Source: Bradyrhizobium diazoefficiens (lineage in GTDB: Bacteria; Pseudomonadota; Alphaproteobacteria; Rhizobiales; Xanthobacteraceae). From it: a DNA stretch of 64,000 nt. The position numbers were made by a program, and so were the translations under genes. The notes under the pieces are model-generated. The model had not been told where the DNA came from and did not search any database. It was given only the letters and a program-made list of their open reading frames with translations. Below, piece by piece: positions 1-64,000 of the stretch. Position 1 is the first letter of the stretch. Each line of letters opens with the position of its first letter. The stretch is from the NCBI RefSeq assembly GCF_018129965.1, contig NZ_JAFCKW010000031.1, positions 1 through 64,000 on the forward strand, given 5' to 3'.

Positions 1-96
1 CAACCAACAGGCCGCTCGCGAGCGCGCTTGCAAATCGCGCCGTAGCGAGCGGGCGGCCGGCCCGTTACCCCATCTACGGCCGTACAATCAGTCGTT

Positions 97-180
97 CGTC
101 ATGGCCGGGCTTGTCCCGGCCATCCACGGTCTTCACGGTCTCAAAAACGTGGATGCCCGGGACAAGCCCGGGCATGACGA
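97..180. repeat. Palindromic intergenic repeat
   Basis: Two imperfect inverted arms, one beginning CGTCATGGCCGGGCTTGTCC and the other ending GACAAGCCCGGGCATGACG, flank a short centre. The same arms recur at 2166-2290 and inside a coding gene at 21437-21525. Bases 1-96 hold no gene I can support. Confidence 0.85.
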
Positions 181-228
181 TCAAGAGTGTGATGCGAGCT
201 TTGTCCAAGCTCGCAATGAGACCGCCCC

Positions 229-1269
229 TTACCGCATCGGCGGCGCGTACTGCACGCCGCCGGCGTTCCACAGCTGGTTCATCCCGCGCGGGATCTTCAG
301 CTTGGACTTCTCGCCGATGTTGCGTTCGTACATCTCGCCGTAATTGCCGACGTGACGGATGATGCGGACGACCCAGTCCTTGGTGAGGCCGAGCTGCTCG
401 CCGTAATTGCCCTCGGTGCCGACCAGCCGCATCACCTCCGGCTTCTTCGACTTCAGGGCCTCGTCGATGTTCTCCGAGGTGACGCCGAGCTCTTCGGCGT
501 TGATCATGGCGTAGAGGGTCCACTTCACGATCATCATCCAGTCGTCGTCGCGCTGGCGCACGACCGGCGCGAGCGGCTCCTTGGAGATCATGTCCGGCAG
601 GATCATGTGGTCGCCGGGCTTCGACATGTTCAGCCGCAGTGCGTAGAGCTGGGAGACGTCGGCGGTGAGCGTGTCGCACTTGCCGCTGTCGTAGGCCTTC
701 ACGACGTCGTCCAGCTTGTCGAACTTCACCTCTTCATACTTCATGTTGTTGGCACGGAAGTAGTCGGCGAGGTTGAGCTGCGTCGTGGTGCCGGACTGCA
801 CGCAGACCTTGCTGTCGGCGAGATCGAGCGAGGTTTCCTTGTTACGGGACCGCGGCACCATGAAGCCTTCACCGTCGTAATAGGCGACGGCGGGAAAGTA
901 GAGGTCGTAGTCGAGCTCACGCGACATGCTCCAGGTCGAGTTGCGCGAGAGGATGTCCACTTTCCGGCTCTGCAATTCCTTGAAGCGCTCGCTGGCATCG
1001 AGCGGCACGAACCGCGCCTTGCTCGGATCGTTGAAGATCGCGGCGGCCACCGCGCGGCAGAAATCGACGTCGAAGCCGGTCCAGTTGCCCTTGTCGTCCG
1101 GGATCGAGAAGCCCGGCAGGCCCTTGTTGACGCCGCACAGCACTTCGCCGCGGCGAACGGTGCGCTTCAGGGTGCGGGTGTCGTAGAATTCATAGGTGAC
1201 GGCCAGAACGCCGACCAGCACGGCGACCGCGAGCCCGATCAGCAGGCCGCCTCGAAAACTGCGCATCAT
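229..1269 (-). CDS. General amino-acid ABC transporter periplasmic binding protein (AapJ-like)
   Basis: This 346-aa protein is predicted to bind amino acids in the periplasm for a polar amino-acid ABC importer. It has an N-terminal hydrophobic segment (about residues 8-26), then the family pattern LCGVNKGLPGFS, a GFDVDFCRAVAAA stretch and a C-terminal GNYGEMYERN motif, as in AapJ of rhizobia. Length fits the family (about 340). The start is the first of two adjacent ATGs, preceded by GAGAGAGC. The permease and ATPase genes (aapQMP) are not next to it in this window: upstream is an L,D-transpeptidase and downstream is a repeat and the window edge. It may therefore be an orphan paralogue. Family is fairly sure; substrate range is inferred. 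Confidence 0.85.
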   Translation of the reverse strand: MMRSFRGGLLIGLAVAVLVGVLAVTYEFYDTRTLKRTVRRGEVLCGVNKGLPGFSIPDDKGNWTGFDVDFCRAVAAAIFNDPSKARFVPLDASERFKELQSRKVDILSRNSTWSMSRELDYDLYFPAVAYYDGEGFMVPRSRNKETSLDLADSKVCVQSGTTTQLNLADYFRANNMKYEEVKFDKLDDVVKAYDSGKCDTLTADVSQLYALRLNMSKPGDHMILPDMISKEPLAPVVRQRDDDWMMIVKWTLYAMINAEELGVTSENIDEALKSKKPEVMRLVGTEGNYGEQLGLTKDWVVRIIRHVGNYGEMYERNIGEKSKLKIPRGMNQLWNAGGVQYAPPMR

Positions 1270-1316
1270 GTTGCTCTCTCGAAATAATCGGAAAAAGGAA
1301 TTTGCAGGAGGGGAGG

Positions 1317-1341
1317 GAGCATGATCCGGAAGATCATGCTC
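1317..1341. repeat. 10-bp perfect inverted repeat
   Basis: GAGCATGATC and GATCATGCTC are separated by CGGAA. It lies between the L,D-transpeptidase gene and the amino-acid binding protein gene, both on the minus strand. It could be a stem-loop terminator without a T tract or one of the short GAGCATGATCCGGAA repeats common in rhizobial intergenic DNA. Confidence 0.6.
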
Positions 1342-1353
1342 GAACCGTAGCCC

Positions 1354-1947
1354 TTACAGTTCGGGCTTCTGCCGGATCACCACCTTGGTGCCGACAGGGA
1401 CGCGATCGTAGAGATCGGCGACGTCGTTGTTGACGAGGCGGAAGCAGCCCGAGGACACCTTGGTGCCGATCGTGTCGGGCCGGTTGGTGCCATGGATGCG
1501 GTAGACAGTGGTGCCGAGATACATGGCGCGTGCGCCGAGCGGATTGCCGGGGCCGCCGGCCATGAAGCGCGGCAGGTAGGGCTGGCGCTGGATCATCTCC
1601 GGCGGCGGTGTCCAGTCCGGCCATTCCTTCTTGTTGGTGATGTTCACCAGCCCCTGCCACTGGAAGCCGTCGCGGCCGACGCCGATGCCGTAGCGGATCG
1701 CGCGACCGCCCGGCTGCACCAGATAGAGGTGACGCTCCGAGGTCGAGATGATGATGGTGCCCGGCGCTTCGGTCGTGCGGTAGTACACGACCTGCTTCTG
1801 CCATTCCGGATCGAGCTCGTAGGAATCGTCAGCGATCAATCCCGGCTCGTCCCCGCGGTCCGGCTGCTGCGCATGAGCATGGGGGGCGGCAAGGATCAGG
1901 CTGATCGCAGCCACAAACATCTCCGTCAGGCGACGATAATCCGTCAT
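1354..1947 (-). CDS. L,D-transpeptidase (YkuD/ErfK family)
   Basis: A 197-aa exported protein with a signal peptide (about residues 1-26, ending AHAQQ) and a YkuD domain from about residue 60 to the end. The catalytic signature is present as HGTNRP followed by SSGCFRL, giving the active-site His and Cys. Family members form 3-3 peptidoglycan cross-links or attach proteins to peptidoglycan in the periplasm. The start is supported by GGGGAG eight bases upstream. Spacing to the next minus-strand gene is 84 bases with a hairpin between, so co-transcription is uncertain. Rhizobiales carry many paralogues, so the specific role cannot be told. Confidence 0.9.
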   Translation of the reverse strand: MTDYRRLTEMFVAAISLILAAPHAHAQQPDRGDEPGLIADDSYELDPEWQKQVVYYRTTEAPGTIIISTSERHLYLVQPGGRAIRYGIGVGRDGFQWQGLVNITNKKEWPDWTPPPEMIQRQPYLPRFMAGGPGNPLGARAMYLGTTVYRIHGTNRPDTIGTKVSSGCFRLVNNDVADLYDRVPVGTKVVIRQKPEL

Positions 1948-2165
1948 ATCAAGCTCTCCCCGCTGCCAAGGCTAAAATCACCTCGAACCATCAAATCTCA
2001 GGGCCATCTTCATGGCAAGTTCAAGGCATGGTTATCCGATATGTCACGAGAATGCTTTGGTTTTTTGACGGGGCAGGGCAATGCCACAAACAGGGATGGC
2101 GCGAAAAGCAGTGGCCATGACCCGGCCCCGTGGGGTGGAGCGACTGAATTTGAATTCACGAACGC

Positions 2166-2290
2166 CGTCATGCCCGGGCTTGTCCCGCCTGTGCGGCCGA
2201 AGCCGCTTCGGCGAGGCGAAGGCCCGGGCATTCACGTTCTTGGCGCTGCCGGATAAAACGTGGATGGCCGGAACAAGCCCGGCCATGACG
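2166..2290. repeat. Palindromic intergenic repeat
   Basis: Same arm sequences as the element at 97-180 (CGTCATGCCCGGGCTTGTCC and the mirror GAACAAGCCCGGCCATGACG), with a longer centre that holds its own GAAGCCGCTTCGGC-type hairpin. The remaining 1948-2309 spacer shows no gene. Confidence 0.85.
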
Positions 2291-2309
2291 ATGCGGAAGC
2301 CGTGCAATA

Positions 2310-3284
2310 TCAGATCTTGTTACTCTCCGCCGCGATCCCCAGCCGCCGAACGATCTCCGTCCCCACGGCGCGGGCCTCAAGCCTTGATCCGATCCGGGGG
2401 CTGCGAAACCTCCGTCCCGAGTGCAGCCGGATCGTGACGATGCAGTGCTCGTCCTCGGACCGGCCGCGGCGGTCGACCGTGATCGTCTTCACGTCCTGGC
2501 CCTCGATATGGTCCGCGCGCGGCGTGCCGTCGCCCCACAGGCGTTCGACGCGGATATCGCCCTGTCGGATGATCCAGAACGCGCCGGTCACGAGGTTGGC
2601 GTATCGGTGCACGGCATAGGCGGCGAATGCGCCGAGCGGCAGCAGCAGGAGATCGACATGGCTCGGCGGCAGCCCGCGCCAGAGCTTGGTGGCGTAGGGC
2701 ACGGCGCACAGCGCGATGGCGATCAGCGACACGATCCGGATGTCACGCGCGGAAAACGCCTCGAGCGGTTCGCCCAGATGCATCTCGTCATTGCTGGCAT
2801 CGAGCGGATTGACGGGGTCCTCGACATCCGGGACGTCGAATTGCGCGGCGATCCGGGCCACGGTGTCGCGAACATGGGTGACGTCCGAGATCGGCGGGGA
2901 CGTCAGGCGCTCGCCCGAGATCAGCGCGAACACAAGCTGGAAACGCGCCGTCACCCGCTTGCTGCCGGGAACCTGCAATCCCGTGATTTCGTCTTTCGCG
3001 ACGATCCGTGTCCGGAGTTTTCCGAACGGGCGCTGATGCCCGATCAAAATCTCGTTCGGCGTGATGATCCACACCACCGCGGGCGCCATCATGATGCCGA
3101 CGACGAACCCCGCACCCACCAGCAGCGCGACTACCGATACGACGATTTCCAGGAGGTCGTGCGTGAACAGGCCGGGCGTGAAGCACAGCGCGACGGCGGC
3201 CGCAAAGCCGGACATGACCAGCCGCTGCGCGATCGAGGCGCCTTCACGAAGGCGAATGTCGGTGCTGGTGTTCGCGTCGTCCAT
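2310..3284 (-). CDS. Predicted membrane protein of unknown function, two repeated PH-like halves
   Basis: I do not recognise this 324-aa protein. It appears to be an internal duplication: each half starts with a hydrophobic hairpin (about residues 20-75 and 180-230) followed by a soluble stretch of about 80-90 residues. The soluble parts contain WIITPNEILIG in the first half and WIIRQGDIRVERL in the second, patterns seen in bacterial PH (YdbS/YdbT-like) domains. No catalytic motif is evident. It stands alone on the minus strand downstream of the cytochrome bd operon, separated by only 63 bases, so read-through is possible. The PH comparison is my inference; the topology is visible. Confidence 0.6.
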   Translation of the reverse strand: MDDANTSTDIRLREGASIAQRLVMSGFAAAVALCFTPGLFTHDLLEIVVSVVALLVGAGFVVGIMMAPAVVWIITPNEILIGHQRPFGKLRTRIVAKDEITGLQVPGSKRVTARFQLVFALISGERLTSPPISDVTHVRDTVARIAAQFDVPDVEDPVNPLDASNDEMHLGEPLEAFSARDIRIVSLIAIALCAVPYATKLWRGLPPSHVDLLLLPLGAFAAYAVHRYANLVTGAFWIIRQGDIRVERLWGDGTPRADHIEGQDVKTITVDRRGRSEDEHCIVTIRLHSGRRFRSPRIGSRLEARAVGTEIVRRLGIAAESNKI

Positions 3285-3347
3285 TGCGGGCGGCTGATGT
3301 CGAGGCCGCGAAACTCCACGCGCGGGCCCGTTGAGTCAAGCTGCCAA

Positions 3348-3476
3348 TCATGTCGGCGCGAGCCACAGCCTCAAGCCGAACGAAATCAGGGCAACCGTGC
3401 CGACGCCACCGAGCCATAGAACGGCAAACCATATCAGCCGTTGTCCCAGCGGTCTCGCCTCTGCCTTGCGCGGCAT
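3348..3476 (-). CDS. 42-aa DUF2474-type membrane protein, small partner of the bd/CIO oxidase
   Basis: A 42-residue single-pass protein starting MPRKAEARPL, with one hydrophobic helix (about residues 14-38) rich in W, L and G. Its ATG overlaps the cydB stop by one base (TGATG), which supports translational coupling. DUF2474 proteins are encoded immediately after cydB in cyanide-insensitive oxidase operons and are thought to act like CydX, the small stabilising subunit of cytochrome bd. The position, length and topology fit. The assignment to DUF2474 is from memory of the family rather than a profile search. Confidence 0.75.
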   Translation of the reverse strand: MPRKAEARPLGQRLIWFAVLWLGGVGTVALISFGLRLWLAPT

Positions 3477-4486
3477 CAGTGATAACCGCTCCCGGCCCGG
3501 ACCTTGCCACGGAACACCCAATAGGCCCAGCCGGTGTAGCCGAGGATCAGCGGCAGCAGTCCGGCCACGCCGACCAGCATGAATATCTGGCTGTTCTGCG
3601 GCGCGGCCGCCTGCCAGATCGTGATGCTCTGCGGCACGATATAGGGATACATGCTGATGCCGAGTCCGGCATAGGACAACGCGAAAAAGGCCAATGTGAG
3701 CAGGAACGGACGGGAGTCCTGCTTCGCGGCGAGGCTGCGCATCAGGAGCGCGGTGACGGCGGCGACCGCGAGCGGAACCGGCGCGGCCAGGATGATGCCT
3801 GGCCAGGCGAACCAGCGCTGCGCGTATTGGATGTTGAGGAACGGCGTGGCGATGCTCACCAGGGCAATCGCCGCAAGCATCGCGAACAGCAGAACCCAGC
3901 TTGCCCGGTAAGCCTTGTCGCGCAGCGCGCCCTCGGTCTTGAGGATGAGCCAGGTGGCGCCGAGCAGGCAATAGCCGATGACCAGCGCCACGCCCGTCAG
4001 CAGGCTGAACGACGTCAGCCAGTCCCACCAGCCGCCGGCATAGTGCCGCGCCTCGACACGCACGCCCTGCAGGATGGCGCCGAGCGCGATGCCCTGCGCC
4101 AGCGTCGCCAGCAGCGAACCTGCGGCAAAGGCGATGTCCCAGCGGTTTCGCGCCGCGGTGGTGCGCCAGCGGAATTCGAAGGCGACACCCCGGAACACCA
4201 GTCCGATCAGCATCGCGATCATGGGCGTATAGAGCGCCGGCATCAGCACCGCATAGGCGAGCGGAAAGGCTGCCATCAGGCCGCCGCCGCCGAGCACCAG
4301 CCAGGTCTCGTTGCCGTCCCAGACCGGCGCCACGGTGTTCATTATGACGTCGCGGTCGGCCTTGGCGGGAAACAGCGGGAACAGCATGCCGAGGCCGAGA
4401 TCGAATCCGTCCATCACGACATAGACGAACACCGCAAAGGCAATGATGAACGCCCAGACGGTGGCAAGGTCGACCGCGGCGATCAT
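3476..4486 (-). CDS. cydB: Cytochrome bd-type (cyanide-insensitive) quinol oxidase subunit II
   Basis: This 336-aa integral membrane protein is subunit II of a bd-type quinol oxidase, which reduces O2 to water with quinol electrons. It has about nine transmembrane helices, the N-terminal MDGFDLGLGML signature and the WDGNETWLV motif of CydB/CioB. An open frame continues upstream, but the start is placed at the ATG of MIAAVDL because it overlaps the cydA stop by four bases (ATGA) and gives a normal N-terminal helix. A 42-aa DUF2474 gene follows with a one-base overlap. Whether the complex is a true bd or a CIO cannot be told from this subunit alone. Confidence 0.93.
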   Translation of the reverse strand: MIAAVDLATVWAFIIAFAVFVYVVMDGFDLGLGMLFPLFPAKADRDVIMNTVAPVWDGNETWLVLGGGGLMAAFPLAYAVLMPALYTPMIAMLIGLVFRGVAFEFRWRTTAARNRWDIAFAAGSLLATLAQGIALGAILQGVRVEARHYAGGWWDWLTSFSLLTGVALVIGYCLLGATWLILKTEGALRDKAYRASWVLLFAMLAAIALVSIATPFLNIQYAQRWFAWPGIILAAPVPLAVAAVTALLMRSLAAKQDSRPFLLTLAFFALSYAGLGISMYPYIVPQSITIWQAAAPQNSQIFMLVGVAGLLPLILGYTGWAYWVFRGKVRAGSGYH

Positions 4487-5892
4487 GACAGCGCCCCTTG
4501 TCCCGCGACGCCCGCGGCCGGTGTGATGCCGGCGGCGCGCGCCGGCATGTCGCCGCTTGGCCCGCGCTCGCCGTGATGAGGCGAGGACGCCATCAGGCGC
4601 AGAATGTAAATGGCGCCCGCCGCGAACACGATGAAATAGACGATGACGAAGGCCAGCAATGACGAGCCGACTGCGGGCGCGGCCAGCGGCGAGGCCGCGT
4701 CTGCGGTTCGCAACAGGCCGTAAACCGTGAACGGCTGCCGGCCGGTCTCGGTGGTGATCCAGCCCGCGAGCACCGCGATGAATCCGGCCGGTCCCATCGT
4801 GAGCGCGAAGACGTGCAGCGGCCTGGAGTTGAACAGGGTGCCGCGCCAGCGGGCCCACAGGCTGAACAGCCCGAGCGCGAAGATCAGGAAGCCGAGGGCG
4901 ACCATGATGCGGAACGACCAGAACGTGATCGGCACCGGCGGCCAGTTTTCGCGCGGCACCGTGTCAAGTCCTGCGAGCGGCGCATCGAGCGAATGCTTCA
5001 GGATCAGCGACGACAGTTTCGGGATCTCGATCGCGTAATCGACGCGGCCGGCGGCCTGATCGGGCAGGCCGAACAAGACCAGCGGCGCGCCGTCCTTGTG
5101 GCTCTGGTAGTGACCCTCCATCGCCATCACCTTGGCCGGCTGGTGCTCCAGCGTGTTGATGCCGTGCTGGTCGCCGGCCAGGATCTGGATCGGCGCGACC
5201 AGGGCCGCCATCCACATCGCCATCGAGAACATCATCCGCGGGCCGGCGAGGTGCTGGTCGCGCAGCAGATGATAGGCGCCGACCGCGCCGACGACGAGCG
5301 ACGTCGTCAGATAGGCGGCGAGCACCATGTGCACGAGCCGGTAGGGGAAGGACGGATTGAAGATCACCTTGAACCAGTCGGCGACGACGAACTGGCCCTC
5401 GGGATTGATGGCGTAGCCGGCCGGCGTCTGCATCCACGAATTGGCGGAGAGGATCCAGAATGCCGAGATCAGCGTCCCGGTCGCCACCATCAGCGTCGCG
5501 ACGAAATGCAGCCGCGGGCCGACGCGCTCGAGGCCGAACAGCATCACGCCGAGGAAGCCGGCTTCGAGAAAGAACGCGGTGAGCACCTCATAGGCCATCA
5601 GGGGGCCGATGACCGGGCCCGTCTTGTCGGCAAAGGCCGACCAGTTGGTGCCGAACTGGTAGGACATCACGATGCCCGACACCACGCCCATGCCGAATGC
5701 GATCGCGAAGATCTTCAGCCAGTATTGGAACAGGTTGAGGAACACCTCGCGGCCGGTCCAAAGCCACAGGGCTTCCAGCACCGCAAGATAGCTGGCCAGC
5801 CCGATCGAGAATGCCGGGAAGATGATATGGAACGACATCGTGAAGGCGAACTGCGCGCGCGCAATCACGATCGGATCAAGGTTCGATAGCAT
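4483..5892 (-). CDS. cydA: Cytochrome bd-type (cyanide-insensitive) quinol oxidase subunit I
   Basis: A 469-aa membrane protein carrying the haem sites of a bd-type oxidase. The haem ligand His near residue 22 sits in TMSFHIIFPAF, a second His lies in RLVHMVLAAY, and GINTLEHQPAKVMAMEGHY is the conserved pre-Q-loop segment. The Q loop is short (about 60 residues to FWSFRIMV). The conserved GRQP motif reads GRQPFTVYG rather than GRQPW. Short loop and this variant are features of CioA-type oxidases. The ATG of MLSNLD is preferred over an upstream in-frame GTG because GGGAG lies five bases before it. No FNR/FixK-type site is visible upstream, so oxygen control is not evident. Confidence 0.92.
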   Translation of the reverse strand: MLSNLDPIVIARAQFAFTMSFHIIFPAFSIGLASYLAVLEALWLWTGREVFLNLFQYWLKIFAIAFGMGVVSGIVMSYQFGTNWSAFADKTGPVIGPLMAYEVLTAFFLEAGFLGVMLFGLERVGPRLHFVATLMVATGTLISAFWILSANSWMQTPAGYAINPEGQFVVADWFKVIFNPSFPYRLVHMVLAAYLTTSLVVGAVGAYHLLRDQHLAGPRMMFSMAMWMAALVAPIQILAGDQHGINTLEHQPAKVMAMEGHYQSHKDGAPLVLFGLPDQAAGRVDYAIEIPKLSSLILKHSLDAPLAGLDTVPRENWPPVPITFWSFRIMVALGFLIFALGLFSLWARWRGTLFNSRPLHVFALTMGPAGFIAVLAGWITTETGRQPFTVYGLLRTADAASPLAAPAVGSSLLAFVIVYFIVFAAGAIYILRLMASSPHHGERGPSGDMPARAAGITPAAGVAGQGALS

Positions 5893-6034
5893 CGGCGCTC
5901 CCGTCACAAGACGACAGATTGTGGCTATGGGGGCGCCGATCTGGCTGCTCAGCTACGCCATCGCGCCCGGCACCTGCATTGATGACTCATGCATTGCTCG
6001 CATCCTAGAGGACTCTTTGTCCAATGCCACGAAA

Positions 6035-6598
6035 TTAGCTGCTGGCGTTCAGCAGCTTTGCCACGGTGCGGTCGATCTCGTCGTAGCGGCCTTCGCCGGC
6101 GTGCTGGAACACGATCTTGCCGTTCTGGTCGATGATGTACTGTGCCGGCCAATACTGGTTGCTGTAGGCGTTCCATGTCCTGGAATCATTGTCCTGCGCC
6201 ACCGGATAGGTGATGCCGTGCCGCTTCAGCGCGGCCTGCACGTTGGAGGCCGAGCGCTCGAACGGGAACTCCGGCGTGTGCACGCCGATCACGACGAGGC
6301 CCTTGTCCTTGTATTTGGCGTAGAGCTCGGTGACGTGCGGCAGCGTGTTGACGCAGTTGACGCAGCCATACGTCCAGAAGTCGACCAGCACGACCTTGCC
6401 GCGCAGGTCGGCAATGCTGAGCGGCTTCGAGTTGAACCAGGTGTTGATGCCGGTGAAGTCGGGCGCGCTCTGCTGGCTCGCGGCGGCGACGGTGACCGGT
6501 TGTGCGGGCGCAGCTTCGTCGCAGATTCCGGGGATCGCGGCGCCGGTGAGGGTGAAGCCGATCAAAGCGGTGGACACGGCGAGCATTTTGAAAGTCAT
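6035..6598 (-). CDS. Periplasmic DipZ-type thioredoxin-like protein
   Basis: A 187-aa exported thioredoxin-fold protein (signal peptide about residues 1-27). The active site is YGCVNC within LVDFWTYGCVNCVNTLP, the CxxC variant seen in the thioredoxin domain of DipZ-like proteins, followed by the cis-Pro region YWPAQYIID. Such proteins reduce or oxidise extracytoplasmic thiols with electrons supplied through a CcdA-type membrane protein. The ccdA-like gene lies immediately upstream on the same strand (31-base gap), so the two genes together resemble a split DipZ. The partner substrate is unknown. Confidence 0.85.
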   Translation of the reverse strand: MTFKMLAVSTALIGFTLTGAAIPGICDEAAPAQPVTVAAASQQSAPDFTGINTWFNSKPLSIADLRGKVVLVDFWTYGCVNCVNTLPHVTELYAKYKDKGLVVIGVHTPEFPFERSASNVQAALKRHGITYPVAQDNDSRTWNAYSNQYWPAQYIIDQNGKIVFQHAGEGRYDEIDRTVAKLLNASS

Positions 6599-6629
6599 GG
6601 CAGTTTCCTCCAGGTGAGATACGCGGGAA

Positions 6630-7328
6630 TCACAGGCCGATCTGGCCGGTGGGATAGAATCCGGTGAGCCACGCCACGATCAGCGTGTCGTATTGGAAAT
6701 AGGCGGCGACGGCGAAGGCGATCACGACGACGCCAAAGCCCTGCTGCAGCCGCGGCGAGATCCGCGCGAGGCTGCGCACGCGCGTGGTCGCGGCCTGTCC
6801 GCCATAGGCGATCGCCAGCATCGGGATGGCGGCGCCGACCGCATAGGCGACCAGCAGCGTGCCGGCCCAGGTCAAATTCTTCGTCGTCGCGACCAGCGTC
6901 AGGATCGAACCGAGCACGGGACCGGCGCAGGGCGTCCAGACCAGGCCGAGCGTCGTGCCGAGCAAGAGGCCGCCGAGCGCGCCCTCGCGTTGCGTGGCGC
7001 CGGCATTGCCGAGATCGAGCCAGCCGTTGAGCCGGATCGACAGCCACTCGAACGGCGCCGGCCACAGCATCAGCAGGCCGAAGCCGAGCAGCAGGATCGA
7101 CGCCGCCTCGCGCAGCACGTTCGGATCGAAGTCAAACGCCCGCGTAATCGCGCCGAGCAGCAGCGCGGTCGCCGAGAACGAGAGAACGAAACCAAGCGCG
7201 ATCATGGCAGGCCGCAAATGTCCGGCGCGTCCGATCGAGGCGCCGAGCAGGATCGGCAGCATCGGCAGCGTGCAGGGTGCTGCGATGGTGAGGATGCCGG
7301 CGAGGAGAGCGAAGAGGATTTCGAGCAT
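6630..7328 (-). CDS. CcdA/DsbD-type membrane electron carrier
   Basis: A 232-aa protein with about six transmembrane helices. Two conserved Pro-Cys sites are present, APCTLPMLP near residue 19 and TPCAGPVLG near residue 132, the redox-active pair that CcdA and DsbD use to pass electrons from cytoplasmic thioredoxin across the membrane. It is the first gene of a two-gene unit with the DipZ-type thioredoxin protein downstream. A role in cytochrome c maturation is possible, but the neighbour argues for a dedicated periplasmic thiol system. Confidence 0.87.
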   Translation of the reverse strand: MLEILFALLAGILTIAAPCTLPMLPILLGASIGRAGHLRPAMIALGFVLSFSATALLLGAITRAFDFDPNVLREAASILLLGFGLLMLWPAPFEWLSIRLNGWLDLGNAGATQREGALGGLLLGTTLGLVWTPCAGPVLGSILTLVATTKNLTWAGTLLVAYAVGAAIPMLAIAYGGQAATTRVRSLARISPRLQQGFGVVVIAFAVAAYFQYDTLIVAWLTGFYPTGQIGL

Positions 7329-7438
7329 GGGACACTCGTGATGGGGGTCACGAGGGGAGGTTCGGGACGGGGCGGCCCGTCGTTACGCGGCGTCACACGT
7401 TCGTGACGCAAGTGCTCTCGATCGCGGCGAAGGTGCGC

Positions 7439-7592
7439 TCCCTCCCCCCCTGCGGGGGAGGGCTGGGGAGAGGGTGTCTCCGCAACGGGATACTCCCCCA
7501 GAGGAAAGAACCTTCACCCGCCGCGCGCGAGACGATACTTCGCATCGCCCGGGGCGCGTTGGCCTCTCCCGCAAGCAAGCGGGAGAGGCGGG
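7439..7592. repeat. Long inverted-repeat intergenic element (CTCCCTCCC...GGGAGAGG type)
   Basis: The element begins CCCCCCCTGCGGGGGAGGGC and contains the internal block GTCTCCGCAACGGGATA, then ends with CTCTCCCGCAAGCAAGCGGG. A near copy of the same ordered blocks is at 15132-15258. The wider 7329-7820 spacer also holds a terminator-like hairpin and one copy of a CGACGAAACAATT motif; no protein gene is supported in it. Confidence 0.8.
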
Positions 7593-7622
7593 AGTCCGTA
7601 GCCTCAGCCCACCTCCAAACAT

Positions 7623-7655
7623 AAAACGACCCGGACGGGGGCATCGTCCGGGTCG
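7623..7655 (-). terminator. Rho-independent terminator candidate, minus strand
   Basis: A perfect 11-bp stem (CGACCCGGACG and CGTCCGGGTCG, loop of seven bases) is followed on the minus strand by TTTTA. It lies 165 bases beyond the stop of the ECF sigma gene, which is transcribed toward it. Confidence 0.6.
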
Positions 7656-7740
7656 CTGGAGGGTCTTTGGAGGTCTAACGAAAACCGTATGTGATCTTTG
7701 TAGGGACGAAGTTTTTCCGTCTGATGTTGTGCTTTGTTTC

Positions 7741-7753
7741 AATTGTTTCGTCG
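7741..7753 (-). promoter_or_regulatory. CGACGAAACAATT motif, possible ECF promoter element
   Basis: The 13-mer CGACGAAACAATT on the minus strand is identical to one upstream of the ECF sigma gene (8549-8561). It sits about 90 bases before the terminator-like hairpin at 7623-7655. Function as a -35 element is inference from the shared GAAACA core. Confidence 0.3.
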
Positions 7754-7820
7754 GCGGTAACACTTCCGTGTCCGGGGACAGGGCCGCATGGACGGTCCTA
7801 TCCCCTTGAAATTCTTGGAC

Positions 7821-8432
7821 TTAGGCGGCGAAACGGTCGACGCCGGCGCCCTTAAGCAAATCGGCGAGCTGTTTGCGGGCGTAGAACATCCGCGTCTTCA
7901 CCGTGCTCTGGGGGATGCCGATGATCTGCCCGACCTCCTCCACCGACTTCTCATGGTAGTAGACCAGCGTGATGATTTCGCGATGCGCGGGCGACAGTTT
8001 CTGGACGCAGGCGCGCAGGATCGCGCTGGTGTCGCTGCGGTCGAGCGACGCCTCGGGCGTATCGGCGCCATCCGGAATCTCGCGCACGTCTTCCTGATCG
8101 ATGTCCTCGAAACGACGCTGGCGCATCGCGGTCAGCGCCTTGAAGCGGGCGATCGACAGCAGCCAGGTCGAGACCTGCGAACGGCCCTGGAACTGGCCGG
8201 CGGTCCGCCACACGTCGAGAAACACCTGGCTCACCAGGTCTTCGGCGGTGGTGGCGTCACGCACGATGCGCAGGATGAAGCGGTAAACACGCACGTTGTG
8301 ACGGCAATAGAGGATATGCATGGCCGTCCGGTTGCCGCCGGCAATGCTCTCGAGAAGCATGTCGTCCGAAGTCGCCTGAGCGGCAATGATGCTCTGACTG
8401 GCTTGGGCGTTGATGGCGATGACATTCGGCAT
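7821..8432 (-). CDS. ECF-type RNA polymerase sigma factor
   Basis: A 203-aa sigma-70 family protein. Region 2 spans about residues 45-105 (ATTAEDLVSQVFLDVWR and WLLSIARFKAL), and region 4 spans about residues 145-195 (LSPAHREIITLVYYHEKS, then VGQIIGIPQSTVKTRMFYAR as helix-turn-helix). There is no anti-sigma or two-component gene beside it, which is unusual for an ECF factor. A 10-bp inverted repeat and a CGACGAAACAATT motif lie about 120-150 bases upstream, and the motif recurs downstream, so autoregulation is plausible. Subgroup and stimulus cannot be named from sequence alone. Confidence 0.9.
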   Translation of the reverse strand: MPNVIAINAQASQSIIAAQATSDDMLLESIAGGNRTAMHILYCRHNVRVYRFILRIVRDATTAEDLVSQVFLDVWRTAGQFQGRSQVSTWLLSIARFKALTAMRQRRFEDIDQEDVREIPDGADTPEASLDRSDTSAILRACVQKLSPAHREIITLVYYHEKSVEEVGQIIGIPQSTVKTRMFYARKQLADLLKGAGVDRFAA

Positions 8433-8548
8433 TGACCTGGCTCCCCGTCGCGCCGCAACCGAGCGGCGTTTCCTTGGGCCAAGGTGTTAATGAGCCAACG
8501 TTTCGGGACGTCTGCACGACAAGGGGAAAATGGTTTCGTGCGCCGCCA

Positions 8549-8580
8549 AATTGTTTCGTCGCAGAGGGGGCGACGAAACA
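8549..8580. promoter_or_regulatory. Inverted repeat upstream of the ECF sigma gene
   Basis: TGTTTCGTCG (8552-8561) and CGACGAAACA (8571-8580) form a perfect 10-bp inverted repeat with a nine-base loop. Read on the minus strand, the left arm is part of CGACGAAACAATT, also found at 7741-7753. It may be a regulator site or a pair of divergent promoter elements. Confidence 0.4.
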
Positions 8581-8702
8581 TTCGGGGTAAAAAAGCGTGG
8601 AATTTCAATATGCCGAAAATACGGGGAAGGGCGTTTGGCGTCGCTCTGAGCCGCCGGAACGTATTTTCGGCTTTTGCGTTCGGTCGTGCCAAGCCCACCG
8701 CC

Positions 8703-8842
8703 GTCGTCCCGGGGCGCGAAGCGAACCCGGGACCCATAGTCCCAGGGAGCAGTTTGGCGAAGACTCGGAGTTACCAGCCCGGCGTCATGACCACTCCCTG
8801 TGGCTATGGATCCCGGGCTCGCTGCGCGCCCCGGGATGACAG
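8703..8842. repeat. Palindromic intergenic repeat (GTCGTCCCGGG...CCCGGGATGAC type)
   Basis: Outer arms GTCGTCCCGGGGCGCGAAGC and GCGCGCCCCGGGATGAC enclose a second pair around CCCATAGTCCCAGGGAG and CTCCCTGTGGCTATGGATCC. This second element family also occurs at 25146-25284, 43288-43420 and 56233-56367. No gene is seen in 8581-8862. Confidence 0.8.
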
Positions 8843-8862
8843 CGGCACTTGCTGCTCGCCCG

Positions 8863-9600
8863 CTATGCCTTCTCGCCCACCGGCGAGAACAGATAGCCGC
8901 CGCCGCGGATGGTGCGGATCACGGCGGGCTTGGTCGGGTCGGGCTCGATCTTGCGGCGGATGCGCATGATGCGCAGGTCGACGGCGCGGTCGAAGGCTTC
9001 GGCATCGCGCGCATTGGCCAATTCCAGCAGCCGCTCGCGCGACAGCACGCGCTTTGGATTGGCTGCGAACACCTTCAGCAGCCCGAACTCGGACGCGGTC
9101 AGCGGATGCTCGTTGCCCTCGTCGTCGCGCAGCGCCTGGGCTTCGAGGTCGAGCCATTTGGTGCCGAAGCGCACCAGCTGGTCCTTGTCGGATTTCGCAG
9201 CCGCGGCTTCGGCCGGGGCGGCCTTCGCCGGCGTGCTCCGGCGCAGCACCGAGCGGATCCGCGCCATCAGCTCGCGCAGCTCGCAGGGCTTTGCGACGTA
9301 GTCGTCGGCGCCGAGCTCGAGGCCGACCACGCGGTCGATCGGGCTCGCGGTCGCCGTCAGCATGATGACGGGCACGTTGATGCGGCTCTTGAGGTCGCGG
9401 ATGATCGACAGGCCGTCTTCCTCGGGCATGTTGAGGTCGAGCACGACGAGATCGGGCATGCCGCCGTCGATCGCGGCGCGCAGGGACTTGCCGCCGTCGC
9501 ACAGGGTCACGGTGAAGCCGTGCATCTTGAGGTAATCGCCGACCATTTCCCGGGCCGGGGCCTCGTCGTCGACGATCATGATGTGCGGGCTTTGGGTCAT
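8863..9600 (-). CDS. OmpR-family response regulator
   Basis: A 245-aa two-domain regulator. The receiver domain (residues 1-120) has the acidic pocket D11-D12, phospho-acceptor D55 (VVLDLNMPE) and K104. The winged-helix DNA-binding domain occupies about residues 145-240, ending RTIRGGGYLFSPVGEKA, as in OmpR/TorR-type proteins. It is the last gene of a minus-strand signalling operon: the hybrid kinase stops ten bases upstream and overlaps the sensor kinase before that. It is the probable transcriptional output of that pathway. The linker (about residues 124-140) is Ala/Lys-rich. Confidence 0.93.
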   Translation of the reverse strand: MTQSPHIMIVDDEAPAREMVGDYLKMHGFTVTLCDGGKSLRAAIDGGMPDLVVLDLNMPEEDGLSIIRDLKSRINVPVIMLTATASPIDRVVGLELGADDYVAKPCELRELMARIRSVLRRSTPAKAAPAEAAAAKSDKDQLVRFGTKWLDLEAQALRDDEGNEHPLTASEFGLLKVFAANPKRVLSRERLLELANARDAEAFDRAVDLRIMRIRRKIEPDPTKPAVIRTIRGGGYLFSPVGEKA

Positions 9601-9610
9601 GGTCTCCGGG

Positions 9611-11356
9611 TCACGGCATCTCGGTCGCGGGCAGGGTGATGGTGAAGGTCGATCCCTTGTTGGGGCCGTCGCTCTCGGCCGTCACCTCGCCGCCATGCAT
9701 GTCGATAATACGCTTGACGATGGACAACCCAAGCCCGGTCGAGCTCTCGCCGGCGGTCGGCTTGGCCGACAGCCGCTGGAACCGGCCGAACAGGCGCCCG
9801 AGGTCCTCCGGCGACAGGCCGGCGCCCTCGTCGCTGACGCGCACGATGGTGTCGCCGGCATCATGGGTGACCGCGACGGTAATCTTGCCGCCGATTGGCG
9901 AGTATTTGACGGCGTTGCTGATGAGGTTGTCGATCGCTTCGCGAATGCGGTCGGTGTCGCACATGGTGACGACGTTGGGCGGCGCGGTCACGCTGATCGC
10001 CTGCTGCTTGTTGAAAGCGAGCGGCTGGTTGGCCTCGGCGACCTCCTTGACCAGCGCTGCGACGTCGACCGGCTCGCGGCGGATGGTGATGTCGAAGGCA
10101 TCCGCCATCGCGTCCGAGATCAAATGGTCGACCATCGTGGTCAGGCGCTTGGTCGCGTCGCGGATGTGATCGACCTGGGCGGCGACGCCGCTCGACGACG
10201 CGCCGGTCGCGATCAGCTCCTTCAACATCTCTGTGCGGCCGAGGATGACGCCGAGCGGGTTCTTCAGGTCGTGCGCGACGGTGCCGAGGATCTCGTTCTT
10301 GAATCCGTTGGCGCGCTGCAGCCGCAGCCATTGCGCCGAGAGGCGGCGGTTGGCCTGCATCAGGGCGCGGGTGCGCTGGGCGACGCGGTCTTCCAGCTGG
10401 GTGTTGGCGTCCTGGAGCTGCTGGTAGAGGATGACGTTGTCGAACGCGATCGAGAGCCGGCTGGAAAAGATCTCGACCAGCGAGCGGTCGGTCTCCGACA
10501 GCTCGCGCTCGGCCTGCAGCAGCACCACCACCTCGCGTCCGCTGCCGGTGCGCAAATAAATCACGCTGCGGTGGTCGGCGAATTCGTTCTTGCGGCGCTG
10601 GAAGGCCTCTTCCACCATCTGGCGCAGTTCGGGGTCGAGCGCCTTGGACGACGTCATGCCGATGAAGCGGCTGTAGCAGCCGCTGCCGGCGAGCACCGCC
10701 AATTCGGGATCGACGCCGCCATTGTCGCGCAGCACCAGGATGCCGGCGCAATCGACATTGAGCAGCGAGGCGAGCTGGGTCAGCACGCCCTCGGCAAGCC
10801 GCTGCATCGACTTGAAGTCGTACAGCGTCGAGGCGGCATCGATGATGATCTCGAGCCCGCGCCGCGTCTGCACCATGCGCTCGAGCTGCTGATAGGAGCG
10901 CAGCGCCGCGGTCAGCGAGGTGAACAGCTTGTCGGCGGTGAGCTCGGTCTTGGCCTTGTAATCGTTGATGTCGTACTGCACGATCACGCGACGCTCCGGC
11001 GCCTGGCCCGGCTGCCCGGTCCGCAGGATGATGCGCACGGTCTCGTTGTGCAGCTCGTTGCGGATGTATTCGACCAGCTCCAGCCCGGCGACGTCGGTCT
11101 CCATGATGACGTCGAGCAGCACGGCGGCGATGTCGCCATGCGCGGCCATCAGCTTGCGCCCCTCCGCGGCGGAATAGGCCGAGAGGATCTCGAGGCCGAA
11201 GCCGTTGAGATTGTAGTCCGAGAGCGCGAAACGCGTCCCGTCATGCACGGCCGGATCGTCGTCGATGACGGCGATCTTCCATTTCCGGGCGTCCGTGTCC
11301 TCCGGCGCGGTGCCGGTATCGTCGATCAGGTGGAGGACATCGTCCTGTTCGGCCAT
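9611..11356 (-). CDS. REC-DUF3369-histidine kinase hybrid
   Basis: A 581-aa cytoplasmic protein with no membrane segment. It contains an N-terminal receiver domain (acidic D32-D34, phospho-acceptor D82 in VLLDVIMETD), a central DUF3369/GAF-like region (about residues 160-320) and a C-terminal kinase. The kinase has an H-box GTVAHDLKNPLG near residue 365, an N-box DNLISNAVKYSP, a DEGAGL G1 box and TGLGLSIVKR. A receiver fused ahead of a kinase suggests it is itself phosphorylated by the upstream membrane sensor and passes the signal to the downstream OmpR-type regulator. The start overlaps the upstream kinase gene by 31 bases. The ordered phosphorelay is inference. Confidence 0.9.
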   Translation of the reverse strand: MAEQDDVLHLIDDTGTAPEDTDARKWKIAVIDDDPAVHDGTRFALSDYNLNGFGLEILSAYSAAEGRKLMAAHGDIAAVLLDVIMETDVAGLELVEYIRNELHNETVRIILRTGQPGQAPERRVIVQYDINDYKAKTELTADKLFTSLTAALRSYQQLERMVQTRRGLEIIIDAASTLYDFKSMQRLAEGVLTQLASLLNVDCAGILVLRDNGGVDPELAVLAGSGCYSRFIGMTSSKALDPELRQMVEEAFQRRKNEFADHRSVIYLRTGSGREVVVLLQAERELSETDRSLVEIFSSRLSIAFDNVILYQQLQDANTQLEDRVAQRTRALMQANRRLSAQWLRLQRANGFKNEILGTVAHDLKNPLGVILGRTEMLKELIATGASSSGVAAQVDHIRDATKRLTTMVDHLISDAMADAFDITIRREPVDVAALVKEVAEANQPLAFNKQQAISVTAPPNVVTMCDTDRIREAIDNLISNAVKYSPIGGKITVAVTHDAGDTIVRVSDEGAGLSPEDLGRLFGRFQRLSAKPTAGESSTGLGLSIVKRIIDMHGGEVTAESDGPNKGSTFTITLPATEMP

Positions 11357-13404
11357 TGAGCAGTCCCGTCAGTCTCTTTGCTTTGCGCGCCGCCCTTGGC
11401 GACCCGGGGCATGATAATGCGAAAAGTAGTGCCTTGTCCCAGCTTGGATTCCAGCATCATGCGTCCGCCGAGCTGCTGGGTCACGAGGTTATAGACGATA
11501 TGGAGGCCAAGTCCCGTGCCTCCTTCATTGCGCCTGGTGGTAAAGAATGGGTCAAAGGCCTGGCGCTGGACGTCGGGGGTCATGCCGGCCCCGTCGTCGG
11601 CGAAGATGATCTCGATGTCGTCGGTCCCGCGCGGCCGCGCCGAGATCGTGATGGTGCCGGCGCGCCCGTCGGCGAAGGCGTGGTTGGCGGCGTTGAGGAA
11701 CAGATTGGTCAGGATCTGGCCGTAGGCGCCGGGATAGCCGTCCAGCAGCAGCCCCTCGGGCACGTCGACCTTTAATGTGATCGGCGAGCGTTTCAGCACC
11801 GGCTTCAGGCTGGCGATGATCTGGTCGGTGGCTTCGCTCAGCGAGAACTGCCGCCGCTCGGCATGGGAGCGGTCGACCGCGACCTGCTTGAACGACTGGA
11901 TCAACTCGCCCGCGCGCGTCAGGTTGACGACGAGCTGCTGCGAGGCGTCGCGCGAGGACTGCACGAATTCCTCCAGCTGCGAGCGGCGCAGCGCCCCGTC
12001 GCCCCTCAGCTGGGCCTCGAAGATCTCGCTGCGCCGGGCAAAGCTGGAGGCCACCGTGAGGCTGATGCCGATCGGGTTGTTGACCTCGTGGGCGACGCCG
12101 GCGACGAGTCCGCCGAGCGCGGCCAGCCGTTCGGCGTCGATCAAATTCTGCTGCGCGGCGTTGAGTTCGAGCAGCGCGCTCTCGGCCTTCTCCTTGGACG
12201 CCCGCAGCTCGTCCTCGGTCTGGCGCTTCGCGATCGCGTTCTCGCGGAACACCTCCACCGCGCGTGCCATCGCCCCGACTTCGTCGCGAGCGCGCGTGCC
12301 CTGCACCTCGCGGTCGAGGTCGCCGACCGCGATCGCGCGCATCGCGGACATGATCTGCTGCAGCGGCAGCCGGATCGACAGCGCGATCAGCACGCCGGCG
12401 GTGAGAATGATGCCGAGGAAGATCACCGCGATGGACAGGACACGGCGGGAAATGTCCGCCAGCGTGCGGTCGAAGGTCTCCTGCGCCTTCTGCTCGCGCT
12501 GGCGCATCTTGGTCGAGAGATCGTCGATGGCGCCGATCGCCTCCGCCTGGCTGGCGTCGATGGTGTTGCGCAGCAGCTCGGTGCGGTTCGTCAGCTGCTC
12601 GGAGAGTTTTGCAAAGCCCTCGCGCATCGCCATGGTGCGGGCTGCGAGCCGTTGCAGCGCCATGCGCTGGAGATCGTTGTCGGCAAGGTCGATCATGACC
12701 GGAACGGTCTTCTCGATCGTTTCGGTGTTGCGGCGCGCATCGTCGGCCGCACCCGGCGACTGCGACAGATAATAGGAATTGGCCGCGACCAGCATCGCGG
12801 TGAAGGCCTCGCGCGACTTGCCGAGCGAGGGCCAGATCAGCGCGTCGCGATGGCCGGTGGCGCCCTCGATGATGGAATAGAGGCCGGCCATGTCCCGGGC
12901 CGGGGCCTGCACCTGCTCCTCATAGGTCCTGGCGATGGTGGCCTGCACGCTGCGCAGCTCGCCAAATCCGTTGAGGAAGCGGTCTGTGGTGCGCTCCAGC
13001 TCCTCGACCGAGCCTGCCAGCATCGGGTCCTTGGCGGCGCGGTTGGTCAGCGTGCCCAGCACGGCCTCGCGCAGCAGCAGGATCTCGGCGAACAGGTCCG
13101 GGCTCGGCTGGTTGATGTAGCGGTGGATCAGGTTCTGCAGCCGCCCGGTCTCGCTTTCGAGCAGCGCCAGGATGCGGTCGGATTCGCGCACCTGGCGCAC
13201 GTCGTCCCAGGCCGAGCCCAGCACCTGCGAGCCGTTCCAGATCAGCGCCACCAGCACCACCACCACGGCGGAGTTCAGCGCCGCAATCGACAGGATGCGC
13301 CAGCGGATCGGCACCGCCCGCAGCGCGCCGACCAGACGCGCGCGCAGCCGCCCGATCGGGCCGGGCGGCCGGTCTGCGTGCTCGCTGTGTCCGGGTGCTG
13401 CCAA
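11326..13404 (-). CDS. Membrane sensor histidine kinase with TorS-like periplasmic helical domain
   Basis: A 692-aa membrane kinase. TM1 is at about residues 37-57 and TM2 at about 321-345. Between them lies a long, mostly helical periplasmic region of about 265 residues like that of TorS-type sensors. HAMP follows, then a coiled coil (RQTEDELRASKEKAESALLEL), an H-box GVAHEVNNPIG and a HATPase domain with NLFLNAANHAF and GGTGLGLHIV. The best start is a TTG (LAAPGHSEH) seven bases after the stop of a 45-aa gene, with GAGTGAGG before it. Start choice is the least certain part. It lacks its own receiver domain, which the next gene supplies. Confidence 0.9.
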   Translation of the reverse strand: MAAPGHSEHADRPPGPIGRLRARLVGALRAVPIRWRILSIAALNSAVVVVLVALIWNGSQVLGSAWDDVRQVRESDRILALLESETGRLQNLIHRYINQPSPDLFAEILLLREAVLGTLTNRAAKDPMLAGSVEELERTTDRFLNGFGELRSVQATIARTYEEQVQAPARDMAGLYSIIEGATGHRDALIWPSLGKSREAFTAMLVAANSYYLSQSPGAADDARRNTETIEKTVPVMIDLADNDLQRMALQRLAARTMAMREGFAKLSEQLTNRTELLRNTIDASQAEAIGAIDDLSTKMRQREQKAQETFDRTLADISRRVLSIAVIFLGIILTAGVLIALSIRLPLQQIMSAMRAIAVGDLDREVQGTRARDEVGAMARAVEVFRENAIAKRQTEDELRASKEKAESALLELNAAQQNLIDAERLAALGGLVAGVAHEVNNPIGISLTVASSFARRSEIFEAQLRGDGALRRSQLEEFVQSSRDASQQLVVNLTRAGELIQSFKQVAVDRSHAERRQFSLSEATDQIIASLKPVLKRSPITLKVDVPEGLLLDGYPGAYGQILTNLFLNAANHAFADGRAGTITISARPRGTDDIEIIFADDGAGMTPDVQRQAFDPFFTTRRNEGGTGLGLHIVYNLVTQQLGGRMMLESKLGQGTTFRIIMPRVAKGGAQSKETDGTAQWPNRTMSST

Positions 13405-13410
13405 ACGGCC

Positions 13411-13548
13411 TCACTCCACCTTGCTGCCGGCAGAGCCGAGGTCGCGCGCAACGATGCCCGTCACGCCCATGCCCATCGGGACTATGGCGATCAGCGCGAC
13501 GAAAACCACCCCGGTCCGCGAGAGTTCGGCACGGTTCAACACTGGCAC
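13411..13548 (-). CDS. 45-aa single-pass membrane protein leading the kinase operon
   Basis: A short open frame reading MPVLNRAELSRTG and continuing through one hydrophobic segment (about residues 13-33) to GSAGSKVE and a TGA. It starts at GTG with GAGGGG six bases upstream and stops six bases before the sensor kinase start, so it looks like the first gene of that operon. I do not recognise a family. Its size, one helix and tight spacing suggest a small accessory of the sensor kinase, but that is inference. An in-frame GTG two codons later is an alternative start. Confidence 0.55.
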   Translation of the reverse strand: MPVLNRAELSRTGVVFVALIAIVPMGMGVTGIVARDLGSAGSKVE

Positions 13549-13766
13549 ACTCAACCCCTCGGTGATGAAGTCTATGGCGGGACCAAAAGGTTCAACGCAA
13601 TCTAGCAGATGGTTAAATCAACACCATCCCGCGCGGCGTCGTCCGATTGTGCGACGCGGCCGATCGTCATTCCTGATTGAATCCGCAAGGGCGCGGCTTT
13701 AAGCAGGTCGCGGGCAAGCGTGGCGCCCCAAGGGCCGCACTTTGTTTGCGCGAGACAGGATCATCG

Positions 13767-15095
13767 ATGCTGATGCCGGCACGGCGCCTTCTGCAGATCG
13801 TTGCCGCCGCGGCGGCCCTCACGCTCACCGCGCGGGCTGACGCCGCCACCGACATCGCGTGGTGGCACGCCATGTCCGGCGAACTCGGCCGGCAATTGGA
13901 AAAGCTCGCCACCGATTTCAACGCCTCGCAGTCGGATTACCGCATCGTGCCCACCTACAAGGGCAACTACACCGAGACGGTGACCGCTGCGATCTTCGCT
14001 TTTCGCTCGCGCAGCCAGCCCGCGATCGTCCAGGTCAACGAGGTCGCCACCGCGACCATGACCGCGGCCAGGGGTGCGATCTATCCCGTCTACAGCCTGA
14101 TGCGCGACATGAACGAGCCGTTCGCGCTGGCCGATTATCTCCCCGCGGTCTCCGGCTATTACACCGATGCGGCCGGCAATCTGCTGTCGTTCCCGTTCAA
14201 TTCGTCGACGCCGATCCTGTACTACAACAAGGCCATGTTCCGCGATGCGGGCCTCGATCCGGAGACGCCGCCGAAGACCTGGCCGGAGCTCGGGCTTGCC
14301 GCAAAGCGGCTGCGCGATCGCGGCGCGGTGTGCGGCTTCACCACGTCCTGGCCGTCGTGGATCCACATCGAGAATTTATCTGCCTTCCACAATCTGCCGC
14401 TGGCGAGCCGCGCCAACGGCTTTGCCGGGCTGGATGCGGAGCTGACCATCAACAATCCGCTTCTCGTCAGGCACGTCGCCCAGCTCGCCGAATGGCAGAA
14501 GACCAAACTGTTCGACTATAGCGGCCGCGGCCAGTCGGCCGAGCCGCGTTTCCAGAACGGCGAATGCGGCATCTTCATCGGCTCCTCGGCGACGCGTGCC
14601 GACATCAAGGCCAACTCGAAGTTCGAGACCGGCTACGGCATGATGCCGTACTGGCCCGATGTCGCGGGTGCGCCGCAGAACTCGATCATCGGCGGCGCCA
14701 CGCTGTGGGTGCTGCGCGACCGGCCGCGCGAGGAATACAAGGGCGTGGCGCGGTTCTTCGCCTATCTGTCGCAGCCCGGCGTGCAGGCCGCCTGGCACCA
14801 GAACACCGGCTATCTGCCCGTCACCCGCGCCGCTTTCGAACTGACGCGTGCGCAGGGATTTTACGCGCGCAATCCGGGCACGGCGATCTCGTTCGAGGAG
14901 ATCACGCTGCATCCGCCGACCGAGAATTCGAAGGGCGTCCGGCTCGGCTCCTTCGTGCTGATCCGTGGCGCGATCGAGGACGAACTGGAGCAGGCCTTCA
15001 CCGGCCAGAAGAGCGCGCAAGCCGCGCTCGATGCCGCGGTCGAGCGCGGCAACAAGATACTGCGCCAGTTCGAGCGCGCCAGTCCGGACCGGTAG
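13767..15095 (+). CDS. UgpB-type extracellular solute-binding protein (family 1)
   Basis: A 442-aa periplasmic binding protein, signal peptide about residues 1-27 (ending ADAATDIAWW). The IAWWHAMSGELGRQ opening, NYTETVTAAIFAFR and PFNSSTPILYYNK patterns are those of UgpB, which binds sn-glycerol-3-phosphate. Start is the ATG of MLMPARR, with AGGA seven bases upstream. No permease or ATPase gene adjoins it, so it is an orphan here. It diverges from the kinase operon across about 220 bases. It may serve a transporter elsewhere or present a ligand to the neighbouring TorS-like sensor. The family is sure; the ligand is not. Confidence 0.85.
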   Translation: MLMPARRLLQIVAAAAALTLTARADAATDIAWWHAMSGELGRQLEKLATDFNASQSDYRIVPTYKGNYTETVTAAIFAFRSRSQPAIVQVNEVATATMTAARGAIYPVYSLMRDMNEPFALADYLPAVSGYYTDAAGNLLSFPFNSSTPILYYNKAMFRDAGLDPETPPKTWPELGLAAKRLRDRGAVCGFTTSWPSWIHIENLSAFHNLPLASRANGFAGLDAELTINNPLLVRHVAQLAEWQKTKLFDYSGRGQSAEPRFQNGECGIFIGSSATRADIKANSKFETGYGMMPYWPDVAGAPQNSIIGGATLWVLRDRPREEYKGVARFFAYLSQPGVQAAWHQNTGYLPVTRAAFELTRAQGFYARNPGTAISFEEITLHPPTENSKGVRLGSFVLIRGAIEDELEQAFTGQKSAQAALDAAVERGNKILRQFERASPDR

Positions 15096-15131
15096 CGATC
15101 TTGGCTCCCTGCAAACCGCGAATGAGGTGCG

Positions 15132-15258
15132 CTCCCTCCCCCGCCTGCGGGGGAGGGCTGGGGAGAGGGTTGTCTCCGCAACGGGACAATCCCCCAGAGG
15201 AGAGAACCCTCACCCGCGCCTTCGGCGCGACCTCTCCCGCAAGCCAAGCGGGCGAGGT
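15132..15258. repeat. Long inverted-repeat intergenic element
   Basis: Ordered blocks CTCCCTCCCCCGCCTGCGGG, TTGTCTCCGCAACGGGACAA and CTCTCCCGCAAGCCAAGCGG match the element at 7439-7592. It fills most of the space between the UgpB-type gene and the kinase-like gene. Confidence 0.8.
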
Positions 15259-15317
15259 GCACCGCCTCTCTCGGCTTGCACTGAATCAATCAAACTTGCT
15301 GCAATGAGTGAACGCAC

Positions 15318-16277
15318 ATGACTATCGCTCCGTCGCTACAGCTGCCGGCCTTTGCCGACATCGAAAGCTTCCGCGCCTTCCGCTCCGATCCGCCGCAATG
15401 GCTCCCCATCGCGCTCGATATCGCCCGCAGCCACGGTCTCGATACCGGCGCGCCGCATGTGTTTGCGACCGGCACCAATCTCGTCGTCGGGCTCGGCGAC
15501 CAGCTGATCCTGAAGATCTTCCCGCCGCTGCTCCGCGCGCAATTCGTCTCCGAGCGCGGGTCGCTGACGCAGCTGGCCGGACATCTTCAATTGCCGATCC
15601 CCGAGATCGTCGCGGAGGGCATGCGTGACGGCTGGCCCTACCTCGTCATCACCCGCCTCGCCGGCACACTTGGCTCGGACGTCTGGCCACACCTGGCGGA
15701 ACACCAGAAAGAGCGCGTGTTGCGCCAGATCGGCGAGACCATCGCCGCCGTGCAAGCCGCGCCGCTCGGACCGCTCGCACAGATCGAACCGCGCTGGGAC
15801 GACTTCATGCGCCAACAGATGCAGGGCTGCCGTGCGCGGCACACCCGTCTCGGCCTCGCGCCGAAATTCCTCGCCGGCCTCGACGATCTCCTGAACGACG
15901 CCGCCACCCTGATCCCGATGGATGCCCCGCCGGTGATCCTGATCGGCGAATACATTCCGGAGAACTTTCTGCTCGCCTGTCGCGGCGACGCGTGGTCGCT
16001 CGCCGGCCTGTTCGATTTCGGCGACGTGCTGGCGGGATGGCGCGACTACGATCTGCTCGGCCCCAGCGCCTTCATGGCGGCGGGCCACCCGGGCCGCGTG
16101 CGCAGCCTGCTCGCAGGTTTTGGTTACGCGAAGCCGGATTACGCCCTCAAACGCCGGCTGATGGCCTTGATGCTTCTGCATCGCGCCAGCGACCTCAACA
16201 GCCACATCTGCATCGAAGGCTGGCAGGTGAGGGCGGACGATATGGTCGAACTGCAGGAGCTGATCTGGGCGGGATGA
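15318..16277 (+). CDS. Phosphotransferase-family (APH/choline-kinase fold) protein
   Basis: A 319-aa protein with the aminoglycoside/homoserine-kinase-like fold. The nucleotide-binding Lys lies in QLILKIFPP near residue 73 and the second metal-binding site is LFDFGDVLAGWRDYD. The usual HGDxxxxN catalytic loop reads IGEYIPEN, so the Asp base is a Glu and the His is absent. A Gly-Glu-Tyr version of this loop occurs in a subset of bacterial phosphotransferases, so it may still be active. Substrate is unknown and antibiotic resistance should not be assumed. It stands alone between a repeat and the sigma-54 promoter of the next operon. Confidence 0.7.
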   Translation: MTIAPSLQLPAFADIESFRAFRSDPPQWLPIALDIARSHGLDTGAPHVFATGTNLVVGLGDQLILKIFPPLLRAQFVSERGSLTQLAGHLQLPIPEIVAEGMRDGWPYLVITRLAGTLGSDVWPHLAEHQKERVLRQIGETIAAVQAAPLGPLAQIEPRWDDFMRQQMQGCRARHTRLGLAPKFLAGLDDLLNDAATLIPMDAPPVILIGEYIPENFLLACRGDAWSLAGLFDFGDVLAGWRDYDLLGPSAFMAAGHPGRVRSLLAGFGYAKPDYALKRRLMALMLLHRASDLNSHICIEGWQVRADDMVELQELIWAG

Positions 16278-16455
16278 TCGGGCAGTTCCCGTCCTGCTCA
16301 ATTCGAGAGCGCGCTTTTTTATAGCCTAATTTGAGAGCAAAATCGCATCTTTGTATGCAATTGACGCGGTTGCCCAAGCTTTGGTCAAGAGGGAATCGAG
16401 CGAATATATTTAATTATATCATGCACTTAGGAGTATAATAACGACTCATTAAGCC

Positions 16456-16472
16456 TTGGCACGAACCTTGCG
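16456..16472 (+). promoter_or_regulatory. Sigma-54 (RpoN) promoter candidate
   Basis: TTGGCACGAACCTTGCG matches the -24/-12 consensus, with GG and GC exactly ten bases apart. It lies about 45 bases before the ATG of the peptide-type binding protein. This predicts activator-dependent transcription of the transporter and ureide operon. The rest of the 16278-16516 spacer is AT-richer and holds no gene. Confidence 0.75.
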
Positions 16473-16516
16473 AATCCCCGTTCCAACCAGAAACTTTTTG
16501 AGTTGGAGCATTCCCG

Positions 16517-18139
16517 ATGAAACGCCGCGATTTCCTCAAGTCCGTGTCCGGATTGGCCGCCGGCGCGGCGCTTCCGGCCGCCCCGTCCATGATCTCGACA
16601 GCCTATGCCGATGCGCGCTCGGAGACCCTGCTGATCGTCTCGGAAGGCGGCCCGAACAATCTCGACATCCAGGGCGTCGGCACCAACGTGCCCGGCTATG
16701 AGGTGTCGTGGAATTGCTACGACCGGCTGATCAGCCACGAGATGAAGAGCGGTCCCGGCGGCGTGCCCTATTACGACCGCGACAAGTTCAAGCCCGAGCT
16801 CGCCGAGGACTTCAAGATCGACGACATGTCGGTCACCTTCAAGCTGCGCAAGAACGCCAAATTCCATGACGGCACGCCCGTCACCGCCAAGGACGTGAAG
16901 TGGTCGCTCGACCGCGCCGTCAGTGTCGGCGGCTTCCCGACATTCCAGATGAGCGCGGGCTCGCTGACCAAGCCGGAGCAATTCGTCGTGATCGACGACT
17001 ACACCGTGCGCGTCGACTTCCTGAAGAAGGACAGGCTGACGGTGCCGGATCTCGCTGTCATCGTGCCCTGCATCGTCAACTCCGAACTGGTGAAGAAGAA
17101 CGCCAGCGAGAAGGATCCCTGGGGTCTCGAATTCACCAAGCAGCAGACCGCAGGCTCCGGCGCCTACAAGGTGACCAAATGGACCGCCGGCACCGAAGTG
17201 ATCATGGAGCGCAACGACGACTGGGCCTGCGGTCCGTTGCCGAAGATCAAGCGCGTGATCTGGCGCATGGTGCCGCAGGCGGGCAACCGCCGTGCGCTGC
17301 TGGAGCGCGGCGATGCCGATATCTCCTATGAGCTGCCCAACAAGGACTTCCAGGAGATGAAGGCGAACGGCAAGCTCAACGTCGTGTCGCTGCCGTTCTC
17401 CAACGGCATCCAGTATATCGGCATGAACGTCACCAAGCCGCCGTTCGACAATCCCAAGGTTCGCCAGGCGGTCGCCTATGCGCTGCCCTATCAGAAGATC
17501 GTCGACGCCGTGATGTTCGGCCTCGCCAACCCGATGTTCGGCGCGGCACAGGACAAGCCGACCGAAGTCGCATGGCCGCAGCCGCACAAATACAACACCG
17601 ACATGGACAAGGCGAAGGCGCTGCTCGCCGAGGCCGGCTATCCCAACGGCTTCGAGACCACGCTCTCGTTCGACCTGAATTTCGCCGGAGTCAACGAGCC
17701 GCTCTGCGTGCTGGTGCAGGAGAGCCTCGGCCAGATCGGCATCAAGACCACCATCAACAAGGTGCCCGGCGCCAACTGGCGCACCGAGTTGAACAAGAAG
17801 GAAATGCCGCTCTACACCAACGTGTTCTCGGGCTGGCTCGATTACCCCGAATACTTCTTCTACTGGTGCTACCACGGCAACAATTCCGTCTTCAACACCA
17901 TGAGCTACAAGTCGCCGGAGATGGACAGTCTGATCGACGGTGCGCGCAATGCGGCCGCGACCGGCGACACCGCGACCTACGACAAGGACGTCAAGGGCTT
18001 CGTCGATCTCGCCTTCACCGACATCCCGCGCATCCCGCTGTACCAGCCCTTCGTCAACATCGCGATGCAGAAGAACATCAGCGGATACCAATACTGGTTC
18101 CACCGCCGCCTGGATTATCGCGCGCTGGCGAAGGGGTGA
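16517..18139 (+). CDS. Peptide/nickel-type ABC transporter substrate-binding protein (SBP_bac_5)
   Basis: A 540-aa periplasmic binding protein of the DppA/OppA family. The N-terminus MKRRDFLKSVSGLAAGAAL is a twin-arginine signal, so it is likely exported folded. The mature part shows the family patterns FKLRKNAKFHDGTPVTAKDVKWSL and NPKVRQAVAYALPYQKIVD. It is the first gene downstream of a sigma-54 promoter, followed by two permeases and a fused double ATPase, then AtzG/AtzE/AtzH-like genes. That order suggests the ligand is a nitrogen-rich amide or ureide, or a peptide. The ligand is inferred from context only. Confidence 0.9.
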   Translation: MKRRDFLKSVSGLAAGAALPAAPSMISTAYADARSETLLIVSEGGPNNLDIQGVGTNVPGYEVSWNCYDRLISHEMKSGPGGVPYYDRDKFKPELAEDFKIDDMSVTFKLRKNAKFHDGTPVTAKDVKWSLDRAVSVGGFPTFQMSAGSLTKPEQFVVIDDYTVRVDFLKKDRLTVPDLAVIVPCIVNSELVKKNASEKDPWGLEFTKQQTAGSGAYKVTKWTAGTEVIMERNDDWACGPLPKIKRVIWRMVPQAGNRRALLERGDADISYELPNKDFQEMKANGKLNVVSLPFSNGIQYIGMNVTKPPFDNPKVRQAVAYALPYQKIVDAVMFGLANPMFGAAQDKPTEVAWPQPHKYNTDMDKAKALLAEAGYPNGFETTLSFDLNFAGVNEPLCVLVQESLGQIGIKTTINKVPGANWRTELNKKEMPLYTNVFSGWLDYPEYFFYWCYHGNNSVFNTMSYKSPEMDSLIDGARNAAATGDTATYDKDVKGFVDLAFTDIPRIPLYQPFVNIAMQKNISGYQYWFHRRLDYRALAKG

Positions 18140-18219
18140 GGCGTGATGGTCGGCGCGAGCGATACGTCCGCGACGCTGTGTAGCTCCTGGTCGCGTGAGG
18201 TGGGCACCGCTCTCTCATT

Positions 18220-18325
18220 CCCTCCCCCCTGGTGGGGGAGGGGCAGGGAGGGGGGTAGCCACGAACTCCGACCTCTCCGGGGGCCACCCCCCTCCCTAGC
18301 CCTCCCCCAAAAGGAGGGAGGGGAC
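18220..18325. repeat. Inverted-repeat element inside the transporter operon (copy 1)
   Basis: ATTCCCTCCCCCCTGGTGGG opens the element and AAAAGGAGGGAGGGG closes it, with GTAGCCACGAACTCC and GGGCCACCCCCCTCC in the middle. A near-identical element lies at 20364-20470, so the dppB and dppC genes are bracketed by two copies. Confidence 0.85.
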
Positions 18326-18384
18326 ACAGCACGGTGCGCGGCGCGAGTCAGCCCTCCTTTGCCAAGCAGAAGGAGAATGCTCCC

Positions 18385-19398
18385 ATGCTGACCATGATCG
18401 GCAAGCGCCTGATGTTCGCGATTCCCTCGCTGATTGGCGTCGTCATCGTCACCTTCCTGCTGACACGCGCATTGCCCGGCGATCCCGCCGCGTATTTCGC
18501 GGGGCCCGCGGCGACCAAGGAAGCCGTCGAGCAGATCCGCAAGAAGCTCGGCCTCGACCGGCCGCTGATCGAGCAGTTCTTCCGCTACACCAATGATCTC
18601 GCGCATGGCGATTTCGGCAACTCGCTCACCACCGGGCAGCCGGTCGCGGCCGAAATCCGCAATCGCCTGCCGGCTTCCGCCGAGCTGACGCTGCTCGGGC
18701 TCGTCGTCTCGATCGTGATCGCCATTCCGCTCGGCGTGCTGGCGGCGACGCGGCCGGGCTCGTGGGTCGACCATCTCTGCCGGGTCACGACGACGGCCGG
18801 CGTCTCGCTGCCGGTGTTCTTCACCGGCCTCGTGCTGGTCTACGTCTTCTATTTCCGGCTCGGCTGGTCGCCCGCGCCGCTCGGTCGGCTCGATGTGTTC
18901 TACAGCGCGCCGCCGACGATTACCGGCTTCTATCTGATCGACACATTGATCGCGCGTGATTTCGAGGCGTTCCGGTCGGCGCTGAGTCAGCTCATCCTGC
19001 CCGCAACCACGCTCGCGATCTTTTCGCTGGCGCCGATCGCCCGCATGACCCGCGCCTCGATGCTGGCGGTGCTGTCGTCCGAGTTCGTCCGCACGGCGCG
19101 CGCCAGCGGCCTGTCGCCGGCCACGGTCATCGTCACCTATGCGTTCCGCAACGCGATGCTCCCCGTGATCACCACGCTCAGCATGGTGTTCTCGTTCCTG
19201 TTAGGGGCCAACGTGCTGGTCGAGAAAGTGTTCGCCTGGCCCGGCATCGGCTCCTACGCGGTGGAAGCGCTGATCTCGTCGGACTTCGCGCCGGTGCAGG
19301 GTTTCGTGCTGACCATGGCGGTCATGTACGTGCTGCTCAATCTGGTGATCGACATTCTCTATGGCGTGATCGATCCACGCGTGCGGCTGGAGGGCTAA
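18385..19398 (+). CDS. Peptide-type ABC transporter permease (DppB family)
   Basis: A 337-aa inner-membrane permease with six predicted helices. The EAA-like loop reads NAMLPVITTLSMVFSFLLGA and the C-terminus YVLLNLVIDILYGVIDPRVR is the standard DppB ending. The ATG of MLTMIGKR is chosen because AAGGAG lies nine bases before it; an upstream in-frame ATG has no ribosome-binding site and runs into a repeat. It pairs with the DppC-like permease that starts three bases after its stop. Substrate is unknown. Confidence 0.92.
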   Translation: MLTMIGKRLMFAIPSLIGVVIVTFLLTRALPGDPAAYFAGPAATKEAVEQIRKKLGLDRPLIEQFFRYTNDLAHGDFGNSLTTGQPVAAEIRNRLPASAELTLLGLVVSIVIAIPLGVLAATRPGSWVDHLCRVTTTAGVSLPVFFTGLVLVYVFYFRLGWSPAPLGRLDVFYSAPPTITGFYLIDTLIARDFEAFRSALSQLILPATTLAIFSLAPIARMTRASMLAVLSSEFVRTARASGLSPATVIVTYAFRNAMLPVITTLSMVFSFLLGANVLVEKVFAWPGIGSYAVEALISSDFAPVQGFVLTMAVMYVLLNLVIDILYGVIDPRVRLEG

Positions 19399-19401
19399 TT
19401 C

Positions 19402-20301
19402 ATGAGCTCCGTTGCGCCTGCTGTCGAATCCGTCGGTCCCGCGCGCACATCGGGACTGGTCGCGATCCTCGAACAGACCCGCTATGTTCTCGGCGAGAAC
19501 AAGGTCACCGGGTTCGCGTTCGCGCTGCTGGTCGTGATCCTGATCGCCGCGATCTTCGGCCCCTATGTGGTGCCGTACGATCCGCTGGCGTCCGACACGG
19601 CTGCCGCGCTGAAGCCGCCGTCGATGGCGCACTGGTTCGGCACCGATCAATTGGGCCGCGACATCTTCAGCCGCGTCATCGTGGCAACAAGGCTCGATAC
19701 CTTCATCGCGGTCGCCTCCGTGGTGCTGGTGTTCCTGATGGGCGGCCTCGCCGGCATCGCCGCCGGCTATTTCGGCGGCTGGACCGATCGCATCGTCGGC
19801 CGCATCGCCGACACCATCATGGCGTTCCCGCTGTTCGTGCTGGCGATGGGCATCGTCGCCGCGCTCGGCAACACCGTGCAGAACATCATTTTCGCCACGG
19901 CCATCGTCAACTTCCCGCTCTACGCCCGCGTCGCGCGCGCCGAAGCCAATGTCCGCCGCAACGCCGGCTTCGTGCAGGCCGCGCGTCTGTCGGGCAACGG
20001 CGAATTCCGCATCCTGCTGGTGCACATACTGCCGAACATCATGCCGATCATGATCGTGCAGATGTCGCTGACCATGGGCTACGCCATCCTCAACGCCGCC
20101 GGCCTCTCCTTCATCGGCCTCGGCGTCCGCCCGCCGACCGCAGAATGGGGCATCATGGTCGCCGAAGGCGCGGGCTTCATGGTCTCGGGCGAATGGTGGA
20201 TCGCCCTGTTCCCGGGTCTTGCTCTGATGATCGCCGTGTTCTGCTTCAACCTCCTCGGCGACGGCCTCCGCGACATCGTCGACCCCCAGCGGAGGACGTG
20301 A
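19402..20301 (+). CDS. Peptide-type ABC transporter permease (DppC family)
   Basis: A 299-aa inner-membrane permease. The N-terminal cytoplasmic tail is followed by a first helix (FAFALLVVILIAAIFGPYVV), the DppC motif HWFGTDQLGRDIFSRV, the EAA loop region ILLVHILPNIMPIMIVQMS and the C-terminal GLRDIVDPQRRT. It forms the heterodimeric channel with the upstream DppB-like protein. A repeat element separates it from the ATPase gene, so the ATPase could be expressed at a different level. Confidence 0.92.
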   Translation: MSSVAPAVESVGPARTSGLVAILEQTRYVLGENKVTGFAFALLVVILIAAIFGPYVVPYDPLASDTAAALKPPSMAHWFGTDQLGRDIFSRVIVATRLDTFIAVASVVLVFLMGGLAGIAAGYFGGWTDRIVGRIADTIMAFPLFVLAMGIVAALGNTVQNIIFATAIVNFPLYARVARAEANVRRNAGFVQAARLSGNGEFRILLVHILPNIMPIMIVQMSLTMGYAILNAAGLSFIGLGVRPPTAEWGIMVAEGAGFMVSGEWWIALFPGLALMIAVFCFNLLGDGLRDIVDPQRRT

Positions 20302-20363
20302 TGATTGTTGAATGCTGGGCGAGAAGCGCAATGGTCAGATGTGAGGAACGCACTCCTCCCTCA

Positions 20364-20470
20364 TTCCCTCCCCCCTTGTGGGGGAGGGGCAGCGAGGGGG
20401 GTAGCCACGAACTCCAACCTCTCCCGGGGCCACCCCCCTCCCCAACCCTCCCCCACAAGGGGGGAGGGAG
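20364..20470. repeat. Inverted-repeat element inside the transporter operon (copy 2)
   Basis: Near copy of the element at 18220-18325, sharing GTAGCCACGAACTCC and the flanking CCCTCCCCC arms. It lies between the DppC-like permease and the fused ATPase gene. Confidence 0.85.
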
Positions 20471-20587
20471 CGAGAGGCCGTTGCGCTCCTCACGCAAAAG
20501 GCTTCGTCAAAAATTCCCCAATGATTCCGGTCCCCGTTCTACTGTGCATGGGGTTGTTTTCGACCTTTTGAGTGACGGGAGGCCCGC

Positions 20588-22372
20588 ATGACCGCCCAGC
20601 CCCTGCTCGACGTCCAGGATCTCACGGTCGAATTCAACACGCGCCGCGGCATCGTGAAGGCCGTCCAGCACGTCAACATCTCCGTCGCCAAGGGCGAGAC
20701 GCTCGCTATCGTCGGCGAGTCCGGGTCCGGCAAGTCAGTGACGTCCTATGCGGTGATGCGCATCCTCGACCGGGCGGGGCGGATCGCCGAGGGCTCGGTG
20801 ATGTTCTCGGGCATCGACGTCAAGGCTGCGACCGAAGACCAGATGCGCGACCTGCGCGGCCGCGAAGTCTCGATGATCTTCCAGAACCCGCGTGCCGCGC
20901 TCAACCCGATCCGGAAGGTCGGCGACCAGATCGAGGACGTGCTGCGCACCCATGTGCAGCAGGCGCCGGTCGCCGATCACGGCGAGAAGGCGATCGAGGC
21001 GCTGGAGCAGGTCAAGATCGCCCGCCCGCGCGAGCGCTATCACGCCTATCCGTTCGAGCTCTCGGGCGGCATGTGCCAGCGCGTCGTCATCGCGCTCGCG
21101 CTCGCCTGCAATCCGCAACTGCTGATCGCAGACGAGCCGACCACCGGCCTCGATGTCACCACGCAGAAGGCGGTGATGGACCTGATCGTCGAGCTCACAA
21201 AGCGCAAGGCGATGTCGACCATCCTGATCACCCACGATCTCGGCCTCGCCGCCGCCTATTGCGACCGCGTCGTGGTGATGGAGAAGGGCCGCGTGGTCGA
21301 GACCGCCAGGGCCGCCGACATCTTCGCCAACCCGCAGCACCCCTACACCAAGAAGCTGATGCGCGCGACGCCGCGGCTCGGCGTGTCGTTGCGGGATCTC
21401 TTGCCGGAGGAGGAGGGGGCGACCAAATCCCCATCTGTCATGGCCGGGCTTGACCCCGCCATCCATCACGCTTCGCAAGACTCGTCCCAATCGATGGCCC
21501 CCCGGGTCAAGCCCGGGGGTGACGAGACTGCAAAACCCCTCCTGCTCATCGAAAAGCTCGTCAAGGAATACCCCCGCCAGGGCGCGACCGCGACGCTCGG
21601 TAAACTGTTCGGGCGCAAGCCGCCGGTGGAGCCGGACGTGTTCCGCGCCGTCGACGGCATCAGCTTCTCCATCGGCCATGGCGAGAGCGTCGGCCTCGTC
21701 GGCGAGTCCGGCTGCGGCAAATCGACCACCTCGATGATGGTGATGCGGCTGCTGGACCAGACCTCCGGCCTGATCCAGTTCGACGGCGAGGACATCGGCG
21801 CCATCCAACCTGCATCCTTTGCCCGGCTGCCGCAGCGCAGCCGCATCCAGATGGTGTTCCAGGACCCGACCGACAGCCTCAATCCGCGCTTCACCGCCGC
21901 GCGTGCGATCGCCGATCCCATCATGCAGCTCGGCGACGTCAGGGGACGCGACGCGCTCCGCACCCGCTGCGAGGAGCTGGCCACCATGGTCGGACTGCCG
22001 CACAATCTGCTGGATCGCTTCCCGCACCAATTGTCCGGCGGCCAGAAGGCCCGCGTCGGCATCGCGCGCGCCATCGCCCTGCATCCGAAGCTCGTCATCC
22101 TGGACGAGCCGACCGCAGCGCTGGATGTCTCGGTCCAGGCCGTGGTGCTGAACCTGCTCCAGGACCTCAAGGCCCGGCTAGGTATGAGTTATCTGTTCGT
22201 CTCGCATGATTTGAACGTAGTGCGCTTGTTGTGCGATCGTGTCATTGTCATGCGGTCGGGTCGAATCGTCGAGGAAGGCACTTCCGAGAGGGTCTTGAGC
22301 GATCCGCAGGACGACTACACCAAGGAGCTGCTGACGGCGATTCCGCATCCGCCGTTGCCGGCTCACGGATAG
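20588..22372 (+). CDS. Fused double ABC ATPase (DppD-DppF) of the peptide-type transporter
   Basis: A 594-aa protein with two complete ABC domains. The first has Walker A GESGSGKS near residue 42, signature LSGGMCQR and Walker B LLIADEPTTGLD. The second has Walker A GESGCGKS near residue 375, signature LSGGQKAR and Walker B LVILDEPTAALD. The DppD-type C-terminal tail of the first domain is followed by a linker (about residues 277-320). A palindromic repeat lies in the gene here, so residues about 284-313 (including VMAGLDPAIHH and RVKPGGDET) are translated repeat. The frame stays open through it. The fusion supplies both ATPases for the upstream permeases. Confidence 0.93.
   Translation: MTAQPLLDVQDLTVEFNTRRGIVKAVQHVNISVAKGETLAIVGESGSGKSVTSYAVMRILDRAGRIAEGSVMFSGIDVKAATEDQMRDLRGREVSMIFQNPRAALNPIRKVGDQIEDVLRTHVQQAPVADHGEKAIEALEQVKIARPRERYHAYPFELSGGMCQRVVIALALACNPQLLIADEPTTGLDVTTQKAVMDLIVELTKRKAMSTILITHDLGLAAAYCDRVVVMEKGRVVETARAADIFANPQHPYTKKLMRATPRLGVSLRDLLPEEEGATKSPSVMAGLDPAIHHASQDSSQSMAPRVKPGGDETAKPLLLIEKLVKEYPRQGATATLGKLFGRKPPVEPDVFRAVDGISFSIGHGESVGLVGESGCGKSTTSMMVMRLLDQTSGLIQFDGEDIGAIQPASFARLPQRSRIQMVFQDPTDSLNPRFTAARAIADPIMQLGDVRGRDALRTRCEELATMVGLPHNLLDRFPHQLSGGQKARVGIARAIALHPKLVILDEPTAALDVSVQAVVLNLLQDLKARLGMSYLFVSHDLNVVRLLCDRVIVMRSGRIVEEGTSERVLSDPQDDYTKELLTAIPHPPLPAHG
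21437..21525. repeat. Palindromic repeat inside a coding sequence
   Basis: Arms GTCATGGCCGGGCTTGACCC and CGGGTCAAGCCCGGGGGTGA match the intergenic element at 97-180. Here the element is about 89 bases and keeps the reading frame, forming the linker between the two ABC domains. Confidence 0.9.
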
Positions 22373-22409
22373 CGCGAGATACCTTGCGCGAGAGAGTTTT
22401 GAGAGAGTG

Positions 22410-22589
22410 ATGGCCGAGCCGCTGGACGACTACATCGACGCCGTTTCCAAAGCGCTGGCGCTGCCGGTCGAGGACGCCTGGAGGCCGGCGGTGCGCGCCA
22501 ATCTCGAGGTCTCGCTGCGGCTCGCCCGCCTGGTCGACGAATTCGCGCTGCCGGACGAGACCGAGCCGGCGCCGATCTTCGCCGTCTGA
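22410..22589 (+). CDS. AtzG-like (DUF4089/HpxX) small subunit
   Basis: A 59-aa helical protein, MAEPLDDYIDAVSKALALP onward, matching the DUF4089/AtzG type. AtzG folds like GatC and binds the amidase AtzE, stabilising it, so this is likely the partner of the amidase gene that begins seven bases after its stop. The ATG at 22410 is preferred to a GTG one codon earlier; both follow GAGAGA. A W at about residue 25 and the PAPIFAV ending are typical of the family as I recall it. No enzymatic residues are expected. Confidence 0.8.
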   Translation: MAEPLDDYIDAVSKALALPVEDAWRPAVRANLEVSLRLARLVDEFALPDETEPAPIFAV

Positions 22590-22596
22590 CGCCGCC

Positions 22597-23991
22597 ATGA
22601 CAGCCAAGCCAGATTTGAGCGCTGCCGACATCGCCAAGGCGGTGGCCGGCGGCAAATTGTCCGCGCTCGATGCGACCGAAGCCGCGCTCGCCCGCATCAC
22701 GCAGCACGACGGCGTCCTCAACGCCTTCACCGACGTCACCGCCGATCGCGCCCGTGCGAAAGCGCGTGCGATCGATGCCGACATCGCCGCCGGCAAGGAG
22801 GTCGGCCCGCTCGCCGGCGTGCCCTTCGCTGTGAAGAACCTGTTCGACGTCGCCGGCCTTCCCACTCGCGCCGGCTCGAAGATCAATCGCGATCTTCCGC
22901 CGGCGAGGCGCGATGCCACGCTGGTCGAGCGGATGGAAGCCGCCGGCGCCGTTCTCGTCGGCGCGCTCAACATGGGCGAATATGCCTACGACTTCACCGG
23001 CGAGAACATTCACGATGGTCCCTCGCGCAATCCGCACGACACCACGCGGATGAGCGGCGGCTCGTCCGGCGGTTCGGGCAGCGCGGTGGGGGGCGCATTG
23101 GTGCCGATTGCGCTGGGCTCCGACACCAATGGGTCGATCCGCGTGCCGTCGTCGTTCTGCGGCATCTTCGGCCTCAAGCCGACCTATGGCCGGCTGTCGC
23201 GCGCGCGCTCCTTTCCGTTCGTCGCGAGTTTCGATCATCTCGGCCCGTTCGCGCGTTCCGTCACCGACCTCGCGCTCGCTTACGACGCGATGCAGGGTCC
23301 CGATGCCGATGATGCAGCCTGCACCACGCGCGGGCTGGAGCCGACCACGCCTTTGATCGCCAATCCGGTGTCGGACCTGCGCATCGCTCTCGCCGGCGGT
23401 TATTTCCAGAAGAACGTGTTCCCCGAAGCCGTCGAAGCCGTCAGCCGCGTCGCCAAGGCCCTCGGCGCGACGAGCGTGGTGGAGATTCCCGAAGCCGCGC
23501 GCGCCCGTGCGGCGGCTTACGTCATCTCGACCACGGAAGGCGCCTCGCTGCATCTCGATCGCCTGCGCAAGCGCCCGAACGATTTCGATCCCGCCGTGCG
23601 CGACCGGCTGATCGCCGGCGCCATGGTGCCGGCGCCGCTGGTCGATCGCGCGCAGAAATTCCGCCGCTGGTATCGCGCGCAGCTTGCCGAGCTGTTCAAA
23701 TCGGTCGACGTGCTGATCGCGCCCGCGACGCCCTGCACCGCGCCGAAGCTCGGCCAGGTCAATTTCAATCTCGACGGCGTCGAGCTGCCGGTGCGTGCCA
23801 ATATCGGCATTCACACCCAGCCCATCTCGTTCATCGGCCTGCCGGTGGTTGCGGTTCCCGTTCCGCTCGAGCCGCTGCCGATCGGCGTGCAGATCATCGC
23901 CGCGCCCTGGCGCGAGGACATCGCGCTGCGCGTCGCCTATGCATTGGAGACGATGGGCATCGTCGCCGCGCCCGCGCCAAGGGGACTTTGA
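22597..23991 (+). CDS. AtzE-family amidohydrolase (HpxY-like)
   Basis: A 464-aa amidase-signature enzyme. The Ser-cisSer-Lys triad is complete: K80 in GVPFAVKNLFD, S156 in MSGGSSGGSG and S180 in GSDTNGSIRVP. AtzE hydrolyses 1-carboxybiuret in cyanuric acid degradation, and the Klebsiella homologue HpxY belongs to the oxalurate pathway. With AtzG-like upstream and AtzH/HpxZ-like downstream, the gene order is that of both systems. No cyanuric acid hydrolase (AtzD) is in the window, so the natural substrate may be a different ureide or amide. The reaction type is sure; the substrate is not. Confidence 0.87.
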   Translation: MTAKPDLSAADIAKAVAGGKLSALDATEAALARITQHDGVLNAFTDVTADRARAKARAIDADIAAGKEVGPLAGVPFAVKNLFDVAGLPTRAGSKINRDLPPARRDATLVERMEAAGAVLVGALNMGEYAYDFTGENIHDGPSRNPHDTTRMSGGSSGGSGSAVGGALVPIALGSDTNGSIRVPSSFCGIFGLKPTYGRLSRARSFPFVASFDHLGPFARSVTDLALAYDAMQGPDADDAACTTRGLEPTTPLIANPVSDLRIALAGGYFQKNVFPEAVEAVSRVAKALGATSVVEIPEAARARAAAYVISTTEGASLHLDRLRKRPNDFDPAVRDRLIAGAMVPAPLVDRAQKFRRWYRAQLAELFKSVDVLIAPATPCTAPKLGQVNFNLDGVELPVRANIGIHTQPISFIGLPVVAVPVPLEPLPIGVQIIAAPWREDIALRVAYALETMGIVAAPAPRGL

Positions 23992-24003
23992 GAGGATTCT
24001 GAC

Positions 24004-24396
24004 ATGGAGATCGATCTCCCCGACGTGATCGCGGAAGTCAAAGCCGCGTTCGATCGCTATGAGCAGGCGCTCGTCACCAACGACGTCGCCGTGCTCGGCG
24101 AACTGTTCCGCAACGATCCGCGCACGCTGCGCTACGGCATCGGCGAGAACCTCTATGGCTACGAGGCGATCTCCGGCTTCCGTGCCGGCCGCTCGCCGGT
24201 GGGTCTGAACCGCCGCACCGCGAAAACCGTCATATCGAGCTATGGCCGCGACACCGCCGTGGCCTCCACTTTGTTCTATCGCGACACGGCGCCCGGCAAG
24301 GTCGGCCGTCAGATGCAGACCTGGATTCGCTTCCCGGAGGGCTGGCGCGTCGTCGCCGCCCATGTCAGCATCATCGACGAGTCGAAAGAGACCTGA
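24004..24396 (+). CDS. AtzH/HpxZ-like (DUF3225) protein
   Basis: A 130-aa protein of the SnoaL/NTF2-like fold group, [20 protein letters not shown] to the end, with the conserved [18 protein letters not shown] segment. HpxZ was named for oxalurate catabolism in Klebsiella, and AtzH, the equivalent in the atz cluster, has been reported as an amidohydrolase acting after AtzE on 1,3-dicarboxyurea to give allophanate. If so, its product would feed the allophanate hydrolase encoded convergently nearby. The gene follows the AtzE-like gene by 12 bases. Confidence 0.82.
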
Positions 24397-24400
24397 CCGT

Positions 24401-25123
24401 ATGACGCTTGACGATCTCCCGCAGGGAACACTGCCGGCCGAGCCGGTGGTGCCCCGCGTCGACCGTGCGCTGCCGTCGGCGCAGAAGGTCACGCGGGCCG
24501 AGGAACTGCGTCTTCAACTCGCCGACGAGATCGTGCGTGGCGCCCTGGCGCCCGGCTCGCCGCTGGACGAGACCGACATCGCGCGCCGCTTCAGCGTGTC
24601 GCGAACGCCGGTGCGCGAGGCCCTGCGCCAGCTGGTGGCGAGCGGTCTGGTCGAGGCGCGGCCGCATCGCGGCGCGGTGGTGGCGCAGCCCTCGTTCGAA
24701 CGGCTGACGAGCATGTTCGAGGCGATGGCGGAACTCGAGGCGATGTGCGCCGGCTTCGCCGCCGAGCGCATGACGGCCTCCGAACGCCACGGCCTCGAGG
24801 CCATCCACGAGGAGCTGCGGGTCCTGAGCTACGCCGGCAATCCCGATCGCTTCCACGAGGTCAACGAGCGCTTCCACAACGCGATCTATGCCGGATCGCA
24901 GAATGGCTACATCGCGGAGATCACGCTGGCGACACGTGTACGCGTGCAGCCGTTCCGCCGCGCCCAGTTCCGCAACCTTGGCCGTCTCGCGAAGTCGCAG
25001 GCCGAGCACGACCGCGTCGTCGTCGCCATCATGCGCGGCGACAAGCAGGGCGCCGCCGCCGCCATGCGCGCCCATATCGAGCTGGTGCGCGGGGAGTACG
25101 AGATCTACGCGGTGTCGGTGTAG
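24401..25123 (+). CDS. GntR-family (FCD) transcriptional regulator
   Basis: A 240-aa regulator. The winged helix (about residues 30-95) contains DETDIARRFSVSRTPVREALRQL, and the FCD ligand domain (about 105-225) carries RFHEVNERFHNAIY and EHDRVV, likely metal or ligand contacts. It starts four bases after the stop of the HpxZ-like gene, so it is the last gene of the operon and probably controls it in response to a pathway metabolite. The ATG at 24401 is used; the frame continues upstream without a better site. No clear palindromic operator was found near the sigma-54 promoter. Confidence 0.9.
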   Translation: MTLDDLPQGTLPAEPVVPRVDRALPSAQKVTRAEELRLQLADEIVRGALAPGSPLDETDIARRFSVSRTPVREALRQLVASGLVEARPHRGAVVAQPSFERLTSMFEAMAELEAMCAGFAAERMTASERHGLEAIHEELRVLSYAGNPDRFHEVNERFHNAIYAGSQNGYIAEITLATRVRVQPFRRAQFRNLGRLAKSQAEHDRVVVAIMRGDKQGAAAAMRAHIELVRGEYEIYAVSV

Positions 25124-25145
25124 GGCACGTCGTTGCCACATTCTC

Positions 25146-25284
25146 GCTGTCGTCCCCGCGAACGCGGGGACCCATAACCACAGGGAGTAGTGTGAGGCAA
25201 GGCTCCCACTCCGAGTCCTCGCAAAACTACTTCCTGTGGGTTTGGGTCCCGGATCGGCGCTCCGCTTGTCCGGGACGACAGCGG
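25146..25284. repeat. Palindromic intergenic repeat (GTCGTCCCCGCG...GGGACGACAGCGG type)
   Basis: Outer arms and the inner ACCCATAACCACAGGGAGTA block match the family at 8703-8842 and 56233-56367. It fills the gap between the convergent GntR and allophanate hydrolase genes, where it could act as a bidirectional transcript end. Confidence 0.85.
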
Positions 25285-25292
25285 AGTGAAAT

Positions 25293-27107
25293 TCACCCCG
25301 CGGCTTCCGCCATGAATTTCCGCCAGCCTCCATACGCCGTGATGTCGCGCGCCTCGCCCAGCACCTCCGGCTCGACGAGAAACCCCTTCACGCTGCGGCC
25401 ATCTGCGAGGCGCACCGTCCCGATCGCCATCGGCGCGGGGATCGCGTTGACGAACTTGCCGAAGGCGGACGCGGACAGCGACCAGATCTCCAGCTCGATC
25501 GATGCGCCCTTGCCGGCTTCGACGCGCAGCAGGCCCGGCTTCGGCGGCGTGGTCTGGAGCGCGTAAAGTTTGTAATCCGGCGCTGTCTTCGTTACCTCGA
25601 TCAGCCTTCCGTTCAGCGCCGTCAATTCGCCGTTCAGCGCCATGCCAGACAGATGCGCGCCGACCACGGCGATCGGAATCTCGTCGCCGCCATGGGCCGC
25701 AAGCGGCGCGAGCGGTGCCTGCGCCACGCCCTTCGCTCCGACGGTCAGTTTCGTATCCGCATGGAACACACGCCCGATGCTCGCGAGCAGCGCATCGCGT
25801 CCCGCCGGCGCCAGCAGCGTGATGCCGAACGGAATGCCGTCGCCGCGCATCGCGGCCGGCACCGCGAGGCCGCAGAGGTCGAGCAGGTTGACGAAATTGG
25901 TGTAGGTGCCGAGCCGGCTGTTGAGCTCGATCGGATTGGCGAGCACCTGCGCGGTCGTATAGGCCGTCGGCGCGGTCGGCAGCACCAGCGCGTCGATATT
26001 GGCAAAAGTCCGCTCGGCGATCCTGCGCAGGCCCTGCAGGCGATAGAGCGCCGAGAAGGTGTCCGCTGCCGTGAGCCTCGCTCCGGCCGCGGTGATCTCG
26101 CGCGTGACCGGATGGATCGTATCGGGCGCCGACGCCAGCAAATCCTTGATCACGAGATAGCGCTCGGCGACCCACGGCCCTTCATAGAGCAGCCGGGCCG
26201 TCTCGTAGAACGGCTCGAGGTCGAATTCGATCAGTTCGGCGCCGAGCGCAGTCCAGCGCTTCAAGGCATCGCCGTAAGCGGTCTCCGCCTTCTTGTCGCC
26301 GAAGAAGATCAGCTGGCCGTTGCGCGGCACGCCGAGGCGCAGGTTCGCGGGGAGCGGCGTGAGAGCGCCGAGCGGCCTGTCGCGCGAGAACGGATCGGCC
26401 TGGTCGGGCCCTGACATCACGGACAGCGCGAGCGCGGCATCGTCCACGGTCAGCGCGAACACCGAGATGCAGTCGAGCGTGCGGCACGCCGGCACGAGGC
26501 CGGCGGTCGAGATCATGCCGAGACTCGGCTTCAGCCCGACGATGTTGTTGAGCATGGCCGGCACGCGGCCGCTGCCGGCGGTGTCTGTCCCCAGCGACAA
26601 CGGCACCAGGCCGGCGCCGACGGCGGTCGCGGATCCCGAGCTTGAGCCGCCGGGAATCAGATCCTCGCGGATCGAATTCCTGGGGGTGCCGTAGGGCGAG
26701 CGCACGCCGACGAGGCCTGTCGCGAACTGGTCGAGATTGGTCTTGCCGATGACGATCGCACCGGCCGCGCGCAGGCGCTCCACCGCGGTCGAGTCATGTG
26801 TCGGCGTATACGAAAAGGCCGGGCAGGCGGCCGTGGTCGGAAATCCGAGCGCGTCGATATTGTCCTTCACGGCAACAGGCACGCCATAGAGCGGCAGGCT
26901 GGCGGGATCCCTTGCGGCCAGCTTCTCGGCCTCCGCGATCGCGTCTTTCTCGTCGCGCAGGCTGATGAAGACGGCGGGATCGTTGTGGTCGCGGATGCGC
27001 TGATAGGTCCGCGCGATCGTCTGCGCCGGCGTGACCGTGCCCGCGCGATGCGCGGCCACGATCGCGGAGATCGTCTCAGGCTGCTCAGCCTCCATATCAA
27101 CCTTCAT
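25293..27107 (-). CDS. atzF: Allophanate hydrolase (AtzF family)
   Basis: A 604-aa two-domain enzyme. The N-terminal amidase domain (about residues 10-440) has K81 (GVPVAVKDNID), S155 (PGGSSSGSA) and S179 (TDTAGSGRVP). The C-terminal AtzF-type domain (about 470-600) includes NGRLIEVTKTAPDYKLYAL and ITAYGGWRKFMAEAAG. The enzyme hydrolyses allophanate, releasing ammonia and CO2, the last step of cyanuric acid or urea-carboxylase routes. No urea carboxylase lies beside it; instead it converges with AtzG/E/H-like genes. A sigma-54 promoter match lies about 40 bases upstream of the start. Confidence 0.9.
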   Translation of the reverse strand: MKVDMEAEQPETISAIVAAHRAGTVTPAQTIARTYQRIRDHNDPAVFISLRDEKDAIAEAEKLAARDPASLPLYGVPVAVKDNIDALGFPTTAACPAFSYTPTHDSTAVERLRAAGAIVIGKTNLDQFATGLVGVRSPYGTPRNSIREDLIPGGSSSGSATAVGAGLVPLSLGTDTAGSGRVPAMLNNIVGLKPSLGMISTAGLVPACRTLDCISVFALTVDDAALALSVMSGPDQADPFSRDRPLGALTPLPANLRLGVPRNGQLIFFGDKKAETAYGDALKRWTALGAELIEFDLEPFYETARLLYEGPWVAERYLVIKDLLASAPDTIHPVTREITAAGARLTAADTFSALYRLQGLRRIAERTFANIDALVLPTAPTAYTTAQVLANPIELNSRLGTYTNFVNLLDLCGLAVPAAMRGDGIPFGITLLAPAGRDALLASIGRVFHADTKLTVGAKGVAQAPLAPLAAHGGDEIPIAVVGAHLSGMALNGELTALNGRLIEVTKTAPDYKLYALQTTPPKPGLLRVEAGKGASIELEIWSLSASAFGKFVNAIPAPMAIGTVRLADGRSVKGFLVEPEVLGEARDITAYGGWRKFMAEAAG

Positions 27108-27143
27108 GGCAACAAAACTCCGGCAACTGCTTCAGCCGGATTG

Positions 27144-27161
27144 AAGCAAGCGATGTGCCAT
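27144..27161 (-). promoter_or_regulatory. Sigma-54 (RpoN) promoter candidate for the allophanate hydrolase gene
   Basis: On the minus strand ATGGCACATCGCTTGCTT matches TGGCAC-N5-TTGCT, with GG and GC ten bases apart. It precedes the allophanate hydrolase ATG by about 37 bases and mirrors the promoter of the transporter operon. Confidence 0.75.
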
Positions 27162-27258
27162 TGTGTACAGAATCCGGGCACGATGACCGTTGCGGATATT
27201 ATCGCGAGATCAGTGGTTTGGGGCATTTTCTGATGACTGGGCTGGGTGGCATCCCAGC

Positions 27259-27292
27259 GCCCCGTTACGGGCATCTGCACAAAACGTGGGCA
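27259..27292. promoter_or_regulatory. Tandem palindromes, possible NtrC-type enhancer sites
   Basis: CCCGTTACGGG (27261-27271) and TGCACAAAACGTGGGCA (27276-27292) are adjacent dyads resembling TGCACC-N5-GGTGCA. They sit 100-150 bases upstream of the -24 element at 27144-27161, the usual NtrC distance. The match to consensus is partial. The rest of 27108-27299 holds no gene. Confidence 0.35.
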
Positions 27293-27299
27293 GGGCAGG

Positions 27300-27806
27300 T
27301 CAGGTGAAGCCGGCGAGGATCTCCAGCAGCCGCTCCCGGTTCTCCTTGCCGATCTTCGCCTCCACATGCCGCTCGTGCTCGGCGGCGAGCGTCTTGAACT
27401 TCGCCAGCGCCGTCTCGCCCGGCGCGGTGAGATGCAGCGCGTGGGAGCGCCGGTCCGTCTTCGACTTGATCCGCCTGACGAGCTTGCGCTGCTCGAGGCT
27501 GTCGAGCAGATGCACCAGCCGGGCGCGCTCGATGCCGAGGCGTTTTGCGACCGCCATCTGCGAGAGCCCGGGATTGGCGCCGATCACCGTCAGCACCGAA
27601 TATTGCGTTGGCCGGATATCGACCGCGCCCAGCGTCTTGATGAAGTCCTGGAAGATCCAGATCTGGAAACGACGCACCGCGTAACCGGCGTGCCCGACCA
27701 GCGCATCGAGGCCGATCTCGTCCGGATCGTGTGGCCGCGCCGCGCCAGTGTCGGCGCGCTTGCGCGGGGACGGGTGGCGCTCGGCTCGGGTTGCACTGGT
27801 TGTCAC
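27300..27806 (-). CDS. MarR-family regulator, divergent from the feruloyl-CoA-synthase-like gene
   Basis: A 168-aa MarR regulator. The winged helix includes PTQYSVLTVIGANPGLSQM, VAKRLGIERARLVHLLDSLEQ and a wing KSKTDRRSHALHLT. Start is GTG at 27806, with AGGAG seven bases upstream; longer frames run into the divergent promoter. It faces the aryl-CoA ligase gene across 148 bases that contain a perfect palindrome, so it is the likely local repressor, released by an aryl-CoA as described for FerC/HcaR/CouR-type regulators. That ligand is inferred. Confidence 0.88.
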   Translation of the reverse strand: MTTSATRAERHPSPRKRADTGAARPHDPDEIGLDALVGHAGYAVRRFQIWIFQDFIKTLGAVDIRPTQYSVLTVIGANPGLSQMAVAKRLGIERARLVHLLDSLEQRKLVRRIKSKTDRRSHALHLTAPGETALAKFKTLAAEHERHVEAKIGKENRERLLEILAGFT

Positions 27807-27856
27807 ATCATATCTCCTGCCACGCCACACTAGCGCGCCGCCCCGCGGGGCGAAAG

Positions 27857-27877
27857 ATTGTTGTTGACGACAACAAT
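27857..27877. promoter_or_regulatory. MarR operator candidate
   Basis: ATTGTTGT and ACAACAAT form perfect 8-bp arms around TGACG, a 21-bp dyad between the divergent marR and aryl-CoA ligase genes. Its symmetry and place fit a MarR dimer site. Confidence 0.65.
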
Positions 27878-27954
27878 TGCGTTGCCCGACATTGTGGCCA
27901 AAGCAGCCCGGACGAGGTTGCGGCCGATCCCCGATACGGCCGAGGAGGAAACAG

Positions 27955-29805
27955 ATGACGACCGCCACATGCGGCGAGGCTGCGAGCCTGTTCGCAACGC
28001 CCAGGACCATCGCCGAGCATCGCGCCGACGGCAGCATTCTTTTGCGTTCGCCCGAACCGTTGCGCGACGGCGCGCGCTGCACGGGCGACTGGCTGGAGCA
28101 ATGGGCGCGGCAGACGCCTGACAGGGTCTTCCTCGCCGAGCGCGACAGCGCCGATACGCCCTGGGCCACCATGACCTACGCCGGCGCCCTGCGGCGGGTC
28201 CGCGCGGCAGCATCCTGGATTCTCGCGAACGAGCTCAGCGCCGAGCGCCCCGTCGTCATCCTCTCCGACAACAGCATCGACCATGCGTTGCTCGCGCTCG
28301 CCGCCCAGCATGTCGGCGTTCCCTCGGCCGCGATCTCGCCGGCCTATTCGCTGATGTCGAAAGATTTCGACAAGCTCAGGAGCATGATCACGCTGCTTCA
28401 GCCGGGCGCGATCTATGTCTCCGCAACAAAGCCGTTTGCGTCGGCGCTGGCCGCGATCAAGCCGCTTCACGGTGCGCAGATCATCAGCGGCAGAGCCGGC
28501 GAGGCCGATGCGCTCGCCTTTCGCGACATTGCGGCAACGGCTGAAACGGATCATGTCGCAAAAGCCTTCGCCGAAGTGACGCCCGATACGATCGCCAAAT
28601 TCCTGTTTACGTCAGGCTCGACCGGCACGCCCAAGGCGGTCATCAACACCCAGCGCATGCTGACCTCGAGCCAGCAGGCCAAGGCGCAGACCTGGACCTT
28701 CCTCGAACGGGCCGGCGACGATCTCGTCATCCTCGACTGGCTGCCCTGGAGCCACACCTTCGGCGCCAATCACAATTTCAATCTCGTGCTGCGCAATGGC
28801 GGCTCGCTCTATATCGACGGCGGCAAGCCCGCGCCCGGCCTGTTCGCGACGTCGCTCGCCAATCTGAAAAGCGTGATGCCGACGGTCTATTTCAACGTGC
28901 CGCGCGGTTTCGACATGCTGATCGCGGCGCTGCGCAGCGACGAGGAGCTGCGCCGCCGTTTCTTCAGCGAGGTGAAATTCGCCTTCTATGCCGGCGCTGC
29001 GCTGCCGCAAAATCTCTGGGATGCGCTCGAACAGCTCTCGGTCGACATCGTCGGCCGCCCGTTGCCAATGGTCTCGGCCTGGGGCTCGACCGAGACCTCG
29101 CCGCTGGCAACCGATTGCCATTTCCTCGCCGAACGTTCGGGCAATATCGGCGTGCCGATTCCCGGCACCGAGCTCAAGCTCGTCACCTCCGGCGACAAGC
29201 TGGAGGTGCGCGTGCGCGGCCCCAACGTCACGCCCGGCTATTGGAAGGCGCCGGAGTTGACGAGGCAGGCGTTCGACGACGAGGGCTTCTATCTCATCGG
29301 CGATGCCGTGAAGCTCGCGAACCCAGGCCAGCCCGAGCGCGGCCTGTTCTTCGACGGCCGGGTCGCCGAAGACTTCAAGCTCAATTCCGGCACCTGGGTC
29401 AGCGTCGGCACGCTGCGCGTCGCCGGCATCGCCGCGCTGGCGCCGCTTGCGCAGGACATCGTCGTCGCCGGTCATGGCGGCGACGAGGTGCGCTTTCTGG
29501 TGTTCCCGAACATTGCCGCCTGCTGCGCCCATGCCGGTTTGCCCGAGACGGCCGATGTCAACGACGTGCTTTCGCATGCCAGGGTCAGGACCGCGATCGT
29601 GCAAGGCCTCGCCAGACTGAAGCAGCAGGGCGCCAATTCCTCCGGCCATGCGACGCGCGCGCTGCTGCTCGTCGAGCCGCCATCCGTCGACGGCGGCGAG
29701 ATTACCGACAAGGGCTACGTCAACCAGCGCGCGGTGCTGACACGGCGGGCGGATGCGGTGGCGCGACTGAACGATGATGCGCCGGGCGAGTGGGTCGGGT
29801 TGTAG
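27955..29805 (+). CDS. Feruloyl-CoA synthase-like acyl-CoA ligase
   Basis: A 616-aa adenylate-forming ligase. The P-loop is [15 protein letters not shown], the adenine-binding motif is [11 protein letters not shown], and the hinge region lies near [13 protein letters not shown]. Long length and the [16 protein letters not shown] segment match feruloyl-CoA synthases, which activate ferulate, p-coumarate or caffeate to CoA thioesters in the cytoplasm. Start ATG follows GAGGAGGAAACAG. It has no adjacent enoyl-CoA hydratase/aldolase; the next genes in the same direction are a P450 and a binding protein. The exact phenylpropenoid cannot be told. Confidence 0.82.
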
Positions 29806-29825
29806 CGCCAGTAGCCACTCCCGTG

Positions 29826-29977
29826 CACCGCACGCAGCGCAGCACTCCCGGCGATGCGAAGCATCGTCCGGTGTGATACGTTGCTGAGCCGGGGCCCATC
29901 TGTCGTCTTGCGCGCGTAGTCGCATGGGTCCGGCTCTGCGCCGCAGCGTTTCACGCTGCAGCGCGTCCGGGACACGG
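29826..29977. repeat. Inverted-repeat intergenic element
   Basis: Contains the hairpin pair CGATGCGAAGCATCG and GCGTTTCACGCTGCAGCGC with the outer GTCCGGGACACGG end also seen at 63269-63387. It follows the stop of the feruloyl-CoA-synthase-like gene. Confidence 0.7.
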
Positions 29978-29990
29978 ACAAACACGCCGG

Positions 29991-30188
29991 CCACCCTGCC
30001 GCAACATCCTCGCATGATTCTTTTGTTGCCGAAGCAACTAATTTATGCGAACCGTTCCAGGCAAGGATGACGGCGGGGAAACCGCCGCGTCTGTCTCGGA
30101 GGAAACGATGCTCGGCAGAAGAGATGCCAAGGGCACATGCCGGCCTATGCCTGCACGTGACGGGAGATCATGCCCGGCGCGCGGCCCG
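29991..30188. other. Gap with operator-like dyad and unattached ribosome-binding site
   Basis: TTGTTGC-CGAA-GCAACTAA (about 30023-30041) resembles the MarR-type dyad upstream of the ligase gene, and GGAGGAAACG precedes an ATG at 30109. The frame from that ATG does not look like a gene and runs antisense through the second marR. It may be the promoter end of a deleted gene. Confidence 0.3.
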
Positions 30189-30695
30189 TCAGGCGTCGTT
30201 GTCGCTCGTCACCGCGCCCAGATTCTCGTGCAGCCGCCGCAGCAGGTCGATCAGCACCTCGCGCTCGTCCTTGTTCAGGCAGGACAACAGCCTCCGCTCC
30301 CGCTCGAACGCCGCGACGATCACCTTGTCATGGGTGACGCGCCCTCGTGCCGTCAGCGAGATCGAATGGGTGCGGCCGTCGTTCGGATCGGTGCGAATGG
30401 ACACCAGCCCGCGCTTCTCCAGCCCCGCGAGGGTCCGGCTCACCGGACCCTTGTCGAAACCGATGACGTGGCAGATGCGGGAGGCGGGAATACCGGGCTC
30501 GATCGCCAGCAGCGACATGATCCGCCACTCCGTGACGTTGACGCCAAACTGCTTCTGATAGAACGCGGTCGCGCTGTTCGAGAGCTTGTTGGCGATGAAG
30601 GTGATGAACGCCGGAACGTAGCGGTCGAGATCGAGCGTCGGTCCCGCCTCCATGGGCGCGGGCTTCTGGCGGGCTCTGGTCGAAGACGGCGGCAT
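30189..30695 (-). CDS. MarR-family regulator, divergent from the P450 gene
   Basis: A 168-aa MarR regulator with winged helix NVTEWRIMSLLAIEPG, RICHVIGFDKGPVSRTLAGLEKR and wing RTDPNDGRTHSISLT. It diverges from the cytochrome P450 gene across 83 bases, which contain an imperfect dyad (30715-30740). The simplest reading is control of the P450 and downstream binding-protein genes by an aromatic acid or its CoA ester. It differs in sequence from the MarR at 27300-27806. Confidence 0.88.
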   Translation of the reverse strand: MPPSSTRARQKPAPMEAGPTLDLDRYVPAFITFIANKLSNSATAFYQKQFGVNVTEWRIMSLLAIEPGIPASRICHVIGFDKGPVSRTLAGLEKRGLVSIRTDPNDGRTHSISLTARGRVTHDKVIVAAFERERRLLSCLNKDEREVLIDLLRRLHENLGAVTSDNDA

Positions 30696-30714
30696 ATCGG
30701 GTTTTTGACTCGCG

Positions 30715-30740
30715 GCTTGTTCGCAGACCTAAGAGCAAGC
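30715..30740. promoter_or_regulatory. Imperfect dyad between marR and P450 genes
   Basis: GCTTGTTC and GAGCAAGC (one mismatch) are separated by ten bases, in the only intergenic space between the divergent genes. Candidate MarR site. Confidence 0.35.
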
Positions 30741-30778
30741 GCGGCCCTTTCACAAGATCAAAATGAGGGAGGAGTTTC

Positions 30779-31987
30779 ATGAGCGCATCCGGCTCTGCGG
30801 CATCAGGCGTCCCGCATGTCGACGTCGACCCCTTCGACATGAAATTTTTTGCCGATCCCTATCCCGCGCACGAGCTGCTGCGCGAGACCGGCCCCGTCGT
30901 CTATCTCGACAAGTGGAAGCTCTATGGCGTGGCGCGCTATGCCGAGGTCCATGCCGTCCTGAACGATCCCGCGACCTTCTGCTCCAGCCGTGGCGTCGGC
31001 CTGTCCGACTTCAAGAAGGAGACGCCGTGGCGGCCGCCGAGCCTGATTCTGGAAGCCGATCCGCCCGAGCATACCCGAACCCGTGCGGTGCTGTCGAAGG
31101 TGCTGTCGCCGACCGTGATGAAGGGGCTGCGCGACCGCTTTGCCGCGGCGGCCGAACATCTGGTCGACGTGCTGCTCGATAAGCGCAGCTTCGATGCCAT
31201 CACGGATCTTGCCGAGGCCTATCCACTCTCGATCTTCCCGGATGCGCTCGGCCTGAAGCCGGAGGGGCGGGAGCATCTCATTCCCTATGCGAGCGTCGTG
31301 TTCAACGCCTTCGGGCCGCCCAATGAGCTGCGCCAGGAGGCCATCGCGCGCTCGACGCCGCATCAGGCCTACGTGACCGATCAATGCCAGCGTGACAACC
31401 TCACGCCCGGCGGCATCGGTGCCTGCATCCATGCCCATGTCGAGGAGGGCGCGATCACGGCGACCGAGGCGCCGCTGCTGGTGCGCTCGCTGCTGTCGGC
31501 CGGCCTCGACACCACCGTCAACGGCATCGGTGCCGCGGTCTATTGTCTCGCTCGTTTCCCGGAGCAATGGAAGCTTCTACGTGGCGACCTCACGCTCGCG
31601 CGCAACGCGTTCGAAGAGGCCGTGCGGTTCGAAAGCCCGGTGCAGACCTTCTTCCGCACCACCACGCGCGAGGTCGAACTGTCGGGCGCGACCATCGGCG
31701 AGGGTGAGAAGGTGCTGATGTTCCTCGCCGCGGCCAACCGCGATCCCCGCCGCTGGGACAAGCCCGACAGCTACGACATCACCCGCCGCACCTCCGGCCA
31801 TGTCGGCTACGGCTCCGGCATTCACATGTGCGTCGGTCAGCTGGTGGCCCGGCTCGAAGGCGAGACCATGCTGTCGGCGCTGGCCCGCCGTGTCGCCGGC
31901 ATCGAGATCACGGGCGAACCGAGGCGTCGCTTCAACAACACGCTGCGCGGGCTCGACAGCCTGCCGGTGACGATCATTCCGGCCTGA
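30779..31987 (+). CDS. Cytochrome P450, CYP199A-like
   Basis: A 402-aa soluble class I P450. The I-helix oxygen-activating motif is LLSAGLDTTVNG, the ExxR motif is FEEAVRFESP, and the haem-binding loop is YGSGIHMCVGQ with ligand C351. The loop has Tyr in place of the usual first Phe. Overall pattern resembles CYP199A enzymes of Rhodopseudomonas, which O-demethylate or hydroxylate para-substituted benzoates such as 4-methoxybenzoate and accept cinnamates. No ferredoxin or reductase gene is adjacent. With the aryl-CoA ligase and MarR neighbours, a lignin-monomer role is likely but inferred. Confidence 0.85.
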   Translation: MSASGSAASGVPHVDVDPFDMKFFADPYPAHELLRETGPVVYLDKWKLYGVARYAEVHAVLNDPATFCSSRGVGLSDFKKETPWRPPSLILEADPPEHTRTRAVLSKVLSPTVMKGLRDRFAAAAEHLVDVLLDKRSFDAITDLAEAYPLSIFPDALGLKPEGREHLIPYASVVFNAFGPPNELRQEAIARSTPHQAYVTDQCQRDNLTPGGIGACIHAHVEEGAITATEAPLLVRSLLSAGLDTTVNGIGAAVYCLARFPEQWKLLRGDLTLARNAFEEAVRFESPVQTFFRTTTREVELSGATIGEGEKVLMFLAAANRDPRRWDKPDSYDITRRTSGHVGYGSGIHMCVGQLVARLEGETMLSALARRVAGIEITGEPRRRFNNTLRGLDSLPVTIIPA

Positions 31988-32018
31988 CACGACAACAATC
32001 AGATAGGGGGAGGGACCA

Positions 32019-33230
32019 ATGAAGAACCTGACATGGACGCTCGTGCTGGCCGCGAGCCTGATGAGCGGCGCGGCAAGTGCGGAAATCTCCGACAACGTCG
32101 TGCGCATCGGCGTGCTCAACGACATCTCCGGCATCTTCCAGGACACCAACGGCATGGGCTCGGTCGAAGCCGCGCGCATGGCGGCCGAGGATTTCAACGG
32201 CGGCGGCAAGGGCATCAAGGTCGAGATCGTCTATGCCGACCACCAGAACAAGGCCGATGTCGGCAACGCCATCGCGCGCAAATGGCTCGACGTCGAAGGT
32301 GTCGATGCCATCGTCGACGTGCCGAATTCGGCCGTCGGTCTCTCCATCAACACGCTGCTGCGCGACAGCCGCATGACCTTCCTGGCGTCGTCGACGGCAA
32401 GTTCCGATCTCACCGGCAAGGCGTGCTCGCCCAATACCATCCAATGGGTCAACGACACCTGGGCGACCGGCAACACCACGGCCGCCGCGATGATGTCGCG
32501 CGGTGGCAAGGACTGGTATTTCCTCACGGTCGACTACGCGCTCGGCAAGGGCATCGAGGCCGAGGCGCAGAAATACATCGAGGGTCACGGCGGCAAGGTG
32601 CTGGGCTCTTCAAAGCATCCGCTCGGCACCTCCGATTTCGCCTCGTTCCTGTTGCAGGCGCAGAATTCGAAGGCGCAGGTGGTCGGTCTCGCCAACGCGG
32701 GCGGCGACACCATCAATGCGGTGAAGCAGGCGGCGGAATTCGGGGTACAGCAGAACGGGCAGAAGCTCGTCGCGTTCCTGCTCTTCATCAACGACGTCCA
32801 CGGCATGGGCATCAAGGTCGCGCAGGGCCTCCAGCTCATGGAGGCCTTCTACTGGGACATGAACGACGACACCCGCGCTTTCGCAAAACGCTTTGCCGCG
32901 CGGCCCGGTATGAACGGCAAGATGCCGAGCGGCAACCAGGCTGGCGTCTACGCTTCCACGCTCGCTTATCTCAACGCGGTCGCCGCGACCGGCAGCGACA
33001 ACGCCAGGGATGCCGTGCCCGAGATGAAGAAATTCAAGGGCAGGGACAAGCTGTTCGGCGACACCGCGATCCGCCAGGACGGCCGCGTCGTGCATCCCAT
33101 GTACCTGTTCGAGGTCAAGAAGCCGGAGGAGTCGAAATATCCGTACGATTATTACAAGCTGGTTTCGACGATCCCGGCCGACCAGGCGTTTCGCCCGCTC
33201 GCGGAAGGGGGCTGCGAGCTGGTGAAGTAA
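32019..33230 (+). CDS. LIV-type ABC transporter substrate-binding protein (probable aromatic-acid binder)
   Basis: A 403-aa periplasmic binding protein (signal peptide about residues 1-21, ending ASAEIS). The fold is Peripla_BP_6: NVVRIGVLNDISGIFQDTNG, GVDAIVDVPNSAVGLSI and WYFLTVDYALGKG are typical. It follows the P450 gene by 31 bases on the same strand with a strong ribosome-binding site, so they may be one unit. Related proteins in Rhodopseudomonas and Bradyrhizobium bind benzoate or p-coumarate-type acids, which would suit the neighbours. No permease follows it; livHMGF genes lie about 7 kb further on. Confidence 0.83.
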   Translation: MKNLTWTLVLAASLMSGAASAEISDNVVRIGVLNDISGIFQDTNGMGSVEAARMAAEDFNGGGKGIKVEIVYADHQNKADVGNAIARKWLDVEGVDAIVDVPNSAVGLSINTLLRDSRMTFLASSTASSDLTGKACSPNTIQWVNDTWATGNTTAAAMMSRGGKDWYFLTVDYALGKGIEAEAQKYIEGHGGKVLGSSKHPLGTSDFASFLLQAQNSKAQVVGLANAGGDTINAVKQAAEFGVQQNGQKLVAFLLFINDVHGMGIKVAQGLQLMEAFYWDMNDDTRAFAKRFAARPGMNGKMPSGNQAGVYASTLAYLNAVAATGSDNARDAVPEMKKFKGRDKLFGDTAIRQDGRVVHPMYLFEVKKPEESKYPYDYYKLVSTIPADQAFRPLAEGGCELVK

Positions 33231-33255
33231 AGATGTCGCAGCGAGCGCTGCTGTA

Positions 33256-33396
33256 CCCTCGCCCCTTGTGGGAGAGGGTGGCTTCGCGATAGCGAAGCCG
33301 GGGTGAGGAGTTCTCTCCTCAAGGAGGGTCTCGCGAGACGAAAGAACCCCTCATACGGCACTTCGCGCCACCTTCTCCCGCAAGGGAGAAGGGAAG
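33256..33396. repeat. Inverted-repeat intergenic element
   Basis: Arms CCCCTTGTGGGAGAGGGTGG and CACCTTCTCCCGCAAGGGAG surround a TCGCGATAGCGAAGCCGGGG hairpin. It separates the convergent binding-protein and oxidoreductase genes. Confidence 0.8.
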
Positions 33397-33401
33397 AAAA
33401 C

Positions 33402-34664
33402 CTACACCACCTTGCTGCTGCCCTGCGTGATCAGCCGCGCCGCCCGCTGGTCGCGGGCGTAGATCCACATCCAGCTCAGCGCGACGCTGAGGCGGTGGCG
33501 CAGGCCGATCAGGAAGTAGATGTGGGCGATGCCCCAGATCCACCACGCGATGCTGCCGCGCAGTTTGATCCGGCCGAAATCGATCACCGCTTGGCGCTTG
33601 CCGATCTGCGCAAGGCTGCCGGAGTGCTTGTAGTGGAAGGCGCCCGCCTTTGCGCCGCGCAGCCGCGCCTTGATGGCCTCGGCGACATGGCGTCCCTGCT
33701 GCTTTGCGGCGGGCGCGATGCCGGGCACCGGCTTGCCGTTCCAGGCGTTGATCAGGACGGTGTCGCCGATCGCAAAGATCTCGGGATGGCCGGGAATGGT
33801 CAGATCGTCCTCCACCTGCACGCGCCCGGCCCGATCGCTTGGTGCGCCCAGCCATTCGGCGGCCGGCGAGGCACGCACGCCGGCAGCCCAGATACGTGTC
33901 TTGGCAGGCAGCAGCTTGCCGCCGAACACCACGCCCTCGCGATTGATCTCGGTGACCGCCTGCCCCAGTACGACCTCGACGCCCATGCTTTCCAGCGACG
34001 CCTGCGCATAGGCCGACAAATCATCGGGAAACCCACCGAGCACGCGCGGCCCCGCCTCGATCAGCACGACGCGCGCCTTTGTCGTGTCGATGTTGCGGAA
34101 ATCGCCGGGCAGGGTGTGATGCGCCATCTCGGCGATGGTGCCGGCGAGTTCGACGCCGGTGGGCCCGGCGCCGACGATGACGAAAGTCAGCCGCGCCGCG
34201 CGCCTCGCCGGATCGGTCTCGCGCTCGGCGCGCTCGAAGGCCAGCAGGATGTGACGGCGCACCGTGGTGGCATCCTCCAGCGTCTTTAGCCCGGGCGCCC
34301 ACTGCTCCCATTCGTCATGGCCGAAATAGGCATGGCGCGCGCCGGTCGCGAGCACCAGCGTGTCGTAGGGCACCTCGCTGCCGTCGTCGATCAGCACAGA
34401 GCGCCTCGCGGCATCGACGCCGCTGACGGTCGCAAACAGCGTCGTCACCTCGGGCCGGTTGCGCATCAGGTGGCGCACGGGCCAGGCGATTTCGTTGGTC
34501 GCGAGCGAGGCGGTCGCGACCTGGTAGAGCAGCGGCTGGAACAGATGATGGTTGCGGCGGTCGATCAGCGTGATCTCGACCGGCGCGCCCGCGAGGCGGT
34601 AGGTCGCTTCCAGTCCGCCGAAGCCGGCTCCGACGATGACGACGCGATGCGGTGTCGTGGTCAT
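33402..34664 (-). CDS. NDH-2-like NAD(P)H dehydrogenase (FAD-dependent)
   Basis: A 420-aa flavoprotein. The N-terminal FAD motif is VVIVGAGFGGLEAT, the NADH site is FVIVGAGPTGVELAG and the FAD pyrophosphate motif is IFAIGDTV. The C-terminal segment IAWWIWGIAHIYFLIGLRHR is the amphipathic membrane anchor of type II NADH:quinone oxidoreductases. These pass electrons from NADH to quinone without proton pumping. Start is set at MTTTPHR, where a run of G bases ends six bases upstream. It stands alone, divergent from a binding-protein gene. A different quinone or reductase role is possible. Confidence 0.87.
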   Translation of the reverse strand: MTTTPHRVVIVGAGFGGLEATYRLAGAPVEITLIDRRNHHLFQPLLYQVATASLATNEIAWPVRHLMRNRPEVTTLFATVSGVDAARRSVLIDDGSEVPYDTLVLATGARHAYFGHDEWEQWAPGLKTLEDATTVRRHILLAFERAERETDPARRAARLTFVIVGAGPTGVELAGTIAEMAHHTLPGDFRNIDTTKARVVLIEAGPRVLGGFPDDLSAYAQASLESMGVEVVLGQAVTEINREGVVFGGKLLPAKTRIWAAGVRASPAAEWLGAPSDRAGRVQVEDDLTIPGHPEIFAIGDTVLINAWNGKPVPGIAPAAKQQGRHVAEAIKARLRGAKAGAFHYKHSGSLAQIGKRQAVIDFGRIKLRGSIAWWIWGIAHIYFLIGLRHRLSVALSWMWIYARDQRAARLITQGSSKVV

Positions 34665-34965
34665 GCTATTCCCCCCCCCTGATTTCGTTGCTGCTTGTCT
34701 CCATTCAAGCGCGAATTGGGTGCCGCGGTCCAATCGCCGTGATCAATCGTGGCATCGTCCGGGTGAATCGGGACCGCGAGCAAGCGCCGCAGCCTTGGCC
34801 GCAGCGAGTAGAATTATATTTCTTGCCATCCTCGAATAGAGCGAAATATGGTGCAGGGGCGGGCGCTGAGCCATTGGCGGCGCGACAGTTTTTGCGTTCA
34901 ACAGAGACGACCCGGGGCGGCAATCACCCTGCCAGCGGGATAGAATAACGAGGAGGGGAGTAGTT
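34665..34965. other. Divergent promoter region, no gene seen
   Basis: This 301-base space lies between the NDH-2-like gene and the second LIV-type binding protein. It has an AT-richer stretch around 34810-34850 that could hold promoters. I see no palindrome, repeat or credible short gene in it. Confidence 0.5.
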
Positions 34966-36138
34966 ATGAGGACGGCATTCTGGCTGGCGGGCGCAGCGGC
35001 GCTGGTTCTGGCAAATCAGGCATTCGCCGGCGACACCATCAAGATCGGCTTCGTGTCGACGTTCAGCGGTCCCACCGCCGTGATCGGCAACGACATGCGC
35101 AACTCCTTCGAACTCGCGCTTGACCATATCGGCCGCAAGATGGACGGCAAGCCGGTCGAGGTGATCTACGAGGACGACGGGCAGAAGCCCGATGTCGGCA
35201 AGCAGAAGACCGAGAAGCTGGTGCAGTCCGACAAGGTTGATTTCATCGTCGGCTACATCTGGTCGAACGTGCTGCTGGCCTCGCTCAAGACCGCGGTGGA
35301 TTCGCAGACCTTCATGATCTCGGCCAATGCCGGCCCATCGCAGCTCGCGGGCGAACTGTGCAGCCCTTACGTGTTCTCGACCTCCTGGCAGAACGACCAG
35401 ACGCCGGCGGCCATGGGCCTCTACATGAACCAGAAGGGCGTCAAGAGCGTGTTCCTGATCGGGCCGAACTATGCGGCCGGCAAGGACATGCTCGCGGGCG
35501 TCAAGAGCACGTTCAAGGGCGAGATCAAGGGCGAGGAATACACGGTCTGGCCGAGCCAGCTCGACTTCTCCGCCGAACTCTCCAAGGCACGTGCGTCGGG
35601 CGCAGAATCCATCTTCGTGTTCTATCCCGGTGCGGCCGGCGTCCAGTTCCTCAATCAATATGCCCAGGCCGGCCTGAAGAGCACCATGCCGCTCTACACG
35701 GCGTTCACCGTCGACGAGCTGTCGCTGCCGCTGCAGAAGGAGAACGCGCTCGGGGTGCCCGGCGCGCAGGAATGGGTCAACGATCTGCCCAACGAGCAGA
35801 ACAAGCGCTTCGTCGCCGACTACCGCAAGAAATATCCCGGCCTGCGCCCGACCTATTATGGCGCGCAAGCCTATGACGCGGCGCAGCTCATCAACAGCGC
35901 CGTGGTCGCGGTGAAGGGCGACACCAGCAAGAAGGACGCGATGAGGGCCGAGATGGAGAAGGCCAATTTCAAGTCGCTGCGCGGCCCCTTCAAATATGGC
36001 AAGAACCACATCCCGGTGCAGAGCTTCTATCTCCAGGACGTGGTCAAGGACGGCGAAGGCCAGCTCTCGCTGAAGACGGTCGCCACCATCGTCGAGAACG
36101 ACCAGGATCGTTTCCACGACAAATGCGCGATGAAGTAG
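34966..36138 (+). CDS. LIV-type ABC transporter substrate-binding protein
   Basis: A 390-aa periplasmic binding protein (signal peptide about residues 1-22, ending NQAFAGD). Family patterns include TIKIGFVSTFSGPTAVIGND, DFIVGYIWSNVLLAS and FLIGPNYAAGKDM. ATG follows GAGGAGGGGAG. It is a different paralogue from the one at 32019. It has no adjacent permease genes and could serve the livHMGF set at 39939-43278. Aromatic acid binding is likely from context, as branched-chain amino-acid type transporters carry benzoates in this group. The ligand is not determinable from sequence. Confidence 0.83.
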   Translation: MRTAFWLAGAAALVLANQAFAGDTIKIGFVSTFSGPTAVIGNDMRNSFELALDHIGRKMDGKPVEVIYEDDGQKPDVGKQKTEKLVQSDKVDFIVGYIWSNVLLASLKTAVDSQTFMISANAGPSQLAGELCSPYVFSTSWQNDQTPAAMGLYMNQKGVKSVFLIGPNYAAGKDMLAGVKSTFKGEIKGEEYTVWPSQLDFSAELSKARASGAESIFVFYPGAAGVQFLNQYAQAGLKSTMPLYTAFTVDELSLPLQKENALGVPGAQEWVNDLPNEQNKRFVADYRKKYPGLRPTYYGAQAYDAAQLINSAVVAVKGDTSKKDAMRAEMEKANFKSLRGPFKYGKNHIPVQSFYLQDVVKDGEGQLSLKTVATIVENDQDRFHDKCAMK

Positions 36139-36142
36139 TTCT

Positions 36143-36190
36143 CCTCTTCCTCTCCCCGTTCTTGCGGGGAGAGGGTTGGGGAGAGGGGCT
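36143..36190. repeat. Short inverted repeat after binding-protein gene
   Basis: TCTCCCCG and CGGGGAGA form a stem just downstream of the stop codon, followed by GGGTTGGGGAGAGGGG. It may serve as a transcript end. Confidence 0.6.
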
Positions 36191-36202
36191 GCTTCCACGA
36201 AC

Positions 36203-36319
36203 CGTCATTGGGAGCGCAGCGACTTGTCCGCCGAAGCTTTAGCGAAGGCGGAAGCAATCCAGAATCCCTCCGCGGAAACATTCTGGATTGCTTCGTCGCT
36301 TCGCTCCTCGCAATGACGG
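36203..36319. repeat. Palindromic intergenic repeat (GTCATTGGGAGCGCAGCGA type)
   Basis: Outer arms CGTCATTGGGAGCGCAGCGA and TCGCTTCGCTCCTCGCAATG, inner arms AAGCAATCCAGAATCC and ATTCTGGATTGCTT. This repeat type occurs once in the window and is separate from the GTCGTCCC and CTCCCTCCC families. Confidence 0.85.
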
Positions 36320-36361
36320 CGTTGACGGAGACTACACCCTCGGCATGTCCTCGGGCCGCGC

Positions 36362-37240
36362 CTACCCTGTGACATAGGCCGAACTTCGCGCCGCCATCAC
36401 CGCGTCGAAAGCCTCTCCCATCACGTCTGTCGATGGGGCAAGACCGGTGAAAAGTTCGAAAGCCTCGGCGGCCTGGTAGATCGCAAGCTCGCGTCCGGTC
36501 ATGATCCGCGCGCCGCGCTCCTGTGCTGCGGCGAGCAGCGGCGTGATCAGCGGCGAATACACTGCGTCCGCGACCCATAGTTTGTCGTGCAGCAGCGTGG
36601 CTGCAACAGGCATGTCCCGGTTCGGCAACATGCCGACCGGCGTGCCGTTGACGAGGCCAGTTGCGCCATGCAGGGCGTCCTCGACGCTTGCAGCCACCCT
36701 CGCGCCGCATCGGGGGGCAAGCAGGGAGACCAGCGTCCCGGCGCGCGCGGGCTCGCTGTCGAAAATGCGGATGTCCGCCACGTCAAGGTTTGCCAGAGCA
36801 AAGGCGATCGCCTTGCCGACGCCGCCCGCGCCGATCACGGCGACGGCGTTGCCGGACGGCGCCAGCAGCGGCGCCACCGCGCGCGCAAAGCCGGTCGTGT
36901 CGGTGTTGTGGCCGGTCAGCCGTCCGTCCCTGGCGACGACGGTGTTGACGGCGCCCATGGCGGCCGCGCCCGGCGCCAGGGCGTCGAGCAGCGGCACGAC
37001 GGCTTCCTTGTAGGGGAAGGTGACGTTGACGCCGGCAAAGCCGAGGCGCCGCACGCCTTCGAGCATCATGGCGAGCCCGGCCGCGTCGGCGCCGGCGACT
37101 TCGATGAGTTGGTAGTGACAGCGCAGGCCGAGCATCTCGGCGGCGCGCTCATGCATCGCGGGCGACGCGGAATGCGCGATCGGCGCGCCGATCAGGCCGG
37201 TGAGGAGCTTCTTGCTGGCGGCGTATCCGCGCTTGGACAT
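36362..37240 (-). CDS. Shikimate/quinate dehydrogenase (AroE family)
   Basis: A 292-aa NAD(P)-dependent dehydrogenase interconverting 3-dehydroshikimate and shikimate, or the quinate pair. Substrate residues are S24 and S26 (HSASP), K78 (NVTFPYKE) and D114 (HNTDTTGF), and the dinucleotide loop is VIGAGGVGKAI near residue 136. It stands alone among aromatic catabolic genes, not beside coaE/dnaQ where the biosynthetic aroE usually lies in alphaproteobacteria. A catabolic quinate/shikimate role is therefore likely but not proven. Downstream is a repeat. Confidence 0.85.
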   Translation of the reverse strand: MSKRGYAASKKLLTGLIGAPIAHSASPAMHERAAEMLGLRCHYQLIEVAGADAAGLAMMLEGVRRLGFAGVNVTFPYKEAVVPLLDALAPGAAAMGAVNTVVARDGRLTGHNTDTTGFARAVAPLLAPSGNAVAVIGAGGVGKAIAFALANLDVADIRIFDSEPARAGTLVSLLAPRCGARVAASVEDALHGATGLVNGTPVGMLPNRDMPVAATLLHDKLWVADAVYSPLITPLLAAAQERGARIMTGRELAIYQAAEAFELFTGLAPSTDVMGEAFDAVMAARSSAYVTG

Positions 37241-37534
37241 GGTTTGCTATCATCTCGTTGGGAGCGTTCGGTCCCGGCCATTAGCCGGGAAATCCGCGCG
37301 ATTCCAAGAGGGCTTTCAAGGCGCCTTGCGTGTGACGATAGCCCGTCCCCGGTCCGACACAATGACCACTTCGTGCAGCAGTTCGCCCCGGGGACAGCCG
37401 CCATGGGCGACCATGATCGGTCGGTGATGACGACGCCGGGCCCGACCTTCGTGATGGGATTGTTGCGACTGGAATCTGTTCGTTCGAATATGGGGGCGTC
37501 GGCGCGAGCCGCGCTGCATTGCGACAACTGCGCC
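37241..37534. other. Spacer with no supported gene
   Basis: About 294 bases between the AroE-family gene and a 58-aa open frame. A short minus-strand frame ending at 37316 (including HEVVIVSDRGRAIVTRKAP) is open but lacks a ribosome-binding site, so it is not called. Confidence 0.4.
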
Positions 37535-37711
37535 CTAGCTCGCCGGTCCTTCCGGCGACACGCTGCCGGGCCGCTCACGACACTCGCTTTGCAGCACCTC
37601 GCGCGCGAACTCGATGATCTTCTGCTTCTTCGCCGTGTCGTGGACGGCAAAAAACACGCGGTTCAGTTCAAGGCCGAGCACGCTGTTGAGGGCGATGTCC
37701 TCGTCTTTCAT
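37535..37711 (-). CDS. Hypothetical 58-aa protein next to luxR
   Basis: A short frame reading MKDEDIALNSVLGLELNRV, then FFAVHDTAKKQKIIEFARE and a C-terminal tail ending SPEGPAS. GGGAAAA lies a few bases before the ATG, and codon usage is GC-rich at third positions like its neighbours. It is predicted soluble and helical with no family I recognise. It diverges from the luxR gene across 160 bases, so it could share its promoter region. Confidence rests on the ribosome-binding site, composition and protein-like pattern. Confidence 0.5.
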   Translation of the reverse strand: MKDEDIALNSVLGLELNRVFFAVHDTAKKQKIIEFAREVLQSECRERPGSVSPEGPAS

Positions 37712-37871
37712 CGTGATTTTCCCGCTTCAGGCGCGACAGGTGTAACGTGGCAAACCTTCCTCCACAAGTAGATTAATCCCTGGGTGGACACCGCAAAACC
37801 ACGGCAGCTGCGAATTGAGGCAGTCCCCGAACACGTGCTATACGGGCAGGTGTGGGGCAGGAAACGCACCG

Positions 37872-38600
37872 ATGTCCGCCGTAGACTATGGCCGGGAGGC
37901 GCTCGACTTCATCGAGGGGCTGGGAGCCTATCGCAAGGTCCCGGACGCCATGAATGCGCTCGAAACGGCGTTCGGCCGCTTCGGTTTCGAAACCATCATC
38001 GTGACGGGATTGCCGAATCCTGATCAACGTTTTGCGCAGATGGTGCTGGCCAAGCGCTGGCCGGCGGAATGGTTCAGTCTCTACACCCAGAACAATTACG
38101 ACCGCGTCGATCCGGTGGTGCGGTTGTGCCGGCAATCGGTCAACCCGTTCGAATGGTCGGAAGCACCCTATGACGCCGATCTCGAGCCGGATGCGGCCGA
38201 GGTGATGAATCGCGCCGGCGATTTTCGCATGTCGCGCGGTTTCATCGTGCCGATTCACGGGCTCACCGGCTACGAGGCCGCGGTGTCGCTCGGCGGCGTC
38301 CATCTCGATCTCAATGCCCGCAGCAAGCCGGCGCTGCACCTGATGGCGATGTATGGCTTCGACCATATTCGCCGCCTGCTCGAGCCGGCGCCGTATCCCG
38401 CGGCTCGCCTCACCCCGCGCGAACGCGAGGTGATCGCGTGGGCCTCGCAGGGCAAATCGGCCTGGGAGATCGGCGAGATCCTGCACATCACGCAGCGCAC
38501 CGCCGAAGAGCATCTTGCAACCGCTGCGCGCAAGTTGGGCGCGGTCAACCGTACGCATGCGGTTGCGCTGGCGATTCGAAACAAGATCATCAATCCCTGA
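37872..38600 (+). CDS. bjaR1: LuxR-family quorum-sensing regulator (BjaR1-like)
   Basis: A 242-aa regulator. The autoinducer-binding domain (about residues 20-165) keeps the conserved W, Y, D, P and W residues in the stretch WFSLYTQNNYDRVDPVV and NPFEWSE. The C-terminal LuxR helix-turn-helix is LTPREREVIAWASQGKSAWE and ITQRTAEEHLATAARKLGAV. Start is the ATG of MSAVDYG. It lies directly upstream of the luxI gene with a perfect palindrome between them, the arrangement of bjaR1-bjaI in B. japonicum, where the ligand is isovaleryl-homoserine lactone. The symbol is by resemblance; a BraR/cinnamoyl type is an alternative. Confidence 0.88.
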   Translation: MSAVDYGREALDFIEGLGAYRKVPDAMNALETAFGRFGFETIIVTGLPNPDQRFAQMVLAKRWPAEWFSLYTQNNYDRVDPVVRLCRQSVNPFEWSEAPYDADLEPDAAEVMNRAGDFRMSRGFIVPIHGLTGYEAAVSLGGVHLDLNARSKPALHLMAMYGFDHIRRLLEPAPYPAARLTPREREVIAWASQGKSAWEIGEILHITQRTAEEHLATAARKLGAVNRTHAVALAIRNKIINP

Positions 38601-38605
38601 GCGAC

Positions 38606-38627
38606 ATACTGGGAAATTTCCCAGTAT
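38606..38627. promoter_or_regulatory. lux box: perfect 22-bp palindrome
   Basis: The half-site ATACTGGGAAA is followed directly by its exact reverse complement. It starts five bases after the luxR stop and lies about 57 bases before the luxI ATG, the right place for LuxR-dependent activation of luxI. Confidence 0.85.
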
Positions 38628-38683
38628 CGAGCCTGCCTCTTTTCACGGAGGCTCACTCCCATTGATGCTCAATGGGGGTTTTC

Positions 38684-39343
38684 ATGATTCATGCAATTTC
38701 TGCAGCCAATCGACATCTTTACGAAGACGTACTCGAGCAGCATTTCCGGCTGCGCCACGACATTTTCGTCGAGGAGCGGCACTGGGAGACGCTGCGCAGG
38801 CCCGATGGCCGCGAGATCGATTCCTACGACAACGAGGATACTGTCTACCTGCTTGCGCTGGAGGGACGCCGCGTCATTGGCGGTCACCGGCTCTATCCGA
38901 CGACCAAGCCCTCGATGATGAGTGAGGTGTTTCCGCATCTGGCAGCCGTGCGCGGCTGCCCGGCCGACCCGCTGGTCTGGGAATGGTCGCGTTACTTCGT
39001 CGTCCGCGACCGCCGCGACGGCACGCTCAACCTGGAACTGATGGCGGCGGTGCAGGAGTTCTGCCTCAACCAAGGCATCGCGCAGGTCAGCGCCATCATG
39101 GAGACGTGGTGGCTGCCGCGCTTTCACGAGGCCGGCTTCGTCGTAACTCCGCTCGGCCTGCCGGGTCTGGTGGAGGACGCATGGACCATGGCGGCGATCA
39201 TCGACATTCGCCGCGAGACGGTCGACGCCCTGCACGATCGCATCGGCGTGGCGTCGATCGTGCGACAGGACGGCCCGCGTCTGGACGCCGTTGCGCGTGC
39301 CAACCTCTGCGGCCTCGCTGCCGCGCAACGAAAGAGCGCCTGA
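38684..39343 (+). CDS. bjaI: Acyl-homoserine lactone synthase (BjaI/BraI type)
   Basis: A 219-aa LuxI-family enzyme. With the ATG at 38684 the invariant residues fall on canonical LuxI positions: R24, F28, W34, R69, E100 and R103 (EWSRYF), which supports this start over an ATG four codons earlier. GGGGG lies five bases upstream. BjaI uses isovaleryl-CoA and BraI uses cinnamoyl-CoA, rather than acyl-ACP, to make unusual AHLs. The sequence resembles BjaI as I recall it. A 72-aa gene follows after one base. Positive autoregulation through the upstream lux box is expected. Confidence 0.9.
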   Translation: MIHAISAANRHLYEDVLEQHFRLRHDIFVEERHWETLRRPDGREIDSYDNEDTVYLLALEGRRVIGGHRLYPTTKPSMMSEVFPHLAAVRGCPADPLVWEWSRYFVVRDRRDGTLNLELMAAVQEFCLNQGIAQVSAIMETWWLPRFHEAGFVVTPLGLPGLVEDAWTMAAIIDIRRETVDALHDRIGVASIVRQDGPRLDAVARANLCGLAAAQRKSA

Positions 39344-39344
39344 G

Positions 39345-39563
39345 ATGTCGAACATGATGCGTGACAGTCAGGCCATGGCGCAGAGCAGGGACGAGAATCT
39401 CGGCTACATGTCCGACATGGCGCTCGAATTGGCGCAGATGGCGGAAGACTTCGGATTGGCGACGCTCGCCTATCTGTTCCGGATGGCCGCACTGGAAGCC
39501 TCGACGGCAGACAGCGTGCCGCCCGAACGGGGTGACCGTTCTCGGGAGATCACGTCGCACTAG
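39345..39563 (+). CDS. 72-aa protein co-transcribed with the AHL synthase
   Basis: The frame MSNMMRDSQAMAQSRDENLG then YMSDMALELAQMAEDFGLAT, AYLFRMAALEAST to EITSH starts one base after the luxI TGA, so it is almost certainly translated from the luxI message. It is predicted soluble and helical, Met-rich near the N-terminus. I do not recognise a family. A strong hairpin follows its stop, closing a two-gene unit. A role linked to quorum sensing is inferred only from position. Confidence 0.75.
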   Translation: MSNMMRDSQAMAQSRDENLGYMSDMALELAQMAEDFGLATLAYLFRMAALEASTADSVPPERGDRSREITSH

Positions 39564-39595
39564 AGCGTCCAGCGAAGCGGAAGCCAAACAAGCAT

Positions 39596-39634
39596 CGAGA
39601 GCCCCGTTCCGGTTTCATCGGAACGGGGCTCTCG
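39596..39634. terminator. Hairpin terminator candidate after the luxI operon
   Basis: CGAGAGCCCCGTTCC and GGAACGGGGCTCTCG form a perfect 15-bp stem with a nine-base loop, 33 bases after the 72-aa gene. There is no T tract, so Rho independence is uncertain. Confidence 0.65.
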
Positions 39635-39781
39635 GCGCGTTCTGCTCCTTGATTCCGGCGACGTTCCCTCGCCACGGCAAGCCGCGGGGAGCTCCATCAT
39701 GTGGGTGCGGCAGCTTGCCCCACGCCGTTCGGCAGCCTTCTTGCAAGGGCAGATCGGGCGTGTCCGACAACGCGCGCACGA

Positions 39782-39797
39782 ATGCAACAAAGTGCAT
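39782..39797. promoter_or_regulatory. BoxR-type operator candidate upstream of livHMGF
   Basis: ATGCAACAAAGTGCAT is identical to the 16-mer at 51759-51774 upstream of boxC. TGCA-containing dyads are described for BzdR/BoxR operators. It lies about 140 bases before the livH-like ATG. The rest of 39635-39938 shows no gene. Confidence 0.6.
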
Positions 39798-39938
39798 GTC
39801 TGGCGCGGAATCGCTCTTGCCTCGGAACGATACTGCCATTACCCATTTTTTCGCCTTGTCGAGGCGGGGGAGCTCTTTCACTGATGACGACCGTGTTCGA
39901 AGGTCGGCGCTGTACCGCGTGCGCCTGAAAGAGTTCTG

Positions 39939-40856
39939 ATGCTGCTCGTCGTCGAACAGTTCCTGAACGGATTGCAGTTTGGCCTGCTGCTGTTCCTGCT
40001 CGCCGCCGGCCTGACGCTGGTGTTCGGGATCATGGATCTCGTCAATCTCGCGCACGGCTCGCTCTACATGATGGGCGCCTATTTCGCCGCGACCTTCGCG
40101 GCCTGGACCGGCAGCTTCCTGCTCGGCGCGCTGCTGGCGCTCGGCGCCACGCTGCTGCTCGGCATCGTGCTGGAGATGAGTGCGCTGCGGCATCTCTATG
40201 GCCGCGACCATCTCGACCACGTGCTCGCGACTTTCGGCCTGATCCTGTTCTTCAACGAGGCCGTGCGGCTGATCTGGGGCCCGGCCGGTCTGGCGCTGCC
40301 GCTGCCCGCCTGGCTCACCGTGCCGGTGCCGATCCTGCCCGGCATTCACTATCCCGCCTATCGCCTCGCGATCATCGTGGTGGCGTTGCTGGTGGCGCTG
40401 CTGCTCTATCTCGGTGTGATGCGCACCCGTATCGGCATGCTGATCCGGGCCGGCGCCTCCAATCGCGAAATGATCGGCGCGCTCGGCATCAACATCAAGC
40501 TGCTCTATACGCTGGTGTTCGGCCTTGGCGCCGCGCTCGCCGGTCTTGCCGGGCTGATGCAGGCGCCGATCCTCACCGTGCAGATCGGCATGGGCGAGAA
40601 CATCCTGATCCTCGCCTTCGTCATCATCGTGATCGGCGGCATCGGTTCGATCCGCGGCGCGTTCCTCGCCGCGATCTTCGTCGGCATGATCGACACGCTC
40701 GGCCGCGCCTTCCTGCCCAATCTGCTGCGGCAGGTGCTGAGCGGCGCCGCGGCCTCCACCGCCGCGCCCGCTTTGTCCTCCATGCTGATCTACCTGTTGA
40801 TGGCAATCGTGCTGGTGGTTCGGCCGGAGGGGCTGTTTCCGGCCAATCGCCGATGA
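39939..40856 (+). CDS. livH: LIV-type ABC transporter permease (LivH)
   Basis: A 305-aa inner-membrane permease with about eight helices. Signature parts include LTLVFGIMDLVNLAHGSLYM near the N-terminus and NILILAFVIIVIGGIGSIRG in the second half. First gene of a four-gene operon (overlaps the livM-like gene by four bases). A BoxR-type dyad upstream suggests benzoate or a related aromatic acid as cargo rather than leucine; that is inferred. No binding-protein gene is in the operon. Confidence 0.92.
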   Translation: MLLVVEQFLNGLQFGLLLFLLAAGLTLVFGIMDLVNLAHGSLYMMGAYFAATFAAWTGSFLLGALLALGATLLLGIVLEMSALRHLYGRDHLDHVLATFGLILFFNEAVRLIWGPAGLALPLPAWLTVPVPILPGIHYPAYRLAIIVVALLVALLLYLGVMRTRIGMLIRAGASNREMIGALGINIKLLYTLVFGLGAALAGLAGLMQAPILTVQIGMGENILILAFVIIVIGGIGSIRGAFLAAIFVGMIDTLGRAFLPNLLRQVLSGAAASTAAPALSSMLIYLLMAIVLVVRPEGLFPANRR

Positions 40857-41789
40857 AGTCATTCACCGTGAGTAAGGCCGTCACGGCCCTGATGCTGGCC
40901 GGCCTCGTGCTGCTGCCGCTCTATTCGCAAGCATCCGGCAACGTCTTCATCCTGACGCTGTTCACCCGCGTGGTCATCCTCGCGCTGGCGGCAGCGAGCC
41001 TCAACCTCATCATGGGCTATGGCGGCATGATGAGCTTCGGCCATGCCGCCTATCTCGGCATCGGCGGCTATGCCGTCGGCATGCTCGCGCAGGAAGGCGT
41101 GGGAAGCGGCTTCATCCAGTTTCCGGTCGCGCTGGCGGCGTCCGCGCTCTACGCGCTGGTGATCGGCGCGCTGTCCTTGCGCACCCGCGGCGTCTATTTC
41201 ATCATGATCACGCTCGCCTTTGCGCAGATGGCCTATTACGTCGCCTCGGGCCTTGCGCGCTACGGCGGCGACGACGGCCTCACCGTCTACAAGCGCAGTG
41301 ACTTCTCCGGCCTCATCAATCTCGGTAACCGCACGCAGTTCTATTATCTCTGCCTCGCCTGCCTGTTCGGTGTCCTCCTCCTGATCTGGCGCATCGTCAA
41401 TTCGCGCTTCGGTCTCGTCGTGCAGGGCTTGCGCTCCAACGAGCAGCGCATGCAGGCGATCGGCTTTCCCGCCAAACGCTACCAGCTCGTCTGCTTCGTC
41501 ATCTCAGGCATGATGTGCGGTCTCGCCGGTGCGCTGCTCGCCAACAACACCGATTTCATCAGCCCGGCCGTGATGTACTGGACGCGGTCCGGCGACCTCA
41601 TGGTGATGGTGATCCTCGGCGGCATGGGCACGCTGTTCGGCCCGGTGATGGGCGCGGTGGTCTATCTGCTGCTGGAGGAATTCCTGTCGCAGCTCACCGA
41701 ATATTGGGCGCTGATCATGGGGCCGCTGCTGCTGTTGATCGTGCTGTTTGGCCGCGGCGGCATCATGGGCCTGCTCGGGAGATTCAATC

Positions 41790-41797
<8 letters not shown>
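40853..41797 (+). CDS. livM: LIV-type ABC transporter permease (LivM)
   Basis: A 314-aa permease with about nine or ten helices. It has the LivM pattern NLIMGYGGMMSFGHAAYLGIG and the loop GLRSNEQRMQAIGFPAKRYQL, ending VLFGRGGIMGLLGRF. It overlaps livH by four bases and the ATPase gene by eight (the ATPase GTG lies within its last codons), so the operon is translationally coupled. Confidence 0.92.
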
Positions 41798-42549
<752 letters not shown>

Positions 42550-42557
<8 letters not shown>

Positions 42558-43278
42558 GAACATGATGGCTGACGCGCTGCTCGACGTCGACGGCATCGAG
42601 ACCTGCTACGGCCTGTCCCAGGTCCTGTTCGGCCTGTCGCTGTCGGTCAAATCTGGCGAGATGGTTTCGCTGATGGGCCGCAACGGCATGGGCAAGACCA
42701 CCACGATCCGCTCCATCATGGGCCTGACGCCGGCGCGCGCGGGCAGCATCCGTTTTGCGGGCACCGAAGTGCGCACGCAGCCGTCCTACAGGATTGCAAA
42801 GCTCGGCGTCGGCCTCGTCCCCGAGGGACGCCAGATCTTCCCGAATCTCACCGTGCGCGAAAACCTGGTTGCGGCCGCCGCCGACCGCTTCGACAGCGCC
42901 AATCCCTGGACGCTCGCCGCGATCTACGTGATGTTCCCGCGGCTCGCCGAACGCGCCGCCAACATGGGCAACCAGCTCTCCGGCGGCGAGCAGCAGATGC
43001 TCGCGATCGGCCGCGCGCTGATGACCAATCCGAAGCTGCTGATTCTGGATGAAGCGACCGAAGGCCTGGCGCCGCTGATCCGTGAGGAGATATGGAGCTG
43101 CCTGTCGCTGCTCAAGAGCCGCGGCCAGTCGATCCTCGTCGTCGACAAGAACGTCGACCACCTCGCCCGCATCTGCGACCGCCATTACATCATCGAGCGC
43201 GGCAAGACGGTGTGGAGCGGGACGTCGGACCAGCTGATGGCCGAGCCGGATCTGCAGCACAAATATCTGGGGATTTGA
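42550..43278 (+). CDS. livF: LIV-type ABC transporter ATPase (LivF)
   Basis: A 242-aa ATPase. Walker A is GRNGMGKT, the LivF motif GLVPEGRQIFPNLTVRENL is present, signature is LSGGEQQMLAIGRAL, and Walker B LLILDEATEGLAP. The switch His loop reads VVDKNVDH where most ABC proteins have EHD, a variation worth noting though seen in some LivF homologues. It ends the operon; a repeat element follows. Confidence 0.92.
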
Positions 43279-43287
43279 GAGACGTAG

Positions 43288-43420
43288 CTGTCGTCCCTGC
43301 GAACGCAGGGACCCATACCGCGGAATCGATCGACCGCGCACAGTATCGATCCCGAACGACCGGCCTTCGCCAAACGTCTCCCTAGGGGTATGGGTCCCGG
43401 CGTTCGCCGGGACGACGTCG
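43288..43420. repeat. Palindromic intergenic repeat (GTCGTCCCTGCG type)
   Basis: Opens with CTGTCGTCCCTGCGAACGCA and closes with GGTCCCGGCGTTCGCCGGGA, matching the family at 8703, 25146 and 56233. It fills the space between the convergent livF and GS-like genes. Confidence 0.85.
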
Positions 43421-43438
43421 GAGGGAGAGTCGTCGCAA

Positions 43439-44875
43439 TCAAAACGACTCGAAATATTCCCGGTGCTCCCAGTCCGACACCTCGGCCTGAAACCGCTCGA
43501 TCTCCGCGTTCTTGATGTGGACGTAGTAGTCCACGAACTCCGCGCCCAGCGCGCCACGGAAGAACGGATCGTCGTTGAGCGCGTACACCGCCTCGCGCAG
43601 GCTCTTCGGCAGCAGCGGCGCCTTGGTCTCGTAGGGCGTGTCGGCCGACGGGCCGGGATCGAGCTTGCGGTCGATGCCGTCGAGGCCTGAGAGAATCTGC
43701 GAGGCCATGTAGAGATAGGGATTGGCAGCGGGCTCGCCGATGCGGTTCTCGAGGCGGGTGGCGGCATCGCCCGCACCGCCGAGCACGCGGATCATCACGC
43801 CGCGATTGTCGCGGCCCCAGATCGCGCGATCCGGCGCCAGCGAATAGGAGCGGTAGCGCTTGTAGCCGTTGATGGTCGGCGTCGTGAACACGGTCGAAGC
43901 GCGGGCGTGCTCGAGCAGGCCGGCGAGCCAGGCGCGGCCGAACGCGCTGAGAGGTTCGCCGCCGTCCTTCGCCATGAACTGGTTCTCGCCGCTCGTGCGC
44001 GAGACGATCGATTGATGAAGGTGCCATCCGCTCGCGAATACGTTCGGCAGCTTCGGCCGGCACATGAAGGTGGCGTGATAGCCGTGGCGGCGCGCGATCT
44101 GCTTCACGGCGCTACGGAACAGCACCATGTTGTCGGCGGGCTCCAGGCCCTTCTTCGGCGCGAAGGTGAATTCGCACTGGCTCGGCCCGAACTCGACCTC
44201 GACCGACCGCAAGGGCAGGCCGAGCGCGACGATGTCGCGCCGCAGGATCTCCAGCACCGGCTCCATCTGGTCGAAGCGCTGTTCGGTGAGATATTGGTAG
44301 CCGTGGCTGAGCAGGCTGACCGAGGGCGGCGTGCCCGGCTGGCCGGCATCCTCGGGCCGCATGTGCGGATCGTCGAGCTTGAAGATGTGAAATTCGACCT
44401 CGAGCCCGGCGACGAAATCGTGGCCGCGGCTGCCGAGTTCTTCGAGCACCTTGCGATAGAGCCCGCGTGTTGCGAACGGCACGGGACGGCCATCCTGGAA
44501 ATACAGGTCGCACAGCACCCAGCCCGTTGTCGGCGCCCACGGCAGCACGCGGAAGGTCGTGGGATCGGGCACCATCAGCACGTCGGCCGCACCCTCCATC
44601 TCCTTCATGCCGAACCCGCCGCCGGCGGTGAACACCGGGAACACCGTGCGGTGCGAGGTGTCCTTGGCGAGCATGGTGGTGGTGATGGAGCAACCGCTCT
44701 CCAGCGAGGCGATGGCCTCGGAGGCGATGATGGTCTTGCCGCGCAGAATGCCGTGCTGGTCGGGGAATGCGAGGCGGATGACCTCGAGGTTCTTCTCCTC
44801 GACGATGCGCCGCATGCGCGCTGCGGCGTCCTTCTGCTCGTCAGACCACAGCGCATGACGCGCGACGAAACTCAC
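43439..44875 (-). CDS. Glutamine-synthetase-like ligase (gamma-glutamylamide synthetase type)
   Basis: A 478-aa GS-fold protein. It has a beta-grasp N-terminal domain (LEVIRLAFPDQHGILRGKTI) and catalytic-domain blocks GLEVEFHIFK, EVEFGPSQCEFTF, FASGWHLHQSI and NGYKRYR with the ENRIGEP ending. It is more like the PuuA/IpuC/AtdA1 group, which ligate glutamate to amines, than housekeeping GlnA. The neighbouring Rieske oxygenase gene is upstream on the same strand, 130 bases apart with a repeat between. A ligase next to a dioxygenase recalls aniline degradation. The actual amine is unknown. Confidence 0.8.
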   Translation of the reverse strand: MSFVARHALWSDEQKDAAARMRRIVEEKNLEVIRLAFPDQHGILRGKTIIASEAIASLESGCSITTTMLAKDTSHRTVFPVFTAGGGFGMKEMEGAADVLMVPDPTTFRVLPWAPTTGWVLCDLYFQDGRPVPFATRGLYRKVLEELGSRGHDFVAGLEVEFHIFKLDDPHMRPEDAGQPGTPPSVSLLSHGYQYLTEQRFDQMEPVLEILRRDIVALGLPLRSVEVEFGPSQCEFTFAPKKGLEPADNMVLFRSAVKQIARRHGYHATFMCRPKLPNVFASGWHLHQSIVSRTSGENQFMAKDGGEPLSAFGRAWLAGLLEHARASTVFTTPTINGYKRYRSYSLAPDRAIWGRDNRGVMIRVLGGAGDAATRLENRIGEPAANPYLYMASQILSGLDGIDRKLDPGPSADTPYETKAPLLPKSLREAVYALNDDPFFRGALGAEFVDYYVHIKNAEIERFQAEVSDWEHREYFESF

Positions 44876-44895
44876 TTCAACACTCCTTCAACTGC

Positions 44896-44989
44896 CGTAG
44901 GGTGGGCAAAGCGAAGCGTGCCCATCTCGTCTGTCGTATTTGCGGAAGCATGGTGGGCACGGCGCGTCGCGCCTTTGCCCACCCTACGG
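44896..44989. repeat. Inverted repeat (GTAGGGTGGGCAAAG...CTTTGCCCACCCTAC)
   Basis: Arms CGTAGGGTGGGCAAAGCG and CGCCTTTGCCCACCCTACG flank a centre with a second pair around GTGCCCATC and GGTGGGCAC. It sits between the Rieske and GS-like genes, which share a strand. Confidence 0.8.
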
Positions 44990-45005
44990 GTTCCGTGCAA
45001 CGACG

Positions 45006-46364
45006 TCACCCCGCCGCCGTCAGCCGGTGCACATTATCGGCGATCACCTTGGGCACCGGCGCCGTCCATGGCGCGCCGCGGCGTCGCTTGACGTCGACTT
45101 CCATCCAGTAGGTCTCCCAGCCCCGGGTCGGCCCGATGCCGTCCATCGTGGCCGGCCCCTGGATGCTGCGTGCATTGGCTTCGTTGAGGAACAGCATCGG
45201 CTTTTCGCCGCCCGCAACCTTTTCGATCTCCTGCCGCAGCAGGCGGCGATATTGCACGATCGCCTTGTCGCTCGAGCCGAGATGCTCCTTGGTACGATCC
45301 TGAATCGCGCCCATCGACTCGACCGCCCACTGGTCGTGGACGTTGATGTCGTTGCCCATGCCGGTATAGGTCGCGGTCTGCTGCTCGTGCGGATCGAAAC
45401 CGTAATCGTTGCTGCTGTTCTTGCGCGATTTGTAGTCGGGCAGCTCGTAGAGCTCGAGCCGCTGCTCGCGCATCTTCTTCTTGTCGACCGGGTTGGTGTA
45501 GCTGGTGAAGATCGCGTACCAGTAGCAGTTCTCGTCGTCGACCGGCACGTGCCACTGCGTGATCGTCATCTCCGTGCTCATCGGGATGACGAAGGCGTGT
45601 GGGAACAGCTGGTTGGTGACGCGCACATGGGTGCGCTCCTCGTCGATCTCTCTGAGCGCGATCAGCCGCAGGCCATATTCGGTGTGCTCGACATTGATGA
45701 TCGGGCGATCGTACTCGCGCAAAATCTTCGTCATCGGCAGGTCGCTTCCTGCGGAAGCGCCGCGGAATTGCTTGCCATAGGCGGTGGAGGTGTCCTCGTC
45801 CTCGAAGAAGCGGTGCAGGTAGGAGGCGTGCGCGGGGTCGATGCCGACCTCCAGCGCCTGCAGCCAGTTGCAGGCCATGTGTCCCTTGAACGCAAAGGTG
45901 TGCGTGCCGGGTGCGACGAAGCAATCGATCTCGGGGAATGCCGGCGGTTCGCCCTCGCCGAGATACGCCCAGAGGATGCCGCTCTTCTCCACCACGGGGT
46001 AGGAGCGCTGGCGGATGTTCTGGCAGAGCTTCGACTCTTTTGGCTCTGCCGGGGTCTCGATGCACTGGCCGGTCGCGTCGAACAGCCAGCCGTGGAAGGC
46101 GCAGCGCAATCCGCCATGCTCGAGCCGTCCGAAGGCGAGGTCGGCGCCGCGATGGGCGCATTGGCGGTCCATCAGGCCGTAGCGCCCGGTCTCGTCGCGG
46201 AACAGCACCAGGTTTTCGCCGAGCAACTTGACGGGGCGGATCGGCCGCTCGCCGTCCAGCTCATCGACCAGCGCCGCCGGCTGCCAGTAGCTGCGCATCA
46301 GCTTGCCGCAGGGGTCCTTCGGGCCCGTGCGGGTGATCAGGTCGTTCTGCTCCTGGCTCATCAT
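45006..46364 (-). CDS. Stand-alone Rieske aromatic-ring-hydroxylating oxygenase alpha subunit
   Basis: A 452-aa oxygenase. The Rieske cluster ligands lie in CAHRGADL and CAFHGWLFD, and the mononuclear iron site in EVGIDPAHASYLHRFF. Length and absence of a beta-subunit gene suggest a one-component-type oxygenase like the phthalate or phenoxybenzoate dioxygenase group, with the reductase encoded elsewhere. It diverges from an IclR regulator and is followed by the GS-like gene. Substrate is not evident; an aromatic amine or amide is possible from the GS-like partner. Confidence 0.86.
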   Translation of the reverse strand: MMSQEQNDLITRTGPKDPCGKLMRSYWQPAALVDELDGERPIRPVKLLGENLVLFRDETGRYGLMDRQCAHRGADLAFGRLEHGGLRCAFHGWLFDATGQCIETPAEPKESKLCQNIRQRSYPVVEKSGILWAYLGEGEPPAFPEIDCFVAPGTHTFAFKGHMACNWLQALEVGIDPAHASYLHRFFEDEDTSTAYGKQFRGASAGSDLPMTKILREYDRPIINVEHTEYGLRLIALREIDEERTHVRVTNQLFPHAFVIPMSTEMTITQWHVPVDDENCYWYAIFTSYTNPVDKKKMREQRLELYELPDYKSRKNSSNDYGFDPHEQQTATYTGMGNDINVHDQWAVESMGAIQDRTKEHLGSSDKAIVQYRRLLRQEIEKVAGGEKPMLFLNEANARSIQGPATMDGIGPTRGWETYWMEVDVKRRRGAPWTAPVPKVIADNVHRLTAAG

Positions 46365-46422
46365 GGCGGGCGCATCCTTCTTGATGAGGATAATCGTCGA
46401 TCAGCGAAGCCCGCTCGTCTTC

Positions 46423-46456
46423 GCCTCTCCCCGCAAGCGGGGCGAGGGAGCGCGAG
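46423..46456. repeat. Short inverted repeat
   Basis: CCTCTCCCCGCAAGCGGGGC followed by GAGGGAGCGCGAG, a fragment of the CTCTCCCGCAAG-type element, upstream of the Rieske gene. Confidence 0.6.
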
Positions 46457-46493
46457 ACCGAGCCTGCCTAACCGAAGCTATCCCAGGCGAGTG

Positions 46494-46518
46494 TTCGCCT
46501 ATTGAACGAATGGGCGAA
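46494..46518. promoter_or_regulatory. Dyad between Rieske and iclR genes
   Basis: TTCGCC and GGCGAA lie 13 bases apart, with ATTGAACGAAT between them, in the divergent promoter region. It is a candidate IclR operator. Confidence 0.4.
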
Positions 46519-46576
46519 TTATGACATGCCTCGGAAAGGCGGCAAGCACTATTTTGCAGGAGCGTCCGGAAGCCCC

Positions 46577-47362
46577 ATGCCCAAGTTGAAACGCAGCGAG
46601 TCCGACGAGCGCGCGACGGATTTCGTCGAGAGCCTCGATCGCGGCCTGCGCCTGCTCCAATGCTTCGGCGCGACCACGGGCCCGATGACGCTGAGCGATC
46701 TCGCCCGCGCTGCCGACCTGCCGCGCGCCACCGCGCGGCGCATGCTGTTCACGCTCCAGCGCGGCGGCTACGTCGCCGGTGACGGAAAACTGTTCTCGCT
46801 GACGCCGCATGTGCTGACGCTCGCGGCGTCCTATCTGCGCTCCAACCAGCTCGTCACGGTCCTGCAACCGGTGCTCGATCATGTCGCGCTCGCGGCCAAC
46901 GAAATCGCTTCGCTGGCGGTGCTCGATGGCGATGACGTCGTATTCGTCGCGCGCAGCAGCCCTGCGCGGATGTTCTCCGGCGGTCTCGAAATCGGCTATC
47001 GGCTGCCCGCCTTCTGCACCTCGGTCGGCCGCGCCATGCTCGGCCAGCTCGACGATGCCGATCTCGCCGCGCGTCTGAAAGCGACTAAGCGTGAAGCGTT
47101 GACGCCGCAGACCGTGATCGAATCCAAGGCGTTGCTCGCGCGCATCCACGCCGATCGCGCCCAGGGTTATTCGCTGGTCGACCGCGAGGCCGAGCCGCAT
47201 TTCCGGTCGATCTCGGTGCCCGTCCGCCGCTACGACGATGTGATTATCGCCGCCATCAACATGGGCGCCCATGTCGACCGTGTGCCGGCGCAGGAATTGA
47301 TCGATCGCTTCCTGCCGCTGCTGCGCGACGGGGCGGAGTCGGTCCGCTCGCAGTTGCTGTAG
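46577..47362 (+). CDS. IclR-family regulator (PcaR/PobR-like)
   Basis: A 261-aa regulator. The winged helix is LSDLARAADLPRATARRMLF with a preceding ESLDRGLRLLQCFG helix, and the effector domain follows (PVLDHVALAANEIASLAVLD). These resemble the PcaR/PcaU/PobR branch that senses aromatic pathway intermediates. The ATG of MPKLKRS is chosen, with GGAAG four bases upstream; an in-frame ATG 25 codons earlier lies within the putative operator. It diverges from the Rieske gene and is the likely regulator of the Rieske/GS-like pair. Confidence 0.87.
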   Translation: MPKLKRSESDERATDFVESLDRGLRLLQCFGATTGPMTLSDLARAADLPRATARRMLFTLQRGGYVAGDGKLFSLTPHVLTLAASYLRSNQLVTVLQPVLDHVALAANEIASLAVLDGDDVVFVARSSPARMFSGGLEIGYRLPAFCTSVGRAMLGQLDDADLAARLKATKREALTPQTVIESKALLARIHADRAQGYSLVDREAEPHFRSISVPVRRYDDVIIAAINMGAHVDRVPAQELIDRFLPLLRDGAESVRSQLL

Positions 47363-47371
47363 CTAACTGCG

Positions 47372-47764
47372 TCAGCGGTTGCGCATCCAGTCGGCAAGGC
47401 CCGATATCGCGCGATCGAGCTCCTGCCGTGCGGCTGGGTCAGGTACCGTCTCCTCCAGCGCGCCGCGCATGCAGGTGAGCCAGGCGTCGCGCTCGGCATC
47501 GCCGATGGCAAAGCCGAGGTGCCGCTGCCGCAGGCGCGGATGCCCCTTCTCGGGCGTGTAGAGTTTCGGGCCGCCGGTCCATTCGCTGAGATAGCGCTTG
47601 AGCACGTCCCTGATCAGGCCGAGGTCATCCGCATGCATGGCGCGGATGGTCTTCGCCTCCGGCAGGGTGTCCATCCGGTCGTAGAAGCGATCGACCAGGA
47701 GGTCGATCGCGGCGCTGCCGCCGATCCGCTCGTACATGGAGATCGTGGTGGGGCTATCGGTCAT
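47372..47764 (-). CDS. Group II truncated haemoglobin
   Basis: A 130-aa globin. Group II features are the YLSEWTGGP segment (with the conserved Trp), Tyr of the FYDRM helix, and the proximal His in RQRHLGFAIG. Such globins bind O2, and some handle NO or peroxide. The gene begins 12 bases after the boxR stop, so it is likely co-transcribed with boxR. An O2-supply or protective role for the oxygen-dependent BoxB enzyme is a reasonable inference but not shown by the sequence. Confidence 0.88.
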   Translation of the reverse strand: MTDSPTTISMYERIGGSAAIDLLVDRFYDRMDTLPEAKTIRAMHADDLGLIRDVLKRYLSEWTGGPKLYTPEKGHPRLRQRHLGFAIGDAERDAWLTCMRGALEETVPDPAARQELDRAISGLADWMRNR

Positions 47765-47776
47765 GACGAACTGGGC

Positions 47777-48685
47777 CTAGAGCGCCACGCTGCGCAGCCC
47801 GAAGCTGCGCGCCTCGTTCTGCAATACGGGCCGCACCGCATCGATCAGCCGCGCCGCCGCCGCATCGACCGATAGTCCCGCTGTATCCACCACCGCGGTC
47901 GCGCGCGCATAGAGCGGTTCGCGGCTCCGCAGGATGTTGCGCAACTCGGCCATCGCGGAGCGGTCATCCGCCATGGGGCGCAGATCGCCCTGGCGGCGGA
48001 CGCGGGCCATGTGCTCCTCGGGCTCGGCCTTCAGCCAGATCGTGTAGAATGACGACAGGATCTGGTCGAAGGTCAGGGGCTCGGAGACGATGCCGCCGCC
48101 GGTCGCCAGCACCATCAGCTCGTTGCGTGCGAGCAGATGCTGGAGCGCGGCCTGCTCCATGCGGCGAAAGCCTTCCTGGCCGTACAGCGCGATGATCTCG
48201 GCGACCGAGAGACCGTTCTGCTGTTCGACCTCCTTGTTGAGCTCGACGAAGCTCCAGCCGATTTTCCTGGCCAGGATCTTGCCGAGCGTTGATTTGCCGG
48301 CGCCGCGCAGGCCGATCAGCGCGATGCCGCAGAACGGTGCGCGTCTGGCTGCGGATGCGCTGCCGCCGGCGAGCAGGTCCTTGGCCTGCGCGATCTGCGC
48401 CGGCGTCGCCTTGCGCAGGAGATCGCGAAACATCTGCCAGTCCGGCGCCGGCTCTGCCGAGGGGAGCAGGTCTTCCAGATGCGCGCCCATCGCGTCGGAG
48501 ACGCGGCGCAGCAGCACGATGGAGACATTGCCCTTGCCGCTTTCGAGCTGCGCGATGTAGCGCTCCGAAATGCCGGAGACCTTGGCGAGCACCTTGCGCG
48601 ACATGCCGCGCAGTGCGCGCATGGTGCGCACGCGCTGGCCGAGCTGTTCGAGAAATCGGGATTCGGCGTCGGGACTGTCGGTCAT
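47777..48685 (-). CDS. boxR: BoxR/BzdR-type regulator (HTH fused to shikimate-kinase-like domain)
   Basis: A 302-aa regulator of benzoyl-CoA catabolism. Residues about 15-75 form an HTH_3 DNA-binding domain (LAKVSGISERYIAQLESGKG). A linker follows, then a shikimate-kinase-like domain (about 120-300) with Walker A GLRGAGKS at 125-132 that binds benzoyl-CoA in BzdR/BoxR. The ATG of MTDSPDA is used; the frame extends 15 codons further without a better site. It diverges from the benzoate-CoA ligase gene. TGCA dyads upstream of boxC and livHMGF are its likely targets. Confidence 0.92.
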   Translation of the reverse strand: MTDSPDAESRFLEQLGQRVRTMRALRGMSRKVLAKVSGISERYIAQLESGKGNVSIVLLRRVSDAMGAHLEDLLPSAEPAPDWQMFRDLLRKATPAQIAQAKDLLAGGSASAARRAPFCGIALIGLRGAGKSTLGKILARKIGWSFVELNKEVEQQNGLSVAEIIALYGQEGFRRMEQAALQHLLARNELMVLATGGGIVSEPLTFDQILSSFYTIWLKAEPEEHMARVRRQGDLRPMADDRSAMAELRNILRSREPLYARATAVVDTAGLSVDAAAARLIDAVRPVLQNEARSFGLRSVAL

Positions 48686-48823
48686 GAGCCTTCTTTTGCG
48701 GATGTCTTTGAAAAAGCTCCTGCGCCGCACTTTAATGAAACATAATGCCTGCTAGGATTGACAGCAAGGCGTCGCAGTGTCTTTCTATGAATTATAATTC
48801 TAAAATCTAGGGGGGAGACGTCC

Positions 48824-50365
48824 GTGAGCGAGGGATCCTACAACGCGGTGACCTGGCTGCTCGACCGCAATGTCGAGGAGGGCAGGGAAGGCAAGCTCGC
48901 GTTCGACGACACCGCCTCCCGTCTCACCTATGGCGAGCTGCAGCAACAGACGCGGCGCGCCGCCAACATGCTACGCCGGCTCGGCGTCCGCCGCGAAGAG
49001 CGCGTCGCGATGATCATGCTGGATACGGTCGACTTTCCGATCGTGTTTCTCGGCGCGATCCGCGCCGGCATCGTGCCGGTGCCGCTCAACACGCTGCTGA
49101 CCGCGGACCAATACGCCTACATCCTCGCCGACTGCCGCGCCCGCGTGCTGTTCGTGTCCGAGGCGCTCTACCCCGTCATCAAGGACGTCGTCGGCCGCAT
49201 GCCCGATCTCGAGCATGTCGTGGTAGCAGGCGCCAAGCAGAACGGACACAGGCAGCTCACCGAGGAGATCGCCGGCGAGAGCGTTGAGTTCACGACGGCG
49301 GCGACGCATCCGGACGAGCCGGCATTCTGGCTATACTCATCGGGCTCGACCGGCATGCCCAAGGGCGTGCGTCACATTCACTCGAACCTGCAGGCGACCG
49401 CCGACACCTATGCCAAACAGGTGCTCGGCATCCGCGAGAGCGACGTCTGCCTTTCCGCCGCCAAACTGTTCTTCGCCTACGGCCTCGGCAATGCGCTGAC
49501 CTTCCCGATGTCGGTCGGCGCCAGCGTGATTCTCAACAGCGAGCGGCCGACGCCCGCGCGCATGTTCGACCTGATGAACCGCTACGATCCGTCGATCTTC
49601 TACGGCGTGCCGACGCTGTTCGCGGCGATGCTCAACGACGAGACGATGAAGGAGAAGCGCGGCGGCAAGGCCTTGCGCATCTGCACCTCGGCCGGCGAGG
49701 CGCTGCCGGAATCCGTCGGCAACAGCTGGAAGCGGCGCTTCGGCGTCGACATCCTCGACGGCGTCGGCTCGACCGAGCTCCTGCACATCTTCCTGTCGAA
49801 CGCGCCCGGCGACATCAAATACGGCTCGTCCGGCAAGCCGGTGCCGGGCTATGCGGTGCGGCTCGTCAACGAAGCCGGCCAGGACGTCGCCGACGGCGAG
49901 GTCGGCGAACTGCTGGTCGATGCGCCCTCGGCCGGCGAGGGCTATTGGAACCAGCGCCACAAGAGCCGCCGTACTTTCGAGGGCCCATGGACCCGCACCG
50001 GCGACAAATATGTCCGCGACGCCGATGGTCGCTACACCTTCTGCGGCCGTGCCGACGACATGTTCAAGGTCTCCGGCATCTGGGTCTCGCCGTTCGAGGT
50101 CGAGAGCGCGCTGATCACCCATCCGGCCGTGCTGGAAGCCGCCGTCATTCCCGAAGCCGATCCGGAAGGCCTCTTGAAGCCGAAGGCCTTCGTCGTGCTG
50201 CGGCCGGGTGCGCCGACGGCGGACCTGCAGGAACTGCTGAAGGAGCACGTCAAGCACAAGATCGGCCCGTGGAAATATCCGCGCTGGATCGACGTGGTGG
50301 AGTCCTTGCCGAAGACCGCGACCGGAAAGATCCAGCGGTTCAAATTGCGCGAGGGCGCGAACTAG
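48824..50365 (+). CDS. bclA: Benzoate-CoA ligase
   Basis: A 513-aa adenylate-forming ligase activating benzoate to benzoyl-CoA. The P-loop is YSSGSTGMPKG (residues about 171-181), the adenine motif DGVGSTELLHIF, the hinge GRADDMFKVSG, and the catalytic Lys lies in KTATGKIQRFK. The LFFAYGLGNALTFP segment is typical of benzoate-CoA ligases. Start is GTG at 48824. It is the first gene of the box operon, divergent from boxR across 138 bases. Use of 2-aminobenzoate or fluorobenzoates is possible as in relatives. Confidence 0.92.
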   Translation: MSEGSYNAVTWLLDRNVEEGREGKLAFDDTASRLTYGELQQQTRRAANMLRRLGVRREERVAMIMLDTVDFPIVFLGAIRAGIVPVPLNTLLTADQYAYILADCRARVLFVSEALYPVIKDVVGRMPDLEHVVVAGAKQNGHRQLTEEIAGESVEFTTAATHPDEPAFWLYSSGSTGMPKGVRHIHSNLQATADTYAKQVLGIRESDVCLSAAKLFFAYGLGNALTFPMSVGASVILNSERPTPARMFDLMNRYDPSIFYGVPTLFAAMLNDETMKEKRGGKALRICTSAGEALPESVGNSWKRRFGVDILDGVGSTELLHIFLSNAPGDIKYGSSGKPVPGYAVRLVNEAGQDVADGEVGELLVDAPSAGEGYWNQRHKSRRTFEGPWTRTGDKYVRDADGRYTFCGRADDMFKVSGIWVSPFEVESALITHPAVLEAAVIPEADPEGLLKPKAFVVLRPGAPTADLQELLKEHVKHKIGPWKYPRWIDVVESLPKTATGKIQRFKLREGAN

Positions 50366-50390
50366 ACGACGGAGAGAGAAGCGCGCGATC

Positions 50391-51209
50391 ATGACGAACC
50401 TCACCCCCACCGGCTTGCTCGACATCGGCACCGCCAGCCTCGAATACAAATGGCTCGCGCCGCCGGTTCCTGATGCGCCGACCATCGTCATGCTGCACGA
50501 AGGCCTCGGCTGCGTCGGCCTGTGGGGCGACTTCCCTGCGAAGCTCCAGCAGGTCACCGGCGCCGGCATCTTCGCCTATTCGCGGGCCGGCTACGGCCAG
50601 TCGAGCCTGGTCACGCTGCCGCGGCCGCTCGACTACATGCAGCGCGAGGCGCTGGACGTGTTGCCGAAAATTCTCGACGCGATCGGCTTCAAGCGCGGCC
50701 TGCTGCTCGGCCATTCCGACGGCGCGTCGATCGCCACGATCTATGCCGGTGCGCATCAGGATCACCGGCTGCAAGGGATCGTGCTGATGGCGCCGCATTT
50801 CATCGTCGAGGACATTTCTGTGCAATCGATCGCGGCGATCAAGACCGTTTTCGAGACCACGGACCTCAAGGCCAGGCTCGGGCGCTGGCACAGGGACGTC
50901 GATAACGCTTTCTACGGCTGGAACGGCGCCTGGCTCGATCCGAAATTCCGTCACTGGGACATCTCGGACTATCTCGCCTATATCCGTCTTCCCATTCTGC
51001 TGCTGCAAGGTGTAGATGACCAGTACGGGACACTGCGTCAGATACAAATTGCGCAGGAAGAGTGCTACTGTCCTGTAGATATTGAAATCATTTCAGGCGC
51101 GGGCCATTCCCCGCATCGTGAAGCGCCGGGGGCGACGCTTGACGCGATTGAAAAGTTTGCAAGAGCGGCCCTGCGTGACGATCAGGGACTTCAGGGGCGC
51201 GCCGCATGA
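50391..51209 (+). CDS. Alpha/beta hydrolase of the box operon
   Basis: A 272-aa alpha/beta-fold hydrolase. The triad is S in GHSDGAS near residue 107, D in QGVDDQYG near 209, and H in GAGHSPHREAP near 239. Its place between the ligase and boxC suggests a thioesterase or lactonase side role in the pathway. Such hydrolases accompany box clusters in other bacteria, but their function is unclear to me. The stop is 18 bases before the DUF309 gene start. Confidence 0.85.
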   Translation: MTNLTPTGLLDIGTASLEYKWLAPPVPDAPTIVMLHEGLGCVGLWGDFPAKLQQVTGAGIFAYSRAGYGQSSLVTLPRPLDYMQREALDVLPKILDAIGFKRGLLLGHSDGASIATIYAGAHQDHRLQGIVLMAPHFIVEDISVQSIAAIKTVFETTDLKARLGRWHRDVDNAFYGWNGAWLDPKFRHWDISDYLAYIRLPILLLQGVDDQYGTLRQIQIAQEECYCPVDIEIISGAGHSPHREAPGATLDAIEKFARAALRDDQGLQGRAA

Positions 51210-51227
51210 TCCTGCGGAGGCCCGTGC

Positions 51228-51752
51228 ATGAATGTACCGTCGCATGCCAACGGCCCGCTGCCGTGGCCCCAATGGGCCTATGTGCCGGGCGAGGCCGCCG
51301 GGCTGGATGCCGATTACGAAACGCTCGATCTTGCCAAGGCGCTGGTGCCCTCGGCCTTCCGCGGCTACGTGCCCGCCCGCCATCCGGCGCTGCGCTACGG
51401 GCTCGCGCTGAACGACCGCGGCTATTTCTGGGAATCGCAGGAGGTGCTGGAGGCAGTGTGGGCTGCCGCGCCGCAAGGCGGCCGCGAGCGCATCCTGCTG
51501 CGCGCCTGCATCCTCATCTCCAATGCAAATCTGCGGCTGCGGATGCAGAAGGCGCATTCGGCCGCACGCCTGTTCGGCGATGCGCTGGCAGAGTTGCGGT
51601 CGCTCACCGCGCGCATGGCGGTGCCGGCCGGCGACGGCTTCGTCGAGAGCTTTCCGGTTCCGGCATTGACCGCCTTGCTCCAAGCCAAGCTCGGCCGTCC
51701 CCAGCTCTCCAAGGCCGACTGGATCGCGATCAGCGCCATCGTGCGGTCCTAG
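51228..51752 (+). CDS. DUF309-domain protein
   Basis: A 174-aa protein carrying a DUF309-like segment, FWESQEVLEAVWAAAPQG, where the usual HE pair reads WE. The N-terminus has a PWPQWAYVPGEAAG motif. DUF309 has no assigned biochemical role that I know. It follows the alpha/beta hydrolase by 18 bases. The boxC gene starts 108 bases after it, with two palindromic operators in between, so it probably ends the ligase operon. Confidence 0.7.
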   Translation: MNVPSHANGPLPWPQWAYVPGEAAGLDADYETLDLAKALVPSAFRGYVPARHPALRYGLALNDRGYFWESQEVLEAVWAAAPQGGRERILLRACILISNANLRLRMQKAHSAARLFGDALAELRSLTARMAVPAGDGFVESFPVPALTALLQAKLGRPQLSKADWIAISAIVRS

Positions 51753-51758
51753 GGCGGC

Positions 51759-51774
51759 ATGCAACAAAGTGCAT
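51759..51774. promoter_or_regulatory. BoxR-type operator 1 upstream of boxC
   Basis: ATGCAACAAAGTGCAT, identical to 39782-39797. Arms ATGCA and TGCAT. Confidence 0.7.
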
Positions 51775-51808
51775 GTATGGCCAGCAAGACACTAGACGCG
51801 TCCAGTAA

Positions 51809-51826
51809 GATGCACTATTGTGCATC
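51809..51826. promoter_or_regulatory. BoxR-type operator 2 upstream of boxC
   Basis: GATGCAC and GTGCATC form perfect 7-bp arms around TATT. Its centre is 51 bases from that of operator 1, consistent with binding to one face about five turns apart. Confidence 0.7.
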
Positions 51827-51860
51827 TAACGGTAAAACCAAGACAGCATAGGGATGGCCC

Positions 51861-53549
51861 ATGGCCGGGGAAGATCGGCGCCTCGCAGGCGGTGCGACAT
51901 TCATCGATTTCCAGACCGAGCCCTCCCGCTACCGGCACTGGAAGCTGGCGATCGACGGTGACGTCGCCACGCTGACCATGGATGTCGACGAGAACGGCGG
52001 CCTGTTCGAAGGCTATCTGCTCAAGCTCAACTCCTACGACCTCGGCGTCGACATCGAACTCGCCGACGTGGTGCAGCGCCTGCGCTTCGAGCACCCCGAG
52101 GTGAAGGTCGTGGTGATGCGCTCGGCCAAGGCCCGCGTGTTCTGCGCCGGCGCAAATATCCGCATGCTCGCGGGCTCCACCCACGCCCACAAGGTCAATT
52201 TCTGCAAGTTCACCAACGAGACCCGCAACGGCATGGAGGATTCGTCCGAGAATTCCGGCCAGCGCTTCATCACCGTGGTGAACGGCTCGGCCGCCGGCGG
52301 CGGCTATGAGCTGGCGCTCGCGACCGACCACATCATCATGGCCGACGATGGCGCTTCCGCGGTCGCTCTTCCGGAAGTGCCGCTGCTCGCGGTGCTGCCG
52401 GGCACCGGCGGCCTCACCCGCGTCGTCGACAAGCGCAAGGTGCGCCGCGACCGCGCTGATTTCTTCTGCACCATCGAGGAAGGCGTGAAAGGCAAGCGCG
52501 CCGTGCAATGGCGTCTCGTCGACGAGATCGCGCCGAACTCGAAGCTCGAAGCCAAAATCGCCGAGCGCGCGAGGGAATTCGCGGCCGCCTCCAAGCGCAA
52601 GGGCAGCGGCAAGGGCATCGCGCTTACCCCGCTCGCGCGGATGATCGACGCCAACAGCATCCGCTACGGCTTCGTTACCGTCGATATCGACCGAGCCGCC
52701 CGCATCGCCACCATCTCGATCAAGGCGCCGGAGACCGCGCCGCCCGCCGACATCGGCGGCATGATGGCGCAGGGCGCTTCGTTCTGGCCGCTGCAGGTGG
52801 CGCGCGAACTCGACGACGCCATCCTGCATCTGCGCATCAACGAGCTCGAGATCGCGATGCTGGTGTTCAAGAGCCATGGCGATCGCGCCCATGTGCTCGC
52901 CTCCGACGCCGTCCTCGAGGCCAACAAGGCGCACTGGCTGGTCAACGAGATCAGGCATTACTGGAAGCGCGTGCTCAAGCGCATCGACGTCACTTCGCGC
53001 ACGCTGGTGACGCTGGTCGAGCCGGGGTCGTGCTTTGCCGGCACGCTCGCCGAACTCGTCTTCGCCGCCGACCGCTCCTACATGCTGATCGGCACGCGCC
53101 AGGGCGACAACCGCCCGCCGCCGTCGATCGAACTCTCGCCGATGAATTTCGGTCCGTATCCGATGAGCCACGGCCTGACGCGGCTGCAGTCGCGCTTCCA
53201 GGCCGATCCCTCCGATCTCGAGCGCGCCGAAGCCACCGTCGGCACCAGCCTCGACGCCGAGGCGGCCGAGGAACTCGGCCTCGTCACCTTCGCGCTCGAC
53301 GACATCGATTGGGACGACGAGGTCCGCGTATTCCTCGAGGAGCGCGCCAGCTTCTCGCCCGACAGCCTCACCGGCATGGAGGCGAGCCTGCGCTTCGTCG
53401 GCCCCGAGACGATGGAATCGAAGATCTTCTCGCGCCTCACCGCCTGGCAGAACTGGATCTTCCAGCGCCCCAACGCCGTCGGCGAGGAAGGCGCGCTGCG
53501 CCGCTACGGCAGCGGCCAGAAGCCAAAATTCGATATGACGCGGGTTTAG
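51861..53549 (+). CDS. boxC: 2,3-Epoxybenzoyl-CoA dihydrolase (BoxC)
   Basis: A 562-aa crotonase-family fusion that hydrolyses the ring of 2,3-epoxybenzoyl-CoA to 3,4-dehydroadipyl-CoA semialdehyde and formate. The N-terminal crotonase part (about residues 35-270) contains ARVFCAGANIRML and VVNGSAAGGGYELALAT, and a second related half follows to the C-terminus. Length (about 555) and these motifs match BoxC. The start follows AGGGA by seven bases. Two TGCA dyads upstream give it its own BoxR-controlled promoter. A repeat separates it from boxB. Confidence 0.93.
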   Translation: MAGEDRRLAGGATFIDFQTEPSRYRHWKLAIDGDVATLTMDVDENGGLFEGYLLKLNSYDLGVDIELADVVQRLRFEHPEVKVVVMRSAKARVFCAGANIRMLAGSTHAHKVNFCKFTNETRNGMEDSSENSGQRFITVVNGSAAGGGYELALATDHIIMADDGASAVALPEVPLLAVLPGTGGLTRVVDKRKVRRDRADFFCTIEEGVKGKRAVQWRLVDEIAPNSKLEAKIAERAREFAAASKRKGSGKGIALTPLARMIDANSIRYGFVTVDIDRAARIATISIKAPETAPPADIGGMMAQGASFWPLQVARELDDAILHLRINELEIAMLVFKSHGDRAHVLASDAVLEANKAHWLVNEIRHYWKRVLKRIDVTSRTLVTLVEPGSCFAGTLAELVFAADRSYMLIGTRQGDNRPPPSIELSPMNFGPYPMSHGLTRLQSRFQADPSDLERAEATVGTSLDAEAAEELGLVTFALDDIDWDDEVRVFLEERASFSPDSLTGMEASLRFVGPETMESKIFSRLTAWQNWIFQRPNAVGEEGALRRYGSGQKPKFDMTRV

Positions 53550-53556
53550 CGACGAT

Positions 53557-53680
53557 CGTGTCCCGGGCGCGCAGCGGCATGCCATGCCGCTGCGCCGAAC
53601 CGGGACCCAGACGTGACAGACATAGGTCCCGGCTCAGCAGTGCAGCACTTCGCACCGCACTGCGCCCGGGACGCGAGACC
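53557..53680. repeat. Inverted-repeat element between boxC and boxB
   Basis: CGTGTCCCGGGCGCGCAGCG and CTGCGCCCGGGACGCGAGA are outer arms; AGCGGCATGCCATGCCGCT is an internal perfect hairpin. Two genes of one pathway are separated by it. Confidence 0.85.
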
Positions 53681-53697
53681 GACCAAGGAGTACGGCC

Positions 53698-55149
53698 ATG
53701 AACGTGAACATCATGAACGTCGACTACTCGACCAAGATTCCGAACAACGTCAATCTCGCCGAAGACCGCCAGGTGCTGAAGGCGCTCGAAGGCTGGCATC
53801 CCGGCTACATGGACTGGTGGAGCGACATGGGGCCGGAAGGCTTCCAGGAATCGCTGGTCTATCTGCGCACCGCATACTCCGTCGATCCGCGCGGCTGGGC
53901 CAAGTTCGACTATGTCCGCATGCCCGACTATCGCTGGGGCATCCTGCTGGCGCCGCAGGAGGAAAACCGCGTGGTGCCGTTCGGCGAGCACTATGGCGAG
54001 CCGGCCTGGCAGGAAGTCCCGGGCGAATATCGCGCCTTGCTGCGCCGCCTGATCGTGATCCAGGGCGACACCGAGCCGGCCTCGGTGGAGCAGCAGCGCC
54101 ATCTCGGCAAGACGGCGCCCTCGCTCTACGACATGCGCAACCTGTTCCAGGTCAATGTCGAGGAGGGCCGCCATCTCTGGGCGATGGTCTATCTGCTGCA
54201 GAAATATTTTGGCCGCGATGGCCGTGAAGAGGCCGACGATCTGCTCCGCCGCCGCTCCGGCGATGCGGATGCGCCGCGCATGCTGGGCGCCTTCAACGAG
54301 GCGACGCCGGACTGGCTGTCCTTCTTCATGTTCACCTACTTCACCGACCGCGACGGCAAGATGCAGCTGCACAGCCTCGCGCAATCGGGCTTCGATCCGT
54401 TGTCGCGCACCTGCCGCTTCATGCTGACCGAGGAAGCGCACCACATGTTCGTCGGCGAGACCGGCATCACCCGCGTCGTGCAGCGCACCTGCGATGCGAT
54501 GCGCGAAGCCGGCATCACCGATCCCACCGACATCGCCAAGGTCCGCGCGCTTGGCGTGATCGATCTGCCGACCATTCAGAAGAAGCTGAACCTGCACTAC
54601 ACGCTGTCGCTCGACCTGTTCGGCTCGGAAGTCTCGACCAACGCGGCCAACGCCTTCAACACCGGCATCAAGGGCCGCTATCACGAGACCCAGATCGACG
54701 ACGATCACCAGCTCAAGAATTCGACCTATCCGGTGCTCAAGCTGATCAACGGCGAGATCAAGCTGGTCGACGAGCCGGCGCTGACTGCGCTCAACATGCG
54801 CCTGCGCGACGATTACAGCCAGGATTGCGTCAAGGGCATGCTGCGCTGGAACAAGGTGATCTCGACCGCTGGCTACGACTTCCAGCTCAAGCTGCCCAAC
54901 GTCGCTTTCCATCGCCACATCGGCGAGTTCAAGGACGTGCACGCGACGCCGGACGGTCTTCTGATCGACGACGGCACCTGGGCGAGGCGCAAGGACGAAT
55001 GGCTGCCCTCGACCGCCGACGGCGATTTCATCACCTCGCTGATGCAGCCCGTCACCGAGACCGGCCAATACGCGTCCTGGATATCGCCGCCGAAGGTCGG
55101 CATCGACAACAAGCCCGGCGATTTCGAATATGTGAAGATCGAGACCTGA
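53698..55149 (+). CDS. boxB: Benzoyl-CoA 2,3-epoxidase oxygenase subunit (BoxB)
   Basis: A 483-aa diiron monooxygenase component epoxidising benzoyl-CoA with O2. The diiron ligands are present: E126 (QGDTEPAS), E156xxH159 (NVEEGRHLW), D217 (YFTDRDG) and E246xxH249 (LTEEAHHMF). Length equals known BoxB. The reductase partner BoxA, needed for NADPH electrons, is not encoded next to it or elsewhere in the window. It follows boxC after a repeat; a separate promoter is not obvious. Confidence 0.95.
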   Translation: MNVNIMNVDYSTKIPNNVNLAEDRQVLKALEGWHPGYMDWWSDMGPEGFQESLVYLRTAYSVDPRGWAKFDYVRMPDYRWGILLAPQEENRVVPFGEHYGEPAWQEVPGEYRALLRRLIVIQGDTEPASVEQQRHLGKTAPSLYDMRNLFQVNVEEGRHLWAMVYLLQKYFGRDGREEADDLLRRRSGDADAPRMLGAFNEATPDWLSFFMFTYFTDRDGKMQLHSLAQSGFDPLSRTCRFMLTEEAHHMFVGETGITRVVQRTCDAMREAGITDPTDIAKVRALGVIDLPTIQKKLNLHYTLSLDLFGSEVSTNAANAFNTGIKGRYHETQIDDDHQLKNSTYPVLKLINGEIKLVDEPALTALNMRLRDDYSQDCVKGMLRWNKVISTAGYDFQLKLPNVAFHRHIGEFKDVHATPDGLLIDDGTWARRKDEWLPSTADGDFITSLMQPVTETGQYASWISPPKVGIDNKPGDFEYVKIET

Positions 55150-55181
55150 GCGGCTGAAGCGCCGCTCTTGCAACGATGGAA

Positions 55182-55288
55182 GCTGTCATCACCCGCGAAA
55201 GCGGGTGATCCAGTATTCCAGAGGCGGCAGTATTTGGCCGAGAAGCCGCGGCGTACTGGATGCCCCGGTCAAACCGGCGCATGACACC
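55182..55288. repeat. Inverted-repeat intergenic element
   Basis: GTCATCACCCGCGAAAGCGGGTGAT opens with a perfect hairpin (ATCACCCGC and GCGGGTGAT), and CAGTATTCCAGAG pairs loosely with the GCGTACTGGATG on the right. It lies between convergent boxB and SDR genes. Confidence 0.8.
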
Positions 55289-55320
55289 GCATATGAGGTG
55301 AGAACTGAACCAGTTCTGGT

Positions 55321-56133
55321 CTAGTCGCTATCCCACCCGCTCCCCTTGATCCCCGGGTTCGCATAGACGATCCCGCCGTCGACCGCGATGGTCGCGCCTA
55401 CCACGTAATCGCCCGCGCGTGAGGCCAGATAGATTGCCGCGCCCGCCATGTCCTCGTCGGTGCCGATGCGGCCCACGGGCACGCGGGTCGAGACCTCGTC
55501 GGCATGATCGCGCGCGGCGCGGTTCATGTCGGACTTGAACGGGCCCGGCGCGATCGCGCTGACCACGATGTGGTCGGGGACCAGCTTGACCGCCATCCGC
55601 CGCGTCAGGTGAATGAGGCCGGCCTTGCTCGCGGCGTAGGAATAGGTCTCGCCTGGATTGACGAAGATGCCGTCGATCGAGGCGATGTTGATCACCTTGG
55701 CCGGCCGCTCCGCGCTGGCCGATGCGCGCAGCGTCGGCGCCAGCGCCTTGGTCAGGAAGAACGGCGCCTTGACGTTGAGGTTCATCACCTTGTCCCAGCC
55801 GCTCTCCGGAAATTCGTCGAACTCCGCGCCCCAGGCCGCACCCGCATTGTTGACGAGGATGTCGAGCTTCTGCTCGTGCGTCACGAACTCGCTCGCCAGC
55901 AGCTCGCAGCCGGCGACCGTCGAGATGTCGATCGGCAGTGCGATGCACTCGCCGCCATATTGCGCGGTGAGCTCTTTTGCGGTGGCCTCGCACGGTCCCG
56001 CCTTGCGCGCGGTGATGTAGACCTTGGCGGCGCCTGCGCTGAGAAATCCTGCCGCGATCATCTTGCCGATGCCGCGCGAGCCGCCGGTCACCAGCGCAAT
56101 GCGGCCCTTGAGCGAGAACAGATCGTTGAACAT
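55321..56133 (-). CDS. Short-chain dehydrogenase/reductase (SDR)
   Basis: A 270-aa NAD(P)-dependent SDR. The cofactor loop is TGGSRGIGK, NNAG at about residue 92, and the catalytic Tyr-Lys are in YSYAASKAG. It is convergent with boxB, so it need not belong to the box pathway. No aromatic-specific motif is seen. The ATG of MFNDLFS is used, with GGGAGG upstream; an in-frame ATG 17 codons earlier lacks one. Substrate unknown. Confidence 0.86.
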   Translation of the reverse strand: MFNDLFSLKGRIALVTGGSRGIGKMIAAGFLSAGAAKVYITARKAGPCEATAKELTAQYGGECIALPIDISTVAGCELLASEFVTHEQKLDILVNNAGAAWGAEFDEFPESGWDKVMNLNVKAPFFLTKALAPTLRASASAERPAKVINIASIDGIFVNPGETYSYAASKAGLIHLTRRMAVKLVPDHIVVSAIAPGPFKSDMNRAARDHADEVSTRVPVGRIGTDEDMAGAAIYLASRAGDYVVGATIAVDGGIVYANPGIKGSGWDSD

Positions 56134-56232
56134 GGTGCCTCCCTTGGTTGGCGACGTTTTGAGCGGGGTGGCGAAGGGAGTCAAGGAAGGCGCTGCCTGC
56201 GCGTGTGGCGCTTCGTCCGACCAACAAACGCG

Positions 56233-56367
56233 ATGTCGTCCTCGCCAAGGCGGGAACCCATAACCACGGGGATGAGTTTGGCGAAGACTGGTCGTCCGGG
56301 ATTGCTGCCGAAAATATAGTGATGGATTTCGCGGTATGGGTCCCTGCGTTCGCAGGGACGACAGCGG
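56233..56367. repeat. Palindromic intergenic repeat (GTCGTCC type)
   Basis: GATGTCGTCCTCGCCAAGGC and the closing CTGCGTTCGCAGGGACGACA with ACCCATAACCACGGGGATGA inside, the same family as 8703-8842 and 25146-25284. Confidence 0.85.
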
Positions 56368-56377
56368 AGAGTGAGGC

Positions 56378-57436
56378 TTAAGCCGCCGCGATCCGGCGAA
56401 AGCCGTTCCACATCGCGGTCGCGGCGCCCGAGGTGAGCACCGGCAGGATACGCGTGTCCTGATAATTGCCGTTGAGCGAAACGCGCGGCAGCGCGGTCAT
56501 GTGGCCGGCGTTCTCGGCGAACAGCATGCCGGGCCGCGTCGTCACCGCGGTCTTGAAGCCGGCGGCGGCGGCCAGCGCGAATTCACGCGCGCCCGCTGCC
56601 TCGCGGTTGCCATAGGGATAGGCGAAATGCAGCACCGGGCGCTCCAGCGCCTCTTCAATTCGTGCACGGCTCGTCGCCATCTCCTGCGCAGCGATCTCCT
56701 CGCTCTGCTTGGCGAGATTGCAATGGCTGATGCTGTGGGCGCCGATCGTGACCAGCGGATCGGCGGCAAATCTCTTCACCTCGTCCCAGCTCAGGCACAG
56801 GCTGCGGCACAGCGCGGCCATGTCGACGTCGTATCTAGCGCAGAGCGCCTCGATCTCGCGCTGGAGATCGTGCTCGCCCGGCAGTCCGCGCAGCCAGTCG
56901 TGCAGGCGATCGAAAGCCGCCTGCTTTGCGGCGGGCGTCGTGGCATCGAGCTGCAAGGAAGAATTGCCGATCTGGACGTCGATCTGCTCGGCCTTGGCGA
57001 CAATGGCTTCCAGAGCGGTCCACCACAGACGTCCGGTGCCCTCGGCGAAATCGCTCGCGACATACACGGTCAAAGGCGCGTCAAATTCGCGCAGCACCGG
57101 CAGCGCATAGTCGAGATTGTCGCGATAGCCGTCGTCGAGGGTGAAGGCGGCGAAGCGGCGAGTGAACCGGCCCTGCACCAGGCGCTCGTGCAACTCGTCC
57201 ATGCTGACGATGTCGATCTGGCGCGAGCGCAAATGGCTCAGCGTGGCGCGCAGGAATTCCGGAGTGACCTCGAGATGCCGGTTCGGTTGAAACGCAGCCT
57301 CGTGGGCCGGCCGCACGTGGTGCAGCATGAAAATGGCGCCCACGCCCGACAACAGGGGACGCAGCAAATGGTGCGCTCCACTGAAATAGAGCGCCCCCAG
57401 CCCGGCGCGGATGACGTTGTTGCGGAGCTGTTTCAT
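56378..57436 (-). CDS. Polysaccharide deacetylase-family protein (NodB-like)
   Basis: A 352-aa protein with a NodB homology domain: FTLDDGYRDN holds the catalytic base and metal Asp, GAHSISHCNL the metal His pair, and YPYGNREAAG follows. There is no clear signal peptide, only a moderately hydrophobic N-terminus. It may N-deacetylate a cell-surface polysaccharide precursor. The ATG of MKQLRNN is used, since the frame runs upstream into the intergenic region. It diverges from the OmpA-family gene across about 167 bases. Confidence 0.83.
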   Translation of the reverse strand: MKQLRNNVIRAGLGALYFSGAHHLLRPLLSGVGAIFMLHHVRPAHEAAFQPNRHLEVTPEFLRATLSHLRSRQIDIVSMDELHERLVQGRFTRRFAAFTLDDGYRDNLDYALPVLREFDAPLTVYVASDFAEGTGRLWWTALEAIVAKAEQIDVQIGNSSLQLDATTPAAKQAAFDRLHDWLRGLPGEHDLQREIEALCARYDVDMAALCRSLCLSWDEVKRFAADPLVTIGAHSISHCNLAKQSEEIAAQEMATSRARIEEALERPVLHFAYPYGNREAAGAREFALAAAAGFKTAVTTRPGMLFAENAGHMTALPRVSLNGNYQDTRILPVLTSGAATAMWNGFRRIAAA

Positions 57437-57603
57437 GGCAGGCTGGTGAATCCCCGGGGCATTCCGCCTGCAACTTAGGGTGGGACTCTTGAAGAAAAAG
57501 TTATTCCAATTGTCCATGCAGGGCCTTGGGAGGGCCTCCATTTCAGGTTTGACAGCCTGCCAAGGGTTTGTTTTGTCTCCGTTTCCAGAGTTCGGGTCGT
57601 CGA

Positions 57604-58998
57604 ATGCAAAAGCTTTTCAGGTGGGCCAGCAAATGGTGGCCAGGGCTCATTCCCCTGGCCGTCATGTGGGGAATTGCGGCCTGGAACAACACCTTGCCGG
57701 TCGAGGCCGACCTCGCCGCCCGCAGCTCGGCCGCCCTCAAGGACACCGTTCTGGACAAGACCCGAATCGCCGTGGACGGCCGCGACGTCAGCCTGGCCGC
57801 GGACGCCTTCTCCGAGGAAGGACGCCGTGACGCCGTGATGGCGGTCGAGATCGTCCCCGGCGTGCGCCTGGTCGACGACCGGACCCGCCTAGTTCCGGAG
57901 GCGAAACCCTTCGTCTGGACCGCCGAACGCGACGTGGTGCGGGTGACACTGTCAGGCTCCGCGCCGTTGCCGTCGATGAAGGGCCGGCTGACCGAGGCGG
58001 CGCGCAAGGAGGTTGGCGGCGTCGAGGTTTCCGACCGGATGGGGCTGGCGCGCGGTGCGCCGCCGCGGTTCGAGGCCGCCGCGATGCTGCTGCTCGACCA
58101 GATCGGCAGGCTGAAGGACGGCAAGATCACGATCACCGATACCCAGGTCAATCTCTCCGGCATGGCGCGGGAGCTCGGTGGTCGCGAGGCGATCGCGGCC
58201 GCGCTCAAGAACCTGCCCGAGGGCTTTTCGATCGCCGCCAACGAGATCAAGGCGCCGCCCTATATTTTCCAGGCCTACAAGGATCCAGTTGCCGCGACCG
58301 TGACGCTGACCGGCTACGTGCCCGACAACAATCTGCATGCCGCCATTGCAACGGGCGCCGCGCGCAAATTCTTCAATGAGAAGATCGTCGACAACCTCAA
58401 GGCCAGCATCGGCGCGCCCGGCTCCTTCAACACTGCGGTGCTTGCAGCCCTTGGCGGACTGTCGCGGCTGTCGACCGGCACGCTGGTCGTCTCCGATCGC
58501 GAGGTGAAGCTGTCGGGCGATGCGCTCTACGAGGGTGCCGCGAACGAGCTTCGCGCCGGCCTCGGCAAGGATTTTCCCAAGAGCTGGCAATACAAGCCGG
58601 AAATCACCGTGAAACCAGCGGCAGGCCCGGTCGATGGCACCGTCTGCCAGCAATTGTTCTCGGAGTTGCTGAACAAGGGCAAGATCCGCTTCGCCACCGG
58701 GCGCGCCGACATCGATCCGGATTCCGCCGGCATTCTCGACCATCTCATCGAGACTGCGTTGCGCTGCCCCACCACCAACATCGAGGTCGCAGGGCACACC
58801 GATGCCGACGGCGAGGACGCCAGCAATCAGGTTCTCTCGGAGAAGCGCGCCCAGGCGGTGATCGACTATCTGGTCAAGGCCGGTCTGCCCGCCAGCCGCT
58901 TCACCGCGGCCGGGTATGGCAGCACCCAGCCCGTCGCCGGCAACGACACTGACGATGGCAAGGCGCAGAACCGCCGCATCGAATTTCTGGTGAGGTGA
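57604..58998 (+). CDS. OmpA-family envelope protein with N-terminal anchor and BON-like repeats
   Basis: A 464-aa protein. One N-terminal transmembrane segment (about residues 12-30, WWPGLIPLAVMWGIAAW) is followed by a periplasmic region of about 300 residues with repeated BON-like patterns (ITITDTQVNLSGMARE and LVVSDREVKLSGDALYEG). A C-terminal OmpA peptidoglycan-binding domain (about 350-464) contains RADIDPDSAGILDH and VAGHTDADGEDASN. The build resembles OmpATb/ArfA. The next gene, a 100-aa membrane protein, starts two bases after its stop. Role: envelope anchoring; precise function unknown. Confidence 0.83.
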   Translation: MQKLFRWASKWWPGLIPLAVMWGIAAWNNTLPVEADLAARSSAALKDTVLDKTRIAVDGRDVSLAADAFSEEGRRDAVMAVEIVPGVRLVDDRTRLVPEAKPFVWTAERDVVRVTLSGSAPLPSMKGRLTEAARKEVGGVEVSDRMGLARGAPPRFEAAAMLLLDQIGRLKDGKITITDTQVNLSGMARELGGREAIAAALKNLPEGFSIAANEIKAPPYIFQAYKDPVAATVTLTGYVPDNNLHAAIATGAARKFFNEKIVDNLKASIGAPGSFNTAVLAALGGLSRLSTGTLVVSDREVKLSGDALYEGAANELRAGLGKDFPKSWQYKPEITVKPAAGPVDGTVCQQLFSELLNKGKIRFATGRADIDPDSAGILDHLIETALRCPTTNIEVAGHTDADGEDASNQVLSEKRAQAVIDYLVKAGLPASRFTAAGYGSTQPVAGNDTDDGKAQNRRIEFLVR

Positions 58999-59000
58999 CG

Positions 59001-59303
59001 ATGCCCTATCTCGTTTCGTTCCATCTCGGCTGGCTGATCGGATCTCTGCTGCTGGGCTTTTGCATGGGCTGGATCTCGGTGGTCCAGCGCGGCAACGGCA
59101 CCTCGAAAGTCACTGCGCGCTGGCTCGCCGCGCTCGCCGTCGCCCTGGTCGCAGCCTCGTTCTCCCATGTGGTCCCCGGCCGTTTCGGCTACTGGCTCGA
59201 CCTCGGCCTGGTGATGTTCGCCTGCTACCTCGTCGGCTGCACGATCGGCGCCTGGCTGCGTGACCGGGTGGTCTCGCGGAGCCAGCCTGCGGCCGCTCCG
59301 TAA
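59001..59303 (+). CDS. 100-aa membrane protein, partner of the OmpA-family gene
   Basis: A 100-aa protein with three hydrophobic segments (about residues 7-27, 41-57 and 65-84), MPYLVSFHLGWLIGSLLLGF at its start. The ATG follows GAGGTG closely, and the upstream stop is two bases away, so the two genes are coupled. No family is recognised. In mycobacteria ArfA is also followed by genes for small membrane proteins, so the pairing may be meaningful; that comparison is by layout only. Confidence 0.72.
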   Translation: MPYLVSFHLGWLIGSLLLGFCMGWISVVQRGNGTSKVTARWLAALAVALVAASFSHVVPGRFGYWLDLGLVMFACYLVGCTIGAWLRDRVVSRSQPAAAP

Positions 59304-59713
59304 TGTTGCCCTGCACCGGCCGCAGCAAGGCGCGACCAAACGTGCCGGTGCCCCCTCTTTCAACAGCCGCGCGCGGCCCATAGATTGACGTCGGCCCAAG
59401 CCATGACGGAACATTGCCCGGCCGAAATCATCAAAACTTCATGGCCCCTGCGCAGGATTACCATGGAGATTCGCATCACTCTTGCCGCCGAAAGCGCCAA
59501 ACCGTGCACCAGGGGCCCGCAATCCTGCCTAAAATATTGAAGGCACGGGTTTTTGTTCGAATTGCCGAATTCCACTCCGCCCCAAAACGCGCTAGTGGAG
59601 GGGCGGGGGGCATGCGCGATGCCGCAGCCGGCGGCGAGGGGTCGTTGAGTGCCCTTGCGTCGTCTGCCTGTCCGCTGGCCACCCCGGCCGCTGAAGCGTT
59701 TTTCGAGGTCTAG
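59304..59713. other. 410-base spacer, no gene seen
   Basis: No palindromic repeat of the common families is present. An AT-richer block (about 59525-59575) could contain the promoter of the downstream membrane-protein gene. Open frames here lack ribosome-binding sites. Confidence 0.5.
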
Positions 59714-60769
59714 ATGCTGGAAGCCATACGCAGGGCGATCACGTTTCTGCGCCAGAAGCAAATCCTGCATAAGCTTGGAGTTGTGGTCAGCGTCGCGGTC
59801 ATCGGCATCGCTTGCTATGTGCTCTACCACATGCTGCGCGGCATCGACATGAACGAGGTGATCGAGGCCATCAAGAGCACCGAGCCGCGCCAGATTGCGA
59901 TGGCGGCGCTGTTCGTGGCCGCAGGCTATTTCACCCTGACCTTCTACGATTTGTTCGCCGTGCGCGCGATCGGCCGCAGCCATGTGCCCTACCGGGTTAA
60001 TGCGCTCGCCGCCTTCACCAGCTATTCGATCGGCCACAATGTCGGCGCCAGCGTCTTCACCGGCGGCGCGGTGCGCTACCGAATCTATTCGGCCTATGGC
60101 CTGAACGCGATCGACGTCGCCAAGATCTGCTTTCTCGCCGGCCTGACCTTCTGGCTCGGCAATGCCGCCGTGCTCGGCCTCGGCATTTCCTACCATCCGG
60201 AAGCCGCCGCCTCGATCGACCAGCTTCCGCCCTGGCTGAACCGTACCCTGGCGATGATGATCATCGCGGGGCTCGTCGCCTATGTGGTCTGGGTCTGGAC
60301 CCATCCGCGCGTGGTCGGCCGCGGTCCCTGGACCGTGGTGCTGCCGGGCGGCCCGCTGACGCTGCTCCAGATCGCGATCGGCATCATCGACCTCGGCTTC
60401 TGCGCGCTTGCGATGTACGTGCTGGTCCCGGACGAGCCCAACCTCGGCTTCGTCGTGGTCGCCGTGATCTTCGTGTCGGCGACGTTGCTCGGCTTTGCCA
60501 GCCATTCGCCCGGGGGCCTCGGCGTGTTCGACGCCGCCATGCTGGTCGGCCTCTGGCAGATGGACCGGGAGGAACTGCTCGGCGGCATGCTGCTGTTCCG
60601 CGTCCTCTATTATCTCTCCCCCTTCGTCATCTCTGTAATCTTGCTGACGTTTCGCGAGGTTATCATCGGCGCTCGTTCGAAGCGGCTGCAACAGGCGGCG
60701 CTCAAGCTCGACCCCGGTCCGGCGCCCGAAGCTGCCTATGTGAGAGAACGCAGCGACGGCGGCGTCTGA
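59714..60769 (+). CDS. LPG-synthase-type flippase-domain membrane protein (YbhN/UPF0104)
   Basis: A 351-aa protein with about eight transmembrane helices and the UPF0104/LPG_synthase_TM fold. Typical parts are YFTLTFYDLFAVRAI, SYSIGHNVGASVFTGGAVRYRIYS and the loop SHSPGGLGVFDAAML. It lacks the C-terminal cytoplasmic synthase domain of MprF, so it is more likely a lipid flippase-type or accessory protein than a lysyl-PG synthase. It starts six bases after a GAGG site and precedes the phoR-like kinase by 31 bases on the same strand. Confidence 0.8.
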   Translation: MLEAIRRAITFLRQKQILHKLGVVVSVAVIGIACYVLYHMLRGIDMNEVIEAIKSTEPRQIAMAALFVAAGYFTLTFYDLFAVRAIGRSHVPYRVNALAAFTSYSIGHNVGASVFTGGAVRYRIYSAYGLNAIDVAKICFLAGLTFWLGNAAVLGLGISYHPEAAASIDQLPPWLNRTLAMMIIAGLVAYVVWVWTHPRVVGRGPWTVVLPGGPLTLLQIAIGIIDLGFCALAMYVLVPDEPNLGFVVVAVIFVSATLLGFASHSPGGLGVFDAAMLVGLWQMDREELLGGMLLFRVLYYLSPFVISVILLTFREVIIGARSKRLQQAALKLDPGPAPEAAYVRERSDGGV

Positions 60770-60800
60770 CCGGCGCAGTCCTCCAGGAGAAGCCCGTCCG

Positions 60801-62102
60801 ATGGCGATCGACGCCCCATCTTCTTCTCCCGCCGCGCAGCCCTGGTCCGACCGGCTGCGGCACTCGACCATCATCCTGATAGCCGCGGCGCTGGCGCTGT
60901 CGGTGGTGGTCGCGCTCGGCGAATTGTCGGTGATGCGGGCGGGGGCCGTCTTTCTGTGCATCGCGGCCGCGGCCCTGATCCCCTGGCGGCTGCACGATAC
61001 CGCCGCCTCGCGTGACGAAACGCGGCGCGTCAACCCGGTCGAGAGCGCGGCGGTGGCGGCGGTCGTCGCCGGCATGCCGGATCCGGCGGTGCTGCTCGAT
61101 CGCGCCGGCCGCGTCATCCACCTCAATGCCGCCGCCGCACAGCTCGCGCCGGCGCTGCGCCGGAACGAACTCGCCCAGTTCGCGCTGCGCTCGCCCGAGA
61201 TCATCACCGCGCTGCGCGAGTCGATCGCGACCACCGAGCCGCGGCGCGCGACCTATCTCGACCATGTTCCGGTCGATCGCTGGATGGAGCTGATCATCAC
61301 GCCGGTGCCGGTACCCACCACTTTCGGCGGCGCCGACAAGTGCATGCTGATGACCTTCCACGACCAGACGCCGCTGCGCCGGGTCGAGGAGATGCGCGCC
61401 GACTTCGTCGCCAACGCCAGCCACGAACTGCGCACGCCCCTTGCCGCGCTGTCGGGCTTCATCGACACGCTGCAGGGCCAGGCCAAGGACGATCCCAAGG
61501 CGCGCGAGCGTTTTCTTGGCATCATGCACAATCAGGCGACCCGGATGGCGCGGCTGATCGACGATCTCCTGTCGCTGTCGCGGGTCGAACTGTCGGCCCA
61601 TGTCCGGCCCGATACCCTGGTCGATCTGCTGCCGATCATCTTCCAGGTCGCCGACGGTCTCGAACCACTGGCCCGGGAACGCCAGGTCGAGATCGAGACC
61701 AGCCTGCCGGAGACGCCGGTGATGATCGCGGGCGACCGCGAGGAATTGCTCCGCCTGTTTGAGAACCTGATCGAGAACGCGCTCAAATACGGCGCCTCGG
61801 GCGGACGCGTCATTGTGTCGCTGATCTCAGGCGCTGCGCCTGATGGAACTCAGGAAATCCGGATCCTGGTCCGGGATTTCGGCCCCGGCATCGCCCCGGA
61901 GCACCTGCCGCGGCTGACCGAGCGGTTCTACCGGGTGGACGTCGGCGACAGCCGTTCGCAGGGCGGCACGGGGCTCGGATTGTCGCTGGTGAAACATATT
62001 GTTAACCGTCACCGCGGCCGGCTCCTGATCGAAAGCGTGCCCAAGCAGGGCGCCACTTTCACGGCTTGTTTCCCCCAGGTCAAGGCTGCGACGCAGGTCT
62101 GA
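60801..62102 (+). CDS. phoR: Phosphate-regulon sensor histidine kinase (PhoR)
   Basis: A 433-aa membrane kinase. Two N-terminal helices (about residues 22-57), a PAS domain (PDPAVLLDRAGRVIHLNAAA), an H-box ANASHELRTPLAAL, N-box ENLIENALKYG, and GGTGLGLSLV are visible. The identification as PhoR rests on the short-loop membrane architecture plus its place just ahead of pstS and pstC; the phoB and phoU genes are not in the window. It follows the LPG-synthase-like gene by 31 bases. It likely controls the Pho box at 62130-62147. Confidence 0.88.
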   Translation: MAIDAPSSSPAAQPWSDRLRHSTIILIAAALALSVVVALGELSVMRAGAVFLCIAAAALIPWRLHDTAASRDETRRVNPVESAAVAAVVAGMPDPAVLLDRAGRVIHLNAAAAQLAPALRRNELAQFALRSPEIITALRESIATTEPRRATYLDHVPVDRWMELIITPVPVPTTFGGADKCMLMTFHDQTPLRRVEEMRADFVANASHELRTPLAALSGFIDTLQGQAKDDPKARERFLGIMHNQATRMARLIDDLLSLSRVELSAHVRPDTLVDLLPIIFQVADGLEPLARERQVEIETSLPETPVMIAGDREELLRLFENLIENALKYGASGGRVIVSLISGAAPDGTQEIRILVRDFGPGIAPEHLPRLTERFYRVDVGDSRSQGGTGLGLSLVKHIVNRHRGRLLIESVPKQGATFTACFPQVKAATQV

Positions 62103-62129
62103 AATCAAAGCGATTTCAATCGCTTGACC

Positions 62130-62147
62130 GTGTCATCCGACTGTCAC
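62130..62147 (+). promoter_or_regulatory. Pho box upstream of pstS
   Basis: GTGTCATCCGACTGTCAC has TGTCA repeats 11 bases apart, matching the CTGTCAT-N4-CTGTCAY consensus. It sits 100 bases before the pstS ATG, in the promoter region after phoR. Confidence 0.8.
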
Positions 62148-62246
62148 GAAACCTTCGTAAAAGCACAGCCGACCGCTCCTACAGGGGCGGGACGGGGAGC
62201 GCGATCGGGCGCTGATGGCGCTTCGCTCCCCTGTATGGAGACCAGC

Positions 62247-63260
62247 ATGAATTTCATCAAAACGATCGTCGCTGCCGGCTTGGTTGCCGCATCGACGACT
62301 GCGGCCTTTGCTGCCGACATCACGGGCGCCGGTGCGACCTTCCCGTTCCCGATCTATTCGAAGTGGGCTGACGCCTACAAGAAGGAGACCGGCAACGGCC
62401 TGAACTACCAGTCGATCGGTTCCGGCGGCGGCATCAAGCAGATCCAGGCCAAGACCGTGACCTTCGGCGCGACCGATGCCCCGCTCAAGGCCGAGCAACT
62501 CGAGAAGGACGGCCTCGTCCAGTGGCCGATGGTGATGGGTGCCATCGTTCCCGTCGTCAACCTCGAGGGCGTGAAGCCGGGCGAGCTGGTGTTCGACGGC
62601 GAGACGCTCGCCAACGTCTATCTCGGCAAGATCACCAAGTGGGACGACGCGGCCATCAAGAAGCTCAATCCGAACGTGAAGCTGCCGTCGGACGCGATCA
62701 CGGTCGTGCGCCGTTCGGACGGTTCGGGCACCACCTTCAACTTCACCAACTATCTCTCCAAGGCGAGCGCCGACTGGAAGAGCAAGGTCGGTGAGGGCAC
62801 CGCGGTCGAGTGGCCGGTCGGTGTCGGCGCCAAGGGCAACGAAGGCGTGTCGGGCAATATCGGCCAGACCAAGAACTCGATCGGCTATGTCGAGTATGCC
62901 TATGCCAAGCAGAACAAGCTGACCTACGCCGCCCTCGTCAACAAGAGCGGCAAGACGGTGCAGCCGACGGTCGAGGCCTTCCAGGCCGCCGCTGCCAACG
63001 CCGACTGGGCCAAGGCTCCCGGCTACTACGTCATCCTGACCGACCAGCCCGGCGACAAGTCCTGGCCGATCACGGCGGCGACCTTCATCCTGATGCACAA
63101 GGAACCGACGGACAAGGCGGCCTCGAAGGAAGCCATCAAGTTCTTCACCTGGGCGTTCAAGAGCGGCGACAAGATGGCCGAGGAGCTCGACTACATCCCG
63201 ATGCCCGACAGCGTCGTGAAGCTGATCGAGAAGACCTGGTCTGCCGACATCAAGAGCTGA
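62247..63260 (+). CDS. pstS: Phosphate ABC transporter periplasmic binding protein
   Basis: A 337-aa phosphate-binding protein (signal peptide about residues 1-23, ending AFAADI). Phosphate-site motifs include [35 protein letters not shown] and [16 protein letters not shown]. It delivers phosphate to PstCAB. Start is the ATG of MNFIKTI, with GGAG six bases upstream. A Pho box lies upstream. A repeat element separates it from pstC, which could tune the higher expression usual for the binding protein. Confidence 0.95.
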
Positions 63261-63268
63261 GCAGGGCT

Positions 63269-63387
63269 CTCGTGTCCCGGACGCGCTGCAGCGTGCAACG
63301 CTGCGGCGCAGAGCCGGCACCCACAAGCGCTAGGCCCCGGATCAGCGTCGCGCCGCTTCGCGCGGCAACGCATCCGGGGCACGAGAC
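63269..63387. repeat. Inverted-repeat element between pstS and pstC
   Basis: Outer arms CTCGTGTCCCGGACGCG and CGCATCCGGGGCACGAG are near-perfect mirrors; an inner GCAGCGTGCAACGCTGC hairpin is also present. It is positioned like elements between boxC and boxB. Confidence 0.85.
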
Positions 63388-63428
63388 CAGAGACTTGAAA
63401 AAACGTATCGTCAGTACAGGGGATCGGC

Positions 63429-64000
63429 GTGGCAGAGATGGCTGTCGAGAGCAATGTAGTTGATGCTGCCGGACCGTATGATCGCGCCAAGGCGTTGGGC
63501 GCTTTCAAGCTTGGCGACGTCACGTTTTACTGGATCACACGGCTGAGCGCGATCTCGGTGCTGCTGATCCTCGGCGGCATCATCCTGTCGCTCATCATCG
63601 GCGCCTTCCCGGCGATGAAGGAATTCGGCTTCTCGTTCCTGTGGACGCAGCGCTGGGCGCCGTCGGCGGATCCGCCGGTGCTCGGCGCGCTCGGGCCGAT
63701 CTACGGCACCCTCGTCACCTCCTTCATCGCGATGCTGATCGCGATTCCCGTCGGTCTCGGCATTGCGATCTTCCTGACCGAACTCTGTCCGCAATGGCTG
63801 CGCCGCCCGATCGGCATGGCGATCGAGTTGCTCGCCGGCATTCCCTCGATCATCTACGGCATGTGGGGCTTCTTCGTGCTGGGCCCGTTCCTGGCCAACA
63901 GCTTCCAGCCCTTCATGATCAAGGTCTTCGACAGCGTTCCCGTGCTGGGTTCGATCTTCGCGGGGCCGCCGTCCTATCTCAGCCTGTTCAACGCCGCGCT
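63429..64000 (+). CDS. pstC: Phosphate ABC transporter permease PstC (cut by window edge)
   Basis: The first 190 residues of PstC are visible, starting at GTG with AGGGGA five bases upstream (MAEMAVESNVVDAAG). The N-terminal helix (ISVLLILGGIILSLIIGAF), the GPIYGTLVTSFIAMLIAIPV loop and the ELLAGIPSIIYGMWGFFVL motif identify it. It continues beyond base 64000. An ATG three codons downstream is an alternative start. It should be followed by pstA, pstB, phoU and phoB outside the window. Confidence 0.92.
   Translation, partial: MAEMAVESNVVDAAGPYDRAKALGAFKLGDVTFYWITRLSAISVLLILGGIILSLIIGAFPAMKEFGFSFLWTQRWAPSADPPVLGALGPIYGTLVTSFIAMLIAIPVGLGIAIFLTELCPQWLRRPIGMAIELLAGIPSIIYGMWGFFVLGPFLANSFQPFMIKVFDSVPVLGSIFAGPPSYLSLFNAA

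Follow-up and report, generated by a model that had tools for sequence, protein, structure and literature searches.

The gene atzF encodes allophanate hydrolase, which is the last enzyme of the triuret/biuret/carboxybiuret pathway, and the locus raises the question of which signals the DNA in front of this gene responds to. Urea fertiliser contains triuret and biuret as impurities, and s-triazine herbicides are a further source of carboxybiuret, biuret and allophanate (PMC7948467, PMC7700744). The accessible text of PMC7948467 describes a route from triuret over carboxybiuret and biuret to allophanate, which takes in the enzymes predicted here.

We analysed a window, by which we mean the whole stretch of 64,000 nucleotides, and compared it with 40 relatives besides its own genome; 25 genomes, its own included, belong to the genus. 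The features found are collected in the Table, in which the transporter genes are placed in one operon with their neighbours on the basis of gene order and strand. Upstream of atzF, at 27300-29805, lie a marR-type regulator gene and a divergent AMP-binding (acyl-CoA ligase type) gene, which presumably form a separate unit. In one relative (G011, L003), contig C16 carries two copies of atzF (644152-645954 and 814245-816047) with equal scores on opposite strands, and the SBP5 gene is doubled too, which reflects either an inverted duplication or an assembly effect.

Table. Features of the two promoter regions and their genes in the window
Feature	Position	Strand	Evidence
NtrC-like box AGCCTAATTTGAGAGCA	16323..16339		rank 3 of 63,984
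Proposed GntR-type operator TTGTATGCAA, between two NtrC-like boxes	16351..16360		TTG[TC]ATGCA in 23/23
NtrC-like box TGCCCAAGCTTTGGTCA	16371..16387		rank 2 of 63,984
IHF-like site TATCATGCACTTA	16417..16429		19/23 orthologous promoters with at most one mismatch, versus 12% of shuffled copies
Sigma-54 promoter of the transporter-atzGEH-gntR run, TGGCACGAACCTTGC	16457..16471	+	exact; in 23/23 aligned orthologous promoters
SBP_bac_5 solute-binding protein of ABC transporter	16517..18139	+	Pfam PF00496
Two permeases (18334-19398, 19402-20301) and fused ATPase (20588-22372), oligopeptide/nickel type	18334..22372	+	NCBIfam
atzG-like small subunit, 60 aa	22407..22589	+	Pfam PF13318 AtzG-like, E 3.2e-18
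atzE-like amidase, 1-carboxybiuret hydrolase family	22597..23991	+	TIGR02715, 766 bits (cut-off 426); best PDB match 6c62
atzH/HpxZ-like protein	24004..24396	+	Pfam PF11533 AtzH-like; NCBIfam HpxZ
GntR-family regulator with FCD domain, proposed binder of the TTGYAYRCAA site	24401..25123	+	Pfam GntR and FCD
atzF, allophanate hydrolase, 604 aa	25293..27107	-	TIGR02713, 816.6 bits (cut-off 511); Pfam Amidase and AH_C
Sigma-54 (-24/-12) promoter of atzF, TGGCACATCGCTTGC	27146..27160	-	exact consensus; exact in 24/25 genus genomes
Proposed GntR-type operator CTGTACACAA, directly next to the -24 box; many relatives have TTGTACACAA	27161..27170	-	TGTACACAATGGCAC conserved
IHF-like site GATCAGTGGTTTG	27208..27220		one mismatch to consensus
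Second dyad of the initial annotation, CCCGTTACGGG	27261..27271		not supported as a binding site
NtrC-like enhancer box TGCACAAAACGTGGGCA	27276..27292		rank 1 of 63,984, glnK2-trained matrix

Sigma-54 sites and NtrC-like boxes before atzF and the transporter run

The exact pattern TGGCACN5TTGC occurs twice in the window, before atzF and at 16457-16471, against 0.14 occurrences expected, and two exact matches were reached in none of 100 shuffles of the window. Allowing up to two mismatches makes the pattern uninformative (54 matches found versus 70 expected in the window). Over the own genome the exact pattern gave 25 matches versus 16 in the reversed control, so the pattern alone does not mark promoters genome-wide. 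The site before atzF has its GG and GC ten bases apart and lies upstream of the gene start, with about 27 nt between the inferred transcript start and the start codon, and it is found without mismatch in all genus genomes but one. This single genome without a sigma-54 site directly before atzF (G015, locus L021) was left out of the alignment. In the 24 aligned rows, the core TGTACACAATGGCACATCGCTTGCTTC around the site is near-constant while the flanks are divergent. The exact minus-strand consensus, its number in the window and its retention among relatives bear out the sigma-54 promoter that the initial annotation had placed here.

The same constancy against diverging flanks speaks against a chance or decayed promoter that goes unused, with atzF being read from the marR gene upstream. 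Such a reading is hardly credible. In the window the marR gene is indeed located upstream in the same direction (ORF 27300-28172), but no marR hit was found (E 1e-8, locus stretch searched) in 5 of 25 loci, and L012, L015, L022 and L024 among them keep the promoter. Furthermore, rpoN mutants of Bradyrhizobium sp. DOA9 show strongly reduced expression of atzF and lower expression of atzE, dppB, dppD and dppF (PMC13207237). In the main text of that paper, atzF is named once, in the transcriptome section, and it is absent from its Table 1 of sigma-54 sites (PMC13207237).

For the enhancer, a matrix was built from two dyads in the upstream DNA of glnK2-amtB2 of 25 genomes; atzF was never included. 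The glnK2-amtB2 genes are a standard NtrC target, and one dyad in their upstream DNA fits TGC-N11-GCA in 25/25 genomes. Among the 63,984 positions of the window, the matrix ranked 27276 first, 16371 second and 16323 third, the latter two both lying before the other sigma-54 promoter. When the columns of the matrix were permuted, the top hit fell within the two promoter regions for 22 of 2000 matrices, and two of the top three hits fell there for none of the 2000. In all 24 aligned atzF promoters, the best hit of the matrix was the dyad at the 27276-27292 place (scores 9.9 to 23.9), and the centre of the best 17-bp TGCCTA-N5-TAGGCA match lay 138-151 bp upstream of the inferred start. Positions 2-3 and 15-17 of this 17-bp dyad are invariant in the 24 promoters. 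At the glnB locus, the two best places of the matrix end 86 and 106 bp upstream of the sigma-54 site with low scores (7.0 and 5.4), and no good match was found upstream of glnK1 (best 2.3). We also observed that, downstream of the glnK2 promoter, the leader GGCTGTGCCCGCGTAGTGA hardly varies among 25 genomes, a degree of conservation beyond what a leader would be expected to need.

Fixed patterns were tried and rejected as markers of the box. The 27276 dyad has three mismatches to the E. coli NtrC consensus, TGCACCN5GGTGCA; at up to three mismatches this consensus is matched at 54 places in the window versus 39.4 expected, so that 27276 is not singled out. TGCCTAN5TAGGCA with up to three mismatches gave 17 places versus 10.3 expected in the window. 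A strict box, TGCCYAN5TRGGCA at a set distance from an exact sigma-54 site, was found in 3 of 98 genus genomes and was replaced by the matrix. TGC-N11-GCA combined with a sigma-54 site gave 2 strand hits in the own genome, the second at C51, versus 1 in the control. These few strict and looser matches indicate that the NtrC box is a loose motif.

The initial annotation had described two dyads at enhancer distance before atzF and read them as tandem NtrC-like sites. Both strings are present, and the one at 27276-27292 is NtrC-like in 24/24 promoters, but CCCGTTACGGG is not more than chance. The window contains 114 perfect 5-1-5 palindromes, of which it is one. Among the 24 orthologous promoters, only the window's own has it in perfect form, and the four scored 17-mers across it all fall below 0 with the NtrC matrix. 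The tandem arrangement is not supported, because just one of the two dyads is NtrC-like.

The motif that 27276-27292 has in common with glnK2-amtB2 supports its reading as an NtrC box, as judged by comparison among genomes. Alternatively, the 17-bp dyad might belong to another enhancer-binding protein, for example NtrX or a DctD-like regulator. We hold this to be quite improbable. The own genome encodes seven clear sigma-54 activators, NtrC and NtrX among them, and the three mismatches to the E. coli consensus could be taken in the same sense. However, the same motif stands at glnK2-amtB2 in 25/25 genomes, and NtrC control of atzF in Rhizobiales has been predicted independently (PMC5343134). 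A dedicated activator beside atzF was also considered and rejected: of 11 sigma-54-activator domain hits in the own genome, none lies on the atzF contig. All in all, the DNA before atzF is very probably a real nitrogen-starvation promoter in a Bradyrhizobium-type soil bacterium.

The promoter at 16457 was compared in 23 of 25 genus genomes, leaving out G009 (no orthologue) and L122 of G016 (cut protein match). Two high-scoring NtrC-like boxes precede it, one of them general in the genus: the 16323 place scored above 5 in 22 of the 23 aligned SBP5 promoters, the 16371 place in only 5, the own included. With matrix ranks two and three before this promoter and its sigma-54 site in 23/23 aligned promoters, the comparison supports the nitrogen regulon that had been proposed to join it to atzF. 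Just upstream of this promoter lies an APH-family phosphotransferase-like gene (15318-16277), which is far under the cut-offs for resistance genes (31.4 versus 640 and 19.3 versus 205 bits).

A TTGYAYRCAA-type element at four promoters

The initial annotation had mentioned neither the IHF-like site, nor the TGTACACAA element that abuts the -24 box of atzF, nor the promoters of like layout before trtA and the BMP-biuH operon. In the own genome, a sigma-54 site at C8:7787 is abutted by TTGTACACAA (trtA promoter), and one at C52:278461 has TTGCATACAA starting 122 bp upstream (BMP-biuH operon). The C8 gene encodes an isochorismatase-fold hydrolase. It does not reach the biuret hydrolase cut-off of NCBIfam (261 versus 370 bits), and its best PDB match is 6xix, 'Cysteine hydrolase', which we take to be the triuret hydrolase TrtA of Herbaspirillum. 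The C52 operon encodes a BMP-type transporter and a protein above the biuret hydrolase cut-off (424.1 bits; PDB 6azo/6xjm). Behind trtA, on the minus strand (L161:4389-6038 in C8), lies a gene for a presumed membrane protein of 550 aa that matches no Pfam or NCBIfam family at the thresholds used. From its sequence and place, this protein is a candidate triuret permease.

The element is present before atzF in 24/24 aligned promoters, where TGTACACAATGGCAC is exact in 23 and a variant stands in the 24th, as well as in 23/23 SBP5, 16/16 BMP and 18/24 trtA promoters. For trtA, 24 of 25 rows were aligned, without G006 (no close orthologue). The sigma-54 site was found in 23 of these, all except L187 (G016), and TGTACACAATGGCA in 18. 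For BMP, rows were taken from the 16 genus genomes in which a close match was complete, whereas a broken match in G013 and weak matches were dropped; sigma-54 site and TGCATACAA occur in all 16. At trtA, the element and an NtrC-like box (at about -132) are both present in 18 of the 24 promoters (L175-L198) and both absent from 6, of which 5 keep a sigma-54-like string. In those six genomes, trtA may have been rewired. The best matrix hits in the BMP promoters score 6.7 to 16.7 at varying places, and in the own BMP promoter the 10-mer overlaps a weaker NtrC-like dyad (score 8.5).

Two placements are seen. The element directly adjoins the -24 box at atzF and trtA, whereas it is located within the enhancer at the two transporter operons. 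In the SBP5 promoters TTG[TC]ATGCA starts 95-107 bp upstream of the -24 box (23/23; own TTGTATGCAA at 106 bp), and in the BMP promoters the 10-mer starts about 122-133 bp upstream (16/16). At atzF a weaker NtrC-like match, TGCCCGGATTCTGTACA (27164-27180, minus strand; score 10.1, sixth in the window), overlaps the proposed operator. It is mostly common to the relatives L002-L014 and, by its sequence, could be a low-affinity 'governor' site.

IHF-like sites were scored as matches to the IHF consensus, WATCARNNNNTTR, with at most one mismatch, and base-shuffled copies served as control. Such sites were found in 18/24 atzF promoters (versus 6% of shuffled copies), 19/23 SBP5 promoters (versus 12%), 16/23 trtA promoters (versus 3%) and 13/16 BMP promoters (versus 17%). 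Among the glnK2 promoters there were 0/25 matches. The elements described here, their spacing, their conservation and the genes that accompany them are observations. Taken by their layout, the trtA and BMP-biuH promoters, which carry the same kinds of element as those of atzF and at 16457, would form a regulon of four promoters with them.

When contigs of public genomes were scanned for the composite of element and sigma-54 site, TGYAYRCAATGGCAC-N5-TTGC, at least 119 stretches matched, of which 80 were listed and classified. Among the 80 matches listed, 43 stand before atzF, 32 before trtA and 5 before neither; of the latter, 2 end at the locus edge and 3 are in the unrelated taxa Pseudacidovorax, Prevotellaceae and Desulfovibrio. 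In G015, trtA, the permease gene (550 aa) and atzF follow each other in the same direction behind the promoter TGTACACAATGGCACACTGCTTGC, and there is no separate atzF promoter (L157, G015:C1:4797500-4813500; composite promoter kept). Since atzF stands here behind trtA and the composite promoter, this exception supports the pathway link.

Could the element be a part of the sigma-54 site? According to this explanation, atzF has a plain NtrC/sigma-54 promoter and TGTACACAA is an extended, lineage-conserved -24 context that helps sigma-54 to bind. The reading of the initial annotation required no second regulator, and the glnK2 promoter is likewise near-invariant around its -24/-12 region without such a 10-mer. 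However, the related 10-mer (TTGTATGCAA or its complement) recurs at the distances given above in all SBP5 and BMP promoters and also in two other families. Far from the -24 box, it cannot be sigma-54 context there, and we regard the explanation as unlikely.

The gntR gene and its company

Operators of GntR/FCD regulators are typically short near-dyads of the GT-N2-AC type. What was found, a conserved short near-dyad common to the pathway operons, would fit promoters of this type. Judged by sequence and gene company, the FCD-type GntR regulator encoded in the window most likely uses the TTGYAYRCAA-type element as its operator.

Of the 25 genus loci, 24 have a homologue of gntR next to atzF, and in the remaining one (G023) it was found in a longer stretch. 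G009 has no orthologue of the solute-binding gene, yet gntR and the element before atzF are kept. In this genome (L156, G009:C1:6914000-6932000), atzE, atzH, gntR and the promoter of atzF have been retained, and no homologues of the peptide-type transporter genes were found beside atzE. In other families, a single cluster holds the genes of the pathway. In G034, biuH-trtA-atzE-atzH-gntR-atzF are all read in the same direction and the BMP gene lies upstream, in the adjoining stretch; in G036, BMP, biuH, trtA, atzH and gntR share one orientation and atzF faces them. Upstream of the BMP sigma-54 site, TTGTATGCAA or its complement is found at about 118-127 bp in G034 and at about 167-176 bp in G036. 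Furthermore, G036 carries TTGCATGCAA between atzF and an exact sigma-54 site about 160 bp further up, and not against the -24 box. In G039 (BMP-biuH-trtA-atzE-atzH, with a sigma-54 site), the cluster stretches examined contain neither a gntR hit nor the 10-mer. Within the cluster stretches of these three other families, gntR and element are thus both present in G034 and G036 and both missing from G039. Co-occurrence in so few families is suggestive, not proof, of a link between them.

It is also conceivable, if doubtful, that the TTGYAYRCAA-type sites are bound by a protein other than the GntR of the cluster, or that GntR acts as an activator there. The own genome has the 10-mer also at places that have no visible link to the pathway. 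Enrichment of the class TTGTRYRCAA in the own genome is slight (34 strand hits versus 23 in the reversed control), and CTGTACACAA, the variant that precedes atzF in the window, falls outside this class. Narrower 10-mers at C12 (twice), C15, C34 and C51 have neither an exact sigma-54 site in the stretches examined nor a visible pathway link. Against this, gntR is found together with genes of the pathway both in the genus and in two further families, and the element accompanies it.

A proposed regulatory scheme and its relation to known systems

We consider it probable that atzF has an NtrC/sigma-54 promoter with an IHF and a GntR layer that responds to nitrogen starvation together with a pathway metabolite. 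In this scheme, sigma-54 RNA polymerase would bind the -24/-12 element of atzF. Upon nitrogen starvation, phosphorylated NtrC would bind the dyad about 150 bp upstream, and IHF would bend the DNA between dyad and promoter so that NtrC could drive open-complex formation. At atzF and trtA, GntR bound to the element next to the -24 box would keep the sigma-54 polymerase off the promoter. In the enhancers of the two transporter operons it would instead compete with NtrC, its site being placed between the two NtrC-like boxes (16323-16387) in the SBP5 promoter and over the weaker dyad in the BMP promoter. If the element is a GntR operator, transcription would need both nitrogen starvation and a pathway signal. 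We infer the identity of the binding proteins and of the inducer, as well as the sign of the GntR effect.

On the wider scale, we lean slightly towards the view that in Bradyrhizobium an FCD-type GntR repressor joins four scattered NtrC/sigma-54 operons (trtA; biuH with the BMP transporter; AtzGEH with the peptide-type transporter; atzF). It would block the polymerase at the enzyme promoters and NtrC at the uptake operons, and a promoter grammar would replace the gene clustering that has been lost.

In Pseudomonas sp. ADP, the atzDGEHF genes form one operon under nitrogen control by the LysR activator AtzR and NtrC. The enzyme families and the nitrogen control are the same as here, but in the present genome a separate sigma-54 promoter precedes atzF. 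As a working model, hutU of Pseudomonas with its pathway-specific repressor HutC, which belongs to the GntR family, comes closest. Like the promoter proposed here, that of hutU is a sigma-54 promoter activated by NtrC with dyads upstream, and the footprint of HutC (TGTA-N2-TACA) overlaps the sigma-54 site, according to the accessible parts of the reports (PMC12977541, PMC8871633). In contrast to hutU, the present system would have an FCD-type regulator with a TTGYAYRCAA operator, another pathway, four scattered promoters and two operator placements, and repression is proposed from sequence.

The NtrC regulon in the accessible text of PMC5343134 does not mention trtA, biuH, atzGEH, a GntR layer or promoter anatomy. 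For DOA9, Table 1 of the RpoN paper lists TGGCACGAACCTTGC, the string of the 16457 promoter, for a peptide/nickel SBP, and it lists TGGCACGGCGCTTGC (isochorismatase) and TGGCACGAAGCTTGC (sugar SBP), strings that we saw at the trtA and BMP promoters of relatives (PMC13207237). The DOA9 trtA promoter (L300) was among our scan matches with the string of that table. Since TGGCACGGCGCTTGC and TGGCACGAAGCTTGC are listed for other genes as well, the match for trtA rests on L300, and those for SBP5 and BMP on string and description (PMC13207237). The accessible text on this RpoN regulon leaves the enhancer-binding proteins open and does not describe a GntR operator (PMC13207237). A gntR near biuH is named in a figure legend of a paper on nitrifiers (PMC12625717), and PMC7948467 cites a thesis on biuret/triuret regulation. 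In the open-access literature, as far as its accessible text goes, we found no description of a GntR operator or a four-promoter regulon at these genes. Already known, then, are the predicted NtrC control (PMC5343134) and the lower expression of atzF in rpoN mutants (PMC13207237), and the GntR layer and the four-promoter regulon are apparently new.

The atzF promoter is an instance of a known promoter type; what was not expected is the GntR layer that we propose for four scattered operons. For Bradyrhizobium, the genus of the soybean symbiont, the regulon so defined names two ABC transporters and the presumed permease of 550 aa as candidates for uptake. It also names the GntR regulator as a candidate sensor and as a starting point for a search for the ligand. 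In addition, the system allows a clean comparison of two operator placements on one class of NtrC/sigma-54 promoter.
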